Source of the DNA: Dolichospermum sp. DET69
Lineage (GTDB): Bacteria; Cyanobacteriota; Cyanobacteriia; Cyanobacteriales; Nostocaceae
Assembly (NCBI GenBank): GCA_017355425.1
Contig: CP070233.1
Coordinates: forward strand, 3,513,501-3,577,500
Length of the DNA: 64,000 nucleotides
Direction of reading: 5' to 3'
Part shown: piece after piece, positions 1 through 64,000 of the stretch
Layout: each line of letters starts with the position of its first letter
Numbering within the stretch: the first letter of the stretch is position 1
Position numbers and translations under genes: made by a program
Notes under the pieces: generated by a model
What the model saw: only the letters and a program-made list of their open reading frames with translations
The model's database searches: none
What the model was told of the DNA's origin: nothing

Positions 1-191
1 AAGTTCAGAAATTCCTCAGGATATCCTTGGGTACACAGGTAATAACTAGCCAAAATCAATTGTTTTTGTAAGACTGGTCCTAGGGTATTTATATATTTAG
101 CATAAGCTGAATTGAGTTCTTGAGCGATCGCGCTAATCGCTACTTTTAATTCATTAATCTCTTTTTCTATCCGTTCAATTGCTCTTGCCAT
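1..191 (-). CDS. Hypothetical protein, N-terminal part only
   Basis: The reading frame starts at an ATG whose complement is at 189-191 and runs off the left edge of the window, giving about 63 residues. The start reads MARAIERIEKEINELKVAIS, a charged, heptad-like stretch that suggests a coiled coil, followed by a more hydrophobic part with LILASYYLCTQGYPEEF. It lies downstream of tsf on the same strand, about 240 bp away, so it could be transcribed with rpsB-tsf or on its own. I do not recognise the family, and the C-terminal part is outside the window. Confidence 0.55.
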   Translation of the reverse strand, partial: MARAIERIEKEINELKVAISAIAQELNSAYAKYINTLGPVLQKQLILASYYLCTQGYPEEFLN

Positions 192-204
192 AATTTTATG
201 CTGG

Positions 205-430
205 TTAGTTGTCGGTAGTCAGTGGTCAGTAGTCAGTGGTCAGTTGTTAATTAATTTTTATAGTGTAAATATATGTAGTTTTGAAAAAATAATCATTAAC
301 CTAATAAAATACAGGCCAGCGCCTCACGCATGACCTGTAATAGCAATAGTTATCAGTCACAAGTTCATAATCAGTCACCAATTATTAAGTATATATTCTT
401 AACAACTGACCACTGACTACTGACAAATAA
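205..430. repeat. Heptamer-type repeats downstream of tsf
   Basis: The 244-bp gap between tsf and the partial gene carries GTCAGTGGTCA-type heptamer repeats at about 211-247. Their inverse complements (AACTGACCACTGACTACTGAC type) lie at about 401-424, immediately beyond the tsf stop. The two blocks could pair as a long hairpin. The same heptamer family occurs at 39.4 and 49.4 kb, also next to stop codons. Confidence 0.6.
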
Positions 431-435
431 CCAAA

Positions 436-1377
436 TTACTTAGCACCAATTTGGGCAGCAACTTCATCAGCAAAGCTCATTTCGTTCTTTTCAATGCCTT
501 CACCGAGTATATAACGGACAAAGCGATTGACTTGAATTTCTTCACCAACTGTTGATTTTACTTGCTTCACCAGGTCTTCTACCGAAATACTTTGATCACG
601 AATATAAGGTTGATCTAGTAAAGTCATTTCCTTGAGACGTTTATCAATTCGACCTTGAACAATCTTTTCTTTGATGTTCTCTGGTTTATTGCCCAAATCG
701 TCCTTACCCATTTCGATGCTTTTTTCTTTAGTGACAACTTCAACGGGAATTTGGTCTACACTAACGTACTCGACATTAGGACAAGCTGCAACTTGCATTG
801 CTGCATTTTTAGCCAAAGATTGAAATTCTGCATTAGCAGCGGCTGAAGCACTTTGAGCAGTTAATTCCATTAATACTCCCACACGTCCACCAGTGTGAAT
901 GTAGCTATCTGCTATCCCTGGTGTGCTAGTAAGAGAGTAATTAACAAAGCGGCGGACTTGAATATTTTCACCAAGAGTAGCAATGGTTTCTTTGATGAAT
1001 TCATCAACAGTAACGCTGGGTTTTTCAGCATAAGATTGAGCCAATAAAGACTCCACGCTATCAGTAGTTGCGGCTTGTTGTGCTAGGTTCTTAACTAAGG
1101 CTTTAAAAGCTTCATTACGGGCAACAAAGTCGGTTTGGCAATTAACTTCTATCAGTACACCTACCTGACCATCAGGTTGAATGTAGGTATCTACTAGACC
1201 TTCTGCGGCAATGCGACTACTGCCTTTATCAGCTTTGGCAATACCCTTTTTCCGTAGCCAGTCTATGGATTCATCGACATTGCCATCATTTTCTTTCAGT
1301 GCTTTTTTGCAGTCCATCATGCCAGCACCGGTTTTTTGGCGTAGCTCTTGGACGAGTTTTGCAGATATTTCCGCCAT
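436..1377 (-). CDS. tsf: Translation elongation factor Ts
   Basis: EF-Ts is the guanine-nucleotide exchange factor that regenerates EF-Tu-GTP in the cytoplasm. The 313-residue protein has the N-terminal UBA-like domain ([20 protein letters not shown]), the signature [10 protein letters not shown] at about residues 79-88 that contacts EF-Tu, and then two core subdomains. The length is typical for cyanobacteria. A GAGG ribosome-binding site lies about 8 nt before the ATG. It follows rpsB on the same strand, the usual rpsB-tsf order, but the spacer is unusually long (457 bp) and contains hairpins and a conserved element. Confidence 0.98.
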
Positions 1378-1420
1378 ATTGCCTCAATTCTTAACTTGAC
1401 AGATATAAATATTTAATCAA

Positions 1421-1453
1421 GATTCTAAGATGAATCGCGCTCATCTTAGAATC
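1421..1453. terminator. 13-bp perfect hairpin upstream of tsf
   Basis: The arms GATTCTAAGATGA and TCATCTTAGAATC pair perfectly around a short loop (GCGCGA on the minus strand). The hairpin is in the leader of tsf, about 45-75 nt before the start. On the minus strand it is followed by a T/A-rich stretch but no clean T-run, so it could be an RNA-processing or attenuation structure rather than a simple terminator. Confidence 0.5.
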
Positions 1454-1571
1454 ATAAGATCACGCGGTAAGCAGGAAACTCAGTCCCTAGGGCTGAGAGG
1501 GAAGCGACACGAGCGATTTTAACCGCTGTGGATATTAAAATTGAACCCAGATTTTTGATTGGAACCTGGAA

Positions 1572-1756
1572 ACCAACTCCCATTTCTGAGGTAATGTTAG
1601 CTTCGACCTGTTATAAGAGCTTGCTTGAGCTTGTAACACTGTTCCAGTGACCTTAGAACTGTTTAATCACAAGCGACAGAGCAGGGAACTAGCTTCGCAT
1701 TCCAGGGTGTCATGACTCAAATAACGGCTACCCTTCGACTACGCTCAGGGTGGTCC
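1572..1756 (-). ncRNA. Conserved intergenic element, candidate structured RNA (copy A)
   Basis: Read on the minus strand, this stretch between rpsB and tsf aligns over about 180 nt with 37378-37551 on the plus strand. Shared blocks include GACCACCC, GCGTAGTC.AAGGGTA, CGTTATTT.AGTCATGACACC, GCTAGTTCC, TGCTCTGTCG, TGATTAAAC, AGGT.GAAGC and AGAAAT. Between them are a variable stem-like part and length changes, the pattern expected of a structured RNA or a decayed repeat. There is no coding potential. I do not recognise a named RNA family. It may be a leader of tsf or an independent RNA processed from the rpsB-tsf transcript. Confidence 0.45.
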
Positions 1757-1784
1757 AGCACGGCTTGCTTGATTACTCTTGCAA

Positions 1785-1806
1785 GCCCAGTCCCTTTGGG
1801 GCTGGG
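1785..1806. terminator. GC-rich hairpin just after rpsB
   Basis: CCCAGTCCC and GGGGCTGGG pair around a TTT(G) loop about 30 bp past the rpsB stop. It may terminate or attenuate transcription between rpsB and tsf, although no T-run follows on the minus strand. Confidence 0.4.
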
Positions 1807-1834
1807 TTACTGACTTAATGCTGATTACAGATGC

Positions 1835-2611
1835 TTATGCTTCTTCACCTGATGATTCAGTGGTATCACTTTCATCATATTCGTAATCTTCGTCAGCGTA
1901 ATCGTCGTAATCTTCTTCCGCTTCTAGCTGACCATGACGGCCTTCATAGATAGCATCTGCCAATTTACCGACAATTAGCTTAATGGATCTAATTGCGTCG
2001 TCGTTGGCTGGGATAGGAATATCTACAACGTCTGGGTCACAGTTTGTATCCAACATGGAAACAATAGGAATACCCAATTTTTCGCATTCTTGAACTGCGT
2101 TATATTCCCGCTTCTGGTCAACAATGACCACAATATCGGGAACTTTCTTCATGTTTTTAATACCACCCAAGTATTTCTGTAGCTTCGTCATTTCTCGACG
2201 GAGCATAGAAGCTTCTTTCTTGGGTAATAAATCTAGTGCGCCGGTTTCTTCTCTCCGTTCTAAATCTTTGAGACGTTCGGCTCTGGTTTTAATGGTTGCC
2301 CAGTTGGTGAGCATTCCACCCAACCAACGTTGGTTAATGTAGTGAGAACCGCAACGGAGGGCTTCTTGGGCAATAATTCCGGCTGCTTGGCGCTTAGTAC
2401 CAACAAACAGGAATTTTTTACCTTGCTCTGATTGGGTTCGCATATAGTTATATGCGTTATCCATTAACTGGGCTGTTTGTACCAAGTCAATAATATGTAC
2501 ACCATTTCGTGAGGTGTAGATATAAGGAGCCATTTTGGGGTTCCAACGTCTGGTCTGGTGACCAAAGTGAACACCTGACTCCATCATTTGAGCCAAGGAA
2601 ACTACTGGCAT
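1835..2611 (-). CDS. rpsB: 30S ribosomal protein S2
   Basis: Ribosomal protein uS2 of the small subunit. The 258-residue protein has the family's N-terminal [19 protein letters not shown] signature, the central [11 protein letters not shown] motif and the [15 protein letters not shown] region. It ends in a strongly acidic tail rich in Asp, Glu and Tyr, common in cyanobacterial S2. A strong AGGAG site lies 8 nt before the ATG. It is the first gene of the rpsB-tsf pair. Confidence 0.98.
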
Positions 2612-3076
2612 ATTTTGTTACTCCTATTCGGGTTAAACCTCCACCTAGGTGCATTTCTTAAATTCTTGAATTCATGAAACACCCGAATTCCTAGATGTGC
2701 GGATTTTAGACAACTGTACTAGGGTAACATAAATATATTCAGTTTTCCCGTGAACCGGGATTTTTTGGGAAATTATCTTTTATGGACAGGTCTAATATGT
2801 GTTTTTCTGTATTTACTTATCTTTATACACCTTTGATTTTTTTGTTCGCTTACTTATTGATTTTAATTACAGGCATAGAAGTGGGTATATCTGTAATTGT
2901 AATATAGCGGTATGCACTTGAATGAAATACAGTGATTAAATTTCAAAACCTGTAGGGGTTTCCCCCCCCTCTCGATTGTATTGCATCCGGACGATAACCG
3001 CTATATAAGGAAAAATTAAGCCTTTAAAACCCACATTTGTGGATTTTGCTTGTTTAGTTGCAGTTTCTAACCGCTC
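2612..3076. other. rpsB upstream region with a repeat
   Basis: This 465-bp spacer should hold the rpsB promoter on the minus strand. It also contains a MITE-like repeat (2903-3005). No gene was found. Confidence 0.5.
2903..3005. repeat. MITE-like repeat, TATAGCGGT ends (copy 1)
   Basis: A 103-bp unit bounded by the inverted repeats TATAGCGGT and ACCGCTATA. Its interior (TATGCACTTGAATGAAATAC, CCTGTAGGGG, CTCGATTGTATT) recurs inverted at about 22742-22831 and as a fragment at 55737-55772. It has no coding capacity. Confidence 0.65.
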
Positions 3077-5266
3077 TTACTCATTATCCCCAATATCCCG
3101 TTTTGGTGGACGTTTATAGGTAAAAGTAAAACTCTCCCCACTAGCAATTACCTTTCGCATTTCCTCATACATAGGATAACTACCAACACCGCTTAAATTC
3201 GCCCAACCTCGCGCCCTAGTTAAAGCCACAAATAACTGATTGCGGAAATTCACATCACTTTCATTTCGCGCCACATTATCAAAACCTACCACATAAATCA
3301 TATCTGCTTCATGTCCCTTAGCGCGAGTAATGCGTGATACCGTCACACCACCATCACACCAAAATTTATCCGGGTCGTTATGAGGATATTGGGGAGCTAA
3401 ATCATTTAACTTTAAAGCAGTAGGAATATAAACATCAATGTCCTGTTTCATTAAATAACTAGCAATAGATGTTTCTAACTCTATTGCTTCATAAGATGAA
3501 CCTAAAACCAAAACCAAAATATCCCGACTGGGGTTAAGTCCGTCATGGACAATATTGTGCATAATATTCTCAGACAACGCCTTCATTTCTGCTTCACGAG
3601 AACTATAAGTTTCAAATTCTAAAACAGGTTTTCCCCACAGTTCAGGAATAGGATTTGGTGAAAATTGCGGCTGTCTTTCGACAGTTATGGGTTTACCAAC
3701 TCGGCGAAAATCTCCCTTAACTTCATAACCAATTCTATGCCAATCATCTTTATTTGTAATTCCTGTTAACATTCCTTCTGGACGCAATAAACCCATACCA
3801 ATAGCATGAGCAGATGTGAGAATTTGTCCAGGAGTTCGGTAACAACGTTTCATAACTTCGGAACGTTTTATGCCTCCTGAATACTGAGGTTGTTTACTTA
3901 ATAAATTACTTAAATTTTCTCCAAATATTTCCTTAGCTTTGGGTACTACTAAATTATCCAAACTTTGTGCTTCATCATAGGCCCAAATTAAGCGTCTTTC
4001 TTCTGGCTTTTGTACATTTACAGGTCGTAAAGCTTGATAAGCTAACCAATAAATGGCTTGTTTATCTTCATATTTTAAATCATCTTCGGCTACTAAATCT
4101 TGACCTTCATCAATTAAGATGGCATCAAACATTGGTTCAATAGTAATTTCTTCTAATAACCGTTTACTTAAATCTATTAAACCGCGATTTGGCTGTCTTT
4201 CATTGGTATTTTGCACAGTTCCTGGTCTTTTACCATGATATTCGCAAATGGTTCTATATAAACCTGGTTGTTCTTTTGCCCCCCAGGCATGAAATACTTG
4301 TAATTTGAAGTTAGTTTTTGGATTATATTCCATTTCACCACAACTAAAACGCTTGATCCATTGATCTAGTAACCCAATCACCAAATCATATAGAGAACGG
4401 GTAAAAAATACTAAAGCAATATCCCAATCTGGATGTTTTAGGTGCATATTTGCGGCTTTTTGACACAGTAAAACGGTTTTTCCTGAACCTGCGATACCGC
4501 GAATCCGTTGGGGACCCGGGGGAATTTCTTTACCAATATGTTCTTGTTGTAAATCAATTTCATACAGTCTTTCTCGTAAACTATCAATGACACTAGAACG
4601 GGTTTTTCCAGTGGTATTAACTTGATTACGAGGTGGTTTACGCAATACAGGTGTTCCGGCTACAACTGATAGTAATAATTCCCAATCTTTATCTTCTAAC
4701 TCTGCTCCAGGAATAACAATATTAGCTTGTTGAATCCGTTCAATTAAACCAACTTTTCCTAATTGGTCTTGAAATATAATTGGTGGGCAATCAGGTAATT
4801 TATCAAATCCTTTTTGCTGCCATTGTTCTGCGGTAATTTGCGGTAATGCAACTATAGCTCTACCATTAACTTTTCGCCACAGTGCGGTTTCTCTATCACT
4901 ATATGATATTAATGCTCGCAGTTGATGTTCTGCCTGTTGATAGGGATTTATTTCTGTGATATCACTATTTTGTAATTGCCATTGTTGACCATTAATAGTG
5001 GCAATTTGGTCAATACTGATGGATTTTACTTCAACTACAACTATACCAAATTCTCTATCAACTATTAAGATATCTGGCTCTTTTCTAATTTCTCCAGCTT
5101 TTGAGAAAATGGGATAACGCCAATATCCAATACAGTTTTTATCAGCAAAAGCACTCCGAAAACCATCCCAAACTTTCTGTTCTCCATCTTGATTTTTGAT
5201 TGCTTCGGTGGTGATAAACTTGCTACCCTGTTCTTCTATGCCTACAGCCATTTTCTTTACCCGCAT
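3077..5266 (-). CDS. NERD-domain UvrD/Rep-type helicase
   Basis: A 729-residue putative DNA helicase with an N-terminal nuclease-related (NERD-like) region (PDILIVDREFGIVVVEVKSI, about residues 60-85). It then has superfamily-1 helicase motifs: Walker A GIAGSGKTVLL near 255, motif II LIDEGQDL near 385, TRAKGHEADMIYVVG near 660, and motif VI FVALTRARGW near 685. NERD-helicase fusions occur in DNA repair and defence contexts; substrate and role here are unknown. Two Met codons close together (residues 1 and 6) leave the start uncertain. It is a monocistronic unit flanked by repeats. Confidence 0.85.
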   Translation of the reverse strand: MRVKKMAVGIEEQGSKFITTEAIKNQDGEQKVWDGFRSAFADKNCIGYWRYPIFSKAGEIRKEPDILIVDREFGIVVVEVKSISIDQIATINGQQWQLQNSDITEINPYQQAEHQLRALISYSDRETALWRKVNGRAIVALPQITAEQWQQKGFDKLPDCPPIIFQDQLGKVGLIERIQQANIVIPGAELEDKDWELLLSVVAGTPVLRKPPRNQVNTTGKTRSSVIDSLRERLYEIDLQQEHIGKEIPPGPQRIRGIAGSGKTVLLCQKAANMHLKHPDWDIALVFFTRSLYDLVIGLLDQWIKRFSCGEMEYNPKTNFKLQVFHAWGAKEQPGLYRTICEYHGKRPGTVQNTNERQPNRGLIDLSKRLLEEITIEPMFDAILIDEGQDLVAEDDLKYEDKQAIYWLAYQALRPVNVQKPEERRLIWAYDEAQSLDNLVVPKAKEIFGENLSNLLSKQPQYSGGIKRSEVMKRCYRTPGQILTSAHAIGMGLLRPEGMLTGITNKDDWHRIGYEVKGDFRRVGKPITVERQPQFSPNPIPELWGKPVLEFETYSSREAEMKALSENIMHNIVHDGLNPSRDILVLVLGSSYEAIELETSIASYLMKQDIDVYIPTALKLNDLAPQYPHNDPDKFWCDGGVTVSRITRAKGHEADMIYVVGFDNVARNESDVNFRNQLFVALTRARGWANLSGVGSYPMYEEMRKVIASGESFTFTYKRPPKRDIGDNE

Positions 5267-5352
5267 AAAATCGTTATGGATTTTAAGCTACCATTACTAA
5301 TAGTTTATAATATCTATCTGTGGGTAGATGATACTGAGTTTCTAATTTAAGC

Positions 5353-6020
5353 TTGTCTGATAGCGGAGCGTGGCGTTAGCCATATCAGGATTTTCAGGAT
5401 TTGAGGATTTTCAGGATTGTCGTTGATGATTTATTTGTCAGTTTAAATATTAATTGTCTGAATCAGGATTTTCAGGATTTGAGGATTTTCAGGATTGTCG
5501 TTGATGATTTATTTGTCAGTTTAAATATTAATTGTCTGAATCAGGATTTTCAGGATTTGAGGATTTTCAGGATTGTCGTTGATGATTTATTTGTCAGTTT
5601 AAATATTAATTGTCTGAATCAGGATTTTCAGGATTTGAGGATTTTCAGGATTGTCGTTGAGGATTTATTTTTTAGTTTAAATATTAATTGTCTGAATCAG
5701 GATTTTCAGGATTTGAGGATTTTCAGGATTGTCGTTGAGGATTTATTTTTTAGTTTAAATATTAATTGTCTGAATCAGGATTTTCAGGATTTGAGGATTT
5801 TCAGGATTGTCGTTGATGATTTATTTGTCAGTTTAAATATTAATTGTCTGAATCAGGATTTTCAGGATTTGAGGATTTTCAGGATTGTCGTTGAGGATTT
5901 ATTTTTTAGTTTAAATATTAATTGTCTGAATCAGGATTTTCAGGATTTGAGGATTTATTTGTCAGTTTAAATATTAATTGTCTGAATCAGGATTTTCAGG
6001 ATTTGAGGATTTTCAGGATG
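5353..6020. repeat. 78-bp tandem array (forward half)
   Basis: About eight copies of a 78-bp unit built from TCAGGATTTTCAGGATTTG, AGGATTTTCAGGATTG, and TTTAAATATTAATTGTCTGAA. The units differ mainly by TGATGATTTATTTGTCAG versus TGAGGATTTATTTTTTAG variants, so the array has mixed by homogenisation. Because 78 is a multiple of three, one frame stays open, but the deduced peptide is just the repeat. At 5353-5390 the left edge carries an inserted palindromic block (GATAGCGGAGCGTGGCG) inside the array motif. Confidence 0.85.
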
Positions 6021-6095
6021 TGAACTTGCATTTAAAGCTCGAACTTCAGACAATAATCATCGGCAATGACAAATAATGTTCAAAAATCCCCAAAT

Positions 6096-6350
6096 TATAA
6101 ACATCCTCAAAACACAAACATCCTCAAATCCCAAAAACCCAAACGCAAATAAACATCCTGAAAATCCTTAAATCCTGGATATCCTGATTCTGACAATTAA
6201 AATCCTCAAATCCCCAAAACCAAACACAAATAAACATCCTGAAAATCCTCAAATCCTGGATATCCTGATTCAGACAATTAATATCCAAAAACCCAAACGC
6301 AAATAAACATCCTGAAAATCCTCAAATCCTGGATATCCTGATTCAGACAA
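6096..6350. repeat. Tandem array (inverted half), next to the dnaE stop
   Basis: Here the same motif family is on the opposite strand: ATCCTGAAAATCCTCAAATC, CTGGATATCCTGATTCAGAC, with units containing CCAAACGCAAATAAACATCC. Together with 5390-6020 it forms a strand-switching, imperfect giant inverted repeat. The array reaches within a few bases of the stop codon of the split dnaE gene. Confidence 0.8.
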
Positions 6351-6353
6351 TAA

Positions 6354-8978
6354 TTATATAGGACTCACCTGTAATAAATCCAATCCCTGGGCAAAAATAT
6401 CATCAATGGGTAACATTTCCCCTGATTCAGTCATGAATTTATGGTCTTTTGTAGCGCGAATAATTGCCCCATTTTCTAATAAATATTCATAAACTTCCTG
6501 CTGTCCCCGATTATGCCATTGGGCAATTGCTTGAGTATAAAGTGTTCCGTTACTATCAACTGTATACACACTACATTCAATTCGTTTTTCGACAATTTCG
6601 CCAATTTCTAAAAAACCATATTCAACTGTTAAAATTTGCGTTTCATAACTTAAACAATATTCGGCAAACTTCAACATATCCCCAAATAAATGTTCTGCAA
6701 CTTGGGGTTTTACACCATTTTTTGCGGAACCATCAATAAAATTTTGCTTTTGTTTCTCCATTTCCGAGACTTTCTTTTTACCCATAGCCCGACGGAGTAA
6801 ATCAGCTTGTCCTAAACTATAACCAGCCATATCTTGAGCAATTTTCATAATTTGCTCTTGATAAACCATGATTCCGTAGGTTTCATTTAAGATTGGTTCT
6901 AAAATTTGAGTATCATATTCAATTTCTTCTCTGCCATGTTTACGATTAATAAATTTAGGAATTAATCCTGCATCTAATGGACCTGGACGATACAGTGCTA
7001 AAATAGAAGAAATATCTTCAATATTTGAAGGTTTCAAATCTCGAACTATCTGTTTCATCCCTGAAGATTCTAATTGAAATATCCCTTCTAAATCACCTGC
7101 TTCTAATAGTGAATAGGCTTTAGCAACATCTTTTGGTAAGCTTGTATAATCACCTTTAGATAATATTTTTTGTGCTTTTCTTTCTTGTCCTGTAATTTCA
7201 TCAGGATCAATTCTATATCCTTTACTTTGTTCAATTAAATCAATGGTTTTTTGAATTAGGGTTAAGTTCCGCAAACCCAAAAAGTCCATTTTTAATAATC
7301 CCAATGATTCCAAATCTTCCATGAAATACTGGGTAATTACAGAACCGTCATTATTCCGTTGCAGGGGAACAAGTTCATCTAATGGTTCTGCGGAAATAAC
7401 GACACCGGCAGCATGAACTCCAAAGGTTTTATTAGTTCCTTCAATTCGGATGGCCATATCAAGCCACCGTCTTACATGAGGTTCATTATCATATTTGGCT
7501 TTAAATTCTGGTTCGGGGGTTTCATTAGAAATCATCACTTTGAGTTTTGTCGGTTTACCCCGGACGACTGGAATCATTTTCGCCATTTTATCAGATTCAC
7601 CATAGGGAATATCTAATACTCTAGCGACATCTTTTAAAACTGCTTTTGATGTAAGACGGTTAAAAGTGATAATTTGAGCGACTCTATCAACGCCATATTT
7701 ATTAGTAACATAATCAATCACTTTGTCTCGTTGATCAATGCAAAAATCCGTATCAATATCTGGCATTGATTTCCGTTCAGGATTGAGAAATCTTTCAAAT
7801 AGTAAGCCATGATGTACGGGGTCAATATTCGTGATTTTCATGGCATAAGCTACTAATGAACCAGCCGCAGAACCCCGTCCTGGACCAACAGGAATATTAT
7901 TATCTCGTGCAAATTTGATATAGTCCCACACTACCAAAAAGTAGGTAGAAAATCCCATTTGCTGAATCATTTTTAGTTCATATTCCAATCTTTCTTTATA
8001 GACTTGATCAACTTCGTTGCGAGATTTACGATTTAATCTTTCTAGAAGTCCCAGCCATGCCACTTCTTCGGCATAAGTATCTGGTGTATGTCCTGAAGGG
8101 ATTGTAGGTGTAGGAATTTGCGGATCACCCATGATGTGATAAGGTTCAACTTTATCAGCAATTTCCTCGGTTGTGGCGATCGCTTCAGCAATGATATCAT
8201 CTGGTAAATGATCACGAAATAGCTGGTGCATTTCCTCTGAGGATTTGAGGTATTCTGTACCGCTATACCGCATTCTTTTATCTTCGCTAATCAGTTTACC
8301 TGTTTGAATACATAACAAGGCATCATGGGCTTCTACGTCAAAACAAGAGATAAAATGGGAATCATTTGTAGCAATAATTTTAATTCCTAGTTCTCTGGCA
8401 ATTTTGACTATTTCTACATTAACAATCCGGTCTTCTTGAGAACCATGATCTTGAATTTCTAAATAAAAATCTTCACCAAATACATCTTTATACCATTTAG
8501 CAACTTTTCTAGCTGCATCTGCCCGATTACTCATAATGGCTTGGGGAATTTCTCCACCTAAACAAGCGCTAGTTACTATTAAACCTTCACGATATTGTTT
8601 GAGTAGATCTTTATTAATACATGGACGAGAAAAAATACCTTTGCCTTGTACTCCTTTGAGGTGGGAAATTGTGGTAATTTTAACTAAGTTTTTATAACCT
8701 TGAGTATTTTTGGCTAAGACGACTTGATGATATTTGGGACGGCGTTCTTGTTTTTCAATATCACCATTGAGAATATACATTTCGTTGCCAATTATTGGCT
8801 TAACATTTTTGTTGCGGCAGATTTTAATGAGTTCAACTGCACCATACATGACACCATGATCTGTGAGGGCGATCGCTTTCATTCCCAATGCGATCGCTCG
8901 ATCTACTAATTCGGGTAGTTGACTAGCACCATCCAGCAAGCTATAATCACTGTGAATATGTAAAGGAACAAATGACAT
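6354..8978 (-). CDS. dnaE-N: DNA polymerase III alpha subunit, N-terminal half with split intein N fragment
   Basis: Catalytic subunit of the replicative polymerase, N-terminal exon. Residues 1-774 carry the PHP domain ([12 protein letters not shown]) and the palm with the catalytic PDIDTDF motif near 405. From Cys775 to the end (100 residues) the sequence is a split intein N fragment: [10 protein letters not shown] (block A, Cys1 nucleophile) and [12 protein letters not shown] (block B with the TxxH-type motif). In cyanobacteria this half is spliced in trans to a dnaE-C product encoded elsewhere; no C half is in this window. The last residues (LDLLQVSPI) are slightly shorter than in known Nostoc homologues, and a repeat array abuts the stop. 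Confidence 0.97.
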
Positions 8979-9137
8979 ATTAGTATTTGGTAGAGTAAAG
9001 TAATTTTAAATTAACAATTTTTACTATGACGATATCATATAATAACCTATTATGACCAACTATAAATTACTCCCTATTTATTAATTATCAATCAATCCAA
9101 TAATGATGGCATACTTGAACAGTTTGTCAATATAGTG

Positions 9138-9587
9138 ATGGGGGTAAAAACGGAGAATCAACAACAGTCTCTAAATATATCAGCAGCTACACAAGAACTA
9201 GATATCAAGGCAGTTTTAGTTTATATATTAGGAACTATCCTGCAAATAGAAGTGATTACTCTTGTATCGGTGGGAATAGAAAAATTAGTAAATTTGATTG
9301 ATAAAAACTCTTCTTTTCCCAGTTAGTTTAGCACTTTAGTGACTGCATTATTTTTTAGTTTATTAAGTATCCGTTCCCAAATTTTTTCTCTTTTAGATAA
9401 TACCCGTTCTCGGATAACTTATGACCAGGTAATCAGACTAAAATAGTCTCCTTCACCTTTAGCATTTCCTATAGTTTTGTGGGTAATTTCTTCTGTATTA
9501 ATTTGGCAGAAAATAAATCACCAATTTTTAGTTCTACCTTTAATTTTGTTTACAGCACTTCCTGCTGTTATGAGGTACATTATAGCC
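9138..9587 (+). pseudogene. Decayed membrane-protein gene
   Basis: An ATG at 9138 opens 62 codons containing a hydrophobic stretch (VLVYILGTILQIEVITLVSV), ending at a TAG. Beyond it, other frames read on with protein-like segments: FSTLVTALFFSLLSIRSQIF, then a stop, then FPIVLWVISSVLIW and LVLPLILFTALPAVMRYII. Together they look like a small multi-pass membrane protein broken by stops and frameshifts. I cannot assign a family. The MITE inserted just downstream may have removed its end. Confidence 0.45.
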
Positions 9588-9611
9588 CCCTCTCGAAGAG
9601 CGGGGGGGGTT

Positions 9612-9829
9612 CTGACAGGTGTAGGTTTTTAATATTTTCTGTAGAGGCAAGACCAGGAAGACAAGGAAGGATAGTAGACAAGGGGGATTTTATCCACAAA
9701 ACACTCAACTGTAGTTTGTTCTATTACCAATCATACATTCCTTTGTCCGGTTTTCCTCCCTTGTCACCTTGTCTGCCTTGTCCCCCAAGTCTTGTCCTCA
9801 AGACAATGTAAAAAACCTACACTTGTCAG
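9612..9829 (+). mobile_element. MITE with CTGACAGGTGTAGG ends (copy 1)
   Basis: A 218-bp non-coding element with about 20-bp terminal inverted repeats (CTGACAGGTGTAGGTTTTT at the left; complement CTGACAAGTGTAGGTTTTTT at the right). It is flanked by imperfect 11-bp direct repeats (CGGGGGGGGTT and GGGAGGGGGTT, 9/11). Further copies are at 22507-22716 and, truncated, at 42809-42968. No transposase gene with these ends is visible in the window. Confidence 0.8.
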
Positions 9830-10018
9830 GGGAGGGGGTTGGGGAATCAGTAAGTACCTAAAATCAACACCTAAAACTTTTAAAACATCCTCTTACTCAA
9901 TCAAGAACCGCTGTAAATTGAATTATCTATCTTTATTGATCCGATTAATCTTTAAATCTTGAAAATCCTGATTCTGACAACAATACCTTAACCAAATCAA
10001 AAAAATCATTGATTTCTA

Positions 10019-10096
10019 GGTTGGGTTGAGGGACTTGAAGCCATAACTCAACAAATAAATACGTCGGGTTTCTCTTCGCTCAACCCGACCTACACA
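10019..10096. repeat. Dispersed inverted repeat (GGTTGGGTTGAG type)
   Basis: GGTTGGGTTGAGGGAC at the left and CTCAACCCGACC at the right form an imperfect palindrome with the CGTCGGGTTTCTCTTCGCTC core typical of short repeats in cyanobacterial intergenic regions. It lies just past the chlD stop and could act as a transcript end. Confidence 0.5.
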
Positions 10097-10124
10097 AAAA
10101 TGGCTAAGGTATTGTGACAATAGA

Positions 10125-12149
10125 TTACTTTGATGATTTCATATCTGCTATAGCACCTCTAGTCATGGACGCGATCGCTTTATCAGTGGCTTTAGGTAAG
10201 TGATAATATTTACCTCCTGCTGTCTTAGCCAATTCCTTCGCAAAACCAGTGGATACAAACTTACTCTCTGTATCAATTACCAACAACTGCATCCCAGAGG
10301 CTCTAATTCTGCCCGCAATATCTAATAATTCGGCTTTGATATCTGGCTTTTCTCCTGGTTCGATGGGTTCACCTAAAGAACGAGCTAAAGGAATATTACC
10401 GCGACCATCAGTAATTGCCACGATTACAACCTGACCGATATCTCCACCCATTTGAGCATTTACCCCCACACGCACCGCTTGAGTTAAACCATGGGCGAGA
10501 GGTGAACCACCACCACAAGGTAATCTTTCTAAGCGATTTTTGGCTAAAGCAATGGAACGGGTAGGAGGTAATAAAACTTCTGCTTGTTCTCCTCGGAAGG
10601 GTATTAAAGATACTTGATCCCGATTTTGATAAGCTTCTGTTAAAAGCTGCATAACTGCACCTTTGGCAGATTGCATCCGATTTAGAGCCATTGAACCTGA
10701 AGCATCAACAACGAATACTATTAAAGCACCGGCTTTTCTCACCAACCGCTTAGAACGGATATCTCCCTGTTCAACAATTACTTTTTTATCAGGTTGTCGG
10801 GCGCGGCGTGATTTTTGATACGGGGCTGCGGCTCGAAGTGTGGCATCTACGGCTATTCTTCTCGCCTTACCTTTGGGAATCATCGGTTTGATATACCGTC
10901 CCCGGTCGTCTGAGAGGATAATACTGCGACTTCCAGATTTACCTTGACGTTGCGCCATTTGGGTAAAATAAAGCACTTCTGGGTCAAGAATTACCCCTTC
11001 TGGATCAAAAATAAATTCTTCAGGAATATCTGGGGGTTCTTGCTGTTCTTGTTCTTCTTCTTTCTCTTCTTTATCTTCTTCTTCTTGTTCTTCTTCCGAT
11101 TCCGACTCGTCTTGATTTTCTTGTGGTGGTGGGGGAGGTGGTGGTGGTTGGTCTGGTGGTGGGGTCTGCACTATAGTTGTTCTGGGAACTATCACCAATT
11201 CCACGGCTCGACGTAAATCTTCGGCGGTTACGGTACTGCGTCCTTCTAAGGCTGCTGCGGCTTTGGCAACTCGCACCGCAAATAGTTCTGCACGATGTCC
11301 TTCCACACCCCCGCGAATGGCTTCATTGACTAGGTAGGTAATTTGTTCTTGGGTAATAGTGACTTCTTTTAACCATTCCCGGGCCAGGATGATTTGGGTT
11401 TTGAGGGAGTCTATGTCTTCGCTGTATTGTTGGAGAAATTCTGAGGGAGACTTAGAATAGGCGATCGCTTGTTCAACTGCCTGTACTCTTTGATCTATAC
11501 CCAGAACTCCGTCTGCTGATAATGCGATCGCTATTCTATCAAGTAAATGTTCTCTTAACGCCCCTTCTTCTGGATTATAAGTGGCAATAAACAAAGGTTT
11601 GCAAGGATGTTGAAAACTTATTCCTTCCCGTTCAATTTGGTTACGTCCATCTGATAATACAGATAAAAGTTGGTTACTAATTTGGTCATCTAATAAGTTG
11701 ATTTCATCCACATACAGCACACCTCGGTTAGCTGTAGCGAGTAACCCCGGTTGAAAAATTGTATCACCTTGTTTAACCGACTGTTCCACATCCACAGAAC
11801 CTAAAAGCCGATCTTCTGTCACACCTAGAGGAATTTGCAAAAAAGGTGCAGGGATAATTTCCGTTTCTATCTCCTGTCTTTGTTCAGCTAAAAGTTTATC
11901 ATCCCATTCTTCTGGATGATCAGGGTCACAGTTGCTAACGGAATTTTTAACAACTTCAATTGGTGGTAATAAAGCGTGAATAGCACGCGCCATCACAGAT
12001 TTAGCCGTACCACGACGACCTGCAATTACCACACCCCCCAAAATGGGATCTACTGCTGTCAACAGCAAGGCTATCTTAATTGCTTCTTGACCAACTACAG
12101 CAGCCAACGGAAAAGCAGTCATTGTTGGGGTAAAAGTAGACGCAGGCAT
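10125..12149 (-). CDS. chlD: Magnesium chelatase subunit D
   Basis: ChlD is the AAA+ platform subunit that, with ChlI and ChlH, inserts Mg2+ into protoporphyrin IX in chlorophyll synthesis. The 674-residue protein shows the N-terminal AAA+ domain ([26 protein letters not shown]), a proline-rich stretch near 330-342, a long Glu/Asp-rich linker to about 375, and a C-terminal von Willebrand A domain with MIDAS motif DASGS near 486. In D subunits the AAA+ site is often degenerate; here a GxxGTAKS P-loop remains. AAGGAA lies just before the ATG. It is a single-gene unit, divergent from the Uma2 gene. Confidence 0.97.
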
Positions 12150-12246
12150 TGTTTCCTTAATAGTTATTATAATTTTAGCATAGCAATTTATGACGCATTT
12201 TAGTCAGCGATTAGAAGGCGATTAGAAATCACTTCTACACAAGCAA

Positions 12247-12293
12247 AGTCCACGCAGGTGGACTAAGGAAAATTCAACCCACGCAGGTGGGTT
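12247..12293. repeat. Twin small palindromes (CACGCAGGTG cores)
   Basis: Two adjacent hairpins, AGTCCACGCAGGTGGACT (12247-12264) and AACCCACGCAGGTGGGTT (12276-12293), share the loop CGCAGG but have co-varying arms. They are followed by TTTGTCTGTGTAGGCGCG and a CGAATTATATTCG palindrome. This is a dispersed cyanobacterial repeat in the chlD/Uma2 divergent promoter region. Confidence 0.6.
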
Positions 12294-12379
12294 TTGTCTG
12301 TGTAGGCGCGAATTATATTCGCCTTCTTCTTTTACAATATATAATTATGTAACGGTAATTTCTAAAAGGAGCAAGATAT

Positions 12380-12952
12380 ATGACTACAATTCAGGCTAAA
12401 CGCTTCACCCTAGAAGAATATCACAAGCTTACAGAAATAGGCTTTTTACATGAAGATGATCACGTTCAATTAATCAATGGAGAACTTATTGAAATGGTAT
12501 CAAAAGGGACAGCGCATGAAACTTGTTTAAGAAGCTTATTGCGGCAACTTCCTAAACTTATAGGGAATCAGGCAACTTTGCAATGTCAAGCCCCTATCAG
12601 CATACCACCAAAAAGCGAACCAGAACCAGATTTTGCGATTATCAAAAACCGTGATGATAATTATTTATCATCTCACCCACAAGGGACTGATGTGTTGTTA
12701 GTTATAGAAGTTGCAGATTCTTCCATAGATTATGATCAAAAGGTGAAAATACCTCTTTACGCAAAAGCGGGAATTGCTGATTATTGGATTTTTAATTTAT
12801 TAGATAATTACCTGGAATGTTACAGTGAACCATATCAAAATAAACAAAGTATATTTGGGTATGGAAGTAAGCGAATTATTTTACCAAATCAAGTTATATC
12901 TTTACCACATTTTTCTGATTTGCAACTTGATTTGAATAGACTATTTCCTTGA
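12380..12952 (+). CDS. Uma2 family endonuclease-like protein (DUF820)
   Basis: A 190-residue protein of the Uma2/DUF820 family, which is abundant in cyanobacteria and has a PD-(D/E)XK restriction-nuclease fold of unknown physiological role. Visible marks are FTLEEYHKL near the N-terminus, EPEPDFAIIK (the catalytic Asp), DVLLVIEVADSS (the Glu) with the downstream DYDQKVKIPLYAKAGIADYW. AGGAG precedes the ATG. It stands alone, followed by a perfect palindrome at 12958-12990. Confidence 0.9.
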   Translation: MTTIQAKRFTLEEYHKLTEIGFLHEDDHVQLINGELIEMVSKGTAHETCLRSLLRQLPKLIGNQATLQCQAPISIPPKSEPEPDFAIIKNRDDNYLSSHPQGTDVLLVIEVADSSIDYDQKVKIPLYAKAGIADYWIFNLLDNYLECYSEPYQNKQSIFGYGSKRIILPNQVISLPHFSDLQLDLNRLFP

Positions 12953-12957
12953 AATTT

Positions 12958-12990
12958 AGATCCCCGACTTCTTTAAGAAGTCGGGGATCT
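12958..12990. terminator. Perfect 16-bp-arm palindrome
   Basis: AGATCCCCGACTTCTT, one T, then its exact complement. It sits 6 bp past the Uma2 stop, where it could end transcription. The same repeat is at 63941-64000 with separated arms, and at 45081-45418, where another element has split it. Confidence 0.7.
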
Positions 12991-13033
12991 GGTATTCTGA
13001 TATGGTGTTTTTGAACTTTATATGTCATAAATT

Positions 13034-13654
13034 ATGAACCAGCGACTAACCCAAGAACAATTAAATCAAATAATTGCTGAAGTTCAAGGACTGCAATTAC
13101 GTCAAGAAGCAGAACTTGATCAACAGCAAGTTAAAGAGATTTTACAAGATTTGAATTTACCACCTGAATTATTAGATGAAGCATTGATTCAAGTTCGACG
13201 TAAACAAGCCTTAGAAGTTCAACAACGCCGTAACAAATTAATTACTTTTGGGGTAGTTGCGGCTGTGATTATAGGAATAGGATCAACAGTATTTTTTAAT
13301 CAGCAACAAGGTTCTTTACTAGCTAATGTTTCTGCACAACAGGATAAAATTACTCTAGAATCAAATAATGGGGACTTAAAAAATATCTCCCGTCAAACTA
13401 ATTCAGAACTTTTTTACCGTGTGACTTTGAAAAATGCACCTATAGGTAAAAAACTGGCTTTATCTTGTAATTGGATTGATCCAAGTGGTCAAATTGTCAA
13501 GCAGAATAATTATCAAACCCGTGAAGTTAAAACTTCTATTTGGGATACATTTTGCCGTTATACTATTAATGCTACAGCACCAGTGGGTAATTGGAAAGTC
13601 GAAATGTTTCTAGAAGGACGGAAAATTAGTGAAGAACCTTTTATAGTGCAATAG
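13034..13654 (+). CDS. Hypothetical membrane-anchored protein
   Basis: A 206-residue protein with a helical, Gln/Glu-rich N-terminal part (residues 1-65, QEQLNQIIAEVQGL type), one hydrophobic segment at about 70-90 (LITFGVVAAVIIGIGSTVFF), and a C-terminal part with the look of a small beta domain (KKLALSCNWIDPSGQIVKQ, WKVEMFLEG). The topology suggests a cytoplasmic N-terminus and an extracytoplasmic C-terminus. No family is assigned. It ends 2 bp before the next gene, so it probably shares an operon with the asparagine-synthetase-like and LysA-like genes. Confidence 0.75.
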   Translation: MNQRLTQEQLNQIIAEVQGLQLRQEAELDQQQVKEILQDLNLPPELLDEALIQVRRKQALEVQQRRNKLITFGVVAAVIIGIGSTVFFNQQQGSLLANVSAQQDKITLESNNGDLKNISRQTNSELFYRVTLKNAPIGKKLALSCNWIDPSGQIVKQNNYQTREVKTSIWDTFCRYTINATAPVGNWKVEMFLEGRKISEEPFIVQ

Positions 13655-13656
13655 TT

Positions 13657-15360
13657 ATGTTTCCCTATCATTTTATTGGCTATTGGGGTGATGAGAAAAA
13701 AGAGTTTTTCATGCAAAGGCACAGAGGCACAAAGAGAGAAGTTAAGGAAGAAAAATTTGTTTGGGATGTTGTTTATATTGGTTGTGAGTCTGTGCCGTCG
13801 CTCCCTGAAAATACGATTGCTGGTATTTCTGCTGCGGGGGTTTTTGATAATCTTGATGTTTGGGTAAAGTTAGAATCAAATAGGTTGATTTTGGGAAGAG
13901 AAGCTTTTGGAAGGGTTTCTTTATTTTGGACTCAGCAAAAAGGGGTGATTTGGTTTGCTTCACAATTACAATTACTTTTAGAGGTTATAGAAAAACCGGA
14001 AATTAGTATTTCTGGTTTATATGGTTATAGTTGTTTTTCTTATGTTCCCAATCCTCTCACTGCTGTTAATGAGGTGTTTTCTGTACCTGCGGGAACTGAG
14101 ATTATTTGGGAAAATGTTGATAATCCCCAATTTCGTAGTATTTATCAATGGTGTGAATCAAAGTCACAAATTCAAGATGAAAACACCGCAGTTTCTCAAT
14201 TACAAGTTTTACTAAAAAATGCTATTCGAACACAAATTGCTGATTTAAAAGATGAACCTGTAGGAGTGTTTCTTTCTGGGGGTTTAGATTCTTCTATCGT
14301 TGCGGCTTTGTTGGTAGAAGCTGGGGTGAAAGTTCGTGCTTATACTTTAGATTTCGGGAATGTGGGAATCCCTGAATATCCCTATGCGGAACAAGTTGCA
14401 CAGTTTTTGAATATTCCTTTGGTAAAAGTTGATGCTAGTCCAGGTAAGATTAAAAAGGCTCTTATTCCTACTGTCAAAGCCTTAGATTTACCTTTTGGTG
14501 ACGGAGTGACAGTTCCTTTATATCTCCTGAATCAAGTTGCTTCTGGGGAAACTCAGGTGATTTTTAATGGTGAAGGTGGTGATCAATTATTTGCTGGTTG
14601 GACTAATAAACCTTTGATTGCTGCGGGTATTTATCAATCTGAACACCCTAATCAAGAAGAAAGTTTTATTCAACAATATCTGCGGACTTTTCACCGTCTT
14701 TGGGGTTATGAATCAAGGGTATATCAGCCGAAAATATATGCTCATATTCAGGGTTTAAATGCTCAGGATTGGCTGTTAAATGCTCTTGATAGCAGTTTTT
14801 GTCCTTCGTTATTACATCGCCTTCGTCGTGCCAGTTTGATGTTAAAAGGAGCGCAAAATATTCATCCGCGTGCGACTGCGTTGGGATTTGCTCATGGGTT
14901 GGCTGTGCGATCGCCTTTTTGTGATTTACTTTTAGCAGAATGGACTTTTCAGCTATCGGGTGAACTCTGTCTACATGGTGCTTGTGAGAAGTATATTCTC
15001 AAACGGGCTGTAGAAAATTTGCTACCTTCAGAAATAGTTTGGCGACAAAAACGCGGTATGGGTGTTCCCTTAACCTCTTGGTGTTTAAATGATTATTGGC
15101 ATGATATCGGTAATTGGTTAAATCCTGGTATACTAAATGCGGATAACTGCTTTATTCCTGATCTTGCTGCACAAATTGTCACAGGTGAATTAGGGGGCGC
15201 AATTCAAGGCCGACGGATTGGTGAAAGTCTATGGTTATTGACAATGTGGCAACTTTGGCGTTATCATGTTTTTGGTTCTCAACTAGGTAAAAAGTCTTTA
15301 TATCATCCATTTATCATACCTCGATGGTTATGGCAAAAATACCAACAATTCCCAAGTTAG
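13657..15360 (+). CDS. Asparagine synthetase-like protein without the glutaminase Cys
   Basis: The 567-residue protein has the AsnB-type synthetase domain: PP-loop ATP motif VGVFLSGGLDSSIVAALL near 205-220, FNGEGGDQLFAGW near 305, and C-terminal KRAVENLLPSEIVWRQKRGMG. The N-terminal Ntn-hydrolase-like region lacks the nucleophilic Cys that must follow Met1, so glutamine hydrolysis is unlikely; it could use another amine or make an intramolecular amide, as beta-lactam-synthetase-type homologues do (inference). A repeat-derived stretch (MQRHRGTKREVKEEK, about residues 19-33) is inserted in frame. The 3' end overlaps the LysA-like gene by 37 bp. Confidence 0.85.
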   Translation: MFPYHFIGYWGDEKKEFFMQRHRGTKREVKEEKFVWDVVYIGCESVPSLPENTIAGISAAGVFDNLDVWVKLESNRLILGREAFGRVSLFWTQQKGVIWFASQLQLLLEVIEKPEISISGLYGYSCFSYVPNPLTAVNEVFSVPAGTEIIWENVDNPQFRSIYQWCESKSQIQDENTAVSQLQVLLKNAIRTQIADLKDEPVGVFLSGGLDSSIVAALLVEAGVKVRAYTLDFGNVGIPEYPYAEQVAQFLNIPLVKVDASPGKIKKALIPTVKALDLPFGDGVTVPLYLLNQVASGETQVIFNGEGGDQLFAGWTNKPLIAAGIYQSEHPNQEESFIQQYLRTFHRLWGYESRVYQPKIYAHIQGLNAQDWLLNALDSSFCPSLLHRLRRASLMLKGAQNIHPRATALGFAHGLAVRSPFCDLLLAEWTFQLSGELCLHGACEKYILKRAVENLLPSEIVWRQKRGMGVPLTSWCLNDYWHDIGNWLNPGILNADNCFIPDLAAQIVTGELGGAIQGRRIGESLWLLTMWQLWRYHVFGSQLGKKSLYHPFIIPRWLWQKYQQFPS

Positions 15361-16541
15361 AACTAGAACTTGCACAAGAGTTATTACAAGTTTATGGCTC
15401 TCCAATATATGTTTATGATAGCGATTTTTTACGCCAAACTATTGCACATATTACTCAATCTATCCGTTATCCCCACACCAAGTTTCATTTTGCTAGTGTG
15501 ACCAATGGCAATATTGCATTATTGAAAATATTTAAAGCCGCAGGTTGGGGACTTCATGCTAATACTCCAGGTGATATTTATTTGGGTTTAAATGCAGGTT
15601 TTCATCCTAGTCATATTATTTATAGTGGTAGTAATTTGAATCGGGAGGAAATGGCACAGGTTTTAAATTGGGGTGTGACTACTCTTAATTTGGATAGTAT
15701 TTCTCAGTTGCGGTTGTTGTCTGAGGTTTTTTTGTCTCATGCAAAGGTGCAGAGGAGCAAAAAGGAGGAGGGGTTACATCTTGGTTTGCGATTAAATGTT
15801 TCTGAAGATAGTCGCATTGGTGTGACTTCGGCTGATTTTGATGAGGCTGTTGCTATTACTAGTGCTGTGGGTTTAAAGATTTCTGGTTTACATTTTTATC
15901 GTGGTACGGGAACTAATGCCACAACTGCTTTTACTGATGTTATTGATCAGATTTTAGCAATTGCAGAAAATTTACCAGATTGGCAATATTTAGATTTTGG
16001 GGGTGGTTTTGGTTATCCCTATCATCAAAATGGTGCGGCTTTTGATTGGAAATTATTTGGTGATGAATTAAGTACAAAAATTAATAATTTAGATAGAAAA
16101 ATTAATTTACTAATTGAGCCAGGACGTGCTGCTATTGCTGGTTGTGCTACTATGTTGGCTAAGGTTGTCTCTGTAAAATGGCAAGGAAAAAAACAAATTA
16201 TTGGTGTTGATTCTACCATTGCTAATATTTCTGTTCTTTCTGTACATGGAGGTTATCGAGAAATTGTTACTTGGAAAAATCCCACTTCTGAAACCTGTCT
16301 CACTGATGTTTGTGGAAATACAACTTACTCACGCGACTATTTAGGAAAAAATTGCCAACTTCCTGTTCTAGAAATTGGTGACATTATTGCTATTTTAGAT
16401 GTTGGTGCTTATGGTTATGCAATGTCATCACATTTTTTACATCGTCCCAAACCAGCGGAAGTGTTACTAGAAAATAGTACACATCGTTTAATTCGTAAAC
16501 GGGAAGATTACAGCGTTTTACTTAACAATCAAATCCTTTAA
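15324..16541 (+). CDS. LysA/ornithine-decarboxylase-fold protein lacking the PLP lysine
   Basis: A 405-residue member of the alanine-racemase-fold PLP decarboxylase family (diaminopimelate decarboxylase type). Recognisable motifs are LDFGGGFGYPY near 220, the phosphate-binding IEPGRAAIAG near 262, and DVCGNTTYSRD near 330. In ordinary LysA the Schiff-base Lys lies in a YAVKAN-like motif; here the aligned stretch is FHFASVTNGNIALL, with Val at that position. It may therefore be non-decarboxylating or use an unusual mechanism. A charged insert around HAKVQRSKKEEG (about residue 140-150) matches a dispersed DNA repeat. A start at 15324 or 15330 is possible. Confidence 0.8.
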   Translation: MVMAKIPTIPKLELELAQELLQVYGSPIYVYDSDFLRQTIAHITQSIRYPHTKFHFASVTNGNIALLKIFKAAGWGLHANTPGDIYLGLNAGFHPSHIIYSGSNLNREEMAQVLNWGVTTLNLDSISQLRLLSEVFLSHAKVQRSKKEEGLHLGLRLNVSEDSRIGVTSADFDEAVAITSAVGLKISGLHFYRGTGTNATTAFTDVIDQILAIAENLPDWQYLDFGGGFGYPYHQNGAAFDWKLFGDELSTKINNLDRKINLLIEPGRAAIAGCATMLAKVVSVKWQGKKQIIGVDSTIANISVLSVHGGYREIVTWKNPTSETCLTDVCGNTTYSRDYLGKNCQLPVLEIGDIIAILDVGAYGYAMSSHFLHRPKPAEVLLENSTHRLIRKREDYSVLLNNQIL

Positions 16542-16555
16542 TTGAGCCTAAAACT

Positions 16556-17860
16556 ATGAAATGTATTAAATGCGGAACTGATAATAATTTAAAAGACAGA
16601 ACAGCAAATCAAGGAAGATGTACTAAATGCAATCATCCTTTTGCTTTTGAACCTACAAGCATGGGAACTGTGAAGATTACAGATCCTATGTTTGCTAAAC
16701 TTATTAATGATATTTCTGCTAATAACACTTTATTTTTTACACCCAAACAACTACTTTACTTTCTAGATAGTCGTTTGCGAAACAAATCATTTAACGCATT
16801 AGGATTTGGTTTTTCATATTTCTTCTTAAATATTTGGGTAACAGGCTTTGTTGGTGGTTTTTTAAGTGGGATATTTGGATCTAATTCTTCTTTAATTGCA
16901 AATTTAATTTATCAAATTGGCGTAATTATTTATCTGTTTAAAAACACAAATTCTGCTAAATTCAATAATGCTAGTCGCAAAGCTAGTGCTAAATCTTTAC
17001 AAAGACTAGGAATTTTGATTTTAGTTGTCGGAATATTTGCAAGTCTGTTTGTTCTTAAATCATTTGTTCTATTTGCCAGTTTCTTGACTATAGGAATGTC
17101 TTCATTATTCGTAGGAACTCAACAGTTAGGAAGAGTTGGTAAATTAAGACAAGAATTTTTGATTTCTCAAACTCAATTACAAAATTGGTTAAAACGCTGG
17201 GAGCAAATTAATAATATACCTGAAAAAATTCTCCCTTCACCAAAAGAACAAATTGCACCTGCGTTAATAAATCCTGATGTCACTGCTTACAGTTTTGATA
17301 GATTAGTAGTTTGTGATAGTTCTACTATTGCACAATTATTAATTGCTAATAATTTCCATTTTGAAAATAACTGTGCAATTCTCAGCATTACTGGTTATCC
17401 TCAAAGTATTTTTAACACGACAATGGAAATGCTGCGTCGTAACCCTGATTTAAAAGTTTATGCTATCCATGATTGTAGTCCTAAAGGTGTGAGCTTAGTG
17501 AATCATCTCCGCACCAGTGAACGGTGGTTTCTCAATAGCAATGTGACAATTATTGATATTGGACTTTTACCCAGACAAATTATGGCTACTAACCGAGAAG
17601 TATTTATCCAATCTTCTCCAGATTTAGCCACCGCAGCCAAACAATTAGCTAGAGAAATTCGTCAAAGTTTCACTTCTGAAGAATTAGCTTGGTTAGATGC
17701 TGGTAACTTTGTCGAATTAGAATCTTTCACACCGCAAAGATTAATTCAAGTTCTCCGCAGTGGTATTTCTGGAAGTTCTAATTTAGAAAGTGATGATAGT
17801 AGTATGATTTTAATGGATAACTCAGGAAATGATATTTATATGGTGGAAAGTTTTGGGTAA
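16556..17860 (+). CDS. Zinc-ribbon membrane protein with a Toprim-like C-terminal part
   Basis: A 434-residue protein of unknown function. Residues 3-25 form a zinc ribbon (CIKCG and CTKC). Hydrophobic segments follow at about 80-125 and 150-190 (SLQRLGILILVVGIFASLF). The soluble C-terminal part contains DRLVVCDSSTIAQLL near 245 and LKVYAIHDCSPKGVSLVNHL near 300, which resemble the acidic motifs of Toprim-type folds, but this is a pattern judgement. It starts 14 bp after the LysA-like gene, so it is likely the last gene of that operon. Confidence 0.65.
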   Translation: MKCIKCGTDNNLKDRTANQGRCTKCNHPFAFEPTSMGTVKITDPMFAKLINDISANNTLFFTPKQLLYFLDSRLRNKSFNALGFGFSYFFLNIWVTGFVGGFLSGIFGSNSSLIANLIYQIGVIIYLFKNTNSAKFNNASRKASAKSLQRLGILILVVGIFASLFVLKSFVLFASFLTIGMSSLFVGTQQLGRVGKLRQEFLISQTQLQNWLKRWEQINNIPEKILPSPKEQIAPALINPDVTAYSFDRLVVCDSSTIAQLLIANNFHFENNCAILSITGYPQSIFNTTMEMLRRNPDLKVYAIHDCSPKGVSLVNHLRTSERWFLNSNVTIIDIGLLPRQIMATNREVFIQSSPDLATAAKQLAREIRQSFTSEELAWLDAGNFVELESFTPQRLIQVLRSGISGSSNLESDDSSMILMDNSGNDIYMVESFG

Positions 17861-17883
17861 CTAAAAATTGGTGTTGCTGATGA

Positions 17884-18468
17884 TTATTCTGGCTGAGAAA
17901 TTGCTTGTTGTTTTCTAATTGCACGAGCAATTAATGGAGCTTTCTTTTCTAATCCTGTTATGGTAATTTCACCATCAATATACATTTGATACCATGCTTG
18001 ACGCTGACGAATAACTCGTTCATCATCCTGTAGATGTAATCTTTGCAGAGTAAATTCAGCTTTTTGGCGTTCCTCTATAGGTACTGCATTAGTTATTACT
18101 AATTGCAGGGAAGGTAACAAAATTTCAAACCAATCATCTTCAACTTCAAATGGGTCAAGCACTTGCTTATCAAGAGTTCCTTTACTACTATTAATCCAAC
18201 CAGAAGCAAAACGGTAATTACTCCATTCATAAGCTAAATGACGATGATTATCACAGGATAAAAAATGATCTACCGTACCAACAGGTTCATACATTGCACT
18301 ATAACCGCAAAGATTACCAAAACCATCAGCTAAATCACTTTTGAAATTTGACCAATAATCTCTTGGTCTTTTTTTAGGATCTGTATTTTTCTCTAACCAA
18401 TTATTACCTGGTTGTCGTGCTTTTAGATCAAAATTTTCCGGTTCTGCTGGAGGATTAAACTTTAACAT
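17884..18468 (-). CDS. Degenerate HNH-type protein, PtuB-like partner
   Basis: I place the start at the Met beginning MLKFNPPAEPENFDLKARQP (194 residues), 14 bp after the preceding ATPase stop; an upstream in-frame start at 18540 would overlap that gene. It resembles the small HNH proteins paired with OLD-like ATPases: GTVDHFLSCDN, AYEWSNYRFASGWINSSKG. The Cys pairs that bind zinc in most HNH members are mostly gone (CGYS, WINSSKG), although DHF and NSSKG remain. Nuclease activity is therefore uncertain. It probably forms a two-gene defence unit with 18483-19727. Confidence 0.65.
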   Translation of the reverse strand: MLKFNPPAEPENFDLKARQPGNNWLEKNTDPKKRPRDYWSNFKSDLADGFGNLCGYSAMYEPVGTVDHFLSCDNHRHLAYEWSNYRFASGWINSSKGTLDKQVLDPFEVEDDWFEILLPSLQLVITNAVPIEERQKAEFTLQRLHLQDDERVIRQRQAWYQMYIDGEITITGLEKKAPLIARAIRKQQAISQPE

Positions 18469-18482
18469 ATTTACTATGAGTC

Positions 18483-19727
18483 TTATGAGTCTGATGATCT
18501 TGAATTTCTTTTTTCTGCTGTAACTATCCAACGTGGCCAAAATGAATCATGTCCTGGTAAAAGTCTTTGCAGTTCTTGATGAATTTGTGATTGTGTTCTC
18601 AAATTTTCAGGAAAAGCATTCATATCATCATTACGCATCCACGCTTCTGCGGCTTCAATTGCGGTTTCTGATTCTTGAGAACGCGCTTGTTTTAGTCCAA
18701 ATATTTCCGATGTTAACCATCCTACTGTATCTCCTTGTTTAGTCCAGGAAATTTCATTTAGTTCAACGTCTTTTCCTTGCAATTCAAATAAAAATAATTT
18801 ATCTTGTTCTTCATCAAAAATTGGTTCTAATGAAGCCAATACAAGTGGAGAATGAGTAGTTACTAAAGCTTGTACTGTTATATTTGGTTTTAACTGATTT
18901 ACGACGGATAAGATAGATGGTAAAATGACTCTTTGCCAGCGAGGATGCAAGTGAGACTCAATTTCATCAATTAACAAAACTATTTGATTCATTGGTTCTT
19001 GCTTTCTGAGTTCTGAAGCTTTTTCGTGTTCATACCAAGTCCATACCAACAAATAAGCAAGTCCCAAAATCCGCTTCATTCCTGCTGAAGCTTGGGTAAT
19101 AGGAATATTACCATAAGGAAGATTAATTGTGGGAATGTCGCGCACATCATCCACAGATACTCGCGTCGGTTCTCCTATTTCTATCCATTCATCTGGATGG
19201 GGTGAAAGTCGTTTTATGACATCAGATAAAAGTTGAAATGGCATTTTTTGTGGTTGATTTTGCCATGTTACCCAATCTTGAATTAGTCCACGACAAAGAG
19301 TTGTTCTCTTTAATTTCAAGCCATTCCAAAGTGTATATGGAGTAAAATTATAAGCACTATCACGGTTGCGAATAGGATCAAAAACAGAGAAACTACCATC
19401 AACGCGAACAAAAATAACTACCTCGTTTAATTCAGGAGGTGACTCTACATTTGTCCATTGTTGTTCAGAAAAATTAAAACCACTTTGATAGTCTTGTATA
19501 CCATCTTTGGTACTAATTTGGGAGATAATTCTAGGAATTTCTTCTGTATTTCTTTGCGGATAAGCGGGTTGTTCTACCCAATTTCCGGTAAGTACCCACC
19601 AAGCAACATCTAGTAAAAAACTTTTACCTAGTCCATTATCCCCAGTAAAAATGTTGAGTCTATCAGCAAATTCAACATCAAATTGAGAAGATGGTCCAAC
19701 AGACCTTAAATGAAGTTCTTTTAACAT
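18483..19727 (-). CDS. AAA (OLD/RecF-like) ATPase, PtuA-like
   Basis: A 414-residue ABC-type ATPase: an N-terminal LRSVGPSSQFDVEF strand region, Walker A TGDNGLGKSFLLD near 30, signature-like ASAGMKRILGLAYL near 215, Walker B IVLLIDEIESHLHPRW near 250, and switch His in VTTHSPLVLAS. Such ATPases pair with small HNH proteins in Septu (PtuAB) anti-phage systems and in some retrons. There is no Toprim domain. It lies 4 bp downstream of the second asparagine-synthetase-like gene on the same strand, an odd neighbour for a defence gene. Confidence 0.8.
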   Translation of the reverse strand: MLKELHLRSVGPSSQFDVEFADRLNIFTGDNGLGKSFLLDVAWWVLTGNWVEQPAYPQRNTEEIPRIISQISTKDGIQDYQSGFNFSEQQWTNVESPPELNEVVIFVRVDGSFSVFDPIRNRDSAYNFTPYTLWNGLKLKRTTLCRGLIQDWVTWQNQPQKMPFQLLSDVIKRLSPHPDEWIEIGEPTRVSVDDVRDIPTINLPYGNIPITQASAGMKRILGLAYLLVWTWYEHEKASELRKQEPMNQIVLLIDEIESHLHPRWQRVILPSILSVVNQLKPNITVQALVTTHSPLVLASLEPIFDEEQDKLFLFELQGKDVELNEISWTKQGDTVGWLTSEIFGLKQARSQESETAIEAAEAWMRNDDMNAFPENLRTQSQIHQELQRLLPGHDSFWPRWIVTAEKRNSRSSDS

Positions 19728-19731
19728 TTGA

Positions 19732-21462
19732 CTACTTTTTGAATATAGATTTATTTACCTGTAACCAAATTTCCAAACTCACCAATAACCACAGCTTAAC
19801 ACCATATCTTCCCCAAACATCCCCTTTAAAATCTAACCACTCACGCAATATATCCTGATTGATATAAGCTGAAATCTCACTATTTCTATTTAACAATAAT
19901 TTCCTCGCTTCCTGTTGCCAATATTTTCTAAATCCCAATTGGACAGGAACCATCATCCCACTTTTAGGACGATGAATAATACTAGGTGGTAAAATATCAC
20001 TAACTGCTTTTTTTAAAACTGCCTTTTCCTCAACTCCTGAAAGTTTATATTCTGGAGGAATTTGCATACTTAATTCAACTACGCGCTGGTCAAATAATGG
20101 TGACAAACCTTGTAAATCTGCTGCTTGGGTTAAATTATTCACCTTGGTTAAAATCTGATCTGCACCTTTAAATTTAATATTCAATGCCATTAATCTATTT
20201 AAATAATTAGCATCAGCATTTAAATCATTATAAAATACAGATGGTTCATTTTTCAAACTTTGCCAAATTTCCGGTTTTAAAAGTTGCGGCAAATCTAAAG
20301 CGCACTTTTGAAAAGAAATTAAAAATGCCTGTAGTGAATCCTGGTTATTAATAGCACCATATAAACTATTAATTAACATGGGTTGATTTTTTGGACCACC
20401 AAAACAAGGATCTCCTCCTTCTCCATTGAGTGTAATCTGCACGTTTTCCCGTGCCATTCTACCTATTAATAAATTTGGGACTGTTAAAGGATCTCCAATA
20501 GGATCATCTAAATAAGCCATTGTTTCGGGAAGACCTTCCCACATATCCCGCAAGGTAATTTCTAAAATATGATGTTGCGTTTGGCAATATTGAGCAACTA
20601 AACTAGAAAATTCTAATTCGTTCGCAGTTTCTGCACCAAAATGAATAGAATAGGTATGAATTGGTGCATGATGCAATTTTGCTGCTAATGCGGTAATACT
20701 GCTAGAATCTAAACCACCAGAAAGAAAAATACCCACAGGTTGATTTTCTGGTAAATATTCTTTAACAACTTGTTCAAGTAAAGAACGGAGTTTTTCTGCA
20801 TACCATTCTAAAGATTGATTTGTGTCTATAATTTGTTCTTTTAGTTGCCAATAATGATAATATTTATTTAATGGCATTTGCAGAAAAGTACCAGGACGAA
20901 TTTCCTTGATATCTTGCCAAAGTGTCCTTTCTCCAGGCACAAATGCACAACAAAGATAATCTCGTAATGCAATTAAATCTAAATTATCACTACGATAAGG
21001 TGCAAGAGTTCTTAATTTTGAGGATATCCAACAAGTTACACCAGTTGTAGTATAATATAAAGTGTTGCCACCTATGGCATCTCTAATTAAATATAATTCC
21101 TGTTTTTCACAATCCCAAACTACTAACCCAAACATTCCCACTAGTAGGGTTAAACATTCAGAATTGTATTTTTCCCAAAGTTGAGCAACCAGTTGTTGAT
21201 TACTGCAAGGATCATTAATTTCAATTCCTAATTTTTGCAGTAATTCACTTCGATTACTTAGCCAAATATCCCCAACTACTACAAATCTTTTAGTCGGACT
21301 CAGTGCAAATTTTTCTGATTTGGAAATAACTGCAAATTGCTGATCTTGCCAAATTACATCTGCTGTTAAATTATCGAGTTTTCCGTAAGCTACGCACCAA
21401 CTAGACTTAAATTTAATATTGGCAATGGAAGATTGAGAAGTTTTAAAAAAATTAAATAGCAT
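19732..21462 (-). CDS. Second asparagine synthetase-like protein without the glutaminase Cys
   Basis: With the start at MLFNFFKTSQSS (576 residues; an in-frame start 33 bp upstream would fall within a hairpin), the protein has an Ntn-like N-terminal domain without Cys2 and an AsnB synthetase domain with PP-loop GIFLSGGLDSSSITALAAK near 247 and LNGEGGDPCFGG near 345. C-terminal KKAVSDILPPSIIHRPKSGM matches the family. It is distantly related to the 13657-15360 protein and may act on a related substrate. It is separated from sodB by a hairpin. Confidence 0.85.
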   Translation of the reverse strand: MLFNFFKTSQSSIANIKFKSSWCVAYGKLDNLTADVIWQDQQFAVISKSEKFALSPTKRFVVVGDIWLSNRSELLQKLGIEINDPCSNQQLVAQLWEKYNSECLTLLVGMFGLVVWDCEKQELYLIRDAIGGNTLYYTTTGVTCWISSKLRTLAPYRSDNLDLIALRDYLCCAFVPGERTLWQDIKEIRPGTFLQMPLNKYYHYWQLKEQIIDTNQSLEWYAEKLRSLLEQVVKEYLPENQPVGIFLSGGLDSSSITALAAKLHHAPIHTYSIHFGAETANELEFSSLVAQYCQTQHHILEITLRDMWEGLPETMAYLDDPIGDPLTVPNLLIGRMARENVQITLNGEGGDPCFGGPKNQPMLINSLYGAINNQDSLQAFLISFQKCALDLPQLLKPEIWQSLKNEPSVFYNDLNADANYLNRLMALNIKFKGADQILTKVNNLTQAADLQGLSPLFDQRVVELSMQIPPEYKLSGVEEKAVLKKAVSDILPPSIIHRPKSGMMVPVQLGFRKYWQQEARKLLLNRNSEISAYINQDILREWLDFKGDVWGRYGVKLWLLVSLEIWLQVNKSIFKK

Positions 21463-21474
21463 GAGTTTGAGTAT

Positions 21475-21508
21475 TTGGGAGGAGGTAATTATCAATTACC
21501 TCTTCTCC
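21475..21508. terminator. Hairpin between sodB and the synthetase-like gene
   Basis: GAGGTAATT and AATTACCTC pair perfectly around a 3-4 nt loop, extended by GGGAG/CTCCC on either side. It follows the sodB stop by about 10 bp and precedes the next gene, so it can end the sodB message, although no T-run follows. Confidence 0.55.
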
Positions 21509-21517
21509 CATTAAAGT

Positions 21518-22117
21518 CTAAGCAGCAAAATTTGCCGCGACAAAATCCCAATTCACCAAATTATCTAAGAAATTCTTGATGAATCCGGGACGAGCATTTT
21601 TGAAATCAATGTAGTATGCGTGTTCCCAAACGTCAATGGTAAGCAGTGCTTTTTTACCATGTGCCAGGGGGTTTTCAGCGTTGGGGGTTTTCATAACTTT
21701 GAGTGTACCACCATCATCAACCAACCAAGCCCAACCACTACCGAATTGAGTTGCAGCAGCAGCGGAAAATTCTTCTTTGAACTTCTCGAAGCTACCAAAA
21801 TCTTTTTCAATTTTAGCCGCTAATGCGCCTGTAGGTGCGCCGCCACCTGCTGGTTTCAAGCAATTCCAGAAGAAGGAATGATTCCAAACTTGAGCCGCAT
21901 TGTTGAAGATTCCCGCTTTAGCAGAGTCTTTAAAAGCAATTTGGATCACTTCTTCTAAAGACTTATTAGCTAATTCTGTATCCTTCGTCAAGTTGTTGAG
22001 GTTGGTTACATAAGCTGCATGATGCTTACCATAATGATACTCAAAGGTTTCAGCTTTCATGCCATAAGACTCTAAAGCGTCCGTTGCAAAAGGTAAAGGA
22101 AGTTGTGTAAATGCCAT
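21518..22117 (-). CDS. sodB: Iron superoxide dismutase
   Basis: A cytoplasmic Fe-type SOD of 199 residues that disproportionates superoxide. Visible are MAFTQLPLPFATDALE, the helix with YHYGKHHAAYV (metal His), AAQVWNHSFFWNCL (second metal His and the Fe-type NHSFFW context), FGSGWAWL, and DVWEHAYYIDFKNARP (Asp and His ligands). No export signal is present. AGAGGA precedes the ATG. Confidence 0.97.
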   Translation of the reverse strand: MAFTQLPLPFATDALESYGMKAETFEYHYGKHHAAYVTNLNNLTKDTELANKSLEEVIQIAFKDSAKAGIFNNAAQVWNHSFFWNCLKPAGGGAPTGALAAKIEKDFGSFEKFKEEFSAAAATQFGSGWAWLVDDGGTLKVMKTPNAENPLAHGKKALLTIDVWEHAYYIDFKNARPGFIKNFLDNLVNWDFVAANFAA

Positions 22118-22506
22118 TTTATGAAATCCTCTTTTTACTGTTTTCTAGTTGCAAGCTATGAAGGAAGCTTAGGAAATTACAGATTTTGTATGGTGTTTTT
22201 TTATATCCTTAGTATGGGGACATAAAACTTAACATTTTTATTCTACAGTAGTTTGTCAATAAAGCAAATAACGCCAAAATAGGGAGTTTAATCAGCTACT
22301 ACTCCAAAATATATAATCATCAACTGGGGCTAATATCCATCTCAAGTTAGATGAATTAATATGTAAATAGTTTACGATACTATGTTAACAACCAAAAATT
22401 TGCACTACTCAAAAGTAGGGTGGGCAATACCTAGCAAAACCCGCCTATTTGTCGTTACTCAGCTAAAACGCACCTAATTTAAATATTCGGGCGGGCAGGG
22501 ATGCCC

Positions 22507-22716
22507 CTGACAGGTGTAGGTTTTTAATATTTTCTGTAGAGCCAAGACTAGGAAGACAAGGAAGACAAGGGGGATTTTATCCACAAAACACTCAATTGTA
22601 GTGTGTTCTATTACCAATCATACATTCCTTTCTACGGTTTTCCTCCCTTGTCACCTTGTCTGCCTTGTCCCCCAAGTCTTGTCCTCAAGACAATGTAAAA
22701 AACCTACACTTGTCAG
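22507..22716 (+). mobile_element. MITE with CTGACAGGTGTAGG ends (copy 2)
   Basis: A 210-bp copy with the same termini as at 9612. It is flanked by 11-bp direct repeats CAGGGATGCCC and CAAGGATGCCC (10/11), which establishes an 11-bp target duplication. The target was another dispersed repeat, GGGCAGGGATGCCCACCCC. Confidence 0.85.
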
Positions 22717-22741
22717 CAAGGATGCCCACCCCACAATGTTT

Positions 22742-22831
22742 AGCATGAAATACAATCGAGTGCGGGTAAACCCCGCCCCTACAGGGTTTGTGATTTAATG
22801 ACTGTATCTCATTTAAGTGCATACCGCTATA
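22742..22831. repeat. TATAGCGGT-family repeat (copy 2, inverted)
   Basis: It matches 2903-3005 in the opposite orientation (AATACAATCGAG, CCCCTACAGG, ATGACTGTATCTCATTTAAG, GCATACCGCTATA). The left end is truncated. Confidence 0.6.
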
Positions 22832-22861
22832 AGAGGTTATACAATTTAAATGCGGAACAAC

Positions 22862-24481
22862 TTACCAATGCGAAAGACGCTGATTGTAATGGCTAATAAT
22901 TTGTGCCGCAACCTCAGAAGCAGTTAAACCATCGGTTTGGAGTTCAATAGCATCAGCCGCTTTTTGCAAAGGGGAAACCTTCCGAGTGCTATCTTTCAAG
23001 TCGCGTTCAGCAATATCCCGTTCTAGCTGTTCTAAACTAACTTCGGGTTGATTTTGGGTTTGAAAGTCTTGCTGACGACGACGCGCCCGTTCTCCCACAG
23101 AAGCAGTTAAGAAAATTTTAATTTCCGCATCTGGGAAAACATGAGTGCCAATGTCTCGACCTTCAGCCACTAAACCCCCACGTTGTCCCCAACTTTGCTG
23201 TTGTTGCACCAATGCTTGCCGAACTGCACTTTGGGCAGCGATCGCAGATACAAGAGATGTCACTGCAATTGTGCGAATTTTTTGAGTGACATCTATATCA
23301 TTAATCTGGACTTTGACGGGAGATTGCAAACTTTGGCTAGGAGTCAGTTCAATTTTACACCGAGTCGCTAATTCAGCAACAGCACAATCGTCATCAATGG
23401 CAATCCCCTGTTCCAGCACCAGCCAAGTAATAGCCCGGTACATAGCCCCCGTATCTAGATATACTAAGCCTAATTGATGTGCCACTTGGCGAGCGACTGT
23501 AGATTTACCAGCACCAGCAGGGCCATCAATAGCGATAATCGGTTGGCGTAACCCGTCGTTGACATCGCGTAAAACCGTGTTGTCAATTAGCCGTGTAGAA
23601 CCAAGACGAGCAGCGATCGCCAACATTCCTTCATCCTCAACTTTTTCTAAAAACATCAACGTATTCGGTTCAACTAATTCAATATATTCCAAGCTGATAT
23701 TGCTAACTTTGGCGATTTCTTGCCGCGCCAATGCTATGAGTTCACTGCTGTGACGAACGCCAGCCCGAAACGCCGCTTCAGCTTGCCGTAAACCTTTAAA
23801 TAGCACCCTTGCTTGCTCTTTTTCTGTGGTAGTCAAATATTGATTACGAGAACTTAAAGCCAAGCCGGAAATTTCCCGCACTGTAGGACAAGTAACAATC
23901 TCTACTGGCAAATTTAAATCAGCTACTAACCGTTTAATAATTGCTAGTTGTTGACCATCCTTTTGTCCGAAGTAAGCTCGGTCAGGTTGTACCAAATTAA
24001 AAAGCTTGGTAACAATCGTGGCCACTCCTTGAAAATGACCCGGCCGAAAATTACCACACAAGCTAGATATCATATCAGATGGAGGGATCACTTGTGTCAC
24101 CTGAGTTTCTGCTATATTCTTCCCAGGTATACCAATTTCTTCCGGAGTTGGGGCGAAAATCACATCTACCCCAGCTTGTTCACAAAATTGTCGGTCTTGT
24201 TCTAAAGTCCGGGGATAGCTTTGATAGTCCTCATGGGGTCCAAATTGCAGGGGATTGACAAAAATACTGACAATCACCGTCGAATTTTCCTGTCTAGCTC
24301 GGTTAATTAAGCTTAAATGACCTTGATGTAAACCCCCCATAGTTGGCACTAAACCAACATCTGTGGGATACCAACTAGTTTGTTCATCAAGTCCGAGATC
24401 CTCTGGTGGCCGCCGCTGGCTTTGGCAGCGGCGGCGATTTAAATAGCAGCGTAAAGCTGCAACTGTTGTCAGCACACGCAC
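22862..24481 (-). CDS. panC-cmk: Bifunctional pantoate-beta-alanine ligase / cytidylate kinase
   Basis: A 539-residue fusion found in cyanobacteria. Residues 1-310 are pantothenate synthetase (VGLVPTMGGLHQGHLSLI, IFVNPLQFGPHEDYQSYPR, YFGQKDGQQLAII), which joins pantoate and beta-alanine using ATP. Residues 313-539 are CMP kinase (IIAIDGPAGAGKSTVAR, YLDTGAMYRAITWL, AEGRDIGTHVFPDA, ERARRRQQDF), which phosphorylates (d)CMP. The two activities belong to coenzyme A and pyrimidine nucleotide metabolism. Confidence 0.97.
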   Translation of the reverse strand: MRVLTTVAALRCYLNRRRCQSQRRPPEDLGLDEQTSWYPTDVGLVPTMGGLHQGHLSLINRARQENSTVIVSIFVNPLQFGPHEDYQSYPRTLEQDRQFCEQAGVDVIFAPTPEEIGIPGKNIAETQVTQVIPPSDMISSLCGNFRPGHFQGVATIVTKLFNLVQPDRAYFGQKDGQQLAIIKRLVADLNLPVEIVTCPTVREISGLALSSRNQYLTTTEKEQARVLFKGLRQAEAAFRAGVRHSSELIALARQEIAKVSNISLEYIELVEPNTLMFLEKVEDEGMLAIAARLGSTRLIDNTVLRDVNDGLRQPIIAIDGPAGAGKSTVARQVAHQLGLVYLDTGAMYRAITWLVLEQGIAIDDDCAVAELATRCKIELTPSQSLQSPVKVQINDIDVTQKIRTIAVTSLVSAIAAQSAVRQALVQQQQSWGQRGGLVAEGRDIGTHVFPDAEIKIFLTASVGERARRRQQDFQTQNQPEVSLEQLERDIAERDLKDSTRKVSPLQKAADAIELQTDGLTASEVAAQIISHYNQRLSHW

Positions 24482-24632
24482 AAAATACCCCTAGTTCCTT
24501 TCTATCCTTTCCCCCGTTAGTTTATATCTGATAGCGCAGAGTGGCGCAAGCAATAATTGGGGGATAATGATCAATGAACCAGGGGTTAATTAATATTGAA
24601 GAGCGAAAAGAGAGTCAGAACTAGGAAGCGGG

Positions 24633-25829
24633 TTATCTTCCCAAAACCTCAAGACTGACTGGAGCAACACCACTGCCAATCATGCCTAATAATCTAGCAG
24701 CACCAGCGGAAACATCAATAATTCGACCCCGGATGTATGGACCTCTGTCATTGATTCGCACGACGACAGAGCGACCATTACGGGTGTTAGTTACACGGAT
24801 TTTTGTCCCCAGGGGTAAGCTCCGGTGAGCAGCAGTTAATCCTTCAGGATTATATCTTTCACCACTGGCTGTTTGACTGCCAGAGCCATCATAACCGTAC
24901 CAAGAAGCTACGCCCTGAAAACTGAGATTGATATTACCGAAGGCAATCTTTTGCGGTAGCTTGAGTGGGGATGCTGATTTAGCTACTGGTAAGTTAGTAA
25001 TTTCGTTAATGGGAGACGCGTTGCCTATGAGTCTCCGCAGTCTATTAGTTGCTTGTAAGGCATCTTGGGAAAGATTTACGGTTTGCACCACCCTGTCACT
25101 ATGGGCGCTATCTGCCAATCGTATCCCTTTATTGACTTCTACCAGTTCTTGACCGTCAATTGTAATGGTGTAGCGCTCGCCTGACGGTTGTTGACTTAAG
25201 AAGCCTTTTTTATCGGCTTTATTGTTAATTATGGAATTATCCGCTGCTTTCCAACTAACGGTAATCTTGCTTGCGTCTACATTTTTTTCGATGAGTTCAT
25301 TAATTCTAGCGGCTATGACACTAGCTTTCTGAACTGGTTCATTGTCAACGGAACTAACTTTTTTGTTAAATTTGATTGTATTACCAGCATTGCTAAAACT
25401 GGCAACCTTGGCTGAACTGGTAGTAACAAGAGAGTCAGAATTGACATTCTCATTATTGCTAATTACTCCAACTTTGGTTTCTTTTTTACTAACTGGGGTA
25501 GAACCCAGAAACGTCAGAACAGGAATGTCCCGAACATAAAGAGTTGCTGCTTGTAAACCACGAACACTGTGAGGATAAATTCTAGTAATCACAGGATCTG
25601 AGGTGGGTTTTTCTGTTGGGGATTGGTATTCTCCTACTTTGACAGCATCACCTGTTAGTGATACTTGGCTAGTTGGGGAACTTTCCTCACTAGTTTGAGT
25701 TCGACCAACTAAGGGTAAACCCAAAACAGCCAGAAATACGGCAACTGTAGTCCACAAATGTCTTTGATTCATGCGTCCGATTTTAAAGCGACTATAGAAC
25801 TTAAGTTTTTTGATTAGCGGGTTTTTCAC
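24633..25829 (-). CDS. RlpA-like septal ring lytic transglycosylase
   Basis: A 398-residue exported protein: an N-terminal hydrophobic segment after MNQRHLWTTVAVFLAVLGLP (residues about 20-40), a long low-complexity middle, and a C-terminal double-psi beta-barrel (RlpA family, about residues 305-398) with GVASWYGYDGSGSQTASGER, LPLGTKIRVTN, VRINDRGPYIRGRIIDVS. RlpA proteins cleave naked glycan or act at septa; in cyanobacteria such proteins act in the cell envelope. The start could be the first Met or the Met at residue 20, which fits a signal peptide better. Confidence 0.85.
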   Translation of the reverse strand: MKNPLIKKLKFYSRFKIGRMNQRHLWTTVAVFLAVLGLPLVGRTQTSEESSPTSQVSLTGDAVKVGEYQSPTEKPTSDPVITRIYPHSVRGLQAATLYVRDIPVLTFLGSTPVSKKETKVGVISNNENVNSDSLVTTSSAKVASFSNAGNTIKFNKKVSSVDNEPVQKASVIAARINELIEKNVDASKITVSWKAADNSIINNKADKKGFLSQQPSGERYTITIDGQELVEVNKGIRLADSAHSDRVVQTVNLSQDALQATNRLRRLIGNASPINEITNLPVAKSASPLKLPQKIAFGNINLSFQGVASWYGYDGSGSQTASGERYNPEGLTAAHRSLPLGTKIRVTNTRNGRSVVVRINDRGPYIRGRIIDVSAGAARLLGMIGSGVAPVSLEVLGR

Positions 25830-26538
25830 CTTGTGAATAGTGACTTTCGCTGGAAACTCGAACCCGTTCCGTTTTCACTTTGTGTTTTGTAACTCGAATA
25901 CATTAGCATGAATTTTTGGGCTTGGGGATCAGGGTTTTAGCGTAAGTCTCCAACCAATGGCCAAATTTACAGTTAGATTTGAGCTTGTAAACCGTGATTA
26001 ATTCAGGACTTTGGCTATGTAACGTTTTTTTTTAAAATTTCCATATTTTCTTAAAAAAACTTAATCTTGGCTGATCATGTAATTCAACGGTTACTACCTA
26101 ACATTTCTTATCAGTAATCGCAAATCTTGAGGTATTGAAAAGCCTATCAAGCTAACTTGCGTTTATATAAAATCTTACTTTCAATAATTTGATTATCAGC
26201 AGATATAATCAGAGAAAACACAATCTATACAAAGGTTGAACCCTAAAAATCTTTTGGTCTTTTTCACTCAATACATAGTTTTTTATCTACATTCTAGATA
26301 AGTAAATACAGCTAAATATTTTTCATTAATTAGTCTTAATTTATACATAAAATACCAAAATAATAAAAGTGATTTATCTCCAGTAAGTATTTATTCTTAT
26401 CCCCCGATCAATAATAAATGAGACAATGAGAAGAGTGGCAAGCACATATATATGCACACTAAGGTATAAAATAAAACTATAGAATAGCTATTTTCGTAAT
26501 AATACTAGTAATCAATTTTGTATCAATCAATCAACCCT
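25830..26538. other. 709-bp AT-rich intergenic region
   Basis: Between the rlpA-like gene and the glutaminase remnant, on diverging strands. I see AT-rich promoter-like DNA but no gene, tRNA or clear repeat. Confidence 0.4.
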
Positions 26539-26820
26539 ATGTCTAATCCAGAAAATCCAGAAATATTACCACCAGCACTTTTAGACATTCTCCAAGAATT
26601 ATACTCCCAGTATAAATCCCTGAAAGATGGTGTAGTAGCCAACTATATTCCCGAACTTGCAAAGGTAAATCCCGACTTATTTAGCATTTGTATTGTGACT
26701 ACAGATAGTCAAATTTACGAAGTTGGCGATTTTCAATAACTGTTTACTATCCAGTCAATTTCTAAAGTCTTTGTCTATGGACAGGCATTAGCAGATCATG
26801 GTAGGGATTATGTTTTAAAG
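26539..26820 (+). pseudogene. glsA: Glutaminase gene remnant
   Basis: The ATG at 26539 opens MSNPENPEILPPALLDILQE, and then KDGVVANYIPELAKVNPDLF, ICIVTTDSQIYEVGDF, the N-terminal part of a GlsA-type serine glutaminase. An in-frame TAA then interrupts the frame, after which the family sequence resumes ([27 protein letters not shown]), including the S-x-x-K catalytic motif SISK. The homology then stops and a 137-bp tandem array begins about 40 bp later. Only about 95 of some 300 codons survive. Confidence 0.85.
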
Positions 26821-26862
26821 TGTGTGAGGAACTATCGCAACGGTTGGGATTACATCTTTTTG

Positions 26863-28180
26863 GATGATTAATTGCTTTCACACATTAATTAATCATCTTC
26901 ATCAAATTAATCACGTAAATCATAGTGCAGAACTTTTAATGCTAGTGTTTATTATGGAAAATCCGTCTGAACTATGATTTTTATGATTTTTGTGATCAAG
27001 ATGATTAATTGCTTTCACACATTAATTAATCATCTTCATCAAATTAATCACGTAAATCATAGTGCAGAACTTTTAATGCTAGTGTTTATTATGGAAAATA
27101 TGTCTGAACTGTGATTTTTATGATTTTTGTGATCAAGATGATTAATTGCTTTTACACATTAATTAATCATCTTCATCAAATTAATCACGTAAATCATAGT
27201 TCAGAACTTTTAATGCTAGTGTTTATTATGGAAAATCCGTCTGAACTATGATTTTTATGATTTTTGTGATCAAGATGATTAATTGCTTTTACACATTAAT
27301 TAATCATCTTCATCAAATTAATCACGTAAATCATAGTTCAGAATTTTTAATGCTAGAGTTAATTATGGAAAATCCGTCTGAACTGTGATTTTTATGATTT
27401 TCGTGATCAAGATGATTAATTGCTTTTACACATTAATTAATCATCTTCATCAAATTAATCACGTAAATCATAGTTCAGAATTTTTAATGCTAGTGTTTAT
27501 TATGGAAAATCCGTCTGAACTATGATTTTTATGATTTTTGTGATCAAGATGATTAATTGCTTTCACACATTAATTAATCATCTTCATCAAATTAATCACG
27601 TAAATCATAGTGCAGAACTTTTAATGCTAGTGTTTATTATGGAAAATATGTCTGAACTGTGATTTTTATGATTTTTGTGATCAAGATGATTAATTGCTTT
27701 TACACATTAATTAATCATCTTCATCAAATTAATCACGTAAATCATAGTTCAGAATTTTTAATGCTAGAGTTCATTATGGAAAATATGTCTGAACTGTGAT
27801 TTTTATGATTTTTGTGATCAAGATGATTAATTGCTTTTACACATTAATTAATCATCTTCATCAAATTAATCACGTAAATCATAGTTCAGAATTTTTAATG
27901 CTAGAGTTCATTATGGAAAATCCGTCTGAACTGTGATTTTTATGATTTTTGTGATCAAGATGATTAATTGCTTTTACACATTAATTAATCATCTTCATCA
28001 AATTAATCACGTAAATCATAGTTCAGAACTTTTAATGCTAGTGTTTATTATGGAAAATATGTCTGAACTGTGATTTTTATGATTTTTGTGATGAAGATGA
28101 TTAATTGCTTTCACACATTAATTAATCATCTTCATCAAATTAATCACGTAAATCATAGTTCAGAATTTTTAATGCTAGAT
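26863..28180. repeat. 137-bp tandem array, about 9.6 copies
   Basis: Exact 137-bp periodicity (unit starts at 26863, 27000, 27137 and on). Each unit holds two stem-loop-forming pairs: GATGATTAATT with AATTAATCATC, and AATCATAGTTCAGA with TCTGAACTATGATT. Units differ by single-base variants (TTTCACAC/TTTTACAC, AGTGCAGA/AGTTCAGA, TATGTCTGAA/CCGTCTGAA) that shuffle between copies. It replaces the 3' part of the glutaminase gene and runs up to the parA end. No frame stays open. Confidence 0.95.
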
Positions 28181-28224
28181 ATTCAGATCCCCCACTTTAA
28201 AAAAAAATAGGGGCTATATTCAAT

Positions 28225-29109
28225 TTACAATTTCTGCAATAATTCCTGAGTTAATTGCATAAATGCTTTAGAACCTGCTGTATTCGGACTTAGTAAGGAT
28301 ACAGGCATAAAACTATCAACAGCTTTAGCAACATTAACATCAACTGGTATTTGTGCTTTACAGATTTTATCTACTCCAAAATCTTCGATAACTCGGTGCA
28401 TTACCTGTTTATAATATCTACCATTTAGGAGATTTGCACTGGACATACTAAAGACAATTCCCAACATTTTAATATCTATGTTGGCTTCGTGTTCGTGACT
28501 TTCTTTTAATTGGGCAATGCGTCTTTCTAAAAGTTGAATTCCCACAACAGATAAGGGTTCTGGTTTAGCTGGGAGAATATAGAAATCACTTGTAGCTAAA
28601 GCACTGCGAGTTAATAGATTGTAACCGGGAGCGCAATCTAAAAGAATAAAATCATATTCATCTCGCACGGGTTTTAAAATATCTCTAATTAAAACTCTTT
28701 CAAAGCGATTCCAGATATTTTCAAAATCCTGTTCTCCCAATGCTACTGATTGATTATGCAGCATTTCCGAAACGACAAATTCATCATATAAGTCTATATC
28801 TCCCGGTAATAAATTTAATCCGGTCAGATTACAAATTTGAGGTTGAATGATATCCCCAATTGTAAATTTTGCTTCTGGTTCAGGGTTAATAATTTGATCT
28901 AGCAAATATCTAAATGTCTTTCGTTGCTTGCGACGTTTGGCAAAATCTACTGGTGACATTAAACTCAGTGTGGCACTAATTTGACTGTCTAAATCTAAAA
29001 CCAGGACTTTTTTTCCGTGATTTTTCGCCAAGCAAGTAGCTATATTGACGGTGATGGTAGTTTTACCGACTCCACCTTTCATGTTTGCGGTTGCAATTAC
29101 ATATCCCAT
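28225..29109 (-). CDS. ParA-family partition-type ATPase
   Basis: A 294-residue P-loop ATPase of the ParA/MinD group: deviant Walker A KGGVGKTTITVN (residues 11-22), LDLDSQ (A' motif, about 41-46), and DFILLDCAPGYNLLTR (Walker B, about 155). It resembles chromosome or plasmid partition ATPases, but no ParB gene or parS-like repeat is adjacent. It is separated by 327 bp of repeats from the nuclease-translocase gene on the same strand, so co-operation is possible but not shown. Confidence 0.88.
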   Translation of the reverse strand: MGYVIATANMKGGVGKTTITVNIATCLAKNHGKKVLVLDLDSQISATLSLMSPVDFAKRRKQRKTFRYLLDQIINPEPEAKFTIGDIIQPQICNLTGLNLLPGDIDLYDEFVVSEMLHNQSVALGEQDFENIWNRFERVLIRDILKPVRDEYDFILLDCAPGYNLLTRSALATSDFYILPAKPEPLSVVGIQLLERRIAQLKESHEHEANIDIKMLGIVFSMSSANLLNGRYYKQVMHRVIEDFGVDKICKAQIPVDVNVAKAVDSFMPVSLLSPNTAGSKAFMQLTQELLQKL

Positions 29110-29436
29110 TTTTAATTCCCCTACTGACGCTTTTCCATTGAGGTAGCGTTCATATTATCTAATAGATTTTCACTTTGGTTAATTTTAGTCTTTTGGGGGA
29201 TGTGGAAAAGTAGGATTTGTAATAGATACCATTTCTTTATGAGAATGGACTTAATTAGCAAATGTAGAGACGTTCTTAATTAGAGAACTCCACAAAAAAA
29301 ATAATCCAATCTTGTGGGATGGGCATCCTGCCCGTCCTTGTATTATTAACAAAGATGCCTGCACCACAAGAGAATTTGGGATATTTTTTGATTTGGAGGT
29401 CTCTTAGCAGATGTAGGGACGTTTCATGAAGCGTCT
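29110..29436. repeat. Palindrome-rich spacer
   Basis: It contains a GTAGAGACGTTC unit near 29265, a CTTGTGGGATGGGCATCC repeat near 29318, and the inverted repeat TGTAGGGACGTTTCATGAAG...CTCTACA (about 29413-29442), which runs into the 3' end of the next gene. The last one is a palindrome of the same family as 39142-39169. Confidence 0.65.
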
Positions 29437-32130
29437 CTACAGTAATGGGAGTTGAATATTTTGTGCTAATAAGCTCTGAAGACGTTGTAGTTGCGAACCA
29501 ACTTGGTAAACTAAATCGCCTTTCCCTATCAGGTAAGCTGCTACGGTTGATGTCCCACCTAAGATTATTTTTGAATCAGCTTCGCTTTTGGTGCTGAGTG
29601 CAACCCGTCCAGGTAAGTTAGAACGAATAATTGGGGTGACAATACTGGCTTCTGGACGTTGTGTGGAAATAATTAGATGAATTCCGGCGGCTCTTGCCAT
29701 TGCGCCTAGACGTTTGATACTTTGTTCCAATATGGTGCGAATTTCTTTTTCTGCCATAAAATCGGCATATTCATCAAATATACAGACTATTCGCGGCAAA
29801 GATGGAGAAGAACGTTGATTATAGGTAATTAAATCAGCACATTTAGCTTTTTCAAATTTTTGATAGCGAGATTCCATCTCTGCAACTAATTCTTGCATTA
29901 ATTCTACAGCGCGATCGCTATCTTTGACTACTGGTGAATATAACCACGACATTTGCTCAAACTCTGGAAATGTCACCCGCTTAGGATCAACTAAAGCAAT
30001 TTTCAAATGTTGGGGAGAATGACGGTAGAGTAAACTGAGCAGGAGCGATCGCAAAAATTCGCTTTTACCGCTTCCAGTTGTTCCCCCAACCAAAAAATGA
30101 CAAGTATTCGGATCTGATAAATCAGCCTCTAACAATTTACCATCAATACTCACGCCAATGGCAATTTTCACGGGTGCTGTTGGGGGTAAAAATTGCTTTT
30201 TAATATAATCTTCAAATTTGGCAATTTGTCTATCTGTACGGGGTAAATCAATACTCACATAACCAGCTTGGGGAGCAATTAAAGGCGGATATTCTAACCC
30301 CAATTGTACTTGTAAATCAGCGGATAATCGTAATAGAGAACTGACTTTAACACCCAGATTTGGTTTAAGTTTTACTCGAATAAATGCTGGACTTACAGCA
30401 GCACCTTGATACTCAACACCAATACCAAAAGATTGCAAAGTATTAACCAAAGCTTCTCCTATTTCATCAGCATTAATATTTGGTAAACTCTCCCCCCTTT
30501 CTAAGGGGGGTTGGGGGGGATCAGATTCCACATTTGTAACTAAAGATTCCCCTGTTTCATCAGCATTAATAGTTGACGTAGTTCTCAACAGATCACATAT
30601 ATCTATCATTTTCTCTATACATTGATGCAAAGAAACATTAGTATTAAAAAAAGTCTGACATTTTTGTTGTTGAGGGCAAATTTCACATAAATGAGGTTGA
30701 GTTGTAACTGGTGGTGGGTTAGGATTTGGAGATTCCCAACTCAACCATTGTTGCATCTGTAATAGTTTGTAAGGAATTAATTGATGAACTGTATTTTCTA
30801 ATTGTTCCCAAGAATATTTGTATTCTTTAAAATCAGGTAAAACACAATAAACAGCAGAATCAACAGGTGCTTTTTTCTTCTCCCATAACATATAACTATA
30901 GAGAGAAACTTGTGCTAATTGTGCTGCTGAATCTACAGGTTGATAGGTTTTAAACTCTATCATACAAAGGCGTTTGAGTTCAAAGTTAAAAACTAAACAA
31001 TCAAATTCACCTCTTACCAGTTGTTTTGTGCTATTAGGTAAATTAAAATAATGTTCTAAAATGCGTTCTTCATTAATAAAAGTATTTCTAATCACTGTTT
31101 CTGCACTGCAATAACGGCGATTAATAATTAATAATTCCGTCAATTGTTTAATAAGTCCTTGTATTCCCTGCCAAACTTGTAATAAAGCGGGTGCTTTACT
31201 AGGATCTTGACTAATAGTATTTTGTAAATAAGGGAAAAATTTAACTTGGTAGAATATTTGTTGAATTTCTGAGGCTATTTCATCTACATTTATTCTGGTT
31301 GCATCTGGGTTGAATAAAGATTTAATTTGTGGTTCAATAATCAGTAAGTTAATAAAATCATCTGCTAATTTATGAAAAGCATTACCAATTCCTGATACTA
31401 CATTTTTAGGGAAAAATATGGCTTTATCACCAAATTTATGGTTAAGGTAAAATAAACGAGGACATTCAAAAGCCAATCTCACTTTAGTCGGAGTTAAAGA
31501 AGAATTTTCTGATTGATGATTTACCATATTAAATATATTACTAATAGCATCAGGGTTAGATATTTGCAGTAAGCGACGATGAACAGCAGCGAGATATACT
31601 GTATCCATTGCTGCATAGTTTAGTTGTTTTTGAGAGAGAGGGCGTTGTCCCCAATCGCTTGTTCCTTCTTCAGCATCTACATGAGAAAAGTGACAGAGTT
31701 CAGTCGCTAAAGTTTTTAGTTTTAAGTTGGTAGTTTGTAAAACTTTACGGTTAATTTTTTGGGCTAATTTTAAAGTACAGGTAACATTTTGGGCTAAAGT
31801 TTTTCCCAGATATTTTAAATCAAAACCCGCACTATGAAATACTTTTTCAATTTGGGGATTAACCATAATTTGGTTAATAAAATATTCTGCTAAATCAGGT
31901 TTATCTAAAACATCAAAAAGGTAAGCATATTCACCTGTTAAGTCCGTAGGATTAGCCAATGCTTGAATTAGTGCTAATTTGGGATAGTGAGTATTCCAAT
32001 CAGCAATTTCTGTATCTAGCCATAAAACTTTATAAGTTCCTAGTTGAGATATTTGATTGTAGATTTCAGAAGATTTTGTCAGGTAGTGCATTGGCTGATA
32101 ATATCTTAAAAGATAAGTAGATTTAAGCAA
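29437..32130 (-). CDS. DEDDy exonuclease - PD-(D/E)XK nuclease - FtsK translocase fusion
   Basis: An 897-residue multidomain protein. Residues about 30-195: RNase D-like 3'-5' exonuclease (LDTE at 38-41, HSAGFDLKYLG, YAAMDTVYL). Residues about 215-490: RecB/Cas4-type nuclease (FECPRLFYL, GEFDCLVFN near 373, MIEFKTYQP near 393, and CEICPQQQKC near 480, which with the earlier Cys could bind an Fe-S cluster). Residues about 570-897: FtsK/HerA-type motor (GGTTGSGKSEFLRSLL near 685, VCIFDEYADF near 788, STQRPEASIV). The order is very unusual. The first codon is TTG overlapping the upstream stop; Met14 is an alternative start. A repeat lies in frame near residue 540. Confidence 0.85.
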   Translation of the reverse strand: MLKSTYLLRYYQPMHYLTKSSEIYNQISQLGTYKVLWLDTEIADWNTHYPKLALIQALANPTDLTGEYAYLFDVLDKPDLAEYFINQIMVNPQIEKVFHSAGFDLKYLGKTLAQNVTCTLKLAQKINRKVLQTTNLKLKTLATELCHFSHVDAEEGTSDWGQRPLSQKQLNYAAMDTVYLAAVHRRLLQISNPDAISNIFNMVNHQSENSSLTPTKVRLAFECPRLFYLNHKFGDKAIFFPKNVVSGIGNAFHKLADDFINLLIIEPQIKSLFNPDATRINVDEIASEIQQIFYQVKFFPYLQNTISQDPSKAPALLQVWQGIQGLIKQLTELLIINRRYCSAETVIRNTFINEERILEHYFNLPNSTKQLVRGEFDCLVFNFELKRLCMIEFKTYQPVDSAAQLAQVSLYSYMLWEKKKAPVDSAVYCVLPDFKEYKYSWEQLENTVHQLIPYKLLQMQQWLSWESPNPNPPPVTTQPHLCEICPQQQKCQTFFNTNVSLHQCIEKMIDICDLLRTTSTINADETGESLVTNVESDPPQPPLERGESLPNINADEIGEALVNTLQSFGIGVEYQGAAVSPAFIRVKLKPNLGVKVSSLLRLSADLQVQLGLEYPPLIAPQAGYVSIDLPRTDRQIAKFEDYIKKQFLPPTAPVKIAIGVSIDGKLLEADLSDPNTCHFLVGGTTGSGKSEFLRSLLLSLLYRHSPQHLKIALVDPKRVTFPEFEQMSWLYSPVVKDSDRAVELMQELVAEMESRYQKFEKAKCADLITYNQRSSPSLPRIVCIFDEYADFMAEKEIRTILEQSIKRLGAMARAAGIHLIISTQRPEASIVTPIIRSNLPGRVALSTKSEADSKIILGGTSTVAAYLIGKGDLVYQVGSQLQRLQSLLAQNIQLPLL
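30481..30526. repeat. Palindromic repeat inserted in frame
   Basis: Within the fusion gene, a CCCCCCTTTCTAAGGGGGG-type palindrome encodes DPPQPPLERGE. It is flanked by near-identical 33-bp copies encoding INADETGESLV and INADEIGEALV, the signature of an insertion with target duplication or a tandem copy. It lies in the linker before the FtsK domain. Confidence 0.75.
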
Positions 32131-34252
32131 CTAAACAAATTAATTGATCTGGTAATTTAGCTTTTGGGTTAATTAACTTCACTTTCTTTTCTTGACATAA
32201 TAGATCAATTAAATGTTGAATATCAGTTTCTTGAGTATCAGAAAACTGATTAGCAGCCTGTGAAATCAAAGTAGGTACTCCCATAAATTGCTGAGTTGTG
32301 ACAAGATTTAATAAGAAATCCTTAACGGGTCTTAAATCTTTTTTGCCATTTCTATTGGTATCTGGTGGTGTTTCTTGTTTATAAACAATTCCTAAATTCT
32401 GAAACAAGGTACATTTATACAAAATTTGGGATTCACGAATTAAAACTTCTAGTTTTTGTACACTAATAGATTTACCACTAATTACTAAGTCTTGAGATTT
32501 TGCAGAATTTACCAAACTTTGGTATGTTGCCAAGTAATGAATAGACTGTAAATTTGGTTTGATATGAACATGATTAGTATCTGTAAATATCTGTCTATAG
32601 ATTTGATTGCCAGCTAGGTTTGGCTTTCCTAAATCTCCACCACGAATTAAGTACATAGTTTGACATAGATTTTTTTGAATTGCTGTTTGACAAGCATTCA
32701 TTATATGAAAAAAACTATTCATATTTGCATCTTCTGTCCACACTACTCCTACTCTTTCTTGTTTGTGAGACTTTTGATAACTCAAGGAATAATTAGCATA
32801 CTTTCCGCTTACAAGTTTAGGCTTAATTTCTTGTATTTGTAAGGCAGATATAGCTTGTTGTAACATCTGAATTAGATCAGATGATGACAACAAAGATATT
32901 TTGGTAATTTTTTCCTGGTTTTTGTTATATTCTTTCTGCCATAGTAATTGAAATTCTGCTTGAGTTGTATCCTGATTACTTTTATCTGGATCTACTTGTG
33001 TTGGGGGAATAATACGTATAGTTTTAGGAGTCCCATTTTTATCTGGTATTAAAACATTTATGGGATTTATTGGAACTTCAACTATTGCTGGCTTTGGCTT
33101 TTCAGTTAATAGGGAAATTTTATATTTTTGATATTCATCACGACCTAGAATTAATGTATTTCTAGGCATGGTTTTACCACCAGGGTAATTTGTAGCTAAA
33201 ATTTGTTGATTTAGAGGAAAAATAGCAGATTTAGGTTTGGGAGTTGCTAGTTGATGTAATGGATTCAGTTGATAAGCCCAAAGTGCTTCTGCTTGTTCTA
33301 TATTAATACGTTTTAACTGAATTGTTTTATGTATTCCTGCTTTATCGGCTGGAAGAATCTTGTCAAAATGGCGTTTTAAAGTATCTGTAATAACACTGAT
33401 AATCACTAAAAAGTTTTTTAAACTATCCCCGTGAATAGTTGTGTTGACATTGAAAAAAGGTTGTATATCCAGAAAACCTTCTGGTAACTGGGGCATAGTA
33501 TCTAAATTGTCAAAACATAAAACTATTGGTTGGGTTTGTGTGGAAATTCTGCCAAAGTTAGCCAAAATATTTTTTGCAGCATCTTCTGTATCAATGCAGT
33601 TTTTTACTCTGATTTCTTTCATAGACTCTTCGCTTAGATCATCCCCGCGCAACCATTCGCAAGCTAAGTCATATAATTCTGGATTTGCGAGATCATGCAG
33701 CACTCCAAAAAAGATGTCAGGATTATAAATACCTGCTTTCTTATAAGTATCTTTGAGGTGTTTGATGAATTTTTGACGATTGCTTTGTAGTGCTTCCCAA
33801 AAATTATCATTAAATATTCGTTGTTTTATATTAACTTTACTAAATGCAGATAAACTTTTGAGCCATAACATTAACTGTGATTCTTTTTCACCTTCGGGAA
33901 CTTGAATTAAACTATCAACAGTATGCCGTAAAATATGCCGCCAAATATAGGTGCTATCAGCCCAGTTACAGAGAATATAGGCAAAAAAGGCTTTCGGGTT
34001 AAGAGTACGTTTGAGCCGACCTAGTAAATAACTTTTACCAGAACCAGAATCACCCGCTAACAAAACTGTCCGACTACGATGATCTTTACCTACTAAGTCA
34101 AGTAAACCTTCAATCTCTATTATTGTCTCTTGATGAATTGACTCAACCATTAGCGTTGAATCTTGTTCGTCAGCCCAAAAATTAGTAGGTTTTAAATTGA
34201 TTATGTCAAAAGGATTGACCTCACGTTTAATAATGTTGTTGATGTCTGTCAT
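32123..34252 (-). CDS. Large P-loop ATPase
   Basis: A 709-residue protein with an N-terminal AAA/STAND-like ATPase: VLLAGDSGSGKSYLLGRL near 60-77 (Walker A) and PIVLCFDNLDTMPQLPEGFL near 240 (Walker B). A charged linker follows. A C-terminal region of unknown fold contains RVGVVWTEDANMNSFFHIM near 500 and LATYQSLVNSAKSQDLVISG near 575. It ends 8 bp inside the translocase gene, so the two are translationally coupled. I cannot name the family. A partial second copy of its C-terminal motif lies at 35703-35828. Confidence 0.75.
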   Translation of the reverse strand: MTDINNIIKREVNPFDIINLKPTNFWADEQDSTLMVESIHQETIIEIEGLLDLVGKDHRSRTVLLAGDSGSGKSYLLGRLKRTLNPKAFFAYILCNWADSTYIWRHILRHTVDSLIQVPEGEKESQLMLWLKSLSAFSKVNIKQRIFNDNFWEALQSNRQKFIKHLKDTYKKAGIYNPDIFFGVLHDLANPELYDLACEWLRGDDLSEESMKEIRVKNCIDTEDAAKNILANFGRISTQTQPIVLCFDNLDTMPQLPEGFLDIQPFFNVNTTIHGDSLKNFLVIISVITDTLKRHFDKILPADKAGIHKTIQLKRINIEQAEALWAYQLNPLHQLATPKPKSAIFPLNQQILATNYPGGKTMPRNTLILGRDEYQKYKISLLTEKPKPAIVEVPINPINVLIPDKNGTPKTIRIIPPTQVDPDKSNQDTTQAEFQLLWQKEYNKNQEKITKISLLSSSDLIQMLQQAISALQIQEIKPKLVSGKYANYSLSYQKSHKQERVGVVWTEDANMNSFFHIMNACQTAIQKNLCQTMYLIRGGDLGKPNLAGNQIYRQIFTDTNHVHIKPNLQSIHYLATYQSLVNSAKSQDLVISGKSISVQKLEVLIRESQILYKCTLFQNLGIVYKQETPPDTNRNGKKDLRPVKDFLLNLVTTQQFMGVPTLISQAANQFSDTQETDIQHLIDLLCQEKKVKLINPKAKLPDQLICLVA

Positions 34253-34307
34253 AGCTATAGGTTAGTGAGAGGGCAAACGAATGAAAAAAGAAATAGTTGA
34301 AATCGTT

Positions 34308-35141
34308 TTAATTGACAGTGATAAAGAACAGTTGACCACCAATATTTTGAGGGATACCAGCATCAATTTGCTTTGGTGTATAAGCACTGACTTCTTGCAA
34401 GGAACTCAAATCAATTTTGTCAGTTTTCTGCAATCTATACAATGCCTGATCTAATTCATCCCGTGACATTGGTGGTTGTAATTTTTGCCGTAAATGAAAA
34501 ATAGGTAAATAATTCTCTGTACCCAATTCCTGATCTAATTTCTGAATAATTTTTAAAATTTCTTCATCACTTATATCTGACGGTTCACTTGCAGCTAGTG
34601 AAGCAGAAACTTGTTCTGACTTAACCCGCAAATTTTTTCGTAAAAAGTGCAGATAATTACCCAGCATATCTAAACTGACAGCAGGGTTAACTCCCTTGTT
34701 GGGAATATATTCATCCCGCAAAAACTCAATTCCTCTTTCAGTCAACCAAACCTCAGCTTTAATTCTTTGAATTTTGATTTCTGTCGCAATTAAACCGCGT
34801 TCACTTAAGCTTTTTAGTATCTCTCCTCGTTCAGCAGCTTTTAGAAAAGTTATTTCACTGGGGGCGATTTTAGCAGTAGCTTTACTGAGCTTATCCAACA
34901 CCTTACGCTCTTTGTCAGTGATGGGTAAATCGGCTGATTCGAGTTTCAAGAGTGCTTGAGCAGGGGGTAAAATTTTAACTGTGGCAATCTCCCGTGAATA
35001 GTCTACCAGTTCACGTTCCCCCAAATCTCGACAAATTTTGTCCCTACCTTTGAAGGAACTAAAAGTGCTGGAACTCAATCCAGTACGATAGTCGGCACAT
35101 CCCAAAAGCTTCAAAAGGAACTTTAACTCATTCGTTTCCAT
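34308..35141 (-). CDS. Winged-helix-like protein of the ATPase/translocase operon
   Basis: A 277-residue protein with alternating short helices and KAEVWLTERGIEFLRDEY near 130, which resembles a winged-helix wing region. The C-terminal part (YLPIFHLRQKLQPPMSRDEL, LYRLQKTDKIDLSSL, GGQLFFITV) looks like a second winged-helix unit, a type seen in several bacterial ATPase systems (pattern judgement). It ends 56 bp before the ATPase start and is the first gene of the three-gene cluster. A DNA-sensing or regulatory role is an inference. Confidence 0.65.
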   Translation of the reverse strand: METNELKFLLKLLGCADYRTGLSSSTFSSFKGRDKICRDLGERELVDYSREIATVKILPPAQALLKLESADLPITDKERKVLDKLSKATAKIAPSEITFLKAAERGEILKSLSERGLIATEIKIQRIKAEVWLTERGIEFLRDEYIPNKGVNPAVSLDMLGNYLHFLRKNLRVKSEQVSASLAASEPSDISDEEILKIIQKLDQELGTENYLPIFHLRQKLQPPMSRDELDQALYRLQKTDKIDLSSLQEVSAYTPKQIDAGIPQNIGGQLFFITVN

Positions 35142-35222
35142 ACGGGTAATCTTGCTGTATTTGACACCTGATTACTTTAACGCGAATCACAACAAATTAA
35201 CATACATTTTCTATACTAACTC

Positions 35223-35703
35223 TAAGAGGTTGTTTGATAGCGTGGCGTAGTTGTGATTTTTACCCCCCTTAGAGGGTGTTTGAAAAGTATTAAATAAAAC
35301 CAATAATCTCCAAAAACCTAACCCCCCTACCCCCCTTCCCTACGCTACGGTGTACACACAAGTCTTCTAGAGTTGCCCCACAACGTTTAGATCCCCCCAA
35401 CCCCCCTTAAAAAGGGGGGCTAAATTCTTCAAAGTCCCCCTTTTTAAGGGGGATTTAGGGGGATCGGATCACGTTTAGCATCCTGTCTAGAGATGTGTGT
35501 ACACCGTAGGTATAAAGGGGAGGGAACTAATTTTTCTTGTTTCCCCCAAATACATCGGGGGGATTAAGGGGGGTAATTTAACTTGTGTGTACACCGTAGC
35601 TTCCCTACGAGGGAAGGGGGGTTTCAAAGCCTCACCCCGCTTCGGGGAGAGGTTTACAAGAGGGGTTAATTTATACCTTGAAAACTTTTAAAACATCCTC
35701 TTA
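35223..35703. mobile_element. MITE-like element with TAAGAGG ends (copy M1)
   Basis: Ends TAAGAGGTTGTTTGATAG and (complement) TAAGAGGATGTTTTAAAAG. Interior parts (GTATTAAATAAAACCAATAA, CAAAAACCTAACCCCCC, GAGGTTTACAAGAGGGGTTA) recur inverted at 45097-45404. It has been split by another insertion at 35345-35599, and its right end truncates a gene fragment. Confidence 0.75.
35345..35599 (+). mobile_element. Element with CTACGGTGTACACACA ends and a 10-bp target duplication
   Basis: It begins CTACGGTGTACACACAAG and ends with the inverted complement (TGTGTGTACACCGTAG at 35584-35599). The flanks are exact 10-bp direct repeats CTTCCCTACG (35335-35344 and 35600-35609). An internal end at 35509 closes a 165-bp unit identical in structure to 55881-56045; the extra 90 bp may be a second partial unit. 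It has no open frame and sits inside element M1. Confidence 0.88.
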
Positions 35704-35828
35704 GATTTAGACATCAAATATCGTAAATCTTTTAAATTAATCACTGTACCAGCAATGACTAAATTTCCTTCACAAGCACTTTTAACTAAACTATTATATG
35801 TAGCTTTCTCAGTAGATAGGCTGTAATA
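35703..35828 (-). pseudogene. Fragment of a second copy of the large ATPase gene
   Basis: On the minus strand this reads LSTEKATYNSLVKSACEGNL, then VIAGTVINLKDLRYLMSKS. It aligns with LATYQSLVNSAKSQDLVISG of the 709-residue ATPase encoded at 32123-34252 (shared ATY.SLV.SA, LVI.G). The reading frame is cut at the right end of element M1. It suggests that an additional ATPase paralogue existed here and was lost. Confidence 0.55.
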
Positions 35829-35928
35829 AGATAGGAATCATCAATGATATTTGAAAAATTTTAAGTAGTGTAGGGTGGGCATTGCCCACCAAAACCCTTA
35901 TCCAGTAGGTAATTCCCACCCTACCTAA

Positions 35929-36675
35929 TTATAGAACGTCTCTACATTCTTTATGATAGATGCTTATTTGATCCCACTCATCTTCAGACAGAGGTTTTAC
36001 CTCTATTTCCATAGAAAAAAAATCACAAGCTGCGGCTATTAAAGCCTTAATTATGGTTTCTTGATTGATAGTTTCAGGAAATTTTAGAGAATTAAAAGAC
36101 TCTTCATTAAATACTTGTGCAAACAAATCTGCATCTGAATTTAACCGCATAGAACCATGCTGAAGAACTGCCTCAGCTTTCCGCAATTGAGCGCTACCAA
36201 TGAGTTTAGAACCATCTGCTAAAACTAAATCTGCACCTGTCGCCGTCCCAAAACAATTAGGATTATGAATATAACCCCGCCCAGCTTGTCCATAATACAA
36301 CTCTATCCCAAGCGATCGCCATCCTTGAATCAAAAACTCACAAATCTTTGCATACACATCTAGACGATTTCCCCCTAGTCCCGATGTCACCACAGAGTAA
36401 GTTAAATCACCTTGATGTAAAACCGCCCTCCCACCAGTAGGACGACGCACCAAATCCAATTTTTCACCTTTCCAGATTAAATTTTGCCAAAATTCGGGAT
36501 AGTGGCGCTGATGATAACCCAAAGAAATTGCAGGTGGCGACCAAGTATAAAAACGTAAAGTTGGCAGATTTTTTCCCGCCTCATGCTGTGCCAATAACCA
36601 GCGGTCTATAGCCATCTGGACATCACCAGCGGCTGCTAAAATCGGAATAAGTCGCCATACCTGCTGTTCAGGCAT
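35929..36675 (-). CDS. Lipoate/biotin protein ligase family protein
   Basis: A 248-residue member of the BPL/LplA/LipB family (cofactor transferase group). It has FYTWSPPAISLGYHQ, RRPTGGRAVLHQGDLTYSV (the conserved RRxTGGGAV-like loop), and a KLIGSAQLRKAEAVLQHGSM segment with the catalytic Lys region. It probably attaches or transfers lipoate (or octanoate) to a carrier protein of 2-oxoacid dehydrogenases or glycine cleavage; substrate is not determinable from sequence. It lies 29 bp from the YbjN gene on the same strand. Confidence 0.88.
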   Translation of the reverse strand: MPEQQVWRLIPILAAAGDVQMAIDRWLLAQHEAGKNLPTLRFYTWSPPAISLGYHQRHYPEFWQNLIWKGEKLDLVRRPTGGRAVLHQGDLTYSVVTSGLGGNRLDVYAKICEFLIQGWRSLGIELYYGQAGRGYIHNPNCFGTATGADLVLADGSKLIGSAQLRKAEAVLQHGSMRLNSDADLFAQVFNEESFNSLKFPETINQETIIKALIAAACDFFSMEIEVKPLSEDEWDQISIYHKECRDVL

Positions 36676-36704
36676 TAAATTTCACATCCCTAAGCTAAAA
36701 TTGT

Positions 36705-37184
36705 TTAAACTGCACCAAACTCAGATTGCAGATATTCATCATTATCATCAGCAATAGTAGCAACGATAGTAATGATCCGAGAAACTTCCCCTGGTGACAA
36801 TTCAGCTAAGGTGCGTGTAGAAATCACCACTACTTGATTGTCAATAATCCCAAAACGGGCTTCAAAGGTACTGACACAGTTCAACTCTAAGAGATATCGG
36901 GTCAATTTTGGTTCATCTTTAGCTGGTAACTTTAGCACCGCAGCCCAGACTGTGATTGTATCTTCATCAGTAATTCCCGTTAACTGCACAAACACTTCCA
37001 CACTGCCATACTGGAATTTCCACAGATATCCACCCTCAGCAGCACGACTAACCATTGCACTTTGATCTTGTGCTAAGGTATCAATTACATTTTCAATCAC
37101 TTCCACATGGTTTGGGGCTGTGGTTTCTTGAATAAGTTCGTCCAGTAACTCATCTGGAGATGGGGTTTCGAGGTAGCTTGCCAT
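36705..37184 (-). CDS. YbjN domain-containing protein
   Basis: A 159-residue acidic protein of the YbjN/DUF1790-type family. It shows VEVFVQLTGITDEDTITVWA, LTRYLLELNCVSTFEARFG, and IIDNQVVVISTRTLAELSPG. These proteins fold like chaperone-type domains, and their role in cyanobacteria is not settled. It is probably co-transcribed with the ligase-like gene downstream. Confidence 0.82.
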   Translation of the reverse strand: MASYLETPSPDELLDELIQETTAPNHVEVIENVIDTLAQDQSAMVSRAAEGGYLWKFQYGSVEVFVQLTGITDEDTITVWAAVLKLPAKDEPKLTRYLLELNCVSTFEARFGIIDNQVVVISTRTLAELSPGEVSRIITIVATIADDNDEYLQSEFGAV

Positions 37185-37377
37185 ACAGATTTTTTGCTAA
37201 AAATATAGTTACTGCTTTAATCTACTATTATGCTACCAGAAATGCCAGTATCTACCTTGCCTGTCGTCCAAAGTCAAGATGCCAAAATGCCAAGAACATG
37301 ATACAGTATTGATGCAGATCACAGCCATATCCGTTGGGATCATCCTAAAACGTAGTAATACGGATTAGATGTGAACC

Positions 37378-37551
37378 AGACCACCCACAAGCGTAGTCAA
37401 AGGGTAAACGTTATTTAAGTCATGACACCTTGGGATTCGCTAGTTCCATGCTCTGTCGGTACTGATTAAACATTCCGAAAGGAACGTGTCTTTACCTTAA
37501 CAAACTTAGATAACTAGGTTGAAGCAAACTTTACTTAGAAATAAGGATTGG
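37378..37551 (+). ncRNA. Conserved intergenic element, candidate structured RNA (copy B)
   Basis: Homologous to 1572-1756 (minus). In this copy the variable part is the hairpin TTCC-GAAA-GGAA with a stable GNRA-type tetraloop, where the other copy has GTTC...GAAC, i.e. a stem kept with different bases. The GGGTAAACGT at 37402-37411 is complementary to ACGTTTACCC at 37746-37755, a possible long-range pair within one transcript. No known family is assigned. Confidence 0.5.
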
Positions 37552-37571
37552 TCAAACCGACCACAAACGTC

Positions 37572-37600
37572 AATAGTAGGAAATATTTTCCTGCTATTGA
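37572..37600. terminator. 13-bp perfect hairpin
   Basis: CAATAGTAGGAAA and TTTCCTGCTATTG pair around TAT. It follows the conserved element and could end or stabilise a transcript, but no T-run follows. Confidence 0.5.
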
Positions 37601-38301
37601 CTACGAAACACTACATTATTCTGGGATTAGGACCTATGGCATGAAATAACCTGAAGTTATTGTTGAACAGGTAACACTTGGTTAATATTTCAATTATTTT
37701 TTCCCGGTTTCAGGCGTTCACATCCAGAACCATTAAACGTAAGTCACGTTTACCCTCATGGGGGTGTCAACATTAGGTAAAGATTTTAAAATTTATTGTC
37801 TACTGTGTCCCATTAATGACACAACAAACAAAAGTCTAGTTAAGTAAAGTGGTAGTCAATAACTCAAAAAGCTGATCTGATTTGCTTTTTAGTTACTTTG
37901 AATAGTTTCTTTATTTACTACTTAATTAAGTTTACATCATTCTCTGCCTTCTGTCGGTTACATAAGTTACCAATTTTATTGAAAACAGGTCATCAAAAAC
38001 AGTTTATTTGGGATATGACAAAAATTACTCGCTGGTTTAGTCTAACAAGATGTAACGATGATGGAAAAGGAATAATTTGCTAATTTATAGCATCAAGGGA
38101 TACGGAACTATGAGTTAAATTGTGCATTGCCTAATGTACAATAATTAATTAAAACGCAAGTTGACAAATTGGGGTGCTATCTGCTAGAAGGTTCTAGAAT
38201 CTCACCTAAAAAAGCCGTAAAAAAACCAAAAAACTTTTGGAGATTTTTCCGGATTAGCCAAAAAATCTGCGATTATTGTTACACTGATTTCAATAAGCAC
38301 T

Positions 38302-38682
38302 ATGAATATTAAACTTGATCACAGCACTCCATGTCATTTAACTTCCTTCTTTAGCCTACTCATGAAAGAAGGTATTTCTCCCAATCAAATCGTTCTAGGC
38401 ATTGTTCAATTAGCCACAGAGACTCAGGAGTTAGAGGGGATGATGGCATCAGCAGATTGTTTACGGTTGCTACTGGTACTGATGCCAGCACAAGAATGTG
38501 CTAAAGGTGTTTCCGAATATATATCATCTTTAGCAGCAGAAGGTGTTACTACCTTAATGCTGTTAGATGCTCTGAGCCTAGCTTGCTATGTTTGTGGACA
38601 ATCAGATGAAGCTAACCTAGTTCACTTGACTTACAAGAGATTACAAGCTGATGCGATCATTTCCCAAATGCTTCGTGATTAA
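38302..38682 (+). CDS. Hypothetical protein
   Basis: A 126-residue helical protein with no recognised family: FSLLMKEGISPNQIVLGIVQ, DCLRLLLVLMPAQECAKG, EGVTTLMLLDALSLACYVCG, LVHLTYKRLQADAIISQML. Composition and codon use look normal for the neighbourhood, and it lacks a signal peptide or membrane segment. It is isolated on both sides by long spacers. Confidence 0.6.
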   Translation: MNIKLDHSTPCHLTSFFSLLMKEGISPNQIVLGIVQLATETQELEGMMASADCLRLLLVLMPAQECAKGVSEYISSLAAEGVTTLMLLDALSLACYVCGQSDEANLVHLTYKRLQADAIISQMLRD

Positions 38683-39141
38683 GAACTAAATTGTTAATTT
38701 TTCATCCTTTTTTACACAGTCTAACTATCTGCAAGTTAATTCATACTCGTACATGACAATTTTGTACTGAATATATCCGTTTGTTCATTAGCAAATCAGT
38801 CAGTTTAATTAATCTATATTTTCTCTGTGATTTTTAGTCAATGGCTGTTAGCTGTGGCTATGATTTGAATATTGCAATATTTCTCTTGAGTTTGATTGAC
38901 AGCACCGTATCTATCGCTTATAATCTGGTCTAGAAGTTTCTAGCGCTGGGGCAATCCCTACATCAATAACTTCTCAACTTTCTCTTTAACCCTGTTGATA
39001 TTCTATTAAAGCTGAAAACTAAAATAGATATCTGCCAAATTGCCAAAATATGAAATTATCGTCAAAAGATTTCGGGAATTTTATATTTTGCAAATGAAGC
39101 GAGCATTTGGTTTTCAGGAAAATATATTTTATATTATAAAG

Positions 39142-39178
39142 TAGAGACGTTCCATGGAACGTCTCTACGATTTTTTTC
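39142..39178. terminator. Perfect palindrome followed by T-run
   Basis: GTAGAGACGTTCCA with its exact complement TGGAACGTCTCTAC (28 bp), followed by ATTTTTTT on the plus strand. It works as a rho-independent-type terminator on the plus strand and is a dispersed repeat (related at 29413-29442 and 35931). Confidence 0.75.
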
Positions 39179-39213
39179 GGATATGTTTATTGCCAGAAAA
39201 TTTTTATTCCCAT

Positions 39214-39257
39214 TAAAAAACGCCTGGGAGTGTTGCCGTGTTTCCACCCCAGACGTT
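39214..39257. terminator. Bidirectional hairpin terminator
   Basis: AAAAAACGCCTGGGAGTG and CCACCCCAGACGTTTTTT form a long GC-rich stem with A-run and T-run flanks, so it can terminate from either direction. It is the likely end of the purH message (minus strand), with the heptamer array between. Confidence 0.7.
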
Positions 39258-39390
39258 TTTTAAACTTGCTCCTCACACACAAATATAATTTATCACTATT
39301 TCAGTTAATTGGCAAGTACCTTAGACAACTATTTTGAAAATTGTTTTTAACAGGGAACAGGGAACAGGTGACAGTGGGGCAAGAATTATT

Positions 39391-39643
39391 ACCAATGACC
39401 AATGACCAATGACCAATGACCAATGACCAATGACCAATGACCAATGACCAATGACCAATGACCAATGACCAATGACCAATGACCAATGACCAATGACCAA
39501 TGACCAATGACCAATGACCAATGACCAATGACCAATGACCAATGACCAATGACCAATGACCAATGACCAATGACCAATGACCAATGACCAATGACCAATG
39601 ACCAATGACCAATGACCAATGACTAATGACTAATGACTAATGT
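39391..39643. repeat. Heptamer array CCAATGA, about 33 copies
   Basis: Units of ACCAATG repeated about 33 times with almost no variation, then three degenerate GACTAATG units. The last CTA is the complement of the purH stop codon (TAG), so the array ends exactly at the gene. All three minus-strand frames stay open through it (VIGHWSL repeated), which is an artefact of the 7-bp unit. Confidence 0.97.
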
Positions 39644-41160
39644 AAAAAGTGGCGTACACCAGTCAGAACCATTAATAAACCCAGTTCATTAGCGGCTTTG
39701 ATAGAGTCTTTATCCCGGAGACTTCCTCCTGGTTGGATAACAGCAGTAATTCCGGCTGCTGCGGCTGCTCGGATGGTATCATCGAAGGGGAAAAAGCCGT
39801 CACTAGCGAGAAATGCTCCTTGGGCTTTTTCTCCAGCTTGTTCTAGGGCGATTTTTGTCGAACCGACGCGGTTCATTTGTCCAGCACCGACACCTAATGT
39901 AGTGCGATCGCTCGTAATTACGATAGCATTTGATTTAACGTGCTTGCAAACTTTCCAAGCAAATAGTAATTCTGCTAAGTCGCTGGAATTAGGTTGACGT
40001 TCGCTGACAACTTGCCATTGACTAGGATCAGCAATGATATCATCAGCGGATTGGACTAAAAATCCACCAGCGATCGCTTTCACAGTTTCTTTAGGTCCAG
40101 TCAACAAGTCTGGTAAAATCAAAACGCGGACATTGCCTTTTCTAGTTAAAATTTCTTGGGCTTCCTCGTCACAACCAGGAGCAACCACACATTCTAAAAA
40201 TGTCTTTGTTAATTCATTCGCTGTGTCTGCATCAATCGGCCGATTTAAGGCAACAATTCCCCCAAAAGCCGAGGTAGAATCAGCATTAAAAGCTTTTTGA
40301 TAAGCGTTAAAAATGTTTGGTGCTTCCGCAGTGCCACAGGGATTAGTATGTTTGATAATTGTAGCTGCGGGACTGTCGGTAAATTCAGCAATGATGCGGC
40401 GTGCAGCTTCTAAATCTACCAAATTATTATAGCTGAGTTCCTTCCCTTGTAACTTTATCGCTGCTGCCCAACCAGTGGCCTTATTTCCAGTTTGATACCA
40501 TGCTGCGGGTTGGTGAGGATTTTCCCCATAACGCAAAGATTGGATTTGTGTACCAGAAATAGTAAATTCTTCTGTTTGTGTGCCAGCTAAATAGGCAGCG
40601 ATTGCATTATCATAACTAGCAGTATGCAAAAATCCCTTTAACGCGCATTTTTGGCGGAATTCTAAAGATGCTGACCCATTTTGGCGTAATTCTTGCAAAT
40701 ACTCACCATATTGCTCAGGATTACATAATACTGTTAAATGGGCGTAATTTTTTGATGAAGCCCTTAACATTGCAGGGCCACCAATATCAATCTGTTCCAC
40801 CGCGTCAGCTAAGGTAACACCTGGTTTCGCAATGGTTTCCTCAAAAGGATAAAGATTCACCACTACCAAATCAATCGCCCGAATTTGATTATCTGCCAAA
40901 TCTGCGACATCTTGCTCTACATCTCGCCGTGCTAGAATACCGCCATGAATGCGGGGATGAAGAGTTTTCACCCGACCGCCTAAAATTTCCGGTGAACCTG
41001 TATAATCAGAAACTTTTGTAACTGGTATTCCTGCATCTTTCAGGGTTTTGGCTGTTCCCCCACTGCTGATGATATCAAAGCCAAATTCCTCAACTAAACT
41101 CCGGGCTAAATCAATTATACCAGTTTTATTAGATACACTCAGTAGGGCTAAACGCGCCAT
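39637..41160 (-). CDS. purH: Bifunctional AICAR transformylase / IMP cyclohydrolase
   Basis: The last two steps of purine synthesis to IMP. The 507-residue protein has the N-terminal cyclohydrolase domain (ALLSVSNKTGIIDLARSLVE, SGGTAKTLKDAGIPV, GGRVKTLHPRIHGGIL, DIGGPAMLRASSKN) and the C-terminal transformylase (GENPHQPAAWY, ATIIKHTNPCGTA, AFGGIVALNRP, QMNRVGSTKIAL, FPFDDTIRAAAAAGITA). Length and motifs are complete. Its stop codon lies inside a heptamer repeat. Confidence 0.97.
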   Translation of the reverse strand: MARLALLSVSNKTGIIDLARSLVEEFGFDIISSGGTAKTLKDAGIPVTKVSDYTGSPEILGGRVKTLHPRIHGGILARRDVEQDVADLADNQIRAIDLVVVNLYPFEETIAKPGVTLADAVEQIDIGGPAMLRASSKNYAHLTVLCNPEQYGEYLQELRQNGSASLEFRQKCALKGFLHTASYDNAIAAYLAGTQTEEFTISGTQIQSLRYGENPHQPAAWYQTGNKATGWAAAIKLQGKELSYNNLVDLEAARRIIAEFTDSPAATIIKHTNPCGTAEAPNIFNAYQKAFNADSTSAFGGIVALNRPIDADTANELTKTFLECVVAPGCDEEAQEILTRKGNVRVLILPDLLTGPKETVKAIAGGFLVQSADDIIADPSQWQVVSERQPNSSDLAELLFAWKVCKHVKSNAIVITSDRTTLGVGAGQMNRVGSTKIALEQAGEKAQGAFLASDGFFPFDDTIRAAAAAGITAVIQPGGSLRDKDSIKAANELGLLMVLTGVRHFLH

Positions 41161-41225
41161 AATTCCCCAAATTCCTTTGGACTAAATTGCTTTCGTGAAG
41201 AATATTCTACCGAAAGTATGGTCAG

Positions 41226-41284
41226 ATTGGTGACATACTCCACACACTCCCCTTCGGGTGAGTGTGGGCTTCTCAACGACTCCT
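41226..41284 (-). mobile_element. Right end of the TnpB element
   Basis: Just downstream of the tnpB stop, the minus strand reads GAGGAGTCGTTGAGAAGCCC, then a hairpin CCACACTC-ACCCGAAGGG-GAGTGTGTGG, then AGTATGTCAC. A subterminal hairpin and AGTATGTCAC-type end are typical of IS200/IS605-family right ends in cyanobacteria and also where the TnpB guide RNA is encoded. The right edge of the guide would be set by the sequence following about 41226. Confidence 0.6.
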
Positions 41285-42460
41285 CTATGAGGACATTGAT
41301 TGAGCTTTGGGGGCGTGTGTCCCACGCGCCTTTATATTTATAGCCGCATTTAGATCCCGACACAAGCTGACCTTACAATTAGGGCAATTGTGCGTTCTTT
41401 CTGATAGCGGCTTTTTGACTTTGTGACTGCAATTAGAACATTCTTGGCTCGTACCGTTTGGATTTACAGCTATCACTTTCAAACCAGCATTTTCGGCTTT
41501 GTTTGAAAGTATAGTAATGAACTGTCCCCATCCAGCATCGTTAATACTTTTTGCCAATTTTGTTTTAGCAAGTCCTTTTATATTCAATTTTTCAACAACT
41601 ACTACATCGTACTTTTTGAGCAGATTATTAGCAGTTTTAAAGTGAAAATCTTTTCTAGTATCACCAACTTTTTTGTGCTGCTTACTTAGTTTTTTAATAG
41701 CTTTTTTACGGCGATTAGAACCTTTCTTTCTACGAGAAACACGACGTTGAGCAGATTTTAATTTACGTTCAGCTTTACGCAAAAACTTAGGGGCTGCAAT
41801 TCTTTCATCGTCTGAGGTGACAATAAAATCAATTAACCCGACATCAATACCAACAGTATTATTAGCATTAAAATCAGGTTTAATCGTGGGAACTATCTTG
41901 TCGTCAAGGCTTAGAGTCACATAATACCCGTCTGCTTTTTTGGTGACAGACACAGTTTTAATATCAAAACCATCGGGTATTTGCCGATGAACAATTACTT
42001 TTATATCTCCTATTTTTGACAGTGTAATTCTGTTATTAATAAAGTGATGTTGTTTAAATTGGGGAAAAGTAAATGTTTTGTATTGCCCTGCACTTTTCAA
42101 TCTAGGTCTACCCGACTTTTTCCCATTAGCATCACATTTTAACCATCGATCAAAAGCTAATTCAACCTTTTTTGGAACTTCCTGTAGCACCTGAGAATGA
42201 ATTTCTTTGTACCAAGGACGGTCTTCTTTAAGTTGAATTAATGATGCTTGCTGACTAAAGCGGTTAGGCTTATCTTTTAGTTCTGGTAAATAACAAACAA
42301 GAATGGAACATCTATCAATAGGAGAACGGTTTTGTTCGTACCAGTGGAAGCGTTGAGCCAGTTGATAATTATACTGATGCCGCAGCATATCTAGTGTTTT
42401 ATCAATTTTTTCTGCTTGCTCTTTTGTTGGTTTTAATCGGTACTGATAAGATGTTCTCAT
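41285..42460 (-). CDS. tnpB: TnpB, RNA-guided nuclease of an IS200/IS605-type element
   Basis: A 391-residue TnpB from the Met of MRTSYQYRLKPTKEQAEKI, preceded by AAAGGAAA; a longer frame upstream lacks such a site. RuvC residues: GIDVGLIDFIVTS (Asp, about 203), VVVEKLNIKGLAK (Glu, about 286), CRDLNAAINIKARG (Asp, about 371). The zinc finger is CSNC...CPNC. All catalytic residues are present. No tnpA is near, so it is a solo tnpB element. The guide RNA would be at the 3' end. Confidence 0.95.
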   Translation of the reverse strand: MRTSYQYRLKPTKEQAEKIDKTLDMLRHQYNYQLAQRFHWYEQNRSPIDRCSILVCYLPELKDKPNRFSQQASLIQLKEDRPWYKEIHSQVLQEVPKKVELAFDRWLKCDANGKKSGRPRLKSAGQYKTFTFPQFKQHHFINNRITLSKIGDIKVIVHRQIPDGFDIKTVSVTKKADGYYVTLSLDDKIVPTIKPDFNANNTVGIDVGLIDFIVTSDDERIAAPKFLRKAERKLKSAQRRVSRRKKGSNRRKKAIKKLSKQHKKVGDTRKDFHFKTANNLLKKYDVVVVEKLNIKGLAKTKLAKSINDAGWGQFITILSNKAENAGLKVIAVNPNGTSQECSNCSHKVKKPLSERTHNCPNCKVSLCRDLNAAINIKARGTHAPKAQSMSS

Positions 42461-42522
42461 TTTTTTGTTTCCTTTCGACCTGTTTTTATGATAGCATAAA
42501 GGATAGCCATTAACCACCCTTT

Positions 42523-42687
42523 ATGAAAAATAAAAGATTAAGCCTAAGAATCAGTGAAAGAAGAATGCGAGTATTGCAAACTTACGCCGCAGCCAAAGAT
42601 AAAACTATTACGTCCTTAGTCGAAGATTGGATAGATTCTCTTAAATCAGAAAATGTTCATTCGTCATTGACCAACGATCCTGATTGA
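42523..42687 (+). CDS. Small ribbon-helix-helix-type protein divergent from tnpB
   Basis: A 54-residue frame starting MKNKRLSLRISERRMRVLQT and ending NVHSSLTNDPD. The pattern (short basic beta-strand, RISERRMRVLQTYA helix, KTITSLVEDWIDSL helix) is a ribbon-helix-helix DNA-binding fold of the CopG/Arc type. It runs divergently from tnpB, 62 bp apart, a place where such a protein could regulate the element. Confidence 0.7.
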   Translation: MKNKRLSLRISERRMRVLQTYAAAKDKTITSLVEDWIDSLKSENVHSSLTNDPD

Positions 42688-42808
42688 AATGCGTTCAATT
42701 TCGCCCGTTGGGCAATTCCTCACTCACGCGCATTCATCCCACACTCCGGTATAGTGAGATGTGGGACTTCTGCTGTTTGTGTTAAAGCTCCCGACTCTAA
42801 TAGAGGGA

Positions 42809-42968
42809 TTTGGGGGACAAGGCAGACAAGGTGACAAGGGAGGAAAACCGGACAAGAAAGGGATGATTGGTCATAAAAAAAACCATAAATTGAGTATTTT
42901 GTGGACAAAATCCTCCTTGTCTTCCCGGTCTTGCCTTTACAGAGAATATTAAAAACCTATACTGTCAG
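42809..42968 (-). mobile_element. MITE with CTGACAGGTGTAGG ends (truncated copy 3)
   Basis: Inverted relative to copies 1 and 2. It keeps the left-type terminus (AAAAACCTATACTGTCAG at 42951-42968) and the body (GGGGGACAAGGCAGACAAGG, TTGTGGACAAAATCC) but lacks the opposite terminal 35-50 bp. Confidence 0.75.
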
Positions 42969-43059
42969 ATAAAGGGACGGAGATTTTTGCTTCAATGACC
43001 AACCTTATATAAACAATACCTATATATTTGCCCAATAAGTATCATATTTTTATATTCTT

Positions 43060-43289
43060 AGAGATTTAAACGCTGATCATCAGATCCAAATTACGGTAAA
43101 TGCTCATATTGTCAATTAGGCAGAAGCTTTATGTATTATTGCCGCATAAATAATCTTTATCATAACAATAAAAATTTCTAGAGATTTAAACGCTGATCAT
43201 CAGATCCAAATTACGGTAAATGCTGATATTGTCAATTAGGCAGAAGCTTTATGTATTATTGCCGAATAAATAACCTTTATCATAACAAA
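43060..43289 (+). repeat. Two direct 120-bp repeats upstream of amt
   Basis: GAGATTTAAACGCTGATCAT at 43061 and again at 43181; the 112-bp shared block (to TTTATCATAACAA) is almost identical apart from single changes (GCTCATATTG/GCTGATATTG, GCCGCATAA/GCCGAATAA, AATCTTTATC/AACCTTTATC). It lies 170-400 bp before the amt start, so it may be a duplicated regulatory region. Confidence 0.85.
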
Positions 43290-43290
43290 T

Positions 43291-43322
43291 AAAAAGCTTT
43301 TTCTCTGTAGAAAAAGCTTTTG
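43291..43322 (+). promoter_or_regulatory. Hairpin in the amt leader
   Basis: AAAAAGCTTTTTCT and AGAAAAAGCTTTTT pair around CTGT. It lies about 130 bp upstream of the amt start, at the end of the second direct repeat, and could act as an attenuator or a terminator of an upstream transcript. I found no convincing GTA-N8-TAC NtcA site nearby. Confidence 0.45.
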
Positions 43323-43455
43323 AGTTGTTTAGAATAGGTAGTTTATTGACACTATGGGGTAGTAGATTTTCTGAGTTATTTCTAGATCACCCTCTCACTC
43401 GGTTCTTCACATTCATACAAAACTAATTACAGCTTTTCTAGCAGGAAAAACAGCA

Positions 43456-44913
43456 ATGAATAAGCAGATTCGTCCCTTTTATCGCCTTCTAGCACTAGCT
43501 ATAGGTTCGATGGTTCTGGCAATTTTTGCCCCCACAGTTGTCCAGGCAGCAGATCCTGTGACACTGGAATCATTAGATGCAACAACTAAACAATTACAAA
43601 TTTCCATTGATACTACCTGGGTACTACTCACAGGCTTTTTAGTATTCTTCATGCAAACTGGTTTTTCTATGTTAGAAGCGGGTTTGCTGCGCCAAAGAGG
43701 TGTAGTAAACGCCCTATTAGAAAACTTTATTGATGCGGCTGTCACCATTCTCATCTGGTGGGGTGTAGGATTTGGCATTGCCTTTGGCACAAGTGCTGGT
43801 GGATTCATTGGTACAGACACTTTTTTCTTGAGTCAATTACCAACTAATGGTGTTTTTACCAATGGTGGTTTACCAGGAATAGCTTCTGGACTCAATGCCT
43901 ATACTTTGTTCTTCTTTCAGTTTGCCTTTGCGGCTACAGCCAGTACAATTACCACTGGGGCAATGGCTGGGAGAACAGACTTTATTGGTGATTTAATTTA
44001 CAGTGCTGTTATGGCTGCATTCAGCTATCCCGTGGTTGTGCATTGGGTATGGAATTCCAGTGGTTGGTTAGCGAAAATTGGTTTTCATGACTTTGCTGGT
44101 AGTGCCGTAGTTCACACTGTTGGCGGTTGGACAGCCTTAGTAGGCGCTTATTTACTCGGACCCCGGCCTGGACGGACTCCTTGGGGACAAATTCCTCCTG
44201 CCCATAACTTAGGTTTAGCAGCTTTGGGAACAATGATTCTCTGGTATGGCTGGTATGGCTTTAACCCCGGTTCAACTCTGGGTACTGGTAGTCCTGGGTT
44301 AATTGGTTTGATTACCCTGAATACTACTCTTGGTGCTGGTGCTGGGGCATTATCAGCAATATTTTATCAATATACACGTTCCCATAAATGGGATTTAGTC
44401 TATTGTCTGAATGGTTCTTTGGCAGGACTGGTAGGGGTTACAGCAGGTTGCGCTTTTGTCGCACCTTGGGCTGCGGTTGTGATTGGTTTAACTGGCGGGA
44501 TTTTAGTAGTTTTAGGCATTGATATTATTGAATCATGCAAAATTGATGACCCCGTGGGAGCATTTGCTGTTCATGGTATTAATGGCATGATGGGTACATT
44601 GGCAGTTGGCTTTTTAGGTCAATCAGAATTGACTTTAAACAAAAAAGCTGGACTGTTATTAGGGGGTGGTTTTGATTTACTGGGTGTGCAAATTTTAGGT
44701 GTAGTTGCAATATCAGTTTTTACTATTACTTTTGCCCTAGCAATGTTCTCTGGACTTAATGCCATTGGTAGACTGCGTGTTAATCCTGAAGCTGATCAAA
44801 TCGGGATTGATAACTATGAACATGGTGCAACTGTATGGCCTGATGTCTATGCAGTTGAGGAGTTTGTAGAGGAAGAAAAAAGCCACTCTAAAAATCCTCA
44901 AACAAGTCTGTAG
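43456..44913 (+). CDS. amt: Ammonium transporter (Amt family)
   Basis: A 485-residue integral membrane ammonium channel. It starts with a signal-like segment (LLALAIGSMVLAIFAPTVVQ), then the 11 typical membrane segments. Marks: WVLLTGFLVFFMQTGFSMLE, AVVHTVGGWTALVGAYLLG, AFAVHGINGMMGTLAVG with its pore His, and YGWYGFNPGSTLG. It is followed by no glnK/glnB gene on the same strand. It ends with an acidic tail (EEFVEEEKSH). Confidence 0.95.
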   Translation: MNKQIRPFYRLLALAIGSMVLAIFAPTVVQAADPVTLESLDATTKQLQISIDTTWVLLTGFLVFFMQTGFSMLEAGLLRQRGVVNALLENFIDAAVTILIWWGVGFGIAFGTSAGGFIGTDTFFLSQLPTNGVFTNGGLPGIASGLNAYTLFFFQFAFAATASTITTGAMAGRTDFIGDLIYSAVMAAFSYPVVVHWVWNSSGWLAKIGFHDFAGSAVVHTVGGWTALVGAYLLGPRPGRTPWGQIPPAHNLGLAALGTMILWYGWYGFNPGSTLGTGSPGLIGLITLNTTLGAGAGALSAIFYQYTRSHKWDLVYCLNGSLAGLVGVTAGCAFVAPWAAVVIGLTGGILVVLGIDIIESCKIDDPVGAFAVHGINGMMGTLAVGFLGQSELTLNKKAGLLLGGGFDLLGVQILGVVAISVFTITFALAMFSGLNAIGRLRVNPEADQIGIDNYEHGATVWPDVYAVEEFVEEEKSHSKNPQTSL

Positions 44914-45009
44914 GGTTTGGGAAATCAGTTGTTGGTGGGTTAGCTTGCACCTTAACCCACCCTCGTCGAACACAAAAACGCTAACCGAAAAAAAAGTTAC
45001 TTTAGGGTA

Positions 45010-45075
45010 TTGACAAAAATTTTTCGGTGTGTTATCGTAAAGTTGATAAGGAAGAACTATTTAATAATAACTAAA
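45010..45075 (+). promoter_or_regulatory. Orphan promoter resembling that of the O-methyltransferase
   Basis: TTGACA (45010-45015), 17 bp, then TATCGT (45033-45038), then GATAAGGAAGAACTAT. It matches the block at 62562-62638 before the O-methyltransferase gene. Here no gene follows in this orientation; the downstream part is replaced by a repeat. It is probably a leftover of a duplicated promoter. Confidence 0.6.
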
Positions 45076-45096
45076 TAACTAGATCCCCGACTTCTT

Positions 45097-45404
45097 TAAG
45101 ATGATGTTTTAAAAGTTTTCAAAGTATAAATTAACCCCTCTTGTAAACCTCTCCCCTATAAGGAGAGAGGCTTTAAAATCCCCATTCCCTTGTAGGGAAG
45201 GGGGGTTAGGTTCAAGGTGTAAATTAACCCCTCTTGTAAACCTCTCCCCTATAAGGAGAGAGGCTTTAAAATCCCCATTCCCTTGTAGGGAAGGGGGGTA
45301 GGGGGGTTAGGTTTTTGGAGATTGTTGGTTTTATTTAATACTTTATGGCTAACGCCACGCTATGCCTCCGGCACACTTCGTGAACGCTATCAAACACCCT
45401 CTAA
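45097..45404. mobile_element. MITE-like element with TAAGAGG ends (copy M3), split into a palindrome
   Basis: Its interior matches M1 (GGTTTTTGGAGATTGTTGGT, TTTTATTTAATACTTT) in inverted orientation, with an extra tandem duplication of a 93-bp block (first at 45128, second at 45221). It has divided the palindrome AGATCCCCGACTTCTT / AAGAAGTTGGGGATCT into outer arms at 45081 and 45418. Confidence 0.75.
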
Positions 45405-45426
45405 GAAGTTGGGGATCTAAATTCTA

Positions 45427-46956
45427 TTACTTCTTAGCTGCTGGTTGAGTACCAGGAATTGTGATATCTATTGTTGTTACCTTGTCGGCTAAATTGGTTA
45501 GTGGTTGTTTCATTGCTGCTTTATTTCCAACTACTAAAGTGACTAAATTTTTTGGTTGTAGGTATTTCTGCGCTACCCGTTTAACATCTGCGGCTGTGGT
45601 GGCAGTGACGGCTTTTTGATAGCGAAAGAGGAAATCAGCGGGATAACCATAATATTCGTAGCGCATTAACCTAGATAATGTTTGGCTAGGATCTTGAAAA
45701 TTGAAGACAAAGGAATTTAGCGTTGAGTCCTTGGCTTTATTTAATTCTTGGGCTGTAATATTTCCAGTTTGCAACCGTTTGATTTCGGTTTGCAGTGATT
45801 TGATAAACTGGACTGTGGTTTCTGTGCGAGTTTGTCCCCCAGCCACAAATGTTCCTGGATAGTCAAAACGGGGACTCCACATCCCATACACAGAATATGC
45901 TAAACCTTGGCGCGATCGCAATTCATTAAATAAGCGTCCTCCAAATCCATTTAAAACGCCATTCATTACGTCCAAAGCTGGATAATCAGGATTATCGAAT
46001 TTTCCGCCTAAATGGCCGAGTAAAACACTACTTTGGGTGAGTTGGGGTTGATTCACGAAAAATACACCACCTAAATTAGCTTGTGCAACTTCTGGTAGTT
46101 GGGTTTTAGCAATTTCTGGATTTGATTTCCAGTCACCAAATTTGGCTTGAATGAGCGATCGCATTTTTTGAGGATTAAAATCGCCAACAATCCCTAAAAT
46201 TAAATTATTGGGGTGAAAATATTGCTGGTAAAACTTGAGTAAATCATCACGGGAAATTTTATCAAGAGTTGCATACTCAACTGTCCGCGAGTATGGACTT
46301 TCTTTCCCATAGATTAATTTTCTCAACTCTCGACTGGCAATACTATTAGGGTTATCATTTCGTCTAGCAATACCACCGCGAATCTGAGTTTTATCCAAAT
46401 CCAACTTTTCTTGAGCAAAAGTTGGTTCTCGCAGTACCTCAGTAAATAGCCCAAAAGCCATTTCTAAATCTTCAGTCAATGCCTCAAAACTAGCACTACC
46501 AGCAGCTTCACCCATATCTGTTTCTACAGATGCTGCTCGTTGTTCTAAAATCTCATTTAACTGATCAGCAGAATGCTTTTGAGTGCCACCACTTCGCAAT
46601 GTTGAACCAACTAAACTAGCTAAACCTGCTTTTTCGCCTTCCAACCGGCTACCTGTTCTAATCAATGCTGTACCAGTTACTAATGGTAGTTCATGATCTT
46701 CCATTAAATAAACTACCAAACCATTTTCTAGGACATACCTTTCATACTTGGGTAATTTAACTGCTGAAACTGGGGCAAATTTTAACTCATCGTAATGCTT
46801 TGCTGCTGTTGCTGCCCAAGAAAAATTTTCTGAAGAAAAATTAAAATTTACTAGCAAACAAGCAACAACCATTCCCAAGATAAAAACGAATCTTTGTCCC
46901 TTGGAAAAGTGGAATTTTTGGCTTTTCAAATCAAACCTTAACATATCTGTCTTCAA
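45427..46956 (-). CDS. M16-type peptidase, catalytically silent partner
   Basis: A 509-residue protein of the M16 (insulinase/pitrilysin) fold with an N-terminal hydrophobic segment (FVFILGMVVACLLVNFN, about 24-40) suggesting export. At the place of the zinc motif HxxEH it reads GLASLVGSTLRSGG, so it lacks the metal-binding residues. Elsewhere the family features are present (NNLILGIVGDF, YSVYGMWSPRF). It lies 26 bp downstream of the active-type partner, as in dimeric M16 pairs. Confidence 0.88.
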   Translation of the reverse strand: MKTDMLRFDLKSQKFHFSKGQRFVFILGMVVACLLVNFNFSSENFSWAATAAKHYDELKFAPVSAVKLPKYERYVLENGLVVYLMEDHELPLVTGTALIRTGSRLEGEKAGLASLVGSTLRSGGTQKHSADQLNEILEQRAASVETDMGEAAGSASFEALTEDLEMAFGLFTEVLREPTFAQEKLDLDKTQIRGGIARRNDNPNSIASRELRKLIYGKESPYSRTVEYATLDKISRDDLLKFYQQYFHPNNLILGIVGDFNPQKMRSLIQAKFGDWKSNPEIAKTQLPEVAQANLGGVFFVNQPQLTQSSVLLGHLGGKFDNPDYPALDVMNGVLNGFGGRLFNELRSRQGLAYSVYGMWSPRFDYPGTFVAGGQTRTETTVQFIKSLQTEIKRLQTGNITAQELNKAKDSTLNSFVFNFQDPSQTLSRLMRYEYYGYPADFLFRYQKAVTATTAADVKRVAQKYLQPKNLVTLVVGNKAAMKQPLTNLADKVTTIDITIPGTQPAAKK

Positions 46957-46982
46957 CTTTGAATTTTAAATTTCTATCTGGC

Positions 46983-48557
46983 TTATTTTGACAACAACTT
47001 GCCAACTATGCGATTTTCTGGGGTAAAAGTTGCTTTGGCTACTCTTTGAATATCTTCAGGAGTGACAGCGGCAATTTTGTCTAATTGCTGGAATAAATTG
47101 CGCCAAGAACCGGTTTTTACTTCATATTCCAACAATTGTGCTGCCATACCTGAGTTAGAATCAAGGCTCCGTAATAAACCCGCTCTAGCTTGGGTTTTTA
47201 GTCTGGCTAATTCCACCGCAGATACAGGTTCAGTTTTCAAGTTATCAATTTCTTGTCGTAATGCGATCGCCACTTGATCCACTGTTTTTCCTGGAGATGT
47301 GAGAGCATAAAAGAAGATCAGATTGGGATATTTATCTCCTGGAAATCCACTAGAACCTTGGGCATTTAGGGCTAAACTTTGTTTTTCTACCAAAGACTTA
47401 TACAGTCTTGATGTTCTCCCGTCACTCAATAAACTACCAATTATTTCGTAAACTGCATTGTCGGGATGAGTCACAGCCGGACGATGATAACCTTCTAAAT
47501 ACCAAGGTTGGGTAGCTAATTCTAAAGTAACTTCCCTGGTAGCGGTTTGTTGGGGTTCTACTGGTAGTTTTTGCTGTGGTTTGGGTTTAGCTTGATAACG
47601 TCCAAAATAAGTTTGTGCCAGTTTTTTCACTTCAGCAGGATTGACATCTCCCACAATGGCAATAGTTAAATTACTGGGAGCATAATAAGCATCAAAAAAC
47701 TTCTTAACATTCTCTGGTGTTAAGTTGCGAATATCTTGATCATAACCAATTACTGGTCGGCGATAAGGATGAACTTTGAAAGCAGCATCTATAAATTTTT
47801 CCACCATTTGGCCGATAGGTGAATTTTCTACTCGCAACCGTCTTTCTTCTAAAATTACCTCTTTTTCTTTATAGAATTCCCGAAATACAGGATCTAAAAA
47901 ACGATCAGATTCCAAGGACATCCACAGTTCTAATTTATTGGCAGGAAAACTATAAAAATAGCGGGTAGCTTCGGAGGAAGTATTGGCATTTAAACCCACA
48001 CCTCCAGCTTGTTCGACAATTTGCCCCATTTCGTTTTGTTTAACTAATTTGAGTGCCTGGCCTTCCATGGCTTTAAATTCAGTTTCTAACCGCGCTATTT
48101 CGGCTTTTTTGCCGCTGGTTTTTGCAGTTTTAATTTGGTTATCTAACTGTTCTAATTTTTGTAAAAGTGGTGCTTCAGCTTTATAGTCTGTAGTGCCAAT
48201 CCGCTTTGTGCCTTTAAATGCCAGATGCTCTAAAAAGTGGGCTACACCTGTTTGTCCATCTGGTTCATCAATACCACCGACATCAGCATAAGTGAGAAAG
48301 GAAACTACTGGGGCTTGATGTCTTTCTAAAACAATGAATTTTAGTCCATTATCGAGGCGAAATTCTGTGAGCCGATTAATTACTTGTTCTAGGTAGGGTT
48401 GAATTGAATTTTCGGATTTTTGCAGGGCTATGGCCATTTCTGGCATCCATCCCCAATTAAATAAGATCAACGCCAAAGCAGTTGCTAATAGCCGACGGCA
48501 TGGGGATTTTTTCAGGTTATCCATGAATGATTCTAAAATTGTCTGGTGCATAAGCAA
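46983..48557 (-). CDS. M16-type zinc peptidase, active partner
   Basis: A 524-residue protein with an N-terminal signal segment (LLATALALILFNWGW), the zinc motif HFLEHLAFKGT near 103 (HxxEH), and downstream YYAPSNLTIAIVGDV and the C-terminal half typical of the family. It probably forms a periplasmic heterodimer with the 509-residue protein; the substrate is unknown. Its start could be the first Met or the Met at residue 12 before the signal peptide. Confidence 0.9.
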   Translation of the reverse strand: MLMHQTILESFMDNLKKSPCRRLLATALALILFNWGWMPEMAIALQKSENSIQPYLEQVINRLTEFRLDNGLKFIVLERHQAPVVSFLTYADVGGIDEPDGQTGVAHFLEHLAFKGTKRIGTTDYKAEAPLLQKLEQLDNQIKTAKTSGKKAEIARLETEFKAMEGQALKLVKQNEMGQIVEQAGGVGLNANTSSEATRYFYSFPANKLELWMSLESDRFLDPVFREFYKEKEVILEERRLRVENSPIGQMVEKFIDAAFKVHPYRRPVIGYDQDIRNLTPENVKKFFDAYYAPSNLTIAIVGDVNPAEVKKLAQTYFGRYQAKPKPQQKLPVEPQQTATREVTLELATQPWYLEGYHRPAVTHPDNAVYEIIGSLLSDGRTSRLYKSLVEKQSLALNAQGSSGFPGDKYPNLIFFYALTSPGKTVDQVAIALRQEIDNLKTEPVSAVELARLKTQARAGLLRSLDSNSGMAAQLLEYEVKTGSWRNLFQQLDKIAAVTPEDIQRVAKATFTPENRIVGKLLSK

Positions 48558-48708
48558 AAGTTAAAGTTAATGTAAATTTACATTACTGGAAAAATTGAAT
48601 AATTAACACGAAGAGATTTAACCTTCTATTAAGCTTTCTGTAATTTTTACATTCTCCATTGCACAATAGGGCTACAAATCTTGTTTTGGAGATATCAAAA
48701 TAATTACC

Positions 48709-49323
48709 ATGCGAGTTTTTAATTCTCCTCCATCGTCAGAAATACAGACGCGCACACGTATTTTGCAAGCAGCACAACGGTTGTTTGCTGCGAAGGGATT
48801 CGAGGGAACCACAACCCGTGATTTAGCGCAAACCGCAGGGGTAGCTGAGGGAACTCTCTTTCGTCATTTTGCCAATAAAAAAGCAATTTTGGTGGAAGTG
48901 GCCACGAGCGGTTGGGTGGATATTCTCACGGATTTGCTGACCGAGTTAAGCGAAATGGGTAGCTATAAGGCGATCGCCCAAGTTATGCGCCGTCGGATGT
49001 GGAATATGCAAAAAAACGCCGATATTATGCGCGTTTGCTTTATGGAAGTGCAATTTCATCCAGATTTGCGCGATCGCATTCAAACAGAAGTCATTGATAA
49101 AATGACTTCTGTTGCTGAAGCATTTTTTCAAACTGCAATAGATAAAGGCATCTATCGTCAGATGGATGCCAAAATTGGAGCTAAAGTTTTTTTGGGTTTA
49201 TTTGCGATCGCCGGTTTTTCTGATCATACCCTTATAGAACCCAACGCCTCCCCCCAAGAAATGCAAAAAATGGCGGAAGGATTAGCGGATATATTTCTTA
49301 ACGGTGTTCTAGCAAAGGAATAG
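48709..49323 (+). CDS. TetR-family transcriptional regulator
   Basis: A 204-residue regulator with an N-terminal helix-turn-helix (RILQAAQRLFAAKGFEGTTT, VAEGTLFRHFANKKAILVEV) and a ligand-binding C-terminal domain of unknown specificity. It is transcribed divergently from the M16 pair across about 150 bp, so control of the protease genes is plausible but unproven. Confidence 0.92.
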   Translation: MRVFNSPPSSEIQTRTRILQAAQRLFAAKGFEGTTTRDLAQTAGVAEGTLFRHFANKKAILVEVATSGWVDILTDLLTELSEMGSYKAIAQVMRRRMWNMQKNADIMRVCFMEVQFHPDLRDRIQTEVIDKMTSVAEAFFQTAIDKGIYRQMDAKIGAKVFLGLFAIAGFSDHTLIEPNASPQEMQKMAEGLADIFLNGVLAKE

Positions 49324-49503
49324 ATAACAGTTGACGGTTGACAGTTGACGGTTGACGGTTGACAGTTAACAGCGAACAAGAGGTAAGGATCTTTACCACT
49401 GACCACTGACCACTGACCACTGACCACTGACTACTGACCACTGACTACTGACCACTGACTACTGACCACTGACCACTGACCACTGACCACTGACCACTGA
49501 CTA
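49324..49503. repeat. Heptamer array (CTGACCA type)
   Basis: TTGACGG/TTGACAG units (49331-49367), then ACTGACC/ACTGACT heptamers (about 49396-49503). The last CTA (49501-49503) provides the complement of the stop codon of the gene that follows on the minus strand, as at 39.6 kb. Confidence 0.9.
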
Positions 49504-49941
49504 ATTCCCCATTGCTTGCGCTTGATGACTCCACTGTTGCACTAATTCAACTGCTGGACACAAATCGCGGTTATGCAATGTTGCTACTTGCAAACGCATA
49601 ACTTGTCTATGTAATCTGTGAGTAGGAGTTTGCGCTAATTGAGCAATGGAAATAACACCAGAGTGAAGCAATATACCGCAATATTGAGTTCCTACACTGG
49701 GAACACGGGCTAAACCTGCTAAAACTACCCATTTATTCACAGAATGGATATTTACCTGTAATTTACCTGCTAATACTATTCTCTCTTCTGGAGTTTTTCC
49801 TCTTTTAATTAGTTCTTCTGTGGTGTTGATGCCACAATTTTTTAGTTGTGCTTGATCTTCTGCGCTTAATCCTGGTAAGTCTTTAACAGGCCAATCGGAT
49901 TTTTGAAGTAAATTTCTATTAGTTGCACGGTTAATGGTCAT
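49501..49941 (-). CDS. DUF4332 domain-containing protein
   Basis: A 146-residue protein with helix-hairpin-helix-like motifs: LPGLSAEDQAQLKNCGINTT near 22 and SVGTQYCGILLHSGVISIAQ near 80. DUF4332 proteins are thought to bind nucleic acid through these helices, but the role is unknown. Confidence 0.8.
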   Translation of the reverse strand: MTINRATNRNLLQKSDWPVKDLPGLSAEDQAQLKNCGINTTEELIKRGKTPEERIVLAGKLQVNIHSVNKWVVLAGLARVPSVGTQYCGILLHSGVISIAQLAQTPTHRLHRQVMRLQVATLHNRDLCPAVELVQQWSHQAQAMGN

Positions 49942-50355
49942 TTTTTGAGTTTTTAGTATGGGTTAATTTATGTAAAAATTCAGGATTTACCGGGATTTTA
50001 CTTTTTGAATTTTCACATTTTTATCAAATAGCCATCCTTCTTTAGGACAGTATTATGGACATTATGACCTAGAAAAATTCAAACCTGCAATTTGTTTATT
50101 GCTCAACTTCCTTGATTAAAGGACGTTCACAGTCAATAATACCCGATAACTGTCATCTTACGATCCAAAAACTTAATTACAAATATTAACTTATTGGATA
50201 ATTCACCAAAAAAAAGGGGTTACTGAATCAGAAGAAAGAAGGCGTGCTGTATGGCTTTCAACCTAATTTTTGTATTTCATTCCAGCGAATATCCCTATGA
50301 TAATTATCAGTATTGGCAAACTTTTATCTCCCCTATTTCGTTAAAAAGTCAATCC
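49942..50355. other. 414-bp spacer
   Basis: AT-rich, between two minus-strand genes. I see no gene, RNA or clear repeat; it presumably carries the DUF4332 gene promoter. Confidence 0.4.
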
Positions 50356-51156
50356 TTAACCTATAGTTAATTTTCCTTGCATTACTGTTACAGCTTGTCC
50401 AGATATAAAGACGCGGTTTGCTCCTGGATAGTATACTTTCACTACTCCACCCCGACTGGAAGCTTGATAGGCTAAAAATTCATCTTTTCCCAATTTATCT
50501 CGCCAAAATGGGGCTAAACAACAATGTGCCGCACCTGTTACCGGATCTTCATCAATACCTAAACCTGGGGCAAAAAAGCGAGAGACAAAATCATATTTTG
50601 AGTCATAATTAGCGATGCTAGTAACAATAATATCAGCCTTAGTCAAGGTTTTCATCTGTTGAAAATTCGGCTGCATTTCTCTGACTAATTGCTCAGATTC
50701 TACTTCCACTAAATAGCTAAGAGAATTTTGGACAACAGATTTACAAGTTACTCCTAAAACTTGACTTAATTCTGGAAATAATTCGACAGGTTGGGAAATA
50801 TTCACTGGAAAATCTAACTGAATCCAATCATTTTCTAGTTTAGCTACAAGTATACCACTTTTTGTATAGAAACGCGCCTCTTGATTTGGTAGTAAATGTC
50901 CTTGAGACCATAATACATGAGCGCTGGCCAAGGTTGCGTGTCCACACAGAGGAACTTCTACTTTTGGTGTAAACCACCGTAAATTAAAACCGTCATCTTG
51001 TTTAATTAAAAAAGCGGTTTCTGATAAATTCATTTCCTGGGCAACATTTTGCATCCATGATTCAGATTGTGGATCATCTAAAACACAGACAGCAGCCGGA
51101 TTTCCCTTAAATGGGATATTGGTAAACGCATCTACTTGGGTAATAATTTGGTTCAT
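50356..51156 (-). CDS. PhzF-family isomerase
   Basis: A 266-residue protein of the PhzF/diaminopimelate-epimerase fold. VDAFTNIPFKGNPAAVCVLD and NLSETAFL carry the catalytic Glu region, and WFTPKVEVPLCGHATLASAH, DPVTGAAHCCLAPFW are family signatures. Phenazine-type substrates are not implied; most homologues have unknown isomerase activity. It is 21 bp from the DUF2887 cluster. Confidence 0.9.
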   Translation of the reverse strand: MNQIITQVDAFTNIPFKGNPAAVCVLDDPQSESWMQNVAQEMNLSETAFLIKQDDGFNLRWFTPKVEVPLCGHATLASAHVLWSQGHLLPNQEARFYTKSGILVAKLENDWIQLDFPVNISQPVELFPELSQVLGVTCKSVVQNSLSYLVEVESEQLVREMQPNFQQMKTLTKADIIVTSIANYDSKYDFVSRFFAPGLGIDEDPVTGAAHCCLAPFWRDKLGKDEFLAYQASSRGGVVKVYYPGANRVFISGQAVTVMQGKLTIG

Positions 51157-51177
51157 TTTTAGTCAAGATCTAGCAAT

Positions 51178-52038
51178 TTATAATTCTGTGTGGGATTTTA
51201 GCCACTGTTCCAAATCGTTAATATCTCCAAAGTCTAATAATGCTTCTCCCAGGTCTTCTAACTGTGCTATTGTTAATCCGTTGATGGTTTCTATATAGCG
51301 CACTGGCAATTCATATTTGCCACCACTGCTTAATTTTCCAAATCTCTTAGATAATATTCGCAGCAGTAAGTTTTTCTCACCTTCTTGTTGACCTTCTTCT
51401 TTTGCCTCTTGATAAACTCTTGTTTGCTTGATATCACTAAGTAAAAACATCGCTTCAACCTCCTGACGGCTTAATTGTGAAAATTTCGACACCAAAACAG
51501 TTTCCAATAACTCTATAATACCTTTTTTTTCTCTATCATTGCTAATCTCTGTCTTGGTTCTTGCCATAAGATTTTGTACTAATTGTGGTGCTTGGTTTTC
51601 TTTACTCACAATTAATTCAATTAACCCCATACCGATTGAACCTGTTGGAATTTCATCTAAATAAATTCTTTGAATTCGACCACTATTAACTAATTCTTGT
51701 TGATAATTAGTTAATACTTCCACATCCAAACTACGTTTAGCAAATAAAGCCACTGCTTGCCAATCTTGTTGCGGTTTGTATTGATTGAGATAAATGTTAA
51801 TTTCTGTGATTAATTCCCAATAAAATTCTGGTTTGTTTTGGAATTGAACTTCCACAAAATAGATAGGTTTTTCGGCACTATCGGCCATAAAAATGCCATC
51901 AAATCGAAAGGCTTTTTCTTTAACTTCCACAGAAGTGAACTGATAACCTTCAGCATTTTCTATGGGTTGTCCCAGGAGTTCAAATAATAAACTGTGGAAG
52001 GTGAGAAAGATTTGGTAAAATATGGTACCTGTGTGCAT
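51178..52038 (-). CDS. Rpn/DUF2887-type PD-(D/E)XK protein, copy 3
   Basis: A 286-residue protein of the Rpn/DUF2887 group with a PD-(D/E)XK-like core: FRFDGIFMADSAEKPIYFVE, then VQFQNKPEFYWELITEINIY. Rpn proteins promote recombination in some bacteria, and their nuclease role here is an inference. It differs from the two neighbours at a few positions, mainly around EGQQEGEKNLLLR and near the C-terminus (SHTEL). Stop and start of neighbours are 3 bp apart. Confidence 0.88.
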   Translation of the reverse strand: MHTGTIFYQIFLTFHSLLFELLGQPIENAEGYQFTSVEVKEKAFRFDGIFMADSAEKPIYFVEVQFQNKPEFYWELITEINIYLNQYKPQQDWQAVALFAKRSLDVEVLTNYQQELVNSGRIQRIYLDEIPTGSIGMGLIELIVSKENQAPQLVQNLMARTKTEISNDREKKGIIELLETVLVSKFSQLSRQEVEAMFLLSDIKQTRVYQEAKEEGQQEGEKNLLLRILSKRFGKLSSGGKYELPVRYIETINGLTIAQLEDLGEALLDFGDINDLEQWLKSHTEL

Positions 52039-52041
52039 TAT

Positions 52042-52902
52042 TTATGATTTTATGTGAGATTTTAACCATTGTTCTAAGTCGTTAATATCTCCAAAGTCTA
52101 ATAATGCTTCTCCCAGGTCTTCTAACTGTGCTATTGTCAATCTGTTGATGCTTTCAATGTAGCGGACTGGCAATTCATATTTGCCACCACTGCTTAATTT
52201 TCCAAATCTCTTAGATAATTGACGCAGCAGTAAGTTTGTTGCTTCTGCTTGTCTACCTTCTTCTTTTGCTTCTTGATAAACTCTTGTTTGCTTGATATCA
52301 CTAAGTAAAAACATCGCTTCAACCTCCTGACGGCTTAATTGTGAAAACTTCGACACCAAAACAGTTTCCAATAACTCTATAATACCTTTTTTTTCTCTAT
52401 CATTGCTAATCTCTGTCTTGGTTCTTGCCATAAGATTTTGTACTAATTGTGGTGCTTGATTTTCTTTACTCACAATTAATTCAATTAACCCCATACCGAT
52501 TGAACCTGCTGGAATTTCATCTAAATAAATTCTTTGAATTCGACCACTATTAACTAATTCTTGTTGATAATTAGTTAATACTTCCACATCCAAACTACGT
52601 TTAGCAAATAAAGCCACTGCTTGCCAATCTTGTTGCGGTTTGTATTGATTGAGATAGATGTTAATTTCTGTGATTAATTCCCAATAAAATTCTGGTTTGT
52701 TTTGAAATTGGACTTCTACAAAATAGATGGGTTTTTCGGCACTATCGGCCATAAAAATGCCATCAAATCGAAAGGCTTTTTCTTTAACTTCCACAGAAGT
52801 GAACTGATAACCTTCAGCATTTTCTATGGGTTGTCCCAGGAGTTCAAATAATAAACTGTGGAAGGTGAGAAAGATTTGATAAAATATGGTATCTGTGTGC
52901 AT
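52042..52902 (-). CDS. Rpn/DUF2887-type PD-(D/E)XK protein, copy 2
   Basis: A 286-residue protein almost identical to copies 1 and 3. Local differences are LDEIPAGSIG instead of LDEIPTGSIG, and EGRQAEATNLLLRQLSK. The near-identity over the entire length indicates a recent tandem duplication or gene conversion. The same start (MHTDTIFYQIF) and 3-bp spacing suggest that all three are read as one message. Confidence 0.88.
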   Translation of the reverse strand: MHTDTIFYQIFLTFHSLLFELLGQPIENAEGYQFTSVEVKEKAFRFDGIFMADSAEKPIYFVEVQFQNKPEFYWELITEINIYLNQYKPQQDWQAVALFAKRSLDVEVLTNYQQELVNSGRIQRIYLDEIPAGSIGMGLIELIVSKENQAPQLVQNLMARTKTEISNDREKKGIIELLETVLVSKFSQLSRQEVEAMFLLSDIKQTRVYQEAKEEGRQAEATNLLLRQLSKRFGKLSSGGKYELPVRYIESINRLTIAQLEDLGEALLDFGDINDLEQWLKSHIKS

Positions 52903-52905
52903 TAT

Positions 52906-53778
52906 TTATGATTTTATGTGAGATTTTAACCATTGTTCTAAGTCGTTAATATCTCCAAAGTCTAATAATGCTTCTCCCAGGTCTTCTAACTGTGCTATTG
53001 TCAATCTGTTGATGCTTTCAATGTAACGCACTGGCAATTCATATTTGCCACTACTACTTAATTTTCCAAATCGTTTCGATAATATTCGCAGCAGTAAGTT
53101 TGTTGCTTCTGCTTGTCTGCCTTCCTGTTGACCTTCTTCTTTTGCTTCTTGATAAACTCTTGTTTGCTTGATATCACTAAGTAAAAACATCGCTTCAACC
53201 TCCTGACGGCTTAATTGTGAAAACTTCGACACCAAAACAGTTTCCAATAACTCTATAATACCTTTTTTTTCTCTATCATTGCTAATCTCTGTCTTGGTTC
53301 TTGCCATAAGATTTTGTACTAATTGTGGTGCTTGATTTTCTTTACTCACAATTAATTCAATTAACCCCATACCGATTGAACCTGTTGGAATTTCATCTAA
53401 ATAAATTCTTTGAATTCGACCACTATTAACTAATTCTTGTTGATAATTAGTTAATACTTCCACATCCAAACTACGTTTAGCAAATAAAGCCACTGCTTGC
53501 CAATCTTGTTGCGGTTTGTATTGATTGAGATAAATGTTAATTTCTGTGATTAATTCCCAATAAAATTCTGGTTTGTTTTGAAATTGGACTTCCACAAAAT
53601 AGATAGGTTTTTCGGCACTATCTGGCATGAATATGCCATCAAATCGAAAGGCTTTTTCTTTAACTTCCACAGAAGTAAACTGATAACCTTCAGCATTTTC
53701 TATGGGTTGTCCCAGGAGTTCAAATAATAAACTGTGGAAGGTGAGAAAGATTTGGTAAAATATGGTATCTGTGTGCAT
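52906..53778 (-). CDS. Rpn/DUF2887-type PD-(D/E)XK protein, copy 1
   Basis: A 290-residue protein, the first of the three in transcription order. It has a 4-residue longer linker (EGQQEGRQAEATNLLL) that looks like the sum of the two shorter variants, and MPDSAEKP in place of MADSAEKP. Its start overlaps the radical SAM gene stop by 1 bp (ATGA-like junction), so it is translationally coupled. Confidence 0.88.
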   Translation of the reverse strand: MHTDTIFYQIFLTFHSLLFELLGQPIENAEGYQFTSVEVKEKAFRFDGIFMPDSAEKPIYFVEVQFQNKPEFYWELITEINIYLNQYKPQQDWQAVALFAKRSLDVEVLTNYQQELVNSGRIQRIYLDEIPTGSIGMGLIELIVSKENQAPQLVQNLMARTKTEISNDREKKGIIELLETVLVSKFSQLSRQEVEAMFLLSDIKQTRVYQEAKEEGQQEGRQAEATNLLLRILSKRFGKLSSSGKYELPVRYIESINRLTIAQLEDLGEALLDFGDINDLEQWLKSHIKS

Positions 53779-55391
53779 TATTTATGATTTAATCCCGTTT
53801 CTGCTAAATGCTTAATTAGTGTAGACTGTGGTAATGGTCCTTGCAAGTGATTCCAAGGTAAAATTTTCTCAGTTGACCAATTGCTATAAACATAAAAATC
53901 TAAGTCGGGAATTTGTCCTTTCAGTTGTTTAAAAGCCCGTTTATAACTTCCCAAAGAGTCACCAAAATCACGGGTTAATTCTAATAATGGGGAAAGTCGG
54001 CGATCGCCTCTGGACAACAAAGCCTGTATAATTGACCAATTATAGCTTTCTGGTCGAAACTCTATCCCTTGAGGCTTAATATATTTTTGTAATAATTGTA
54101 ACCTCTTTTCTGCTTGTTTATTAACCCCAAACCATTGAAAAGGTGTATGCGACTTAGGGACAAAGGTACTGCAACCCAACGTTAACCGCAAACCAGGAGC
54201 AGCTTTTTTGACACTTTGCATCATTTTTACAGTTGCGTCCACATCTTCGGCTTCTTCTCCAGGAATTCCCACCATTCCATAGAGTTTTAAACTAGATAAA
54301 CCACCAGCTTTTGCATTGATAGCTGCTTGAATAATTTCATCATTATCCAATTTTTTATTGACAATTTTCCGGACTTTTTCTGAACCACTTTCGACCGCAA
54401 TTGTCAATGATCTTGTATCTCGTTTCGCCAAAGTTTGGGCTAATTTAACTGTAACTGTATTGGTTCTCACAGAAGCCACACTCAAACGCACATCATCATA
54501 TTTTGGCTGACTAATATAATCTAATAATTCTGTAAATTCTGGATGTTGGGTGACAGAAGCACCCAATAAACCCAAGCGATTTGTAACTTTTAATCCCCGT
54601 TCAATTCCAGGAATTAAAGAATCTTCTAAACTGGCAGTTCTAAAAGGTAAAGTTAAATAACTGGCTAAACAAAAGCGGCACATTTCGGGACAACTTCGCA
54701 CCACTTCCACCATATAAATATTTTCCCAAGCGGCTTTTTCGGTAACGACAGTAGAAGCAGAAAGAGTATTACCTCGGTAAGTTTGCTTTTGGATAATTGT
54801 GGGAATTTCTGACGAAATGGGATTAATTGATTTTATTTCTCCATCTGGTGTGATATATTCTATTACATATAAACTAGGAATATAAATTCCGGGAACTTGG
54901 GCTAATGTTTTTAATTGAGTTTCTCTATCAGCATTTCTAACTTTTTTATAAGTATCTATAAAATCACCAAGCAGATTTTCACCATCTCCCAACAGAACCA
55001 CATCAAAAAATTCTGCATAAGGTTCAGGGTTAGCCGTAAGAACAGGTCCACCACCAAAAATTAAAGGATGATTTTGACTACGAGAATTAGCACGAATGGG
55101 AATTTCTAAAGATTCCAAAAGATTAAAAATATTCACATAATCTAATTCCCAAGACATCGAAAAACCTAATAATTCTGGATGTCTAGGGAGTTGTTCCCGA
55201 ATATCAGTAAATAAACGACTTACCTGCAAATCCTCACGCATAGCCAAAGTTGCCCATACCACCTGATAACCCAGACTCGTTATCCCCACCGTGTACTCAT
55301 TGGGAAAGGCGAAAATTACAGGAATAGCGTCGTGATTAGGGGTTGCGGGGGTAAATAGAAGGTGTTCCGAGTCAAATACAGATGAGGTCAC
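53778..55391 (-). CDS. B12-binding-type radical SAM protein
   Basis: A 537-residue radical SAM protein of the TIGR03960-like group. It has a cobalamin-binding-like N-terminal region (PLIFGGGPVLTANPEPYAEF) and the 4Fe-4S motif CPEMCRFCLAS near 235 (CxxxCxxC). In other bacteria its partner is a second similar protein, absent here. Its substrate is not known. It is the head of the block that includes the Rpn-type genes. Confidence 0.88.
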   Translation of the reverse strand: MTSSVFDSEHLLFTPATPNHDAIPVIFAFPNEYTVGITSLGYQVVWATLAMREDLQVSRLFTDIREQLPRHPELLGFSMSWELDYVNIFNLLESLEIPIRANSRSQNHPLIFGGGPVLTANPEPYAEFFDVVLLGDGENLLGDFIDTYKKVRNADRETQLKTLAQVPGIYIPSLYVIEYITPDGEIKSINPISSEIPTIIQKQTYRGNTLSASTVVTEKAAWENIYMVEVVRSCPEMCRFCLASYLTLPFRTASLEDSLIPGIERGLKVTNRLGLLGASVTQHPEFTELLDYISQPKYDDVRLSVASVRTNTVTVKLAQTLAKRDTRSLTIAVESGSEKVRKIVNKKLDNDEIIQAAINAKAGGLSSLKLYGMVGIPGEEAEDVDATVKMMQSVKKAAPGLRLTLGCSTFVPKSHTPFQWFGVNKQAEKRLQLLQKYIKPQGIEFRPESYNWSIIQALLSRGDRRLSPLLELTRDFGDSLGSYKRAFKQLKGQIPDLDFYVYSNWSTEKILPWNHLQGPLPQSTLIKHLAETGLNHK

Positions 55392-55407
55392 AGCTTTTTT
55401 AGTAGAG

Positions 55408-55662
55408 TTATCTATATTTAATTTTAAGCCATAGAATAATCAAGTTAAAAAATAATGTCACCCCATTAGCGAGAATCACTGGTAAAGCCCCGAGAATAAT
55501 CCCATAGATTAACCACAGAAATAAGCCACTCATGAAGACAATCAGCATCACATAGGACACATCTTTTGCTGATTTTGTCCGCCATATTTGGAACATTTGC
55601 GGTAAAAAAGCAATAGTGGTCAATGCCCCGGCAACTAATCCTAAAATGGTGATAAAATTCAT
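55408..55662 (-). CDS. SemiSWEET sugar transporter
   Basis: An 84-residue protein with three membrane helices (about 3-22, 36-56, 62-81) and the PQ-loop signature IAFLPQMFQIWRTKSAKDVS. SemiSWEETs dimerise to pass sugars. A single unit is complete for this family. It is 16 bp upstream of the radical SAM gene on the same strand. Confidence 0.9.
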   Translation of the reverse strand: MNFITILGLVAGALTTIAFLPQMFQIWRTKSAKDVSYVMLIVFMSGLFLWLIYGIILGALPVILANGVTLFFNLIILWLKIKYR

Positions 55663-55774
55663 GTTTAAAAATATATCCTAAATTTAAAGATTATACTCCA
55701 TTAATTGCAGATATTTAGCCAAATATAGCAGTCCGATATAGCGGTATGCAGTTGAATGAGATACAAAATTTTCC

Positions 55775-56097
55775 TAAGAGGTTGTTTGAAAACTTTTTCG
55801 TGTGGTATCTAACACCCGCAGATCCCCCTAAATCCCCCTTAAAAAGGGGGACTTTGAGGAATTTAGCCCCCCTTTGTAAGCTACGGTGTACACACATCTC
55901 TAGACAGGATGCTAAACGTGATCCGATCCCCCTAAATCCCCCTTAAAAAGGGGGACTTTGAAGAATTTAGCCCCCCTTTTTAAGGGGGGTTGGGGGGATC
56001 TAAACGTTGTGGGGCAACTCTAGAAGACTTGTGTGTACACCGTAGCCTTTGTAAGGGGGATCTCGATTAATTCTGATACTTTTCAAACATCCTCTAA
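55775..56097. mobile_element. MITE-like element with TAAGAGG ends (copy M2)
   Basis: Left end TAAGAGGTTGTTTGAAAAC, right end GATACTTTTCAAACATCCTCT. It has been interrupted by the CTACGG element at 55881. The left flank is the cut TATAGCGGT repeat, so M2 entered after that repeat. Confidence 0.75.
55881..56045 (-). mobile_element. CTACGG element, 165 bp, exact 10-bp target duplication
   Basis: The ends CTACGGTGTACACACA and TGTGTGTACACCGTAG are perfect inverse complements. The flanks are exact 10-bp direct repeats CCTTTGTAAG (55871-55880 and 56046-56055). It is the same 165-bp unit as 35345-35509, in opposite orientation. It has no coding capacity and probably moves by a transposase elsewhere. 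Confidence 0.9.
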
Positions 56098-56296
56098 GAA
56101 ACCATACAGAAAAAGACTTTTAACTCTGTTCCCTACTATAGGATAAATTAACTATGCCAGAAGTTTTGATAGATGATGTTATTTGATTATTAAATTCAAA
56201 AAAGAATATTATTTCTAAGTTATTGTTTTGCTGCTAATTCGGGCATTATATAAAGATAGTCATCAATTGCTATATCTAATTAGTGAGAAATCGAAG

Positions 56297-56509
56297 ATGA
56301 AACGATATATGCCTTTTTTGATTATTGCCTTTATTCTCTTTATAATCCTGGGAGATAAGGTATTACCAGGTAAATTAGGGAAATCTAGCATTCAAACCCG
56401 CATAGCTTTAAATGACTTTGCACTTAACCTATTTCCCACCGTTAAGCCTCCTAAAAACCCTTATGAACGAACAGAGAAGCAGCTAGAAGAAACAGAACAA
56501 AAAAGGTAG
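56297..56509 (+). CDS. Small hypothetical membrane protein
   Basis: A 70-residue protein starting MKRYMPFLIIAFILFIILGD, with one N-terminal membrane segment (about 6-19) and a soluble, charged C-terminal part (PTVKPPKNPYERTEKQLEET). No family is recognised. It converges with radC, with only 5 bp between the two. Confidence 0.6.
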   Translation: MKRYMPFLIIAFILFIILGDKVLPGKLGKSSIQTRIALNDFALNLFPTVKPPKNPYERTEKQLEETEQKR

Positions 56510-56514
56510 AAATA

Positions 56515-57246
56515 TCAATCAACTTGAGGACAATCATCCCATAAAGTGGTAATTTCTCTTAAACTCTGATGAGTGCCATTACCTAAGATTAAATGATCTA
56601 AAATGGGAATGGCTAGAAGTTCCGCACCGGCTAATAATTGACGAGTCAATTCTATATCGGCTTCACTGGGTTCTAAACTACCAGAAGGATGATTATGGGC
56701 AACTATTACCCGTGTAGCACCTTGACGAATAACTTCTCTAAAAATATCACGAGGTGAGGCTAGAGTTTCTGTTGCAGTACCAATAGTAATTACCCTTGTT
56801 CCTAATAACTTATTTTTCACATCTAATAATAACACGGCAAATCTTTCTTGATTTTGCCACATCAAGTCTTGACTAAGCACAGCAGCCGCAGCAATGGGAC
56901 TATCAATGACTGTTCCATCGGAAGGACGGGATAAAAAAGTCCGTTTACCTAATTCAATTGCAGCCAAGATAGTTGTCGCTTTTGCCGGTCCCACACCGGG
57001 AATTTCCATTAACTCAGCGGGGGAAACATCTCGTAAAGCGGCTAAGGGATCACACTGACCTTTGCCTAATACTTGTAATATATATTGCCCTAAACCAACT
57101 GCGGATAATTTACCAGGTCCTTGACCAGTACCCAGCAAAATAGCGATTAATTCCGCTGTAGCTAAAATTTTCGGTCCGTGAGTTATTAATCTTTCACGGG
57201 GGCGTTCATTTTCGGGTAAGTCGGCTATTCTCAGGCAATAAGTCAT
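56515..57246 (-). CDS. radC: RadC-family JAB/MPN-domain protein
   Basis: A 243-residue protein. The N-terminal part is helix-hairpin-helix ([20 protein letters not shown]), and the C-terminal JAB domain has the metalloprotease-type motif [18 protein letters not shown] (HxH-x7-SxxD). RadC function is unsettled despite the name; the domain is often near mobile DNA. Confidence 0.92.
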
Positions 57247-57392
57247 ACCAATCGGGGATTTTGAATTGGGAATAATTGGGTAGAGCCATCCTTATTTATC
57301 CCTTATTTCCAGTGACAATTATTCCTGCTTGACAAAATCTTTATTTTTTGTAGAGATTACCTGAGTGATACTGAATGAAAAATGTAAATTAA

Positions 57393-58331
57393 TTACTGGT
57401 ATATTTGCGTAGCTTTGAGCATATGGTAAGTAATAATTAACTGAGTGAGGGCGAGGGGGTAACTTTGCAATGTTTCGCCAGTTGTCCCCGCTATTTTACC
57501 TAATTCTGGATTGCTTTCGCGATCGCACACACTATTCAAATGCGGCATATCGTTACACATAATCCGTTCGATTTTATTCACCTGTTCCAATGTTGCATGA
57601 CCGTCAACCTCTAAAACATCTACCGGTTTTCCCATATCTCTATCCAGTCCCAAGCGGATAGCTGATTGGGAATCACTACGCCCTGCATGGATAATTTCCG
57701 TAAAATCGGGATGAGGAATCGAAGGACGCAGCACCAAGCGCACATTTAAACGTCCATTAGTTTCATCAACTTCATCATTGGGAGGATAGAAACTGACCAC
57801 AATATCTGACCATTGCCGCTGAGGACGAATATACATTTCTGAATCTGGTTCGCGTTTGTCTAATTCCGCTAATACCTGTTCTGGAGAATAACCACGTTTT
57901 TGCGTATCTCGTTTCACCTTCCAATCAGCACGCAGTGATTCAGGAGGGGCAAGATAAACCTTTACATCATAAGCTTCACGGGCTGCACGGGTAGAATAAC
58001 CTAGTAACCCTTCGATAATCACAAATTTACTGGGCTTGATATATTGCGGCGGCTCAAAAGTCCCTGTGGAGTGGCTGTAAACCGGCTTGAGAATTGCCTG
58101 TCCTGTGCGTAGCAGCGATAAATGTTGCTGCATGATATCCAGATAGTTACAATCGGGATGGAGGGCTGTAATCCCCAATTCTGCCCGTTGTGTGCGATCA
58201 TAACGATGGTAATCGTCCGTACAGATAATAGTTACATTTTCAGGACCTAGTACCTGAGCAATACCTCTAGTCAGAGTTGTTTTCCCAGCAGCACTATCAC
58301 CAACAATACCCAGAATAATTGGACGGCTCAT
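57393..58331 (-). CDS. Phosphoribulokinase-family kinase
   Basis: A 312-residue P-loop kinase: GIVGDSAAGKTTLTRGIAQ (Walker A), CTDDYHRYDRTQRAELGITA (substrate-binding), IIEGLLGYSTRAAREAYDVK. It is close to phosphoribulokinase but may be the second, divergent PRK-like or uridine-kinase-like protein found in cyanobacteria rather than the Calvin-cycle enzyme. Confidence 0.8.
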   Translation of the reverse strand: MSRPIILGIVGDSAAGKTTLTRGIAQVLGPENVTIICTDDYHRYDRTQRAELGITALHPDCNYLDIMQQHLSLLRTGQAILKPVYSHSTGTFEPPQYIKPSKFVIIEGLLGYSTRAAREAYDVKVYLAPPESLRADWKVKRDTQKRGYSPEQVLAELDKREPDSEMYIRPQRQWSDIVVSFYPPNDEVDETNGRLNVRLVLRPSIPHPDFTEIIHAGRSDSQSAIRLGLDRDMGKPVDVLEVDGHATLEQVNKIERIMCNDMPHLNSVCDRESNPELGKIAGTTGETLQSYPLALTQLIITYHMLKATQIYQ

Positions 58332-58457
58332 GAATACCCTCTCTGACGCGAGTAAGTTTATAGAATAATCCTTAATTTTAGAAGGCAGATAACCAATTTA
58401 TTCAGAAAATCCTCTGTTTGCAACATCTCTACACAAACTTTTCAACCACCAATATAA
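58332..58457. other. PRK-like gene upstream sequence to the IS target site
   Basis: AT-rich promoter region of the PRK-like gene. It ends at the 6-bp target duplication ATATAA (58452-58457) of the insertion sequence. Confidence 0.5.
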
Positions 58458-60737
58458 CCCACATTCCGCACCCTTAACTGTCACAATCGGTTATTACGGA
58501 AATTAATTAATAAAAAAGGAGTAAAAAATTACCTTTGGCTCAAAAAAAATGGATTTTGGATAGGAAAATTTATTAGATGTATTCTCAATAAGGAGCAATA
58601 AATACAAGAGTGGTTTGGTAGAGAATTTTAATAATATAATTATATGCTGATAATATTAATATATAATTGTAACTTATGTTTATCTAAAAATAAAGTTAAA
58701 AACGCCATGAAAATTTCAGAACATTAATTTTATTAATGAACCAAATGGTCTAATTAAAATATTGATAATATTGATAAATCAACTTATATATCTGTAGTAA
58801 TTACGGCAATTTTCTGGGAGGAATAGGAGAATGTACTTCATTTCTGATGTTAAATTATAAAATTCTCTTTTTTCTTGAAAAGTAACAAGATGAACTGATT
58901 GAAAACATTGAAATATCCACCGCATGGTTGGATTGTTTATGGCTTTTCCCAATTGATTTTTTACAGTATAGTTTAAGGATTTTAAAGCGGCTCTAATTTC
59001 TCTTTGTGCTAGAGTATAAACTAGCAAACATAACCCCATTATCATTGCCAAGGCTTCTATTCTTTCTGGGCTTTTGAGAAAAATACTATCTGCTAAAAAT
59101 AAAGGATTTTTGAGAAAACTAAATCCTCTTTCACATGATTGCTGCGCTTTATATTCAGATAGCATTTTCTCATCGCTCAGTTCCTTTTCACACAGAACAT
59201 TCGTAGCAATTATAAACCTTCCTGCACTTAACATTTCTTGCTCAATAACATCTTTATTTTCATCAACCGTTGCTGAAATTTGATAGTATTTTGATTGATT
59301 TTCTTCTTTGATGTTGGGAATTTTTTCCGTAATTTCGATATTTGCTACCTGATGATATTTAAATTCTTTACTTATTTTGGTTAATTCTTTTCTAGCATCA
59401 GCAGCGCAAGCAAATTTTTCTTGTGCTAGTTTTTTTAACTTAGCTTCAGTATTTATCAAAGCTTTTTCTATTTTCTTAGATAATTTCTGTAAGTCAGATT
59501 TTTTTCTATCTTGACTTTGTACAACTAACCATCTTTGTTCTATGTCTCCATAAGTTATTTTTCTTTGGGCATAAGAATATCCTGATTTTTCACTTTTAAC
59601 AAATTCCGATTCTGCTAAACTCATTACTAAGCTTTTTGCCAATTTTATCGTCAATGGTACTCGCGTCAACCATTTGATACTCGACATTAACTTGATATTT
59701 GATTCTGTATATAATGCGCTATCTGCTACTATTAAACTATCAACTTGTATTCTTTTCTGATACTCAACTGCAATTTCTCCAAACTTTTTAGAATCAACTT
59801 CATTTCCTGACACTGCTTTTATATATATTGGTATATCTCCATCTCCTGAACATATTAATTGTGTAATAAATTGTTTTAAATCTGGTCTATGGTCACGGGA
59901 ATAACCATAGGTTAGGTTTATTGTTTGAGGTGATTTTTTCTCTTCATTTTCTTTTTCTAATGAACCTGATTCTTTTTGATTTTTGAAGATTACTTCTGGT
60001 AAACTATATTCATATTCTCCATCTACATGAAATGATGTTGAATCCAAGTGTGATGATAAAAGTGATATCTGATATATTTCTACCGTATTTAAACTGACTG
60101 CTAAAAATACTGTATCTAGTCCTTTTATAAATAATTTATCTAATACTCTCCCCAGCTTATCATCATTGAAATATTCTGGTTTTGCTCCTGCACCAATTAA
60201 GTGTTCACAAGCGATTAATTCAAAGAATTTTGGGAACATATATAAAGGCTGTGACATCATGCTTAATCCGTTTAAAATCATCGCCTTTACTACCTGACCC
60301 GCACTGACTTTTTCTTCTGGTTCTGACCCTAGTAAATTATTAATTATTTCTACTATCCCAATTGAATCTGCTATTCCTGCTACTATTCCCAAATGATCAA
60401 TCTTCTTCAATTCAAGGTCTTTTATATTAAACATGACAACAGAAACTCCACAAAAGTATCTGTTTTGTATTTTCTCATTTTTCTGTTGAGTCAACACATT
60501 TTTTTAGTTTTTTCATCGTAATTGAGGATAAACTTTTCAATGATTTTGAACTCAGTTTTCTATCAAAATAACCTAAGAACCAATAATTTCATACTTGGTC
60601 GTAAATATTTAACTATATCTCTAGCTTAATAGTAATAATTCCTATTTAGCTTAAACAAATCCTCTCGGCAATTAGTTCCTATGTACTAACTACATCCGTT
60701 TCCTTGGGGTGTGACAGTTGTGGGTGCGGAATGTGGG
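58458..60737 (-). mobile_element. Complete IS1634-type insertion sequence
   Basis: Left end CCCACATTCCGCACCC..AACTGTCACA (58458-58484), right end its complement (TGTGACAGTT..GGGTGCGGAATGTGGG, ending at 60737). The flanks are exact 6-bp direct repeats ATATAA (58452-58457, 60738-60743). The 2280-bp element carries one transposase gene and no accessory gene. The target duplication length agrees with the IS1634/IS4-group. Termini, gene and duplication are all intact, so the insertion is probably recent. Confidence 0.92.
58779..60434 (-). CDS. IS1634-family transposase
   Basis: From the Met of MFNIKDLELKKIDHLGIVAG (551 residues; a GTGGAG sequence lies about 14 nt upstream). The N-terminal part matches DUF4277 (LGIVAGIADSIGIVEIINNL), followed by the DDE catalytic core with SHLDSTSFHVDGEYEYSLPE, VADSALYTESNIKLM and QQSCERGFSFLKNPL as the Asp, Asp and Glu sites. 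A TTG codon 63 bp upstream is an alternative start. It is the sole gene of the element. Confidence 0.92.
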   Translation of the reverse strand: MFNIKDLELKKIDHLGIVAGIADSIGIVEIINNLLGSEPEEKVSAGQVVKAMILNGLSMMSQPLYMFPKFFELIACEHLIGAGAKPEYFNDDKLGRVLDKLFIKGLDTVFLAVSLNTVEIYQISLLSSHLDSTSFHVDGEYEYSLPEVIFKNQKESGSLEKENEEKKSPQTINLTYGYSRDHRPDLKQFITQLICSGDGDIPIYIKAVSGNEVDSKKFGEIAVEYQKRIQVDSLIVADSALYTESNIKLMSSIKWLTRVPLTIKLAKSLVMSLAESEFVKSEKSGYSYAQRKITYGDIEQRWLVVQSQDRKKSDLQKLSKKIEKALINTEAKLKKLAQEKFACAADARKELTKISKEFKYHQVANIEITEKIPNIKEENQSKYYQISATVDENKDVIEQEMLSAGRFIIATNVLCEKELSDEKMLSEYKAQQSCERGFSFLKNPLFLADSIFLKSPERIEALAMIMGLCLLVYTLAQREIRAALKSLNYTVKNQLGKAINNPTMRWIFQCFQSVHLVTFQEKREFYNLTSEMKYILLFLPENCRNYYRYIS

Positions 60738-60743
60738 ATATAA

Positions 60744-61170
60744 TTATTTTCCTCTTTATCCTGTCAATCCTTAAATCCTGGACATCCTGATATGGCTACG
60801 CCACGCTACGCTATCAGACAATCAAGACTTGACAAATCTCAAAGACTAGGCTATATTTATGTTATGAGTGGAAAAGTGTGCGCCCATATATAGGCAACCT
60901 GATAATTTTGTCAATGTCTGAATCAGGATATCCACCGATTTGAGGATTTACAGGATGTTGTTGGATGATTGTTTGTGGGAAGTTGGGATTTTGGAGATGA
61001 TTTTGTCAGAATCAGGATATCCACCGATTTCAGGATTTACAGGATGTTGTTGGATGATTGTTTGTGGGAAGTTGGGATTTTTCAGGATGTTGTTTAATGA
61101 TTGTTTGTGGGGATTTTGGAGATGATTTTGTCAGAATTAGGATTTAAGGATTTTCATTCAGGATGAGTAA
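60744..61170. repeat. TCAGGAT-family array, forward half
   Basis: Motif units in the forward orientation: TCAGGATATCCACCGATTTG, AGGATTTACAGGATGTTGTT, GGATGATTGTTTGTGGGAAG, GATGATTTTGTCAGAAT. At 60764-60822 the block GGCTACGCCACGCTACGCTATC is inserted between the CCTGATA and TCAGACAATC parts, as at 5353-5390 in inverse order. The spacing of units is less regular than in the other half. Confidence 0.8.
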
Positions 61171-61229
61171 TTGGTAATTGCGAAAATGCTGTAAACTAAC
61201 CATCGAAAGAAGAGCATAAAACAACATCT

Positions 61230-62470
61230 TTAAAATATCCCAACTTCCAAAAATCACCACTTCCTCAAAAACAATCTTTCAATCACATCCTGTAAATCCT
61301 CAAATCCTGGATATCCTGATTCAGACTAAAAAAATCACCACTTCCTCAAAAACAATCTTTCAATCACATCCTGTAAATCCTCAAATCGGTGGATATCCTG
61401 ATTCAGACTAAAAAAATCACCACTTCCTCAAAAACAATCTTTCAATCACATCCTGTAAATCCTCAAATCCTGGATATCCTGATTCAGACTGAAAAAATCA
61501 CCACTTCCTCAAAAACAATCTTTCAATCACATCCTGTAAATCCTCAAATCCTGGATATCCTGATTCAGACTGAAAAAATCACCACTTCCTCAAAAACAAT
61601 CTTTCAATCACATCCTGTAAATCCTCAAATCCTGGATATCCTGATTCAGACTGAAAAAATCACCACTTCCTCAAAAACAATCTTTCAATCACATCCTGTA
61701 AATCCTCAAATCCTGGATATCCTGATTCAGACTAAAAAAATCACTACTTCCTCAAAAACAATCTTTCAATCACATCCTGTAAATCCTCAAATCGGTGGAT
61801 ATCCTGATTCAGACTAAAAAAATCACCACTTCCTCAAAAACAATCTTTCAATCACATCCTGTAAATCCTCAAATCGGTGGATATCCTGATTCAGACTAAA
61901 AAAATCACCACTTCCTCAAAAACAATCTTTCAATCACATCCTGTAAATCCTCAAATCCTGGATATCCTGATTCAGACTAAAAAAATCACCACTTCCTCAA
62001 AAACAATCTTTCAATCACATCCTGTAAATCCTCAAATCCTGGATATCCTGATTCAGACTAAAAAAATCACTACTTCCTCAAAAACAATCTTTCAATCACA
62101 TCCTGTAAATCCTCAAATCCTGGATATCCTGATTCAGACTAAAAAAATCACCACTTCCTCAAAAACAATCTTTCAATCACATCCTGTAAATCCTCAAATC
62201 CTGGATATCCTGATTCAGACTGAAAAAATCACCACTTCCTCAAAAACAATCTTTCAATCACATCCTGTAAATCCTCAAATCCTGGATATCCTGATTCAGA
62301 CTAAAAAAATCACCACTTCCTCAAAAACAATCTTTCAATCACATCCTGTAAATCCTCAAATCCTGGATATCCTGATTCAGACTGAAAAAATCACCACTTC
62401 CTCAAAAACAATCTTTCAATCACATCCTGTAAATCCTCAAATCCTGGATATCCTGATTCAGACAATTAAG
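61230..62470. repeat. 81-bp tandem array, inverted half, about 15 copies
   Basis: Unit: ATCCTCAAATCCTGGATATC, CTGATTCAGACTAAAAAAAT, CACCACTTCCTCAAAAACAA, TCTTTCAATCACATCCTGTA. Variants are CCTGG versus CGGTGG (82-bp units) and ACTAAAAA versus ACTGAAAA. Frames open across units because 81 is divisible by 3. With 60744-61170 it forms a strand-switching array whose axis is near 61190. Confidence 0.92.
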
Positions 62471-62561
62471 CTTTTATATCACCTTTTAATGCTTCTAGAC
62501 AATTACCTAAGGGAATTTTTAAATCTTCTAGGCTTGTAACTGAGTCTAGAGGATTTGGGGG

Positions 62562-62638
62562 TTGACATTTGATTTTAAATTTGTTATCATAGAACCGATA
62601 AGGAAGAACTATCATAAAATAATTAATAAATATAAATC
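62562..62638 (+). promoter_or_regulatory. Promoter and leader of the O-methyltransferase gene
   Basis: TTGACA (62562-62567), 17 bp, TATCAT (62585-62590), followed by GATAAGGAAGAACTAT in the leader. It matches the orphan block at 45010-45075 in both boxes and the leader motif, which supports its reality as a sigma-70-type promoter. Confidence 0.75.
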
Positions 62639-63301
62639 ATGTCAAAACAAACCCTGGGTTTAGAACAAAACTTATATGATTATTTGCTGGCAGTTTCCCT
62701 GCGCGAACCAACTATTTTAACCCAACTGCGTCAAGAAACCGCTCAAATGCCCAGGTCTATCATGCAAATATCCCCTGAACAGGGGCAATTTATGGCATTA
62801 TTAATTAAATTGATAGGAGCAAAAAGAACCTTAGAAGTCGGTGTATTTACTGGCTACAGTTCCTTAGTAGTGGCTTTGGCTTTACCCGCAGATGGTAAAA
62901 TAGTCGCCTGTGATGTCAGTGAAGAATATACAAGTGTTGCCCGTCGTTATTGGCAACAAGCGGGAGTTGCTGATAAAATTGATTTGCATATTGCCCCAGC
63001 TTTAGAAACTTTAGATAAGTTATTGACAGCAGGGGAAGCAGGAAGTTTTGATTTTGCCTTTATAGATGCTGACAAAGGTAACTATGATAATTATTATGAG
63101 CGATCGCTGGAATTAATTCGCCCAGGTGGACTAATTGCCATTGATAATGTGTTGTGGTCAGGTAAAGTTGCAGAGACAGAAATACAGGATAATCAAACTA
63201 ACAAAATTCGGGCTTTAAATCGCAAACTACATCAAGATTCCCGAATTACCTTGAGTTTAGTTCCCATAGCCGACGGATTAACCTTAGCGATGAAAAATTA
63301 G
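62639..63301 (+). CDS. Class I SAM-dependent O-methyltransferase
   Basis: A 220-residue member of the caffeoyl-CoA/catechol-O-methyltransferase-like family: LIGAKRTLEVGVFTGYSSLV (motif I, SAM binding), DFAFIDADKGNYDNYYE (metal-binding DxDK), and LIRPGGLIAIDNVLWSG. The substrate in cyanobacteria is unknown. The promoter is at 62562. It is followed by the toxin-antitoxin pair. Confidence 0.95.
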   Translation: MSKQTLGLEQNLYDYLLAVSLREPTILTQLRQETAQMPRSIMQISPEQGQFMALLIKLIGAKRTLEVGVFTGYSSLVVALALPADGKIVACDVSEEYTSVARRYWQQAGVADKIDLHIAPALETLDKLLTAGEAGSFDFAFIDADKGNYDNYYERSLELIRPGGLIAIDNVLWSGKVAETEIQDNQTNKIRALNRKLHQDSRITLSLVPIADGLTLAMKN

Positions 63302-63380
63302 TCCGAATAGATAGCGCAGGAATCTCGCTTACTTCTATTTATAGCTAAACTAGGAATATAACTTGAAAATATCAAATACA

Positions 63381-63599
63381 ATGTCCAATCATCCTTCAGT
63401 TATAAGTGTCTCTTCTGAAATTATGAGTGGTACTCCTGTTTTTACGGGAACAAGAGTTCCTATACAAACACTCTTAGATTATTTAAAAGCAGGAGACTCA
63501 ATAGATGATTTTTTAGATGGTTTTCCCACTGTTACTAGGGAACAAGTCATTACATTCTTAGAAGAAGCAGGAAAACAAATGATTAACAAGGTAGCTTAG
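63381..63599 (+). CDS. DUF433 antitoxin
   Basis: A 72-residue protein starting MSNHPSVISVSSEIMSGTPV (an in-frame TTG at 63363 is less likely). It shows GTRVPIQTLLDYLKAGDSID and FLDGFPTVTREQVITFLEEA, the DUF433 signature, known as an antitoxin group with a helix-turn-helix-like part. It is next to a DUF5615-type toxin gene, 1 bp apart. Confidence 0.88.
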   Translation: MSNHPSVISVSSEIMSGTPVFTGTRVPIQTLLDYLKAGDSIDDFLDGFPTVTREQVITFLEEAGKQMINKVA

Positions 63600-63600
63600 G

Positions 63601-63924
63601 ATGAAACTGCTTCTAGATGAATGTATTGACCGCAAGTTAACTAAGGAATTTGTAGGTTATGAAATCAAAACAGTTCCCCAAATGGGATGGGCAGGAACTA
63701 AAAATGGTAAACTACTAGCTTTAGTAGAACAGGAATTTGATGTTTTTATTACGGTTGATAGAAATTTATCTTTTCAGCAAAATTTGTCTCAGTTTAATAT
63801 TGCTGTAGTTGTTTTGCAAGCATCTTCTAATAGATTAATTGATTTGAAACCTTTAGTTCCTAAGATTTTAGATATTTTATCTACATTAGTGAAAGGTCAA
63901 GCTGTAGTTGTTAGTCTTGAATGA
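63601..63924 (+). CDS. DUF5615 PIN-like toxin
   Basis: A 107-residue protein with MKLLLDECIDRKLTKEF (first Asp and Glu of the PIN-like core) and FDVFITVDRNLSFQQNLSQF (Asp). DUF5615 proteins are PIN-like putative RNases, and here it follows its DUF433 antitoxin, so it is a type II toxin-antitoxin pair. Confidence 0.88.
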   Translation: MKLLLDECIDRKLTKEFVGYEIKTVPQMGWAGTKNGKLLALVEQEFDVFITVDRNLSFQQNLSQFNIAVVVLQASSNRLIDLKPLVPKILDILSTLVKGQAVVVSLE

Positions 63925-63940
63925 TAAGAAACTGAAATAA

Positions 63941-64000
63941 GATCCCCGACTTCTTTCTGGATCTTGTAAATAAATGATAAACTGATCTCAGAAGTCGGGG
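63941..64000. repeat. Split palindrome at the window end
   Basis: GATCCCCGACTTCTTT (63941-63956) and AGAAGTCGGGG (63990-64000) are arms of the same palindrome as at 12958-12990, but separated by about 33 bp. The right arm is cut by the window end. It could terminate the toxin-antitoxin message. Confidence 0.65.

Follow-up and report, generated by a model that had tools for sequence, protein, structure and literature searches.

A three-gene cyanobacterial module of a Cdc6/Orc1-like ATPase, a winged-helix protein and a nuclease-FtsK fusion protein: a candidate anti-invader system with an exchangeable AAA+ domain

Three adjacent genes, transcribed from the minus strand in the order WH, ATP and FUS, form a recurrent module in cyanobacteria, and this module probably encodes a DNA-degrading anti-invader system of the Orc/CDC6-coupled HerA/FtsK capture class. 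The genes lie in a 64,000-nucleotide stretch of Dolichospermum sp. DET69 DNA (the window), from a genome of 6.04 Mb in two contigs. The initial annotation of the window had suggested a DNA-degrading defence system here, and the data presented below support that idea as a reasonable hypothesis only. The AAA+ domain of ATP has been exchanged between loci against a steadier effector, and the module is patchily retained and in places decayed.

Results

Gene order of the module

WH (34308..35141, minus strand) encodes a 277-residue protein with three predicted winged-helix-like units and is located directly upstream of ATP (32123..34252, minus strand), which encodes a 709-residue Cdc6/Orc1-like AAA+ ATPase with a winged-helix-like C-terminal end. 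The effector gene FUS (29437..32130, minus strand; 897 residues) follows and has its probable start at 32091. An overlap between the ATP stop and the FUS start had been reported in the initial annotation. This 8-nt overlap exists only if translation begins at an upstream TTG, and it is probably spurious; the consensus of the homologues starts at FUS residue 14 (ATG near 32091), and the likely arrangement is a gap of about 31 nt between the two genes.

We searched 386 cyanobacterial genomes for ATP at a threshold of E ≤ 1e-10 and found matches in at least 47, all inside the order of the window. The count is a lower bound, as the genome searches with FUS and ATP scored the first two candidates in each genome and second copies can escape. 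One such genome is G002, where ATP stands beside FUS on the locus map though the genome-wide ATP search missed it. Among genome contigs, the best 80 of 252 stretches containing ATP relatives yielded 79 loci, all with cyanobacterial titles.

Neighbouring genes were counted for 122 distinct ATP genes at 108 loci (20-kb loci plus the 79), with identical ATPs counted once. WH is immediately upstream of 105 ATP genes and FUS immediately downstream of 89; both partners are adjacent in 87 of the 122, and a second ATP follows the first in ten cases. The proposed linkage of the ATPase and winged-helix genes to the fusion gene is thus borne out. Gene order across cyanobacterial genomes, which had been suggested as a check, proved to be conserved in many genera, and because of this recurrence chance can be ruled out for the WH-ATP-FUS arrangement. 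The module itself includes no modification gene.

Domains and variants of FUS

Pfam searches placed DNA_pol_A_exo1 at FUS residues 15-188 (3.9e-27), PDDEXK_1 at 212-492 (1.5e-9), FtsK_alpha at 555-630 (1.4e-7) and FtsK_SpoIIIE at 645-826 (2.6e-39). The corresponding features, all on the minus strand, are a DEDD 3'-5' exonuclease domain (residues 14-195; 31546..32091), a PD-(D/E)XK nuclease domain (residues 206-500; 30631..31515), an FtsK-alpha domain (residues ~553-645; 30196..30474) and an FtsK motor (residues ~646-892; 29455..30195), the last also placed by the tree described below. DUF87 reaches only 0.0037 on the motor, under its Pfam cut-off, compared with 2.6e-39 for FtsK_SpoIIIE, and we therefore consider the motor to be of the FtsK rather than the HerA type. 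The initial annotation had read three activities in this one protein, with the motor given as FtsK/HerA. Its exonuclease, PD-(D/E)XK nuclease and FtsK assignments were recovered, nuclease folds being found by the domain search in both the N-terminal (3.9e-27) and middle (1.5e-9) parts of the protein; the HerA assignment was not.

Residue conservation was read from a 31-row alignment of FUS homologues. In the nuclease domain, cysteines C223 (31462-31464, minus strand), C482, C485 and C491 (within 30658-30687, minus strand) are present in all 31 rows and H253, D377, E392 and K394 in 30 rows each; this combination of residues and cysteines is presumably that of the Fe-S RecB/AddB/Cas4 nucleases. 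In the exonuclease domain, D39, E41 and Y172 are found in 28 rows and D176 in 29, the remainder being gaps, a pattern that we take to be that of a DEDDy exonuclease. Judged by its conserved Walker A K689 and Walker B D786/E787, each in 30 of the 31 rows with one gap, the motor is intact. PADLOC models matched the motor as SspH (9.7e-64) and mad8 (1.8e-27), and the Cas4 models gave weak matches to FUS (0.0013 and 0.0058).

Ninety FUS-like ORFs match all four segments, and reduced forms also occur. Loci L085, L094 and L167 and the plasmid locus L184 have forms that lack the exonuclease and any trace of it, and at L093 the exonuclease is in pieces. Forms with exonuclease and nuclease and no motor are found at L150, L151 and L155, together with L152, which has a 75-residue motor remnant. 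The nuclease is the part retained in all of the exonuclease-less and motor-less forms. The FUS of L154 ends at the end of its contig.

The FUS of locus L092 (genome G129) is 1121 residues long and contains a kinase-like insert between the exonuclease and the nuclease, called a kinase from sequence motifs and from its clustering with the Pfam-identified kinase of L071. The fused nuclease keeps the four cysteines and has H253 replaced by S, K394 replaced by E and the GEFD stretch lost. A separate 287-residue nuclease, encoded just before WH and two genes before FUS, has the H, D, DxK and four cysteines intact. Read from these sequences, the split fits a need for nuclease activity and a structural role of the cysteines. 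The L069/L071 protein was considered as a FUS and rejected: it is a Pfam protein kinase that was linked through the L092 kinase and separates at stricter clustering.

Ancestry of the motor and the exonuclease

We built a tree of 34 motors, which carries long-branch warnings and includes one broad outgroup set and few cellular FtsKs. All 18 module motors cluster together (96/91), and this cluster joins FtsKs of cyanobacterial plasmids and Cylindrospermopsis cyanophages (98/93), apart from four SspH-type motors, one Dnd-linked FtsK and three FtsKs labelled cellular. One of the three labelled cellular comes from a faecal phage record. The best phage protein matches to the motor are from two Cylindrospermopsis cyanophages (41.9% and 40.5%). 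With few cellular FtsKs sampled, the tree suggests that the module motor of this cyanobacterial branch has mobile-element kin; a passage of PMC10853773 derives FtsK-alpha-bearing motors from cellular FtsK.

In a tree of 41 exonuclease domains, for which the bootstrap had not settled, 19 of the 20 rows from the module cluster as a single group next to standalone RNase D-like proteins of cyanobacteria (86/78), and the exonuclease of L154 falls outside this group, weakly. A single origin of the fused exonuclease is present in 24% of the bootstrap trees, and the fusion may possibly have been a single event.

The ATP and WH proteins

ATP matches the Pfam family AAA_16 (8.2e-9), and no Pfam match reaches a cut-off in residues 400-709. 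All 42 rows of an ATP alignment have Walker A K73, and 41 rows have Walker B D248. In its AF2 model (pLDDT 86.4, pTM 0.85), ATP comprises an AAA+ domain with a helical lid, followed by an alpha/beta block (~457-585) and a winged-helix-like end (641-707). Surveying the PDB with Foldseek returned Cdc6/Orc1 2qby_B as the best fold match (E 1.1e-4, TM by query length 0.21), and among the matches listed, the 14 at E ≤ 0.001 are Cdc6/ORC chains mixed with p97/Cdc48/Rix7-type AAA+ proteins. Since the matches are mixed and the TM by query length is ~0.2, the Cdc6/Orc1 call for ATP is a domain-level one. By sequence, the PDB matches are weak (best E 0.21, with Cdc6 at 0.33). A fold search of a viral library returned giant-virus AAA ATPases only at E ≤ 0.001, which says AAA+ fold and no more. 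No PADLOC model matches the ATP of the window.

The AF2 model of WH (mean pLDDT 83.5, pTM 0.51) can be read as three winged-helix-like units at residues ~3-65, 76-145 and 190-277, and this predicted architecture agrees with the 'winged-helix-like' description in the initial annotation. None of 396 Foldseek matches of WH to the PDB reached E ≤ 0.001; several of those listed are winged-helix regulators. HTH_45 was detected in 8 of 36 WH relatives at E ≤ 0.01.

Exchange of the AAA+ domain

The exchangeable domain is the AAA+ part of ATP, residues 1-384 (33101..34252, minus strand). Averaged over the 79 loci, identity to the window amounts to 82% for the motor, 75% for FtsK-alpha, 69% for the exonuclease, 67% for the nuclease, 65% for the AAA+ domain, 64% for WH and 59% for the C-terminal part of ATP, and the motor is more similar to the window than the C-terminal part of ATP in 79 of 79 loci. 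Nine loci have a motor at least 80% identical to that of the window but an AAA+ domain at most 56% identical.

Clustering of the AAA+ domains of 82 loci revealed a class of nine, with 78% mean identity within the class and ~48% to the main class of 58. This class is scattered on the motor tree, where it requires seven changes, and well-supported branches compel at least five of these; as few changes were reached in 23 of 500 shuffles. The nine as one clade were rejected on the motor tree with an AU p of 7e-54, a value that overstates the surprise because the class was picked for being at odds with the motor, which makes all of these p-values post hoc. The same grouping was also rejected on the nuclease tree (1e-42), the ATP C-terminal tree (5e-38) and the WH tree (3e-4). 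It is the scatter and the mosaic profile, not the AU p, that are the evidence for AAA+ exchange: in the mosaic profile of ATP, identity splits by class up to residue ~375-450 and is ordinary beyond. On the ATP C-terminal and WH trees the nine are less scattered (five changes, 0 of 500 shuffles as low), which means that certain parts of the partners move together with this domain. The four loci of a second AAA+ class stay together as a single clade on the ATP C-terminal tree, suggesting that in this class, for example in the same-genus locus L097, the whole ATP gene was exchanged. We infer that pressure for variation falls on the AAA+ domain, as would be expected for a recognition module.

Genomic site, loss and mobility

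A gene for a ParA-type ATPase (28225..29109, minus strand) lies 327 nt downstream of FUS, and the initial annotation had included it in the interval described, as following on the same strand. Matches to ParA at E ≤ 1e-60 occur in 97 of the 386 genomes and in 41 of the 42 genomes of the window's family (G051 is the one without). ATP is found in 27 of the same 42, and ParA is also present in each of the 15 family genomes that have no ATP match. ParA was rejected as a module member on these counts and is judged a neighbour outside the module.

In many family members the module is positioned between glycosyltransferase-like genes and ParA, with an isoleucyl-tRNA-synthetase-like gene often next after ParA (gene names read by eye). 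Among ParA loci in genomes lacking the full module, five of the ten examined contain pieces of FUS (L202, L203, L204, L205 and L210); L210 has full-length ATP and WH beside the pieces, and L205 has pieces of ATP and WH. These remnants beside ParA indicate that the family has long had the module at this site and has often lost it. Elsewhere the module occupies other sites, including a full copy on plasmid pPSE7367.01, typed as conjugative by PLSDB. No relatives of ATP were found in viral contigs, and a phage or viral origin of ATP was rejected on this basis; FUS had one match there, at 27% and to the motor only. Defence-model matches are scattered over 134 neighbour genes at 20 loci, and none of the 25 families listed (of 64) has more than two such genes, in a tally made with no control set.

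A site that is mostly fixed next to a chromosomal ParA in the family would suit a host machine for DNA repair or chromosome segregation. By analogy with RecBCD/AddAB and FtsK, a Cdc6-like loader would set the FtsK pump and the nucleases at stalled forks, dimers or broken ends. The strong conservation of the motor, the ParB-like genes that occur with a large ParA in 21 of the 108 loci, and the RecB/AddB-like nuclease with its Fe-S cysteines are also in line with such a machine. We nevertheless consider it unlikely, considering that 15 of 42 same-family genomes have no ATP match, that FUS is decayed in several, that ParA persists without the module, that a plasmid carries the module and that the AAA+ domain is swapped.

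That ATP turned up in a single plasmid record out of 72,556, and that the loci fetched have mostly chromosomal-looking contexts, speaks against a further reading, which we regard as distinctly improbable. It holds that the module derives from a plasmid or other element, is now chromosomal, and would serve maintenance or competition between plasmids rather than act on phages. This reading draws on the motor kin on cyanobacterial plasmids, the full module on pPSE7367.01 and the ParA/ParB-like neighbours.

Relationship to DNA phosphorothioation

The genome of the window contains dndC, dndD and DGQHR/DndB-like genes ~217 kb from the module, and the module might be the restriction arm of this Dnd phosphorothioation module. 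In addition to the dndC and dndD of the host, the resemblance of the FUS motor to SspH and the presence of dndC over cut-off in 45 of the 47 ATP-bearing genomes point in this direction. However, dndC is near-universal in the order anyway (over cut-off in 92 of 104 sampled genomes). The ATP-bearing genomes G051 and G157 have no dndC over cut-off, and neither do four of five additional genomes that carry all or some of the module (completeness not given). The dndC-less loci are L143, with the full WH-ATP-FUS, L176 and L178, with WH-ATP, and L170, with WH-ATP-ATP. As the module is present in genomes without a dndC match, it is not strictly tied to phosphorothioation.

The partner proteins were also compared by hhalign. 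ATP and an SspF-like profile of two sequences gave a probability of 6%, and WH and an SspG-like profile of three sequences 0.1%, with no detectable relation in either case. At E ≤ 0.1 the SspF model matched 3 of 42 ATP relatives and the DndF model 4 of 42 (best 3.2e-5), as did other AAA models likewise. Homology of ATP and WH to SspF and SspG was not found with these small profiles. Phosphorothioate-linked restriction is weakened, not closed, by the dndC-less module genomes, and we rate a Dnd restriction arm as very improbable.

Discussion

In the anti-invader system that we favour, the Cdc6/Orc1-like ATP, aided by the multi-winged-helix WH, would recognise invading DNA and load on it. Loaded ATP would then recruit FUS, whose FtsK motor would pump the duplex, whose Fe-S-type PD-(D/E)XK nuclease would cut it and whose DEDD domain would trim 3' ends. 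Binding between the proteins, DNA as their substrate, its pumping and cutting, and the role against invaders all belong to this prediction. We base it on the domains and their conserved residues, the recurrent WH-ATP-FUS order, the SspH and mad8 matches of the motor, the patchy retention of the module, the copy on a plasmid typed as conjugative, the AAA+ exchange, the split nuclease of L092, the cyanophage and plasmid kin of the motor, and the anti-invader function predicted for the class in section 22 of PMC10853773. Several observations speak against an anti-invader role. In many Nostocales the module is found at one shared chromosomal position, a constancy not typical of defence cassettes that move between sites. 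The defence-model matches near the loci are scattered, and the ATP of the window matches no PADLOC model. ATP has no relative in viral contigs. Conservation is highest in the effector (motor mean 82% identity), as would also suit a housekeeping machine.

A more specific version of the anti-invader system, which we offer tentatively and by analogy, is a form of modular innate immunity. The Cdc6-like AAA+ domain might be a target-specifying cassette traded between strains in the manner of restriction specificity subunits, and the effector might combine an exonuclease drawn from the RNase D family of the host with a pump akin to the ones used by the very cyanophages and plasmids that it intercepts. 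If the anti-invader reading is true, cyanobacteria that form blooms and fix nitrogen possess a nuclease system that pumps DNA and is directed at phages and plasmids, encoded by genes that standard annotation names only 'DNA translocase FtsK', 'P-loop NTPase fold protein' and 'hypothetical protein'. The swapped ATPase domains would then be a natural set for studying target choice in capture systems, which the published prediction does not settle.

The initial annotation assigned no named system to this gene order. The class has already been described in section 22 of Rakesh, Aravind and Krishnan (2024, PMC10853773), where it is predicted to act against invaders. Cyanobacteria do not occur in the main text of that paper, and its sections 20, 22 and 26 make no mention of AAA+ domain exchange. 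No other papers on the WH-ATP-FUS arrangement were found in the full-text literature, a collection without preprints and most subscription journals. New here are the AAA+ domain exchange, the mobile-element kin of the motor, the grouping of the exonuclease with RNase D-like proteins, the degenerate and intact nuclease pair of L092, and the module in genomes without detected dndC.

Comparison with known systems

DndFGH and SspFGH (DptFGH) resemble the module in having three proteins, the last a nuclease-FtsK protein, and their motors are related to that of FUS (SspH, 9.7e-64). FUS lacks their large N-terminal part (897 versus ~1800 residues), their motors fall in a different branch of the tree, and the module, unlike these systems, is not tied to dndC. 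MADS has an FtsK-type motor in common with FUS (mad8, 1.8e-27); neither a methyltransferase nor any other MADS gene was seen within the module, and mad6-type matches occur in 2 of the 134 neighbour genes. With the Fe-S nucleases RecB, AddB and Cas4, FUS shares the PD-(D/E)XK fold family and the placement of one cysteine before and three after the core, and it differs from them by its fused DEDD exonuclease and FtsK motor. BREX-related capture (BRC), as described in part of PMC12839542, also pairs an Orc/Cdc6 ATPase with HerA/FtsK, and includes PglZ, DUF6079, STAND and other components that lie outside the WH-ATP-FUS module.

The closest correspondence is with the Orc/CDC6-coupled HerA/FtsK capture class. 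According to section 22 of PMC10853773, its neighbourhoods contain an Orc/CDC6 ATPase, inactive and active REases, HerA/FtsK and wHTH domains. Subsets have a separate protein with 2-4 wHTH domains or a 3'-5' exonuclease fused to the motor, and one set has FtsK-alpha. ATP would be the Orc/CDC6-type AAA+ ATPase (AAA_16, 8.2e-9; 2qby_B, 1.1e-4 with a low TM), and the PDDEXK_1 domain of FUS, with catalytic residues in 30 of 31 rows, the putative active REase-type nuclease. FUS also has the motor with FtsK-alpha (2.6e-39 and 1.4e-7) and the exonuclease-motor fusion (DNA_pol_A_exo1, 3.9e-27), and WH, with three modelled units and weak fold matches, probably corresponds to the separate wHTH gene. The inactive REase of the class is described as sitting between the AAA+ core and the C-terminal wHTH; at this position the ATP model has the alpha/beta block at ~457-585, in a region where no Pfam match reaches a cut-off. 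Taken together, the domain composition of WH, ATP and FUS makes the module look like a cyanobacterial member of the capture class predicted in print.

Variants of the module and its neighborhood

In several of the cyanobacterial loci the winged-helix-like gene (WH) is followed by two Cdc6-like ATPase genes (ATP) in tandem. This WH-ATP-ATP arrangement was found in L077, L087, L167, L170, L171, L172, L177 and L179, among others, and several of these variants have no exonuclease-nuclease-FtsK fusion gene (FUS) in place. Another variant is seen at L092 (5924-13872): a kinase-like domain is inserted in FUS, the nuclease part of the fusion is degenerate, and an intact nuclease is encoded by a gene of its own.

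Near the module there is also a convergent gene pair encoding a large ParA ATPase and a ParB_N-like protein (L103:5745-7858). The large ParA spans approximately 450-580 amino acids and its N-terminus weakly matches the restriction-enzyme domain HSDR_N (1.4e-4, under the cut-off). Its partner, which has a Rho_N-like end, matches ParB_N at 9e-6, slightly under the cut-off; a ParB-like gene was found in 21 of 108 loci. At L099, L100 and L103 the pair comes after an ATP that is without WH and FUS. L206, L207 and L209 are sites that lack the module and also have a distant ParA at the equivalent position.

Other features of the window

A low-complexity tandem repeat at 39301-39612 translates into repeated MVIGHWSL-like units. 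Reading by eye identified a putative TnpB/OrfB-like transposon-associated ORF at 41285-42517, and three tandem paralogous ORFs of 286-290 amino acids each occupy 51178-53778 on the minus strand.

Comparison with phosphorothioation systems

Among the sampled genomes of the order Cyanobacteriales, dndC is near-universal (92/104). The host genome itself has a Dnd modification locus (L237, G000:C1:3288001-3306000) containing dndC, dndD and two DGQHR-domain genes. This locus also encodes a second DndD-like ATPase, and an IS200-type transposase gene adjoins dndC. L194, L195 and L197 are cyanobacterial loci of the SspH/DptH type, with second genes that are MAD7-like; L197 additionally contains a DndA/IscS-type gene.
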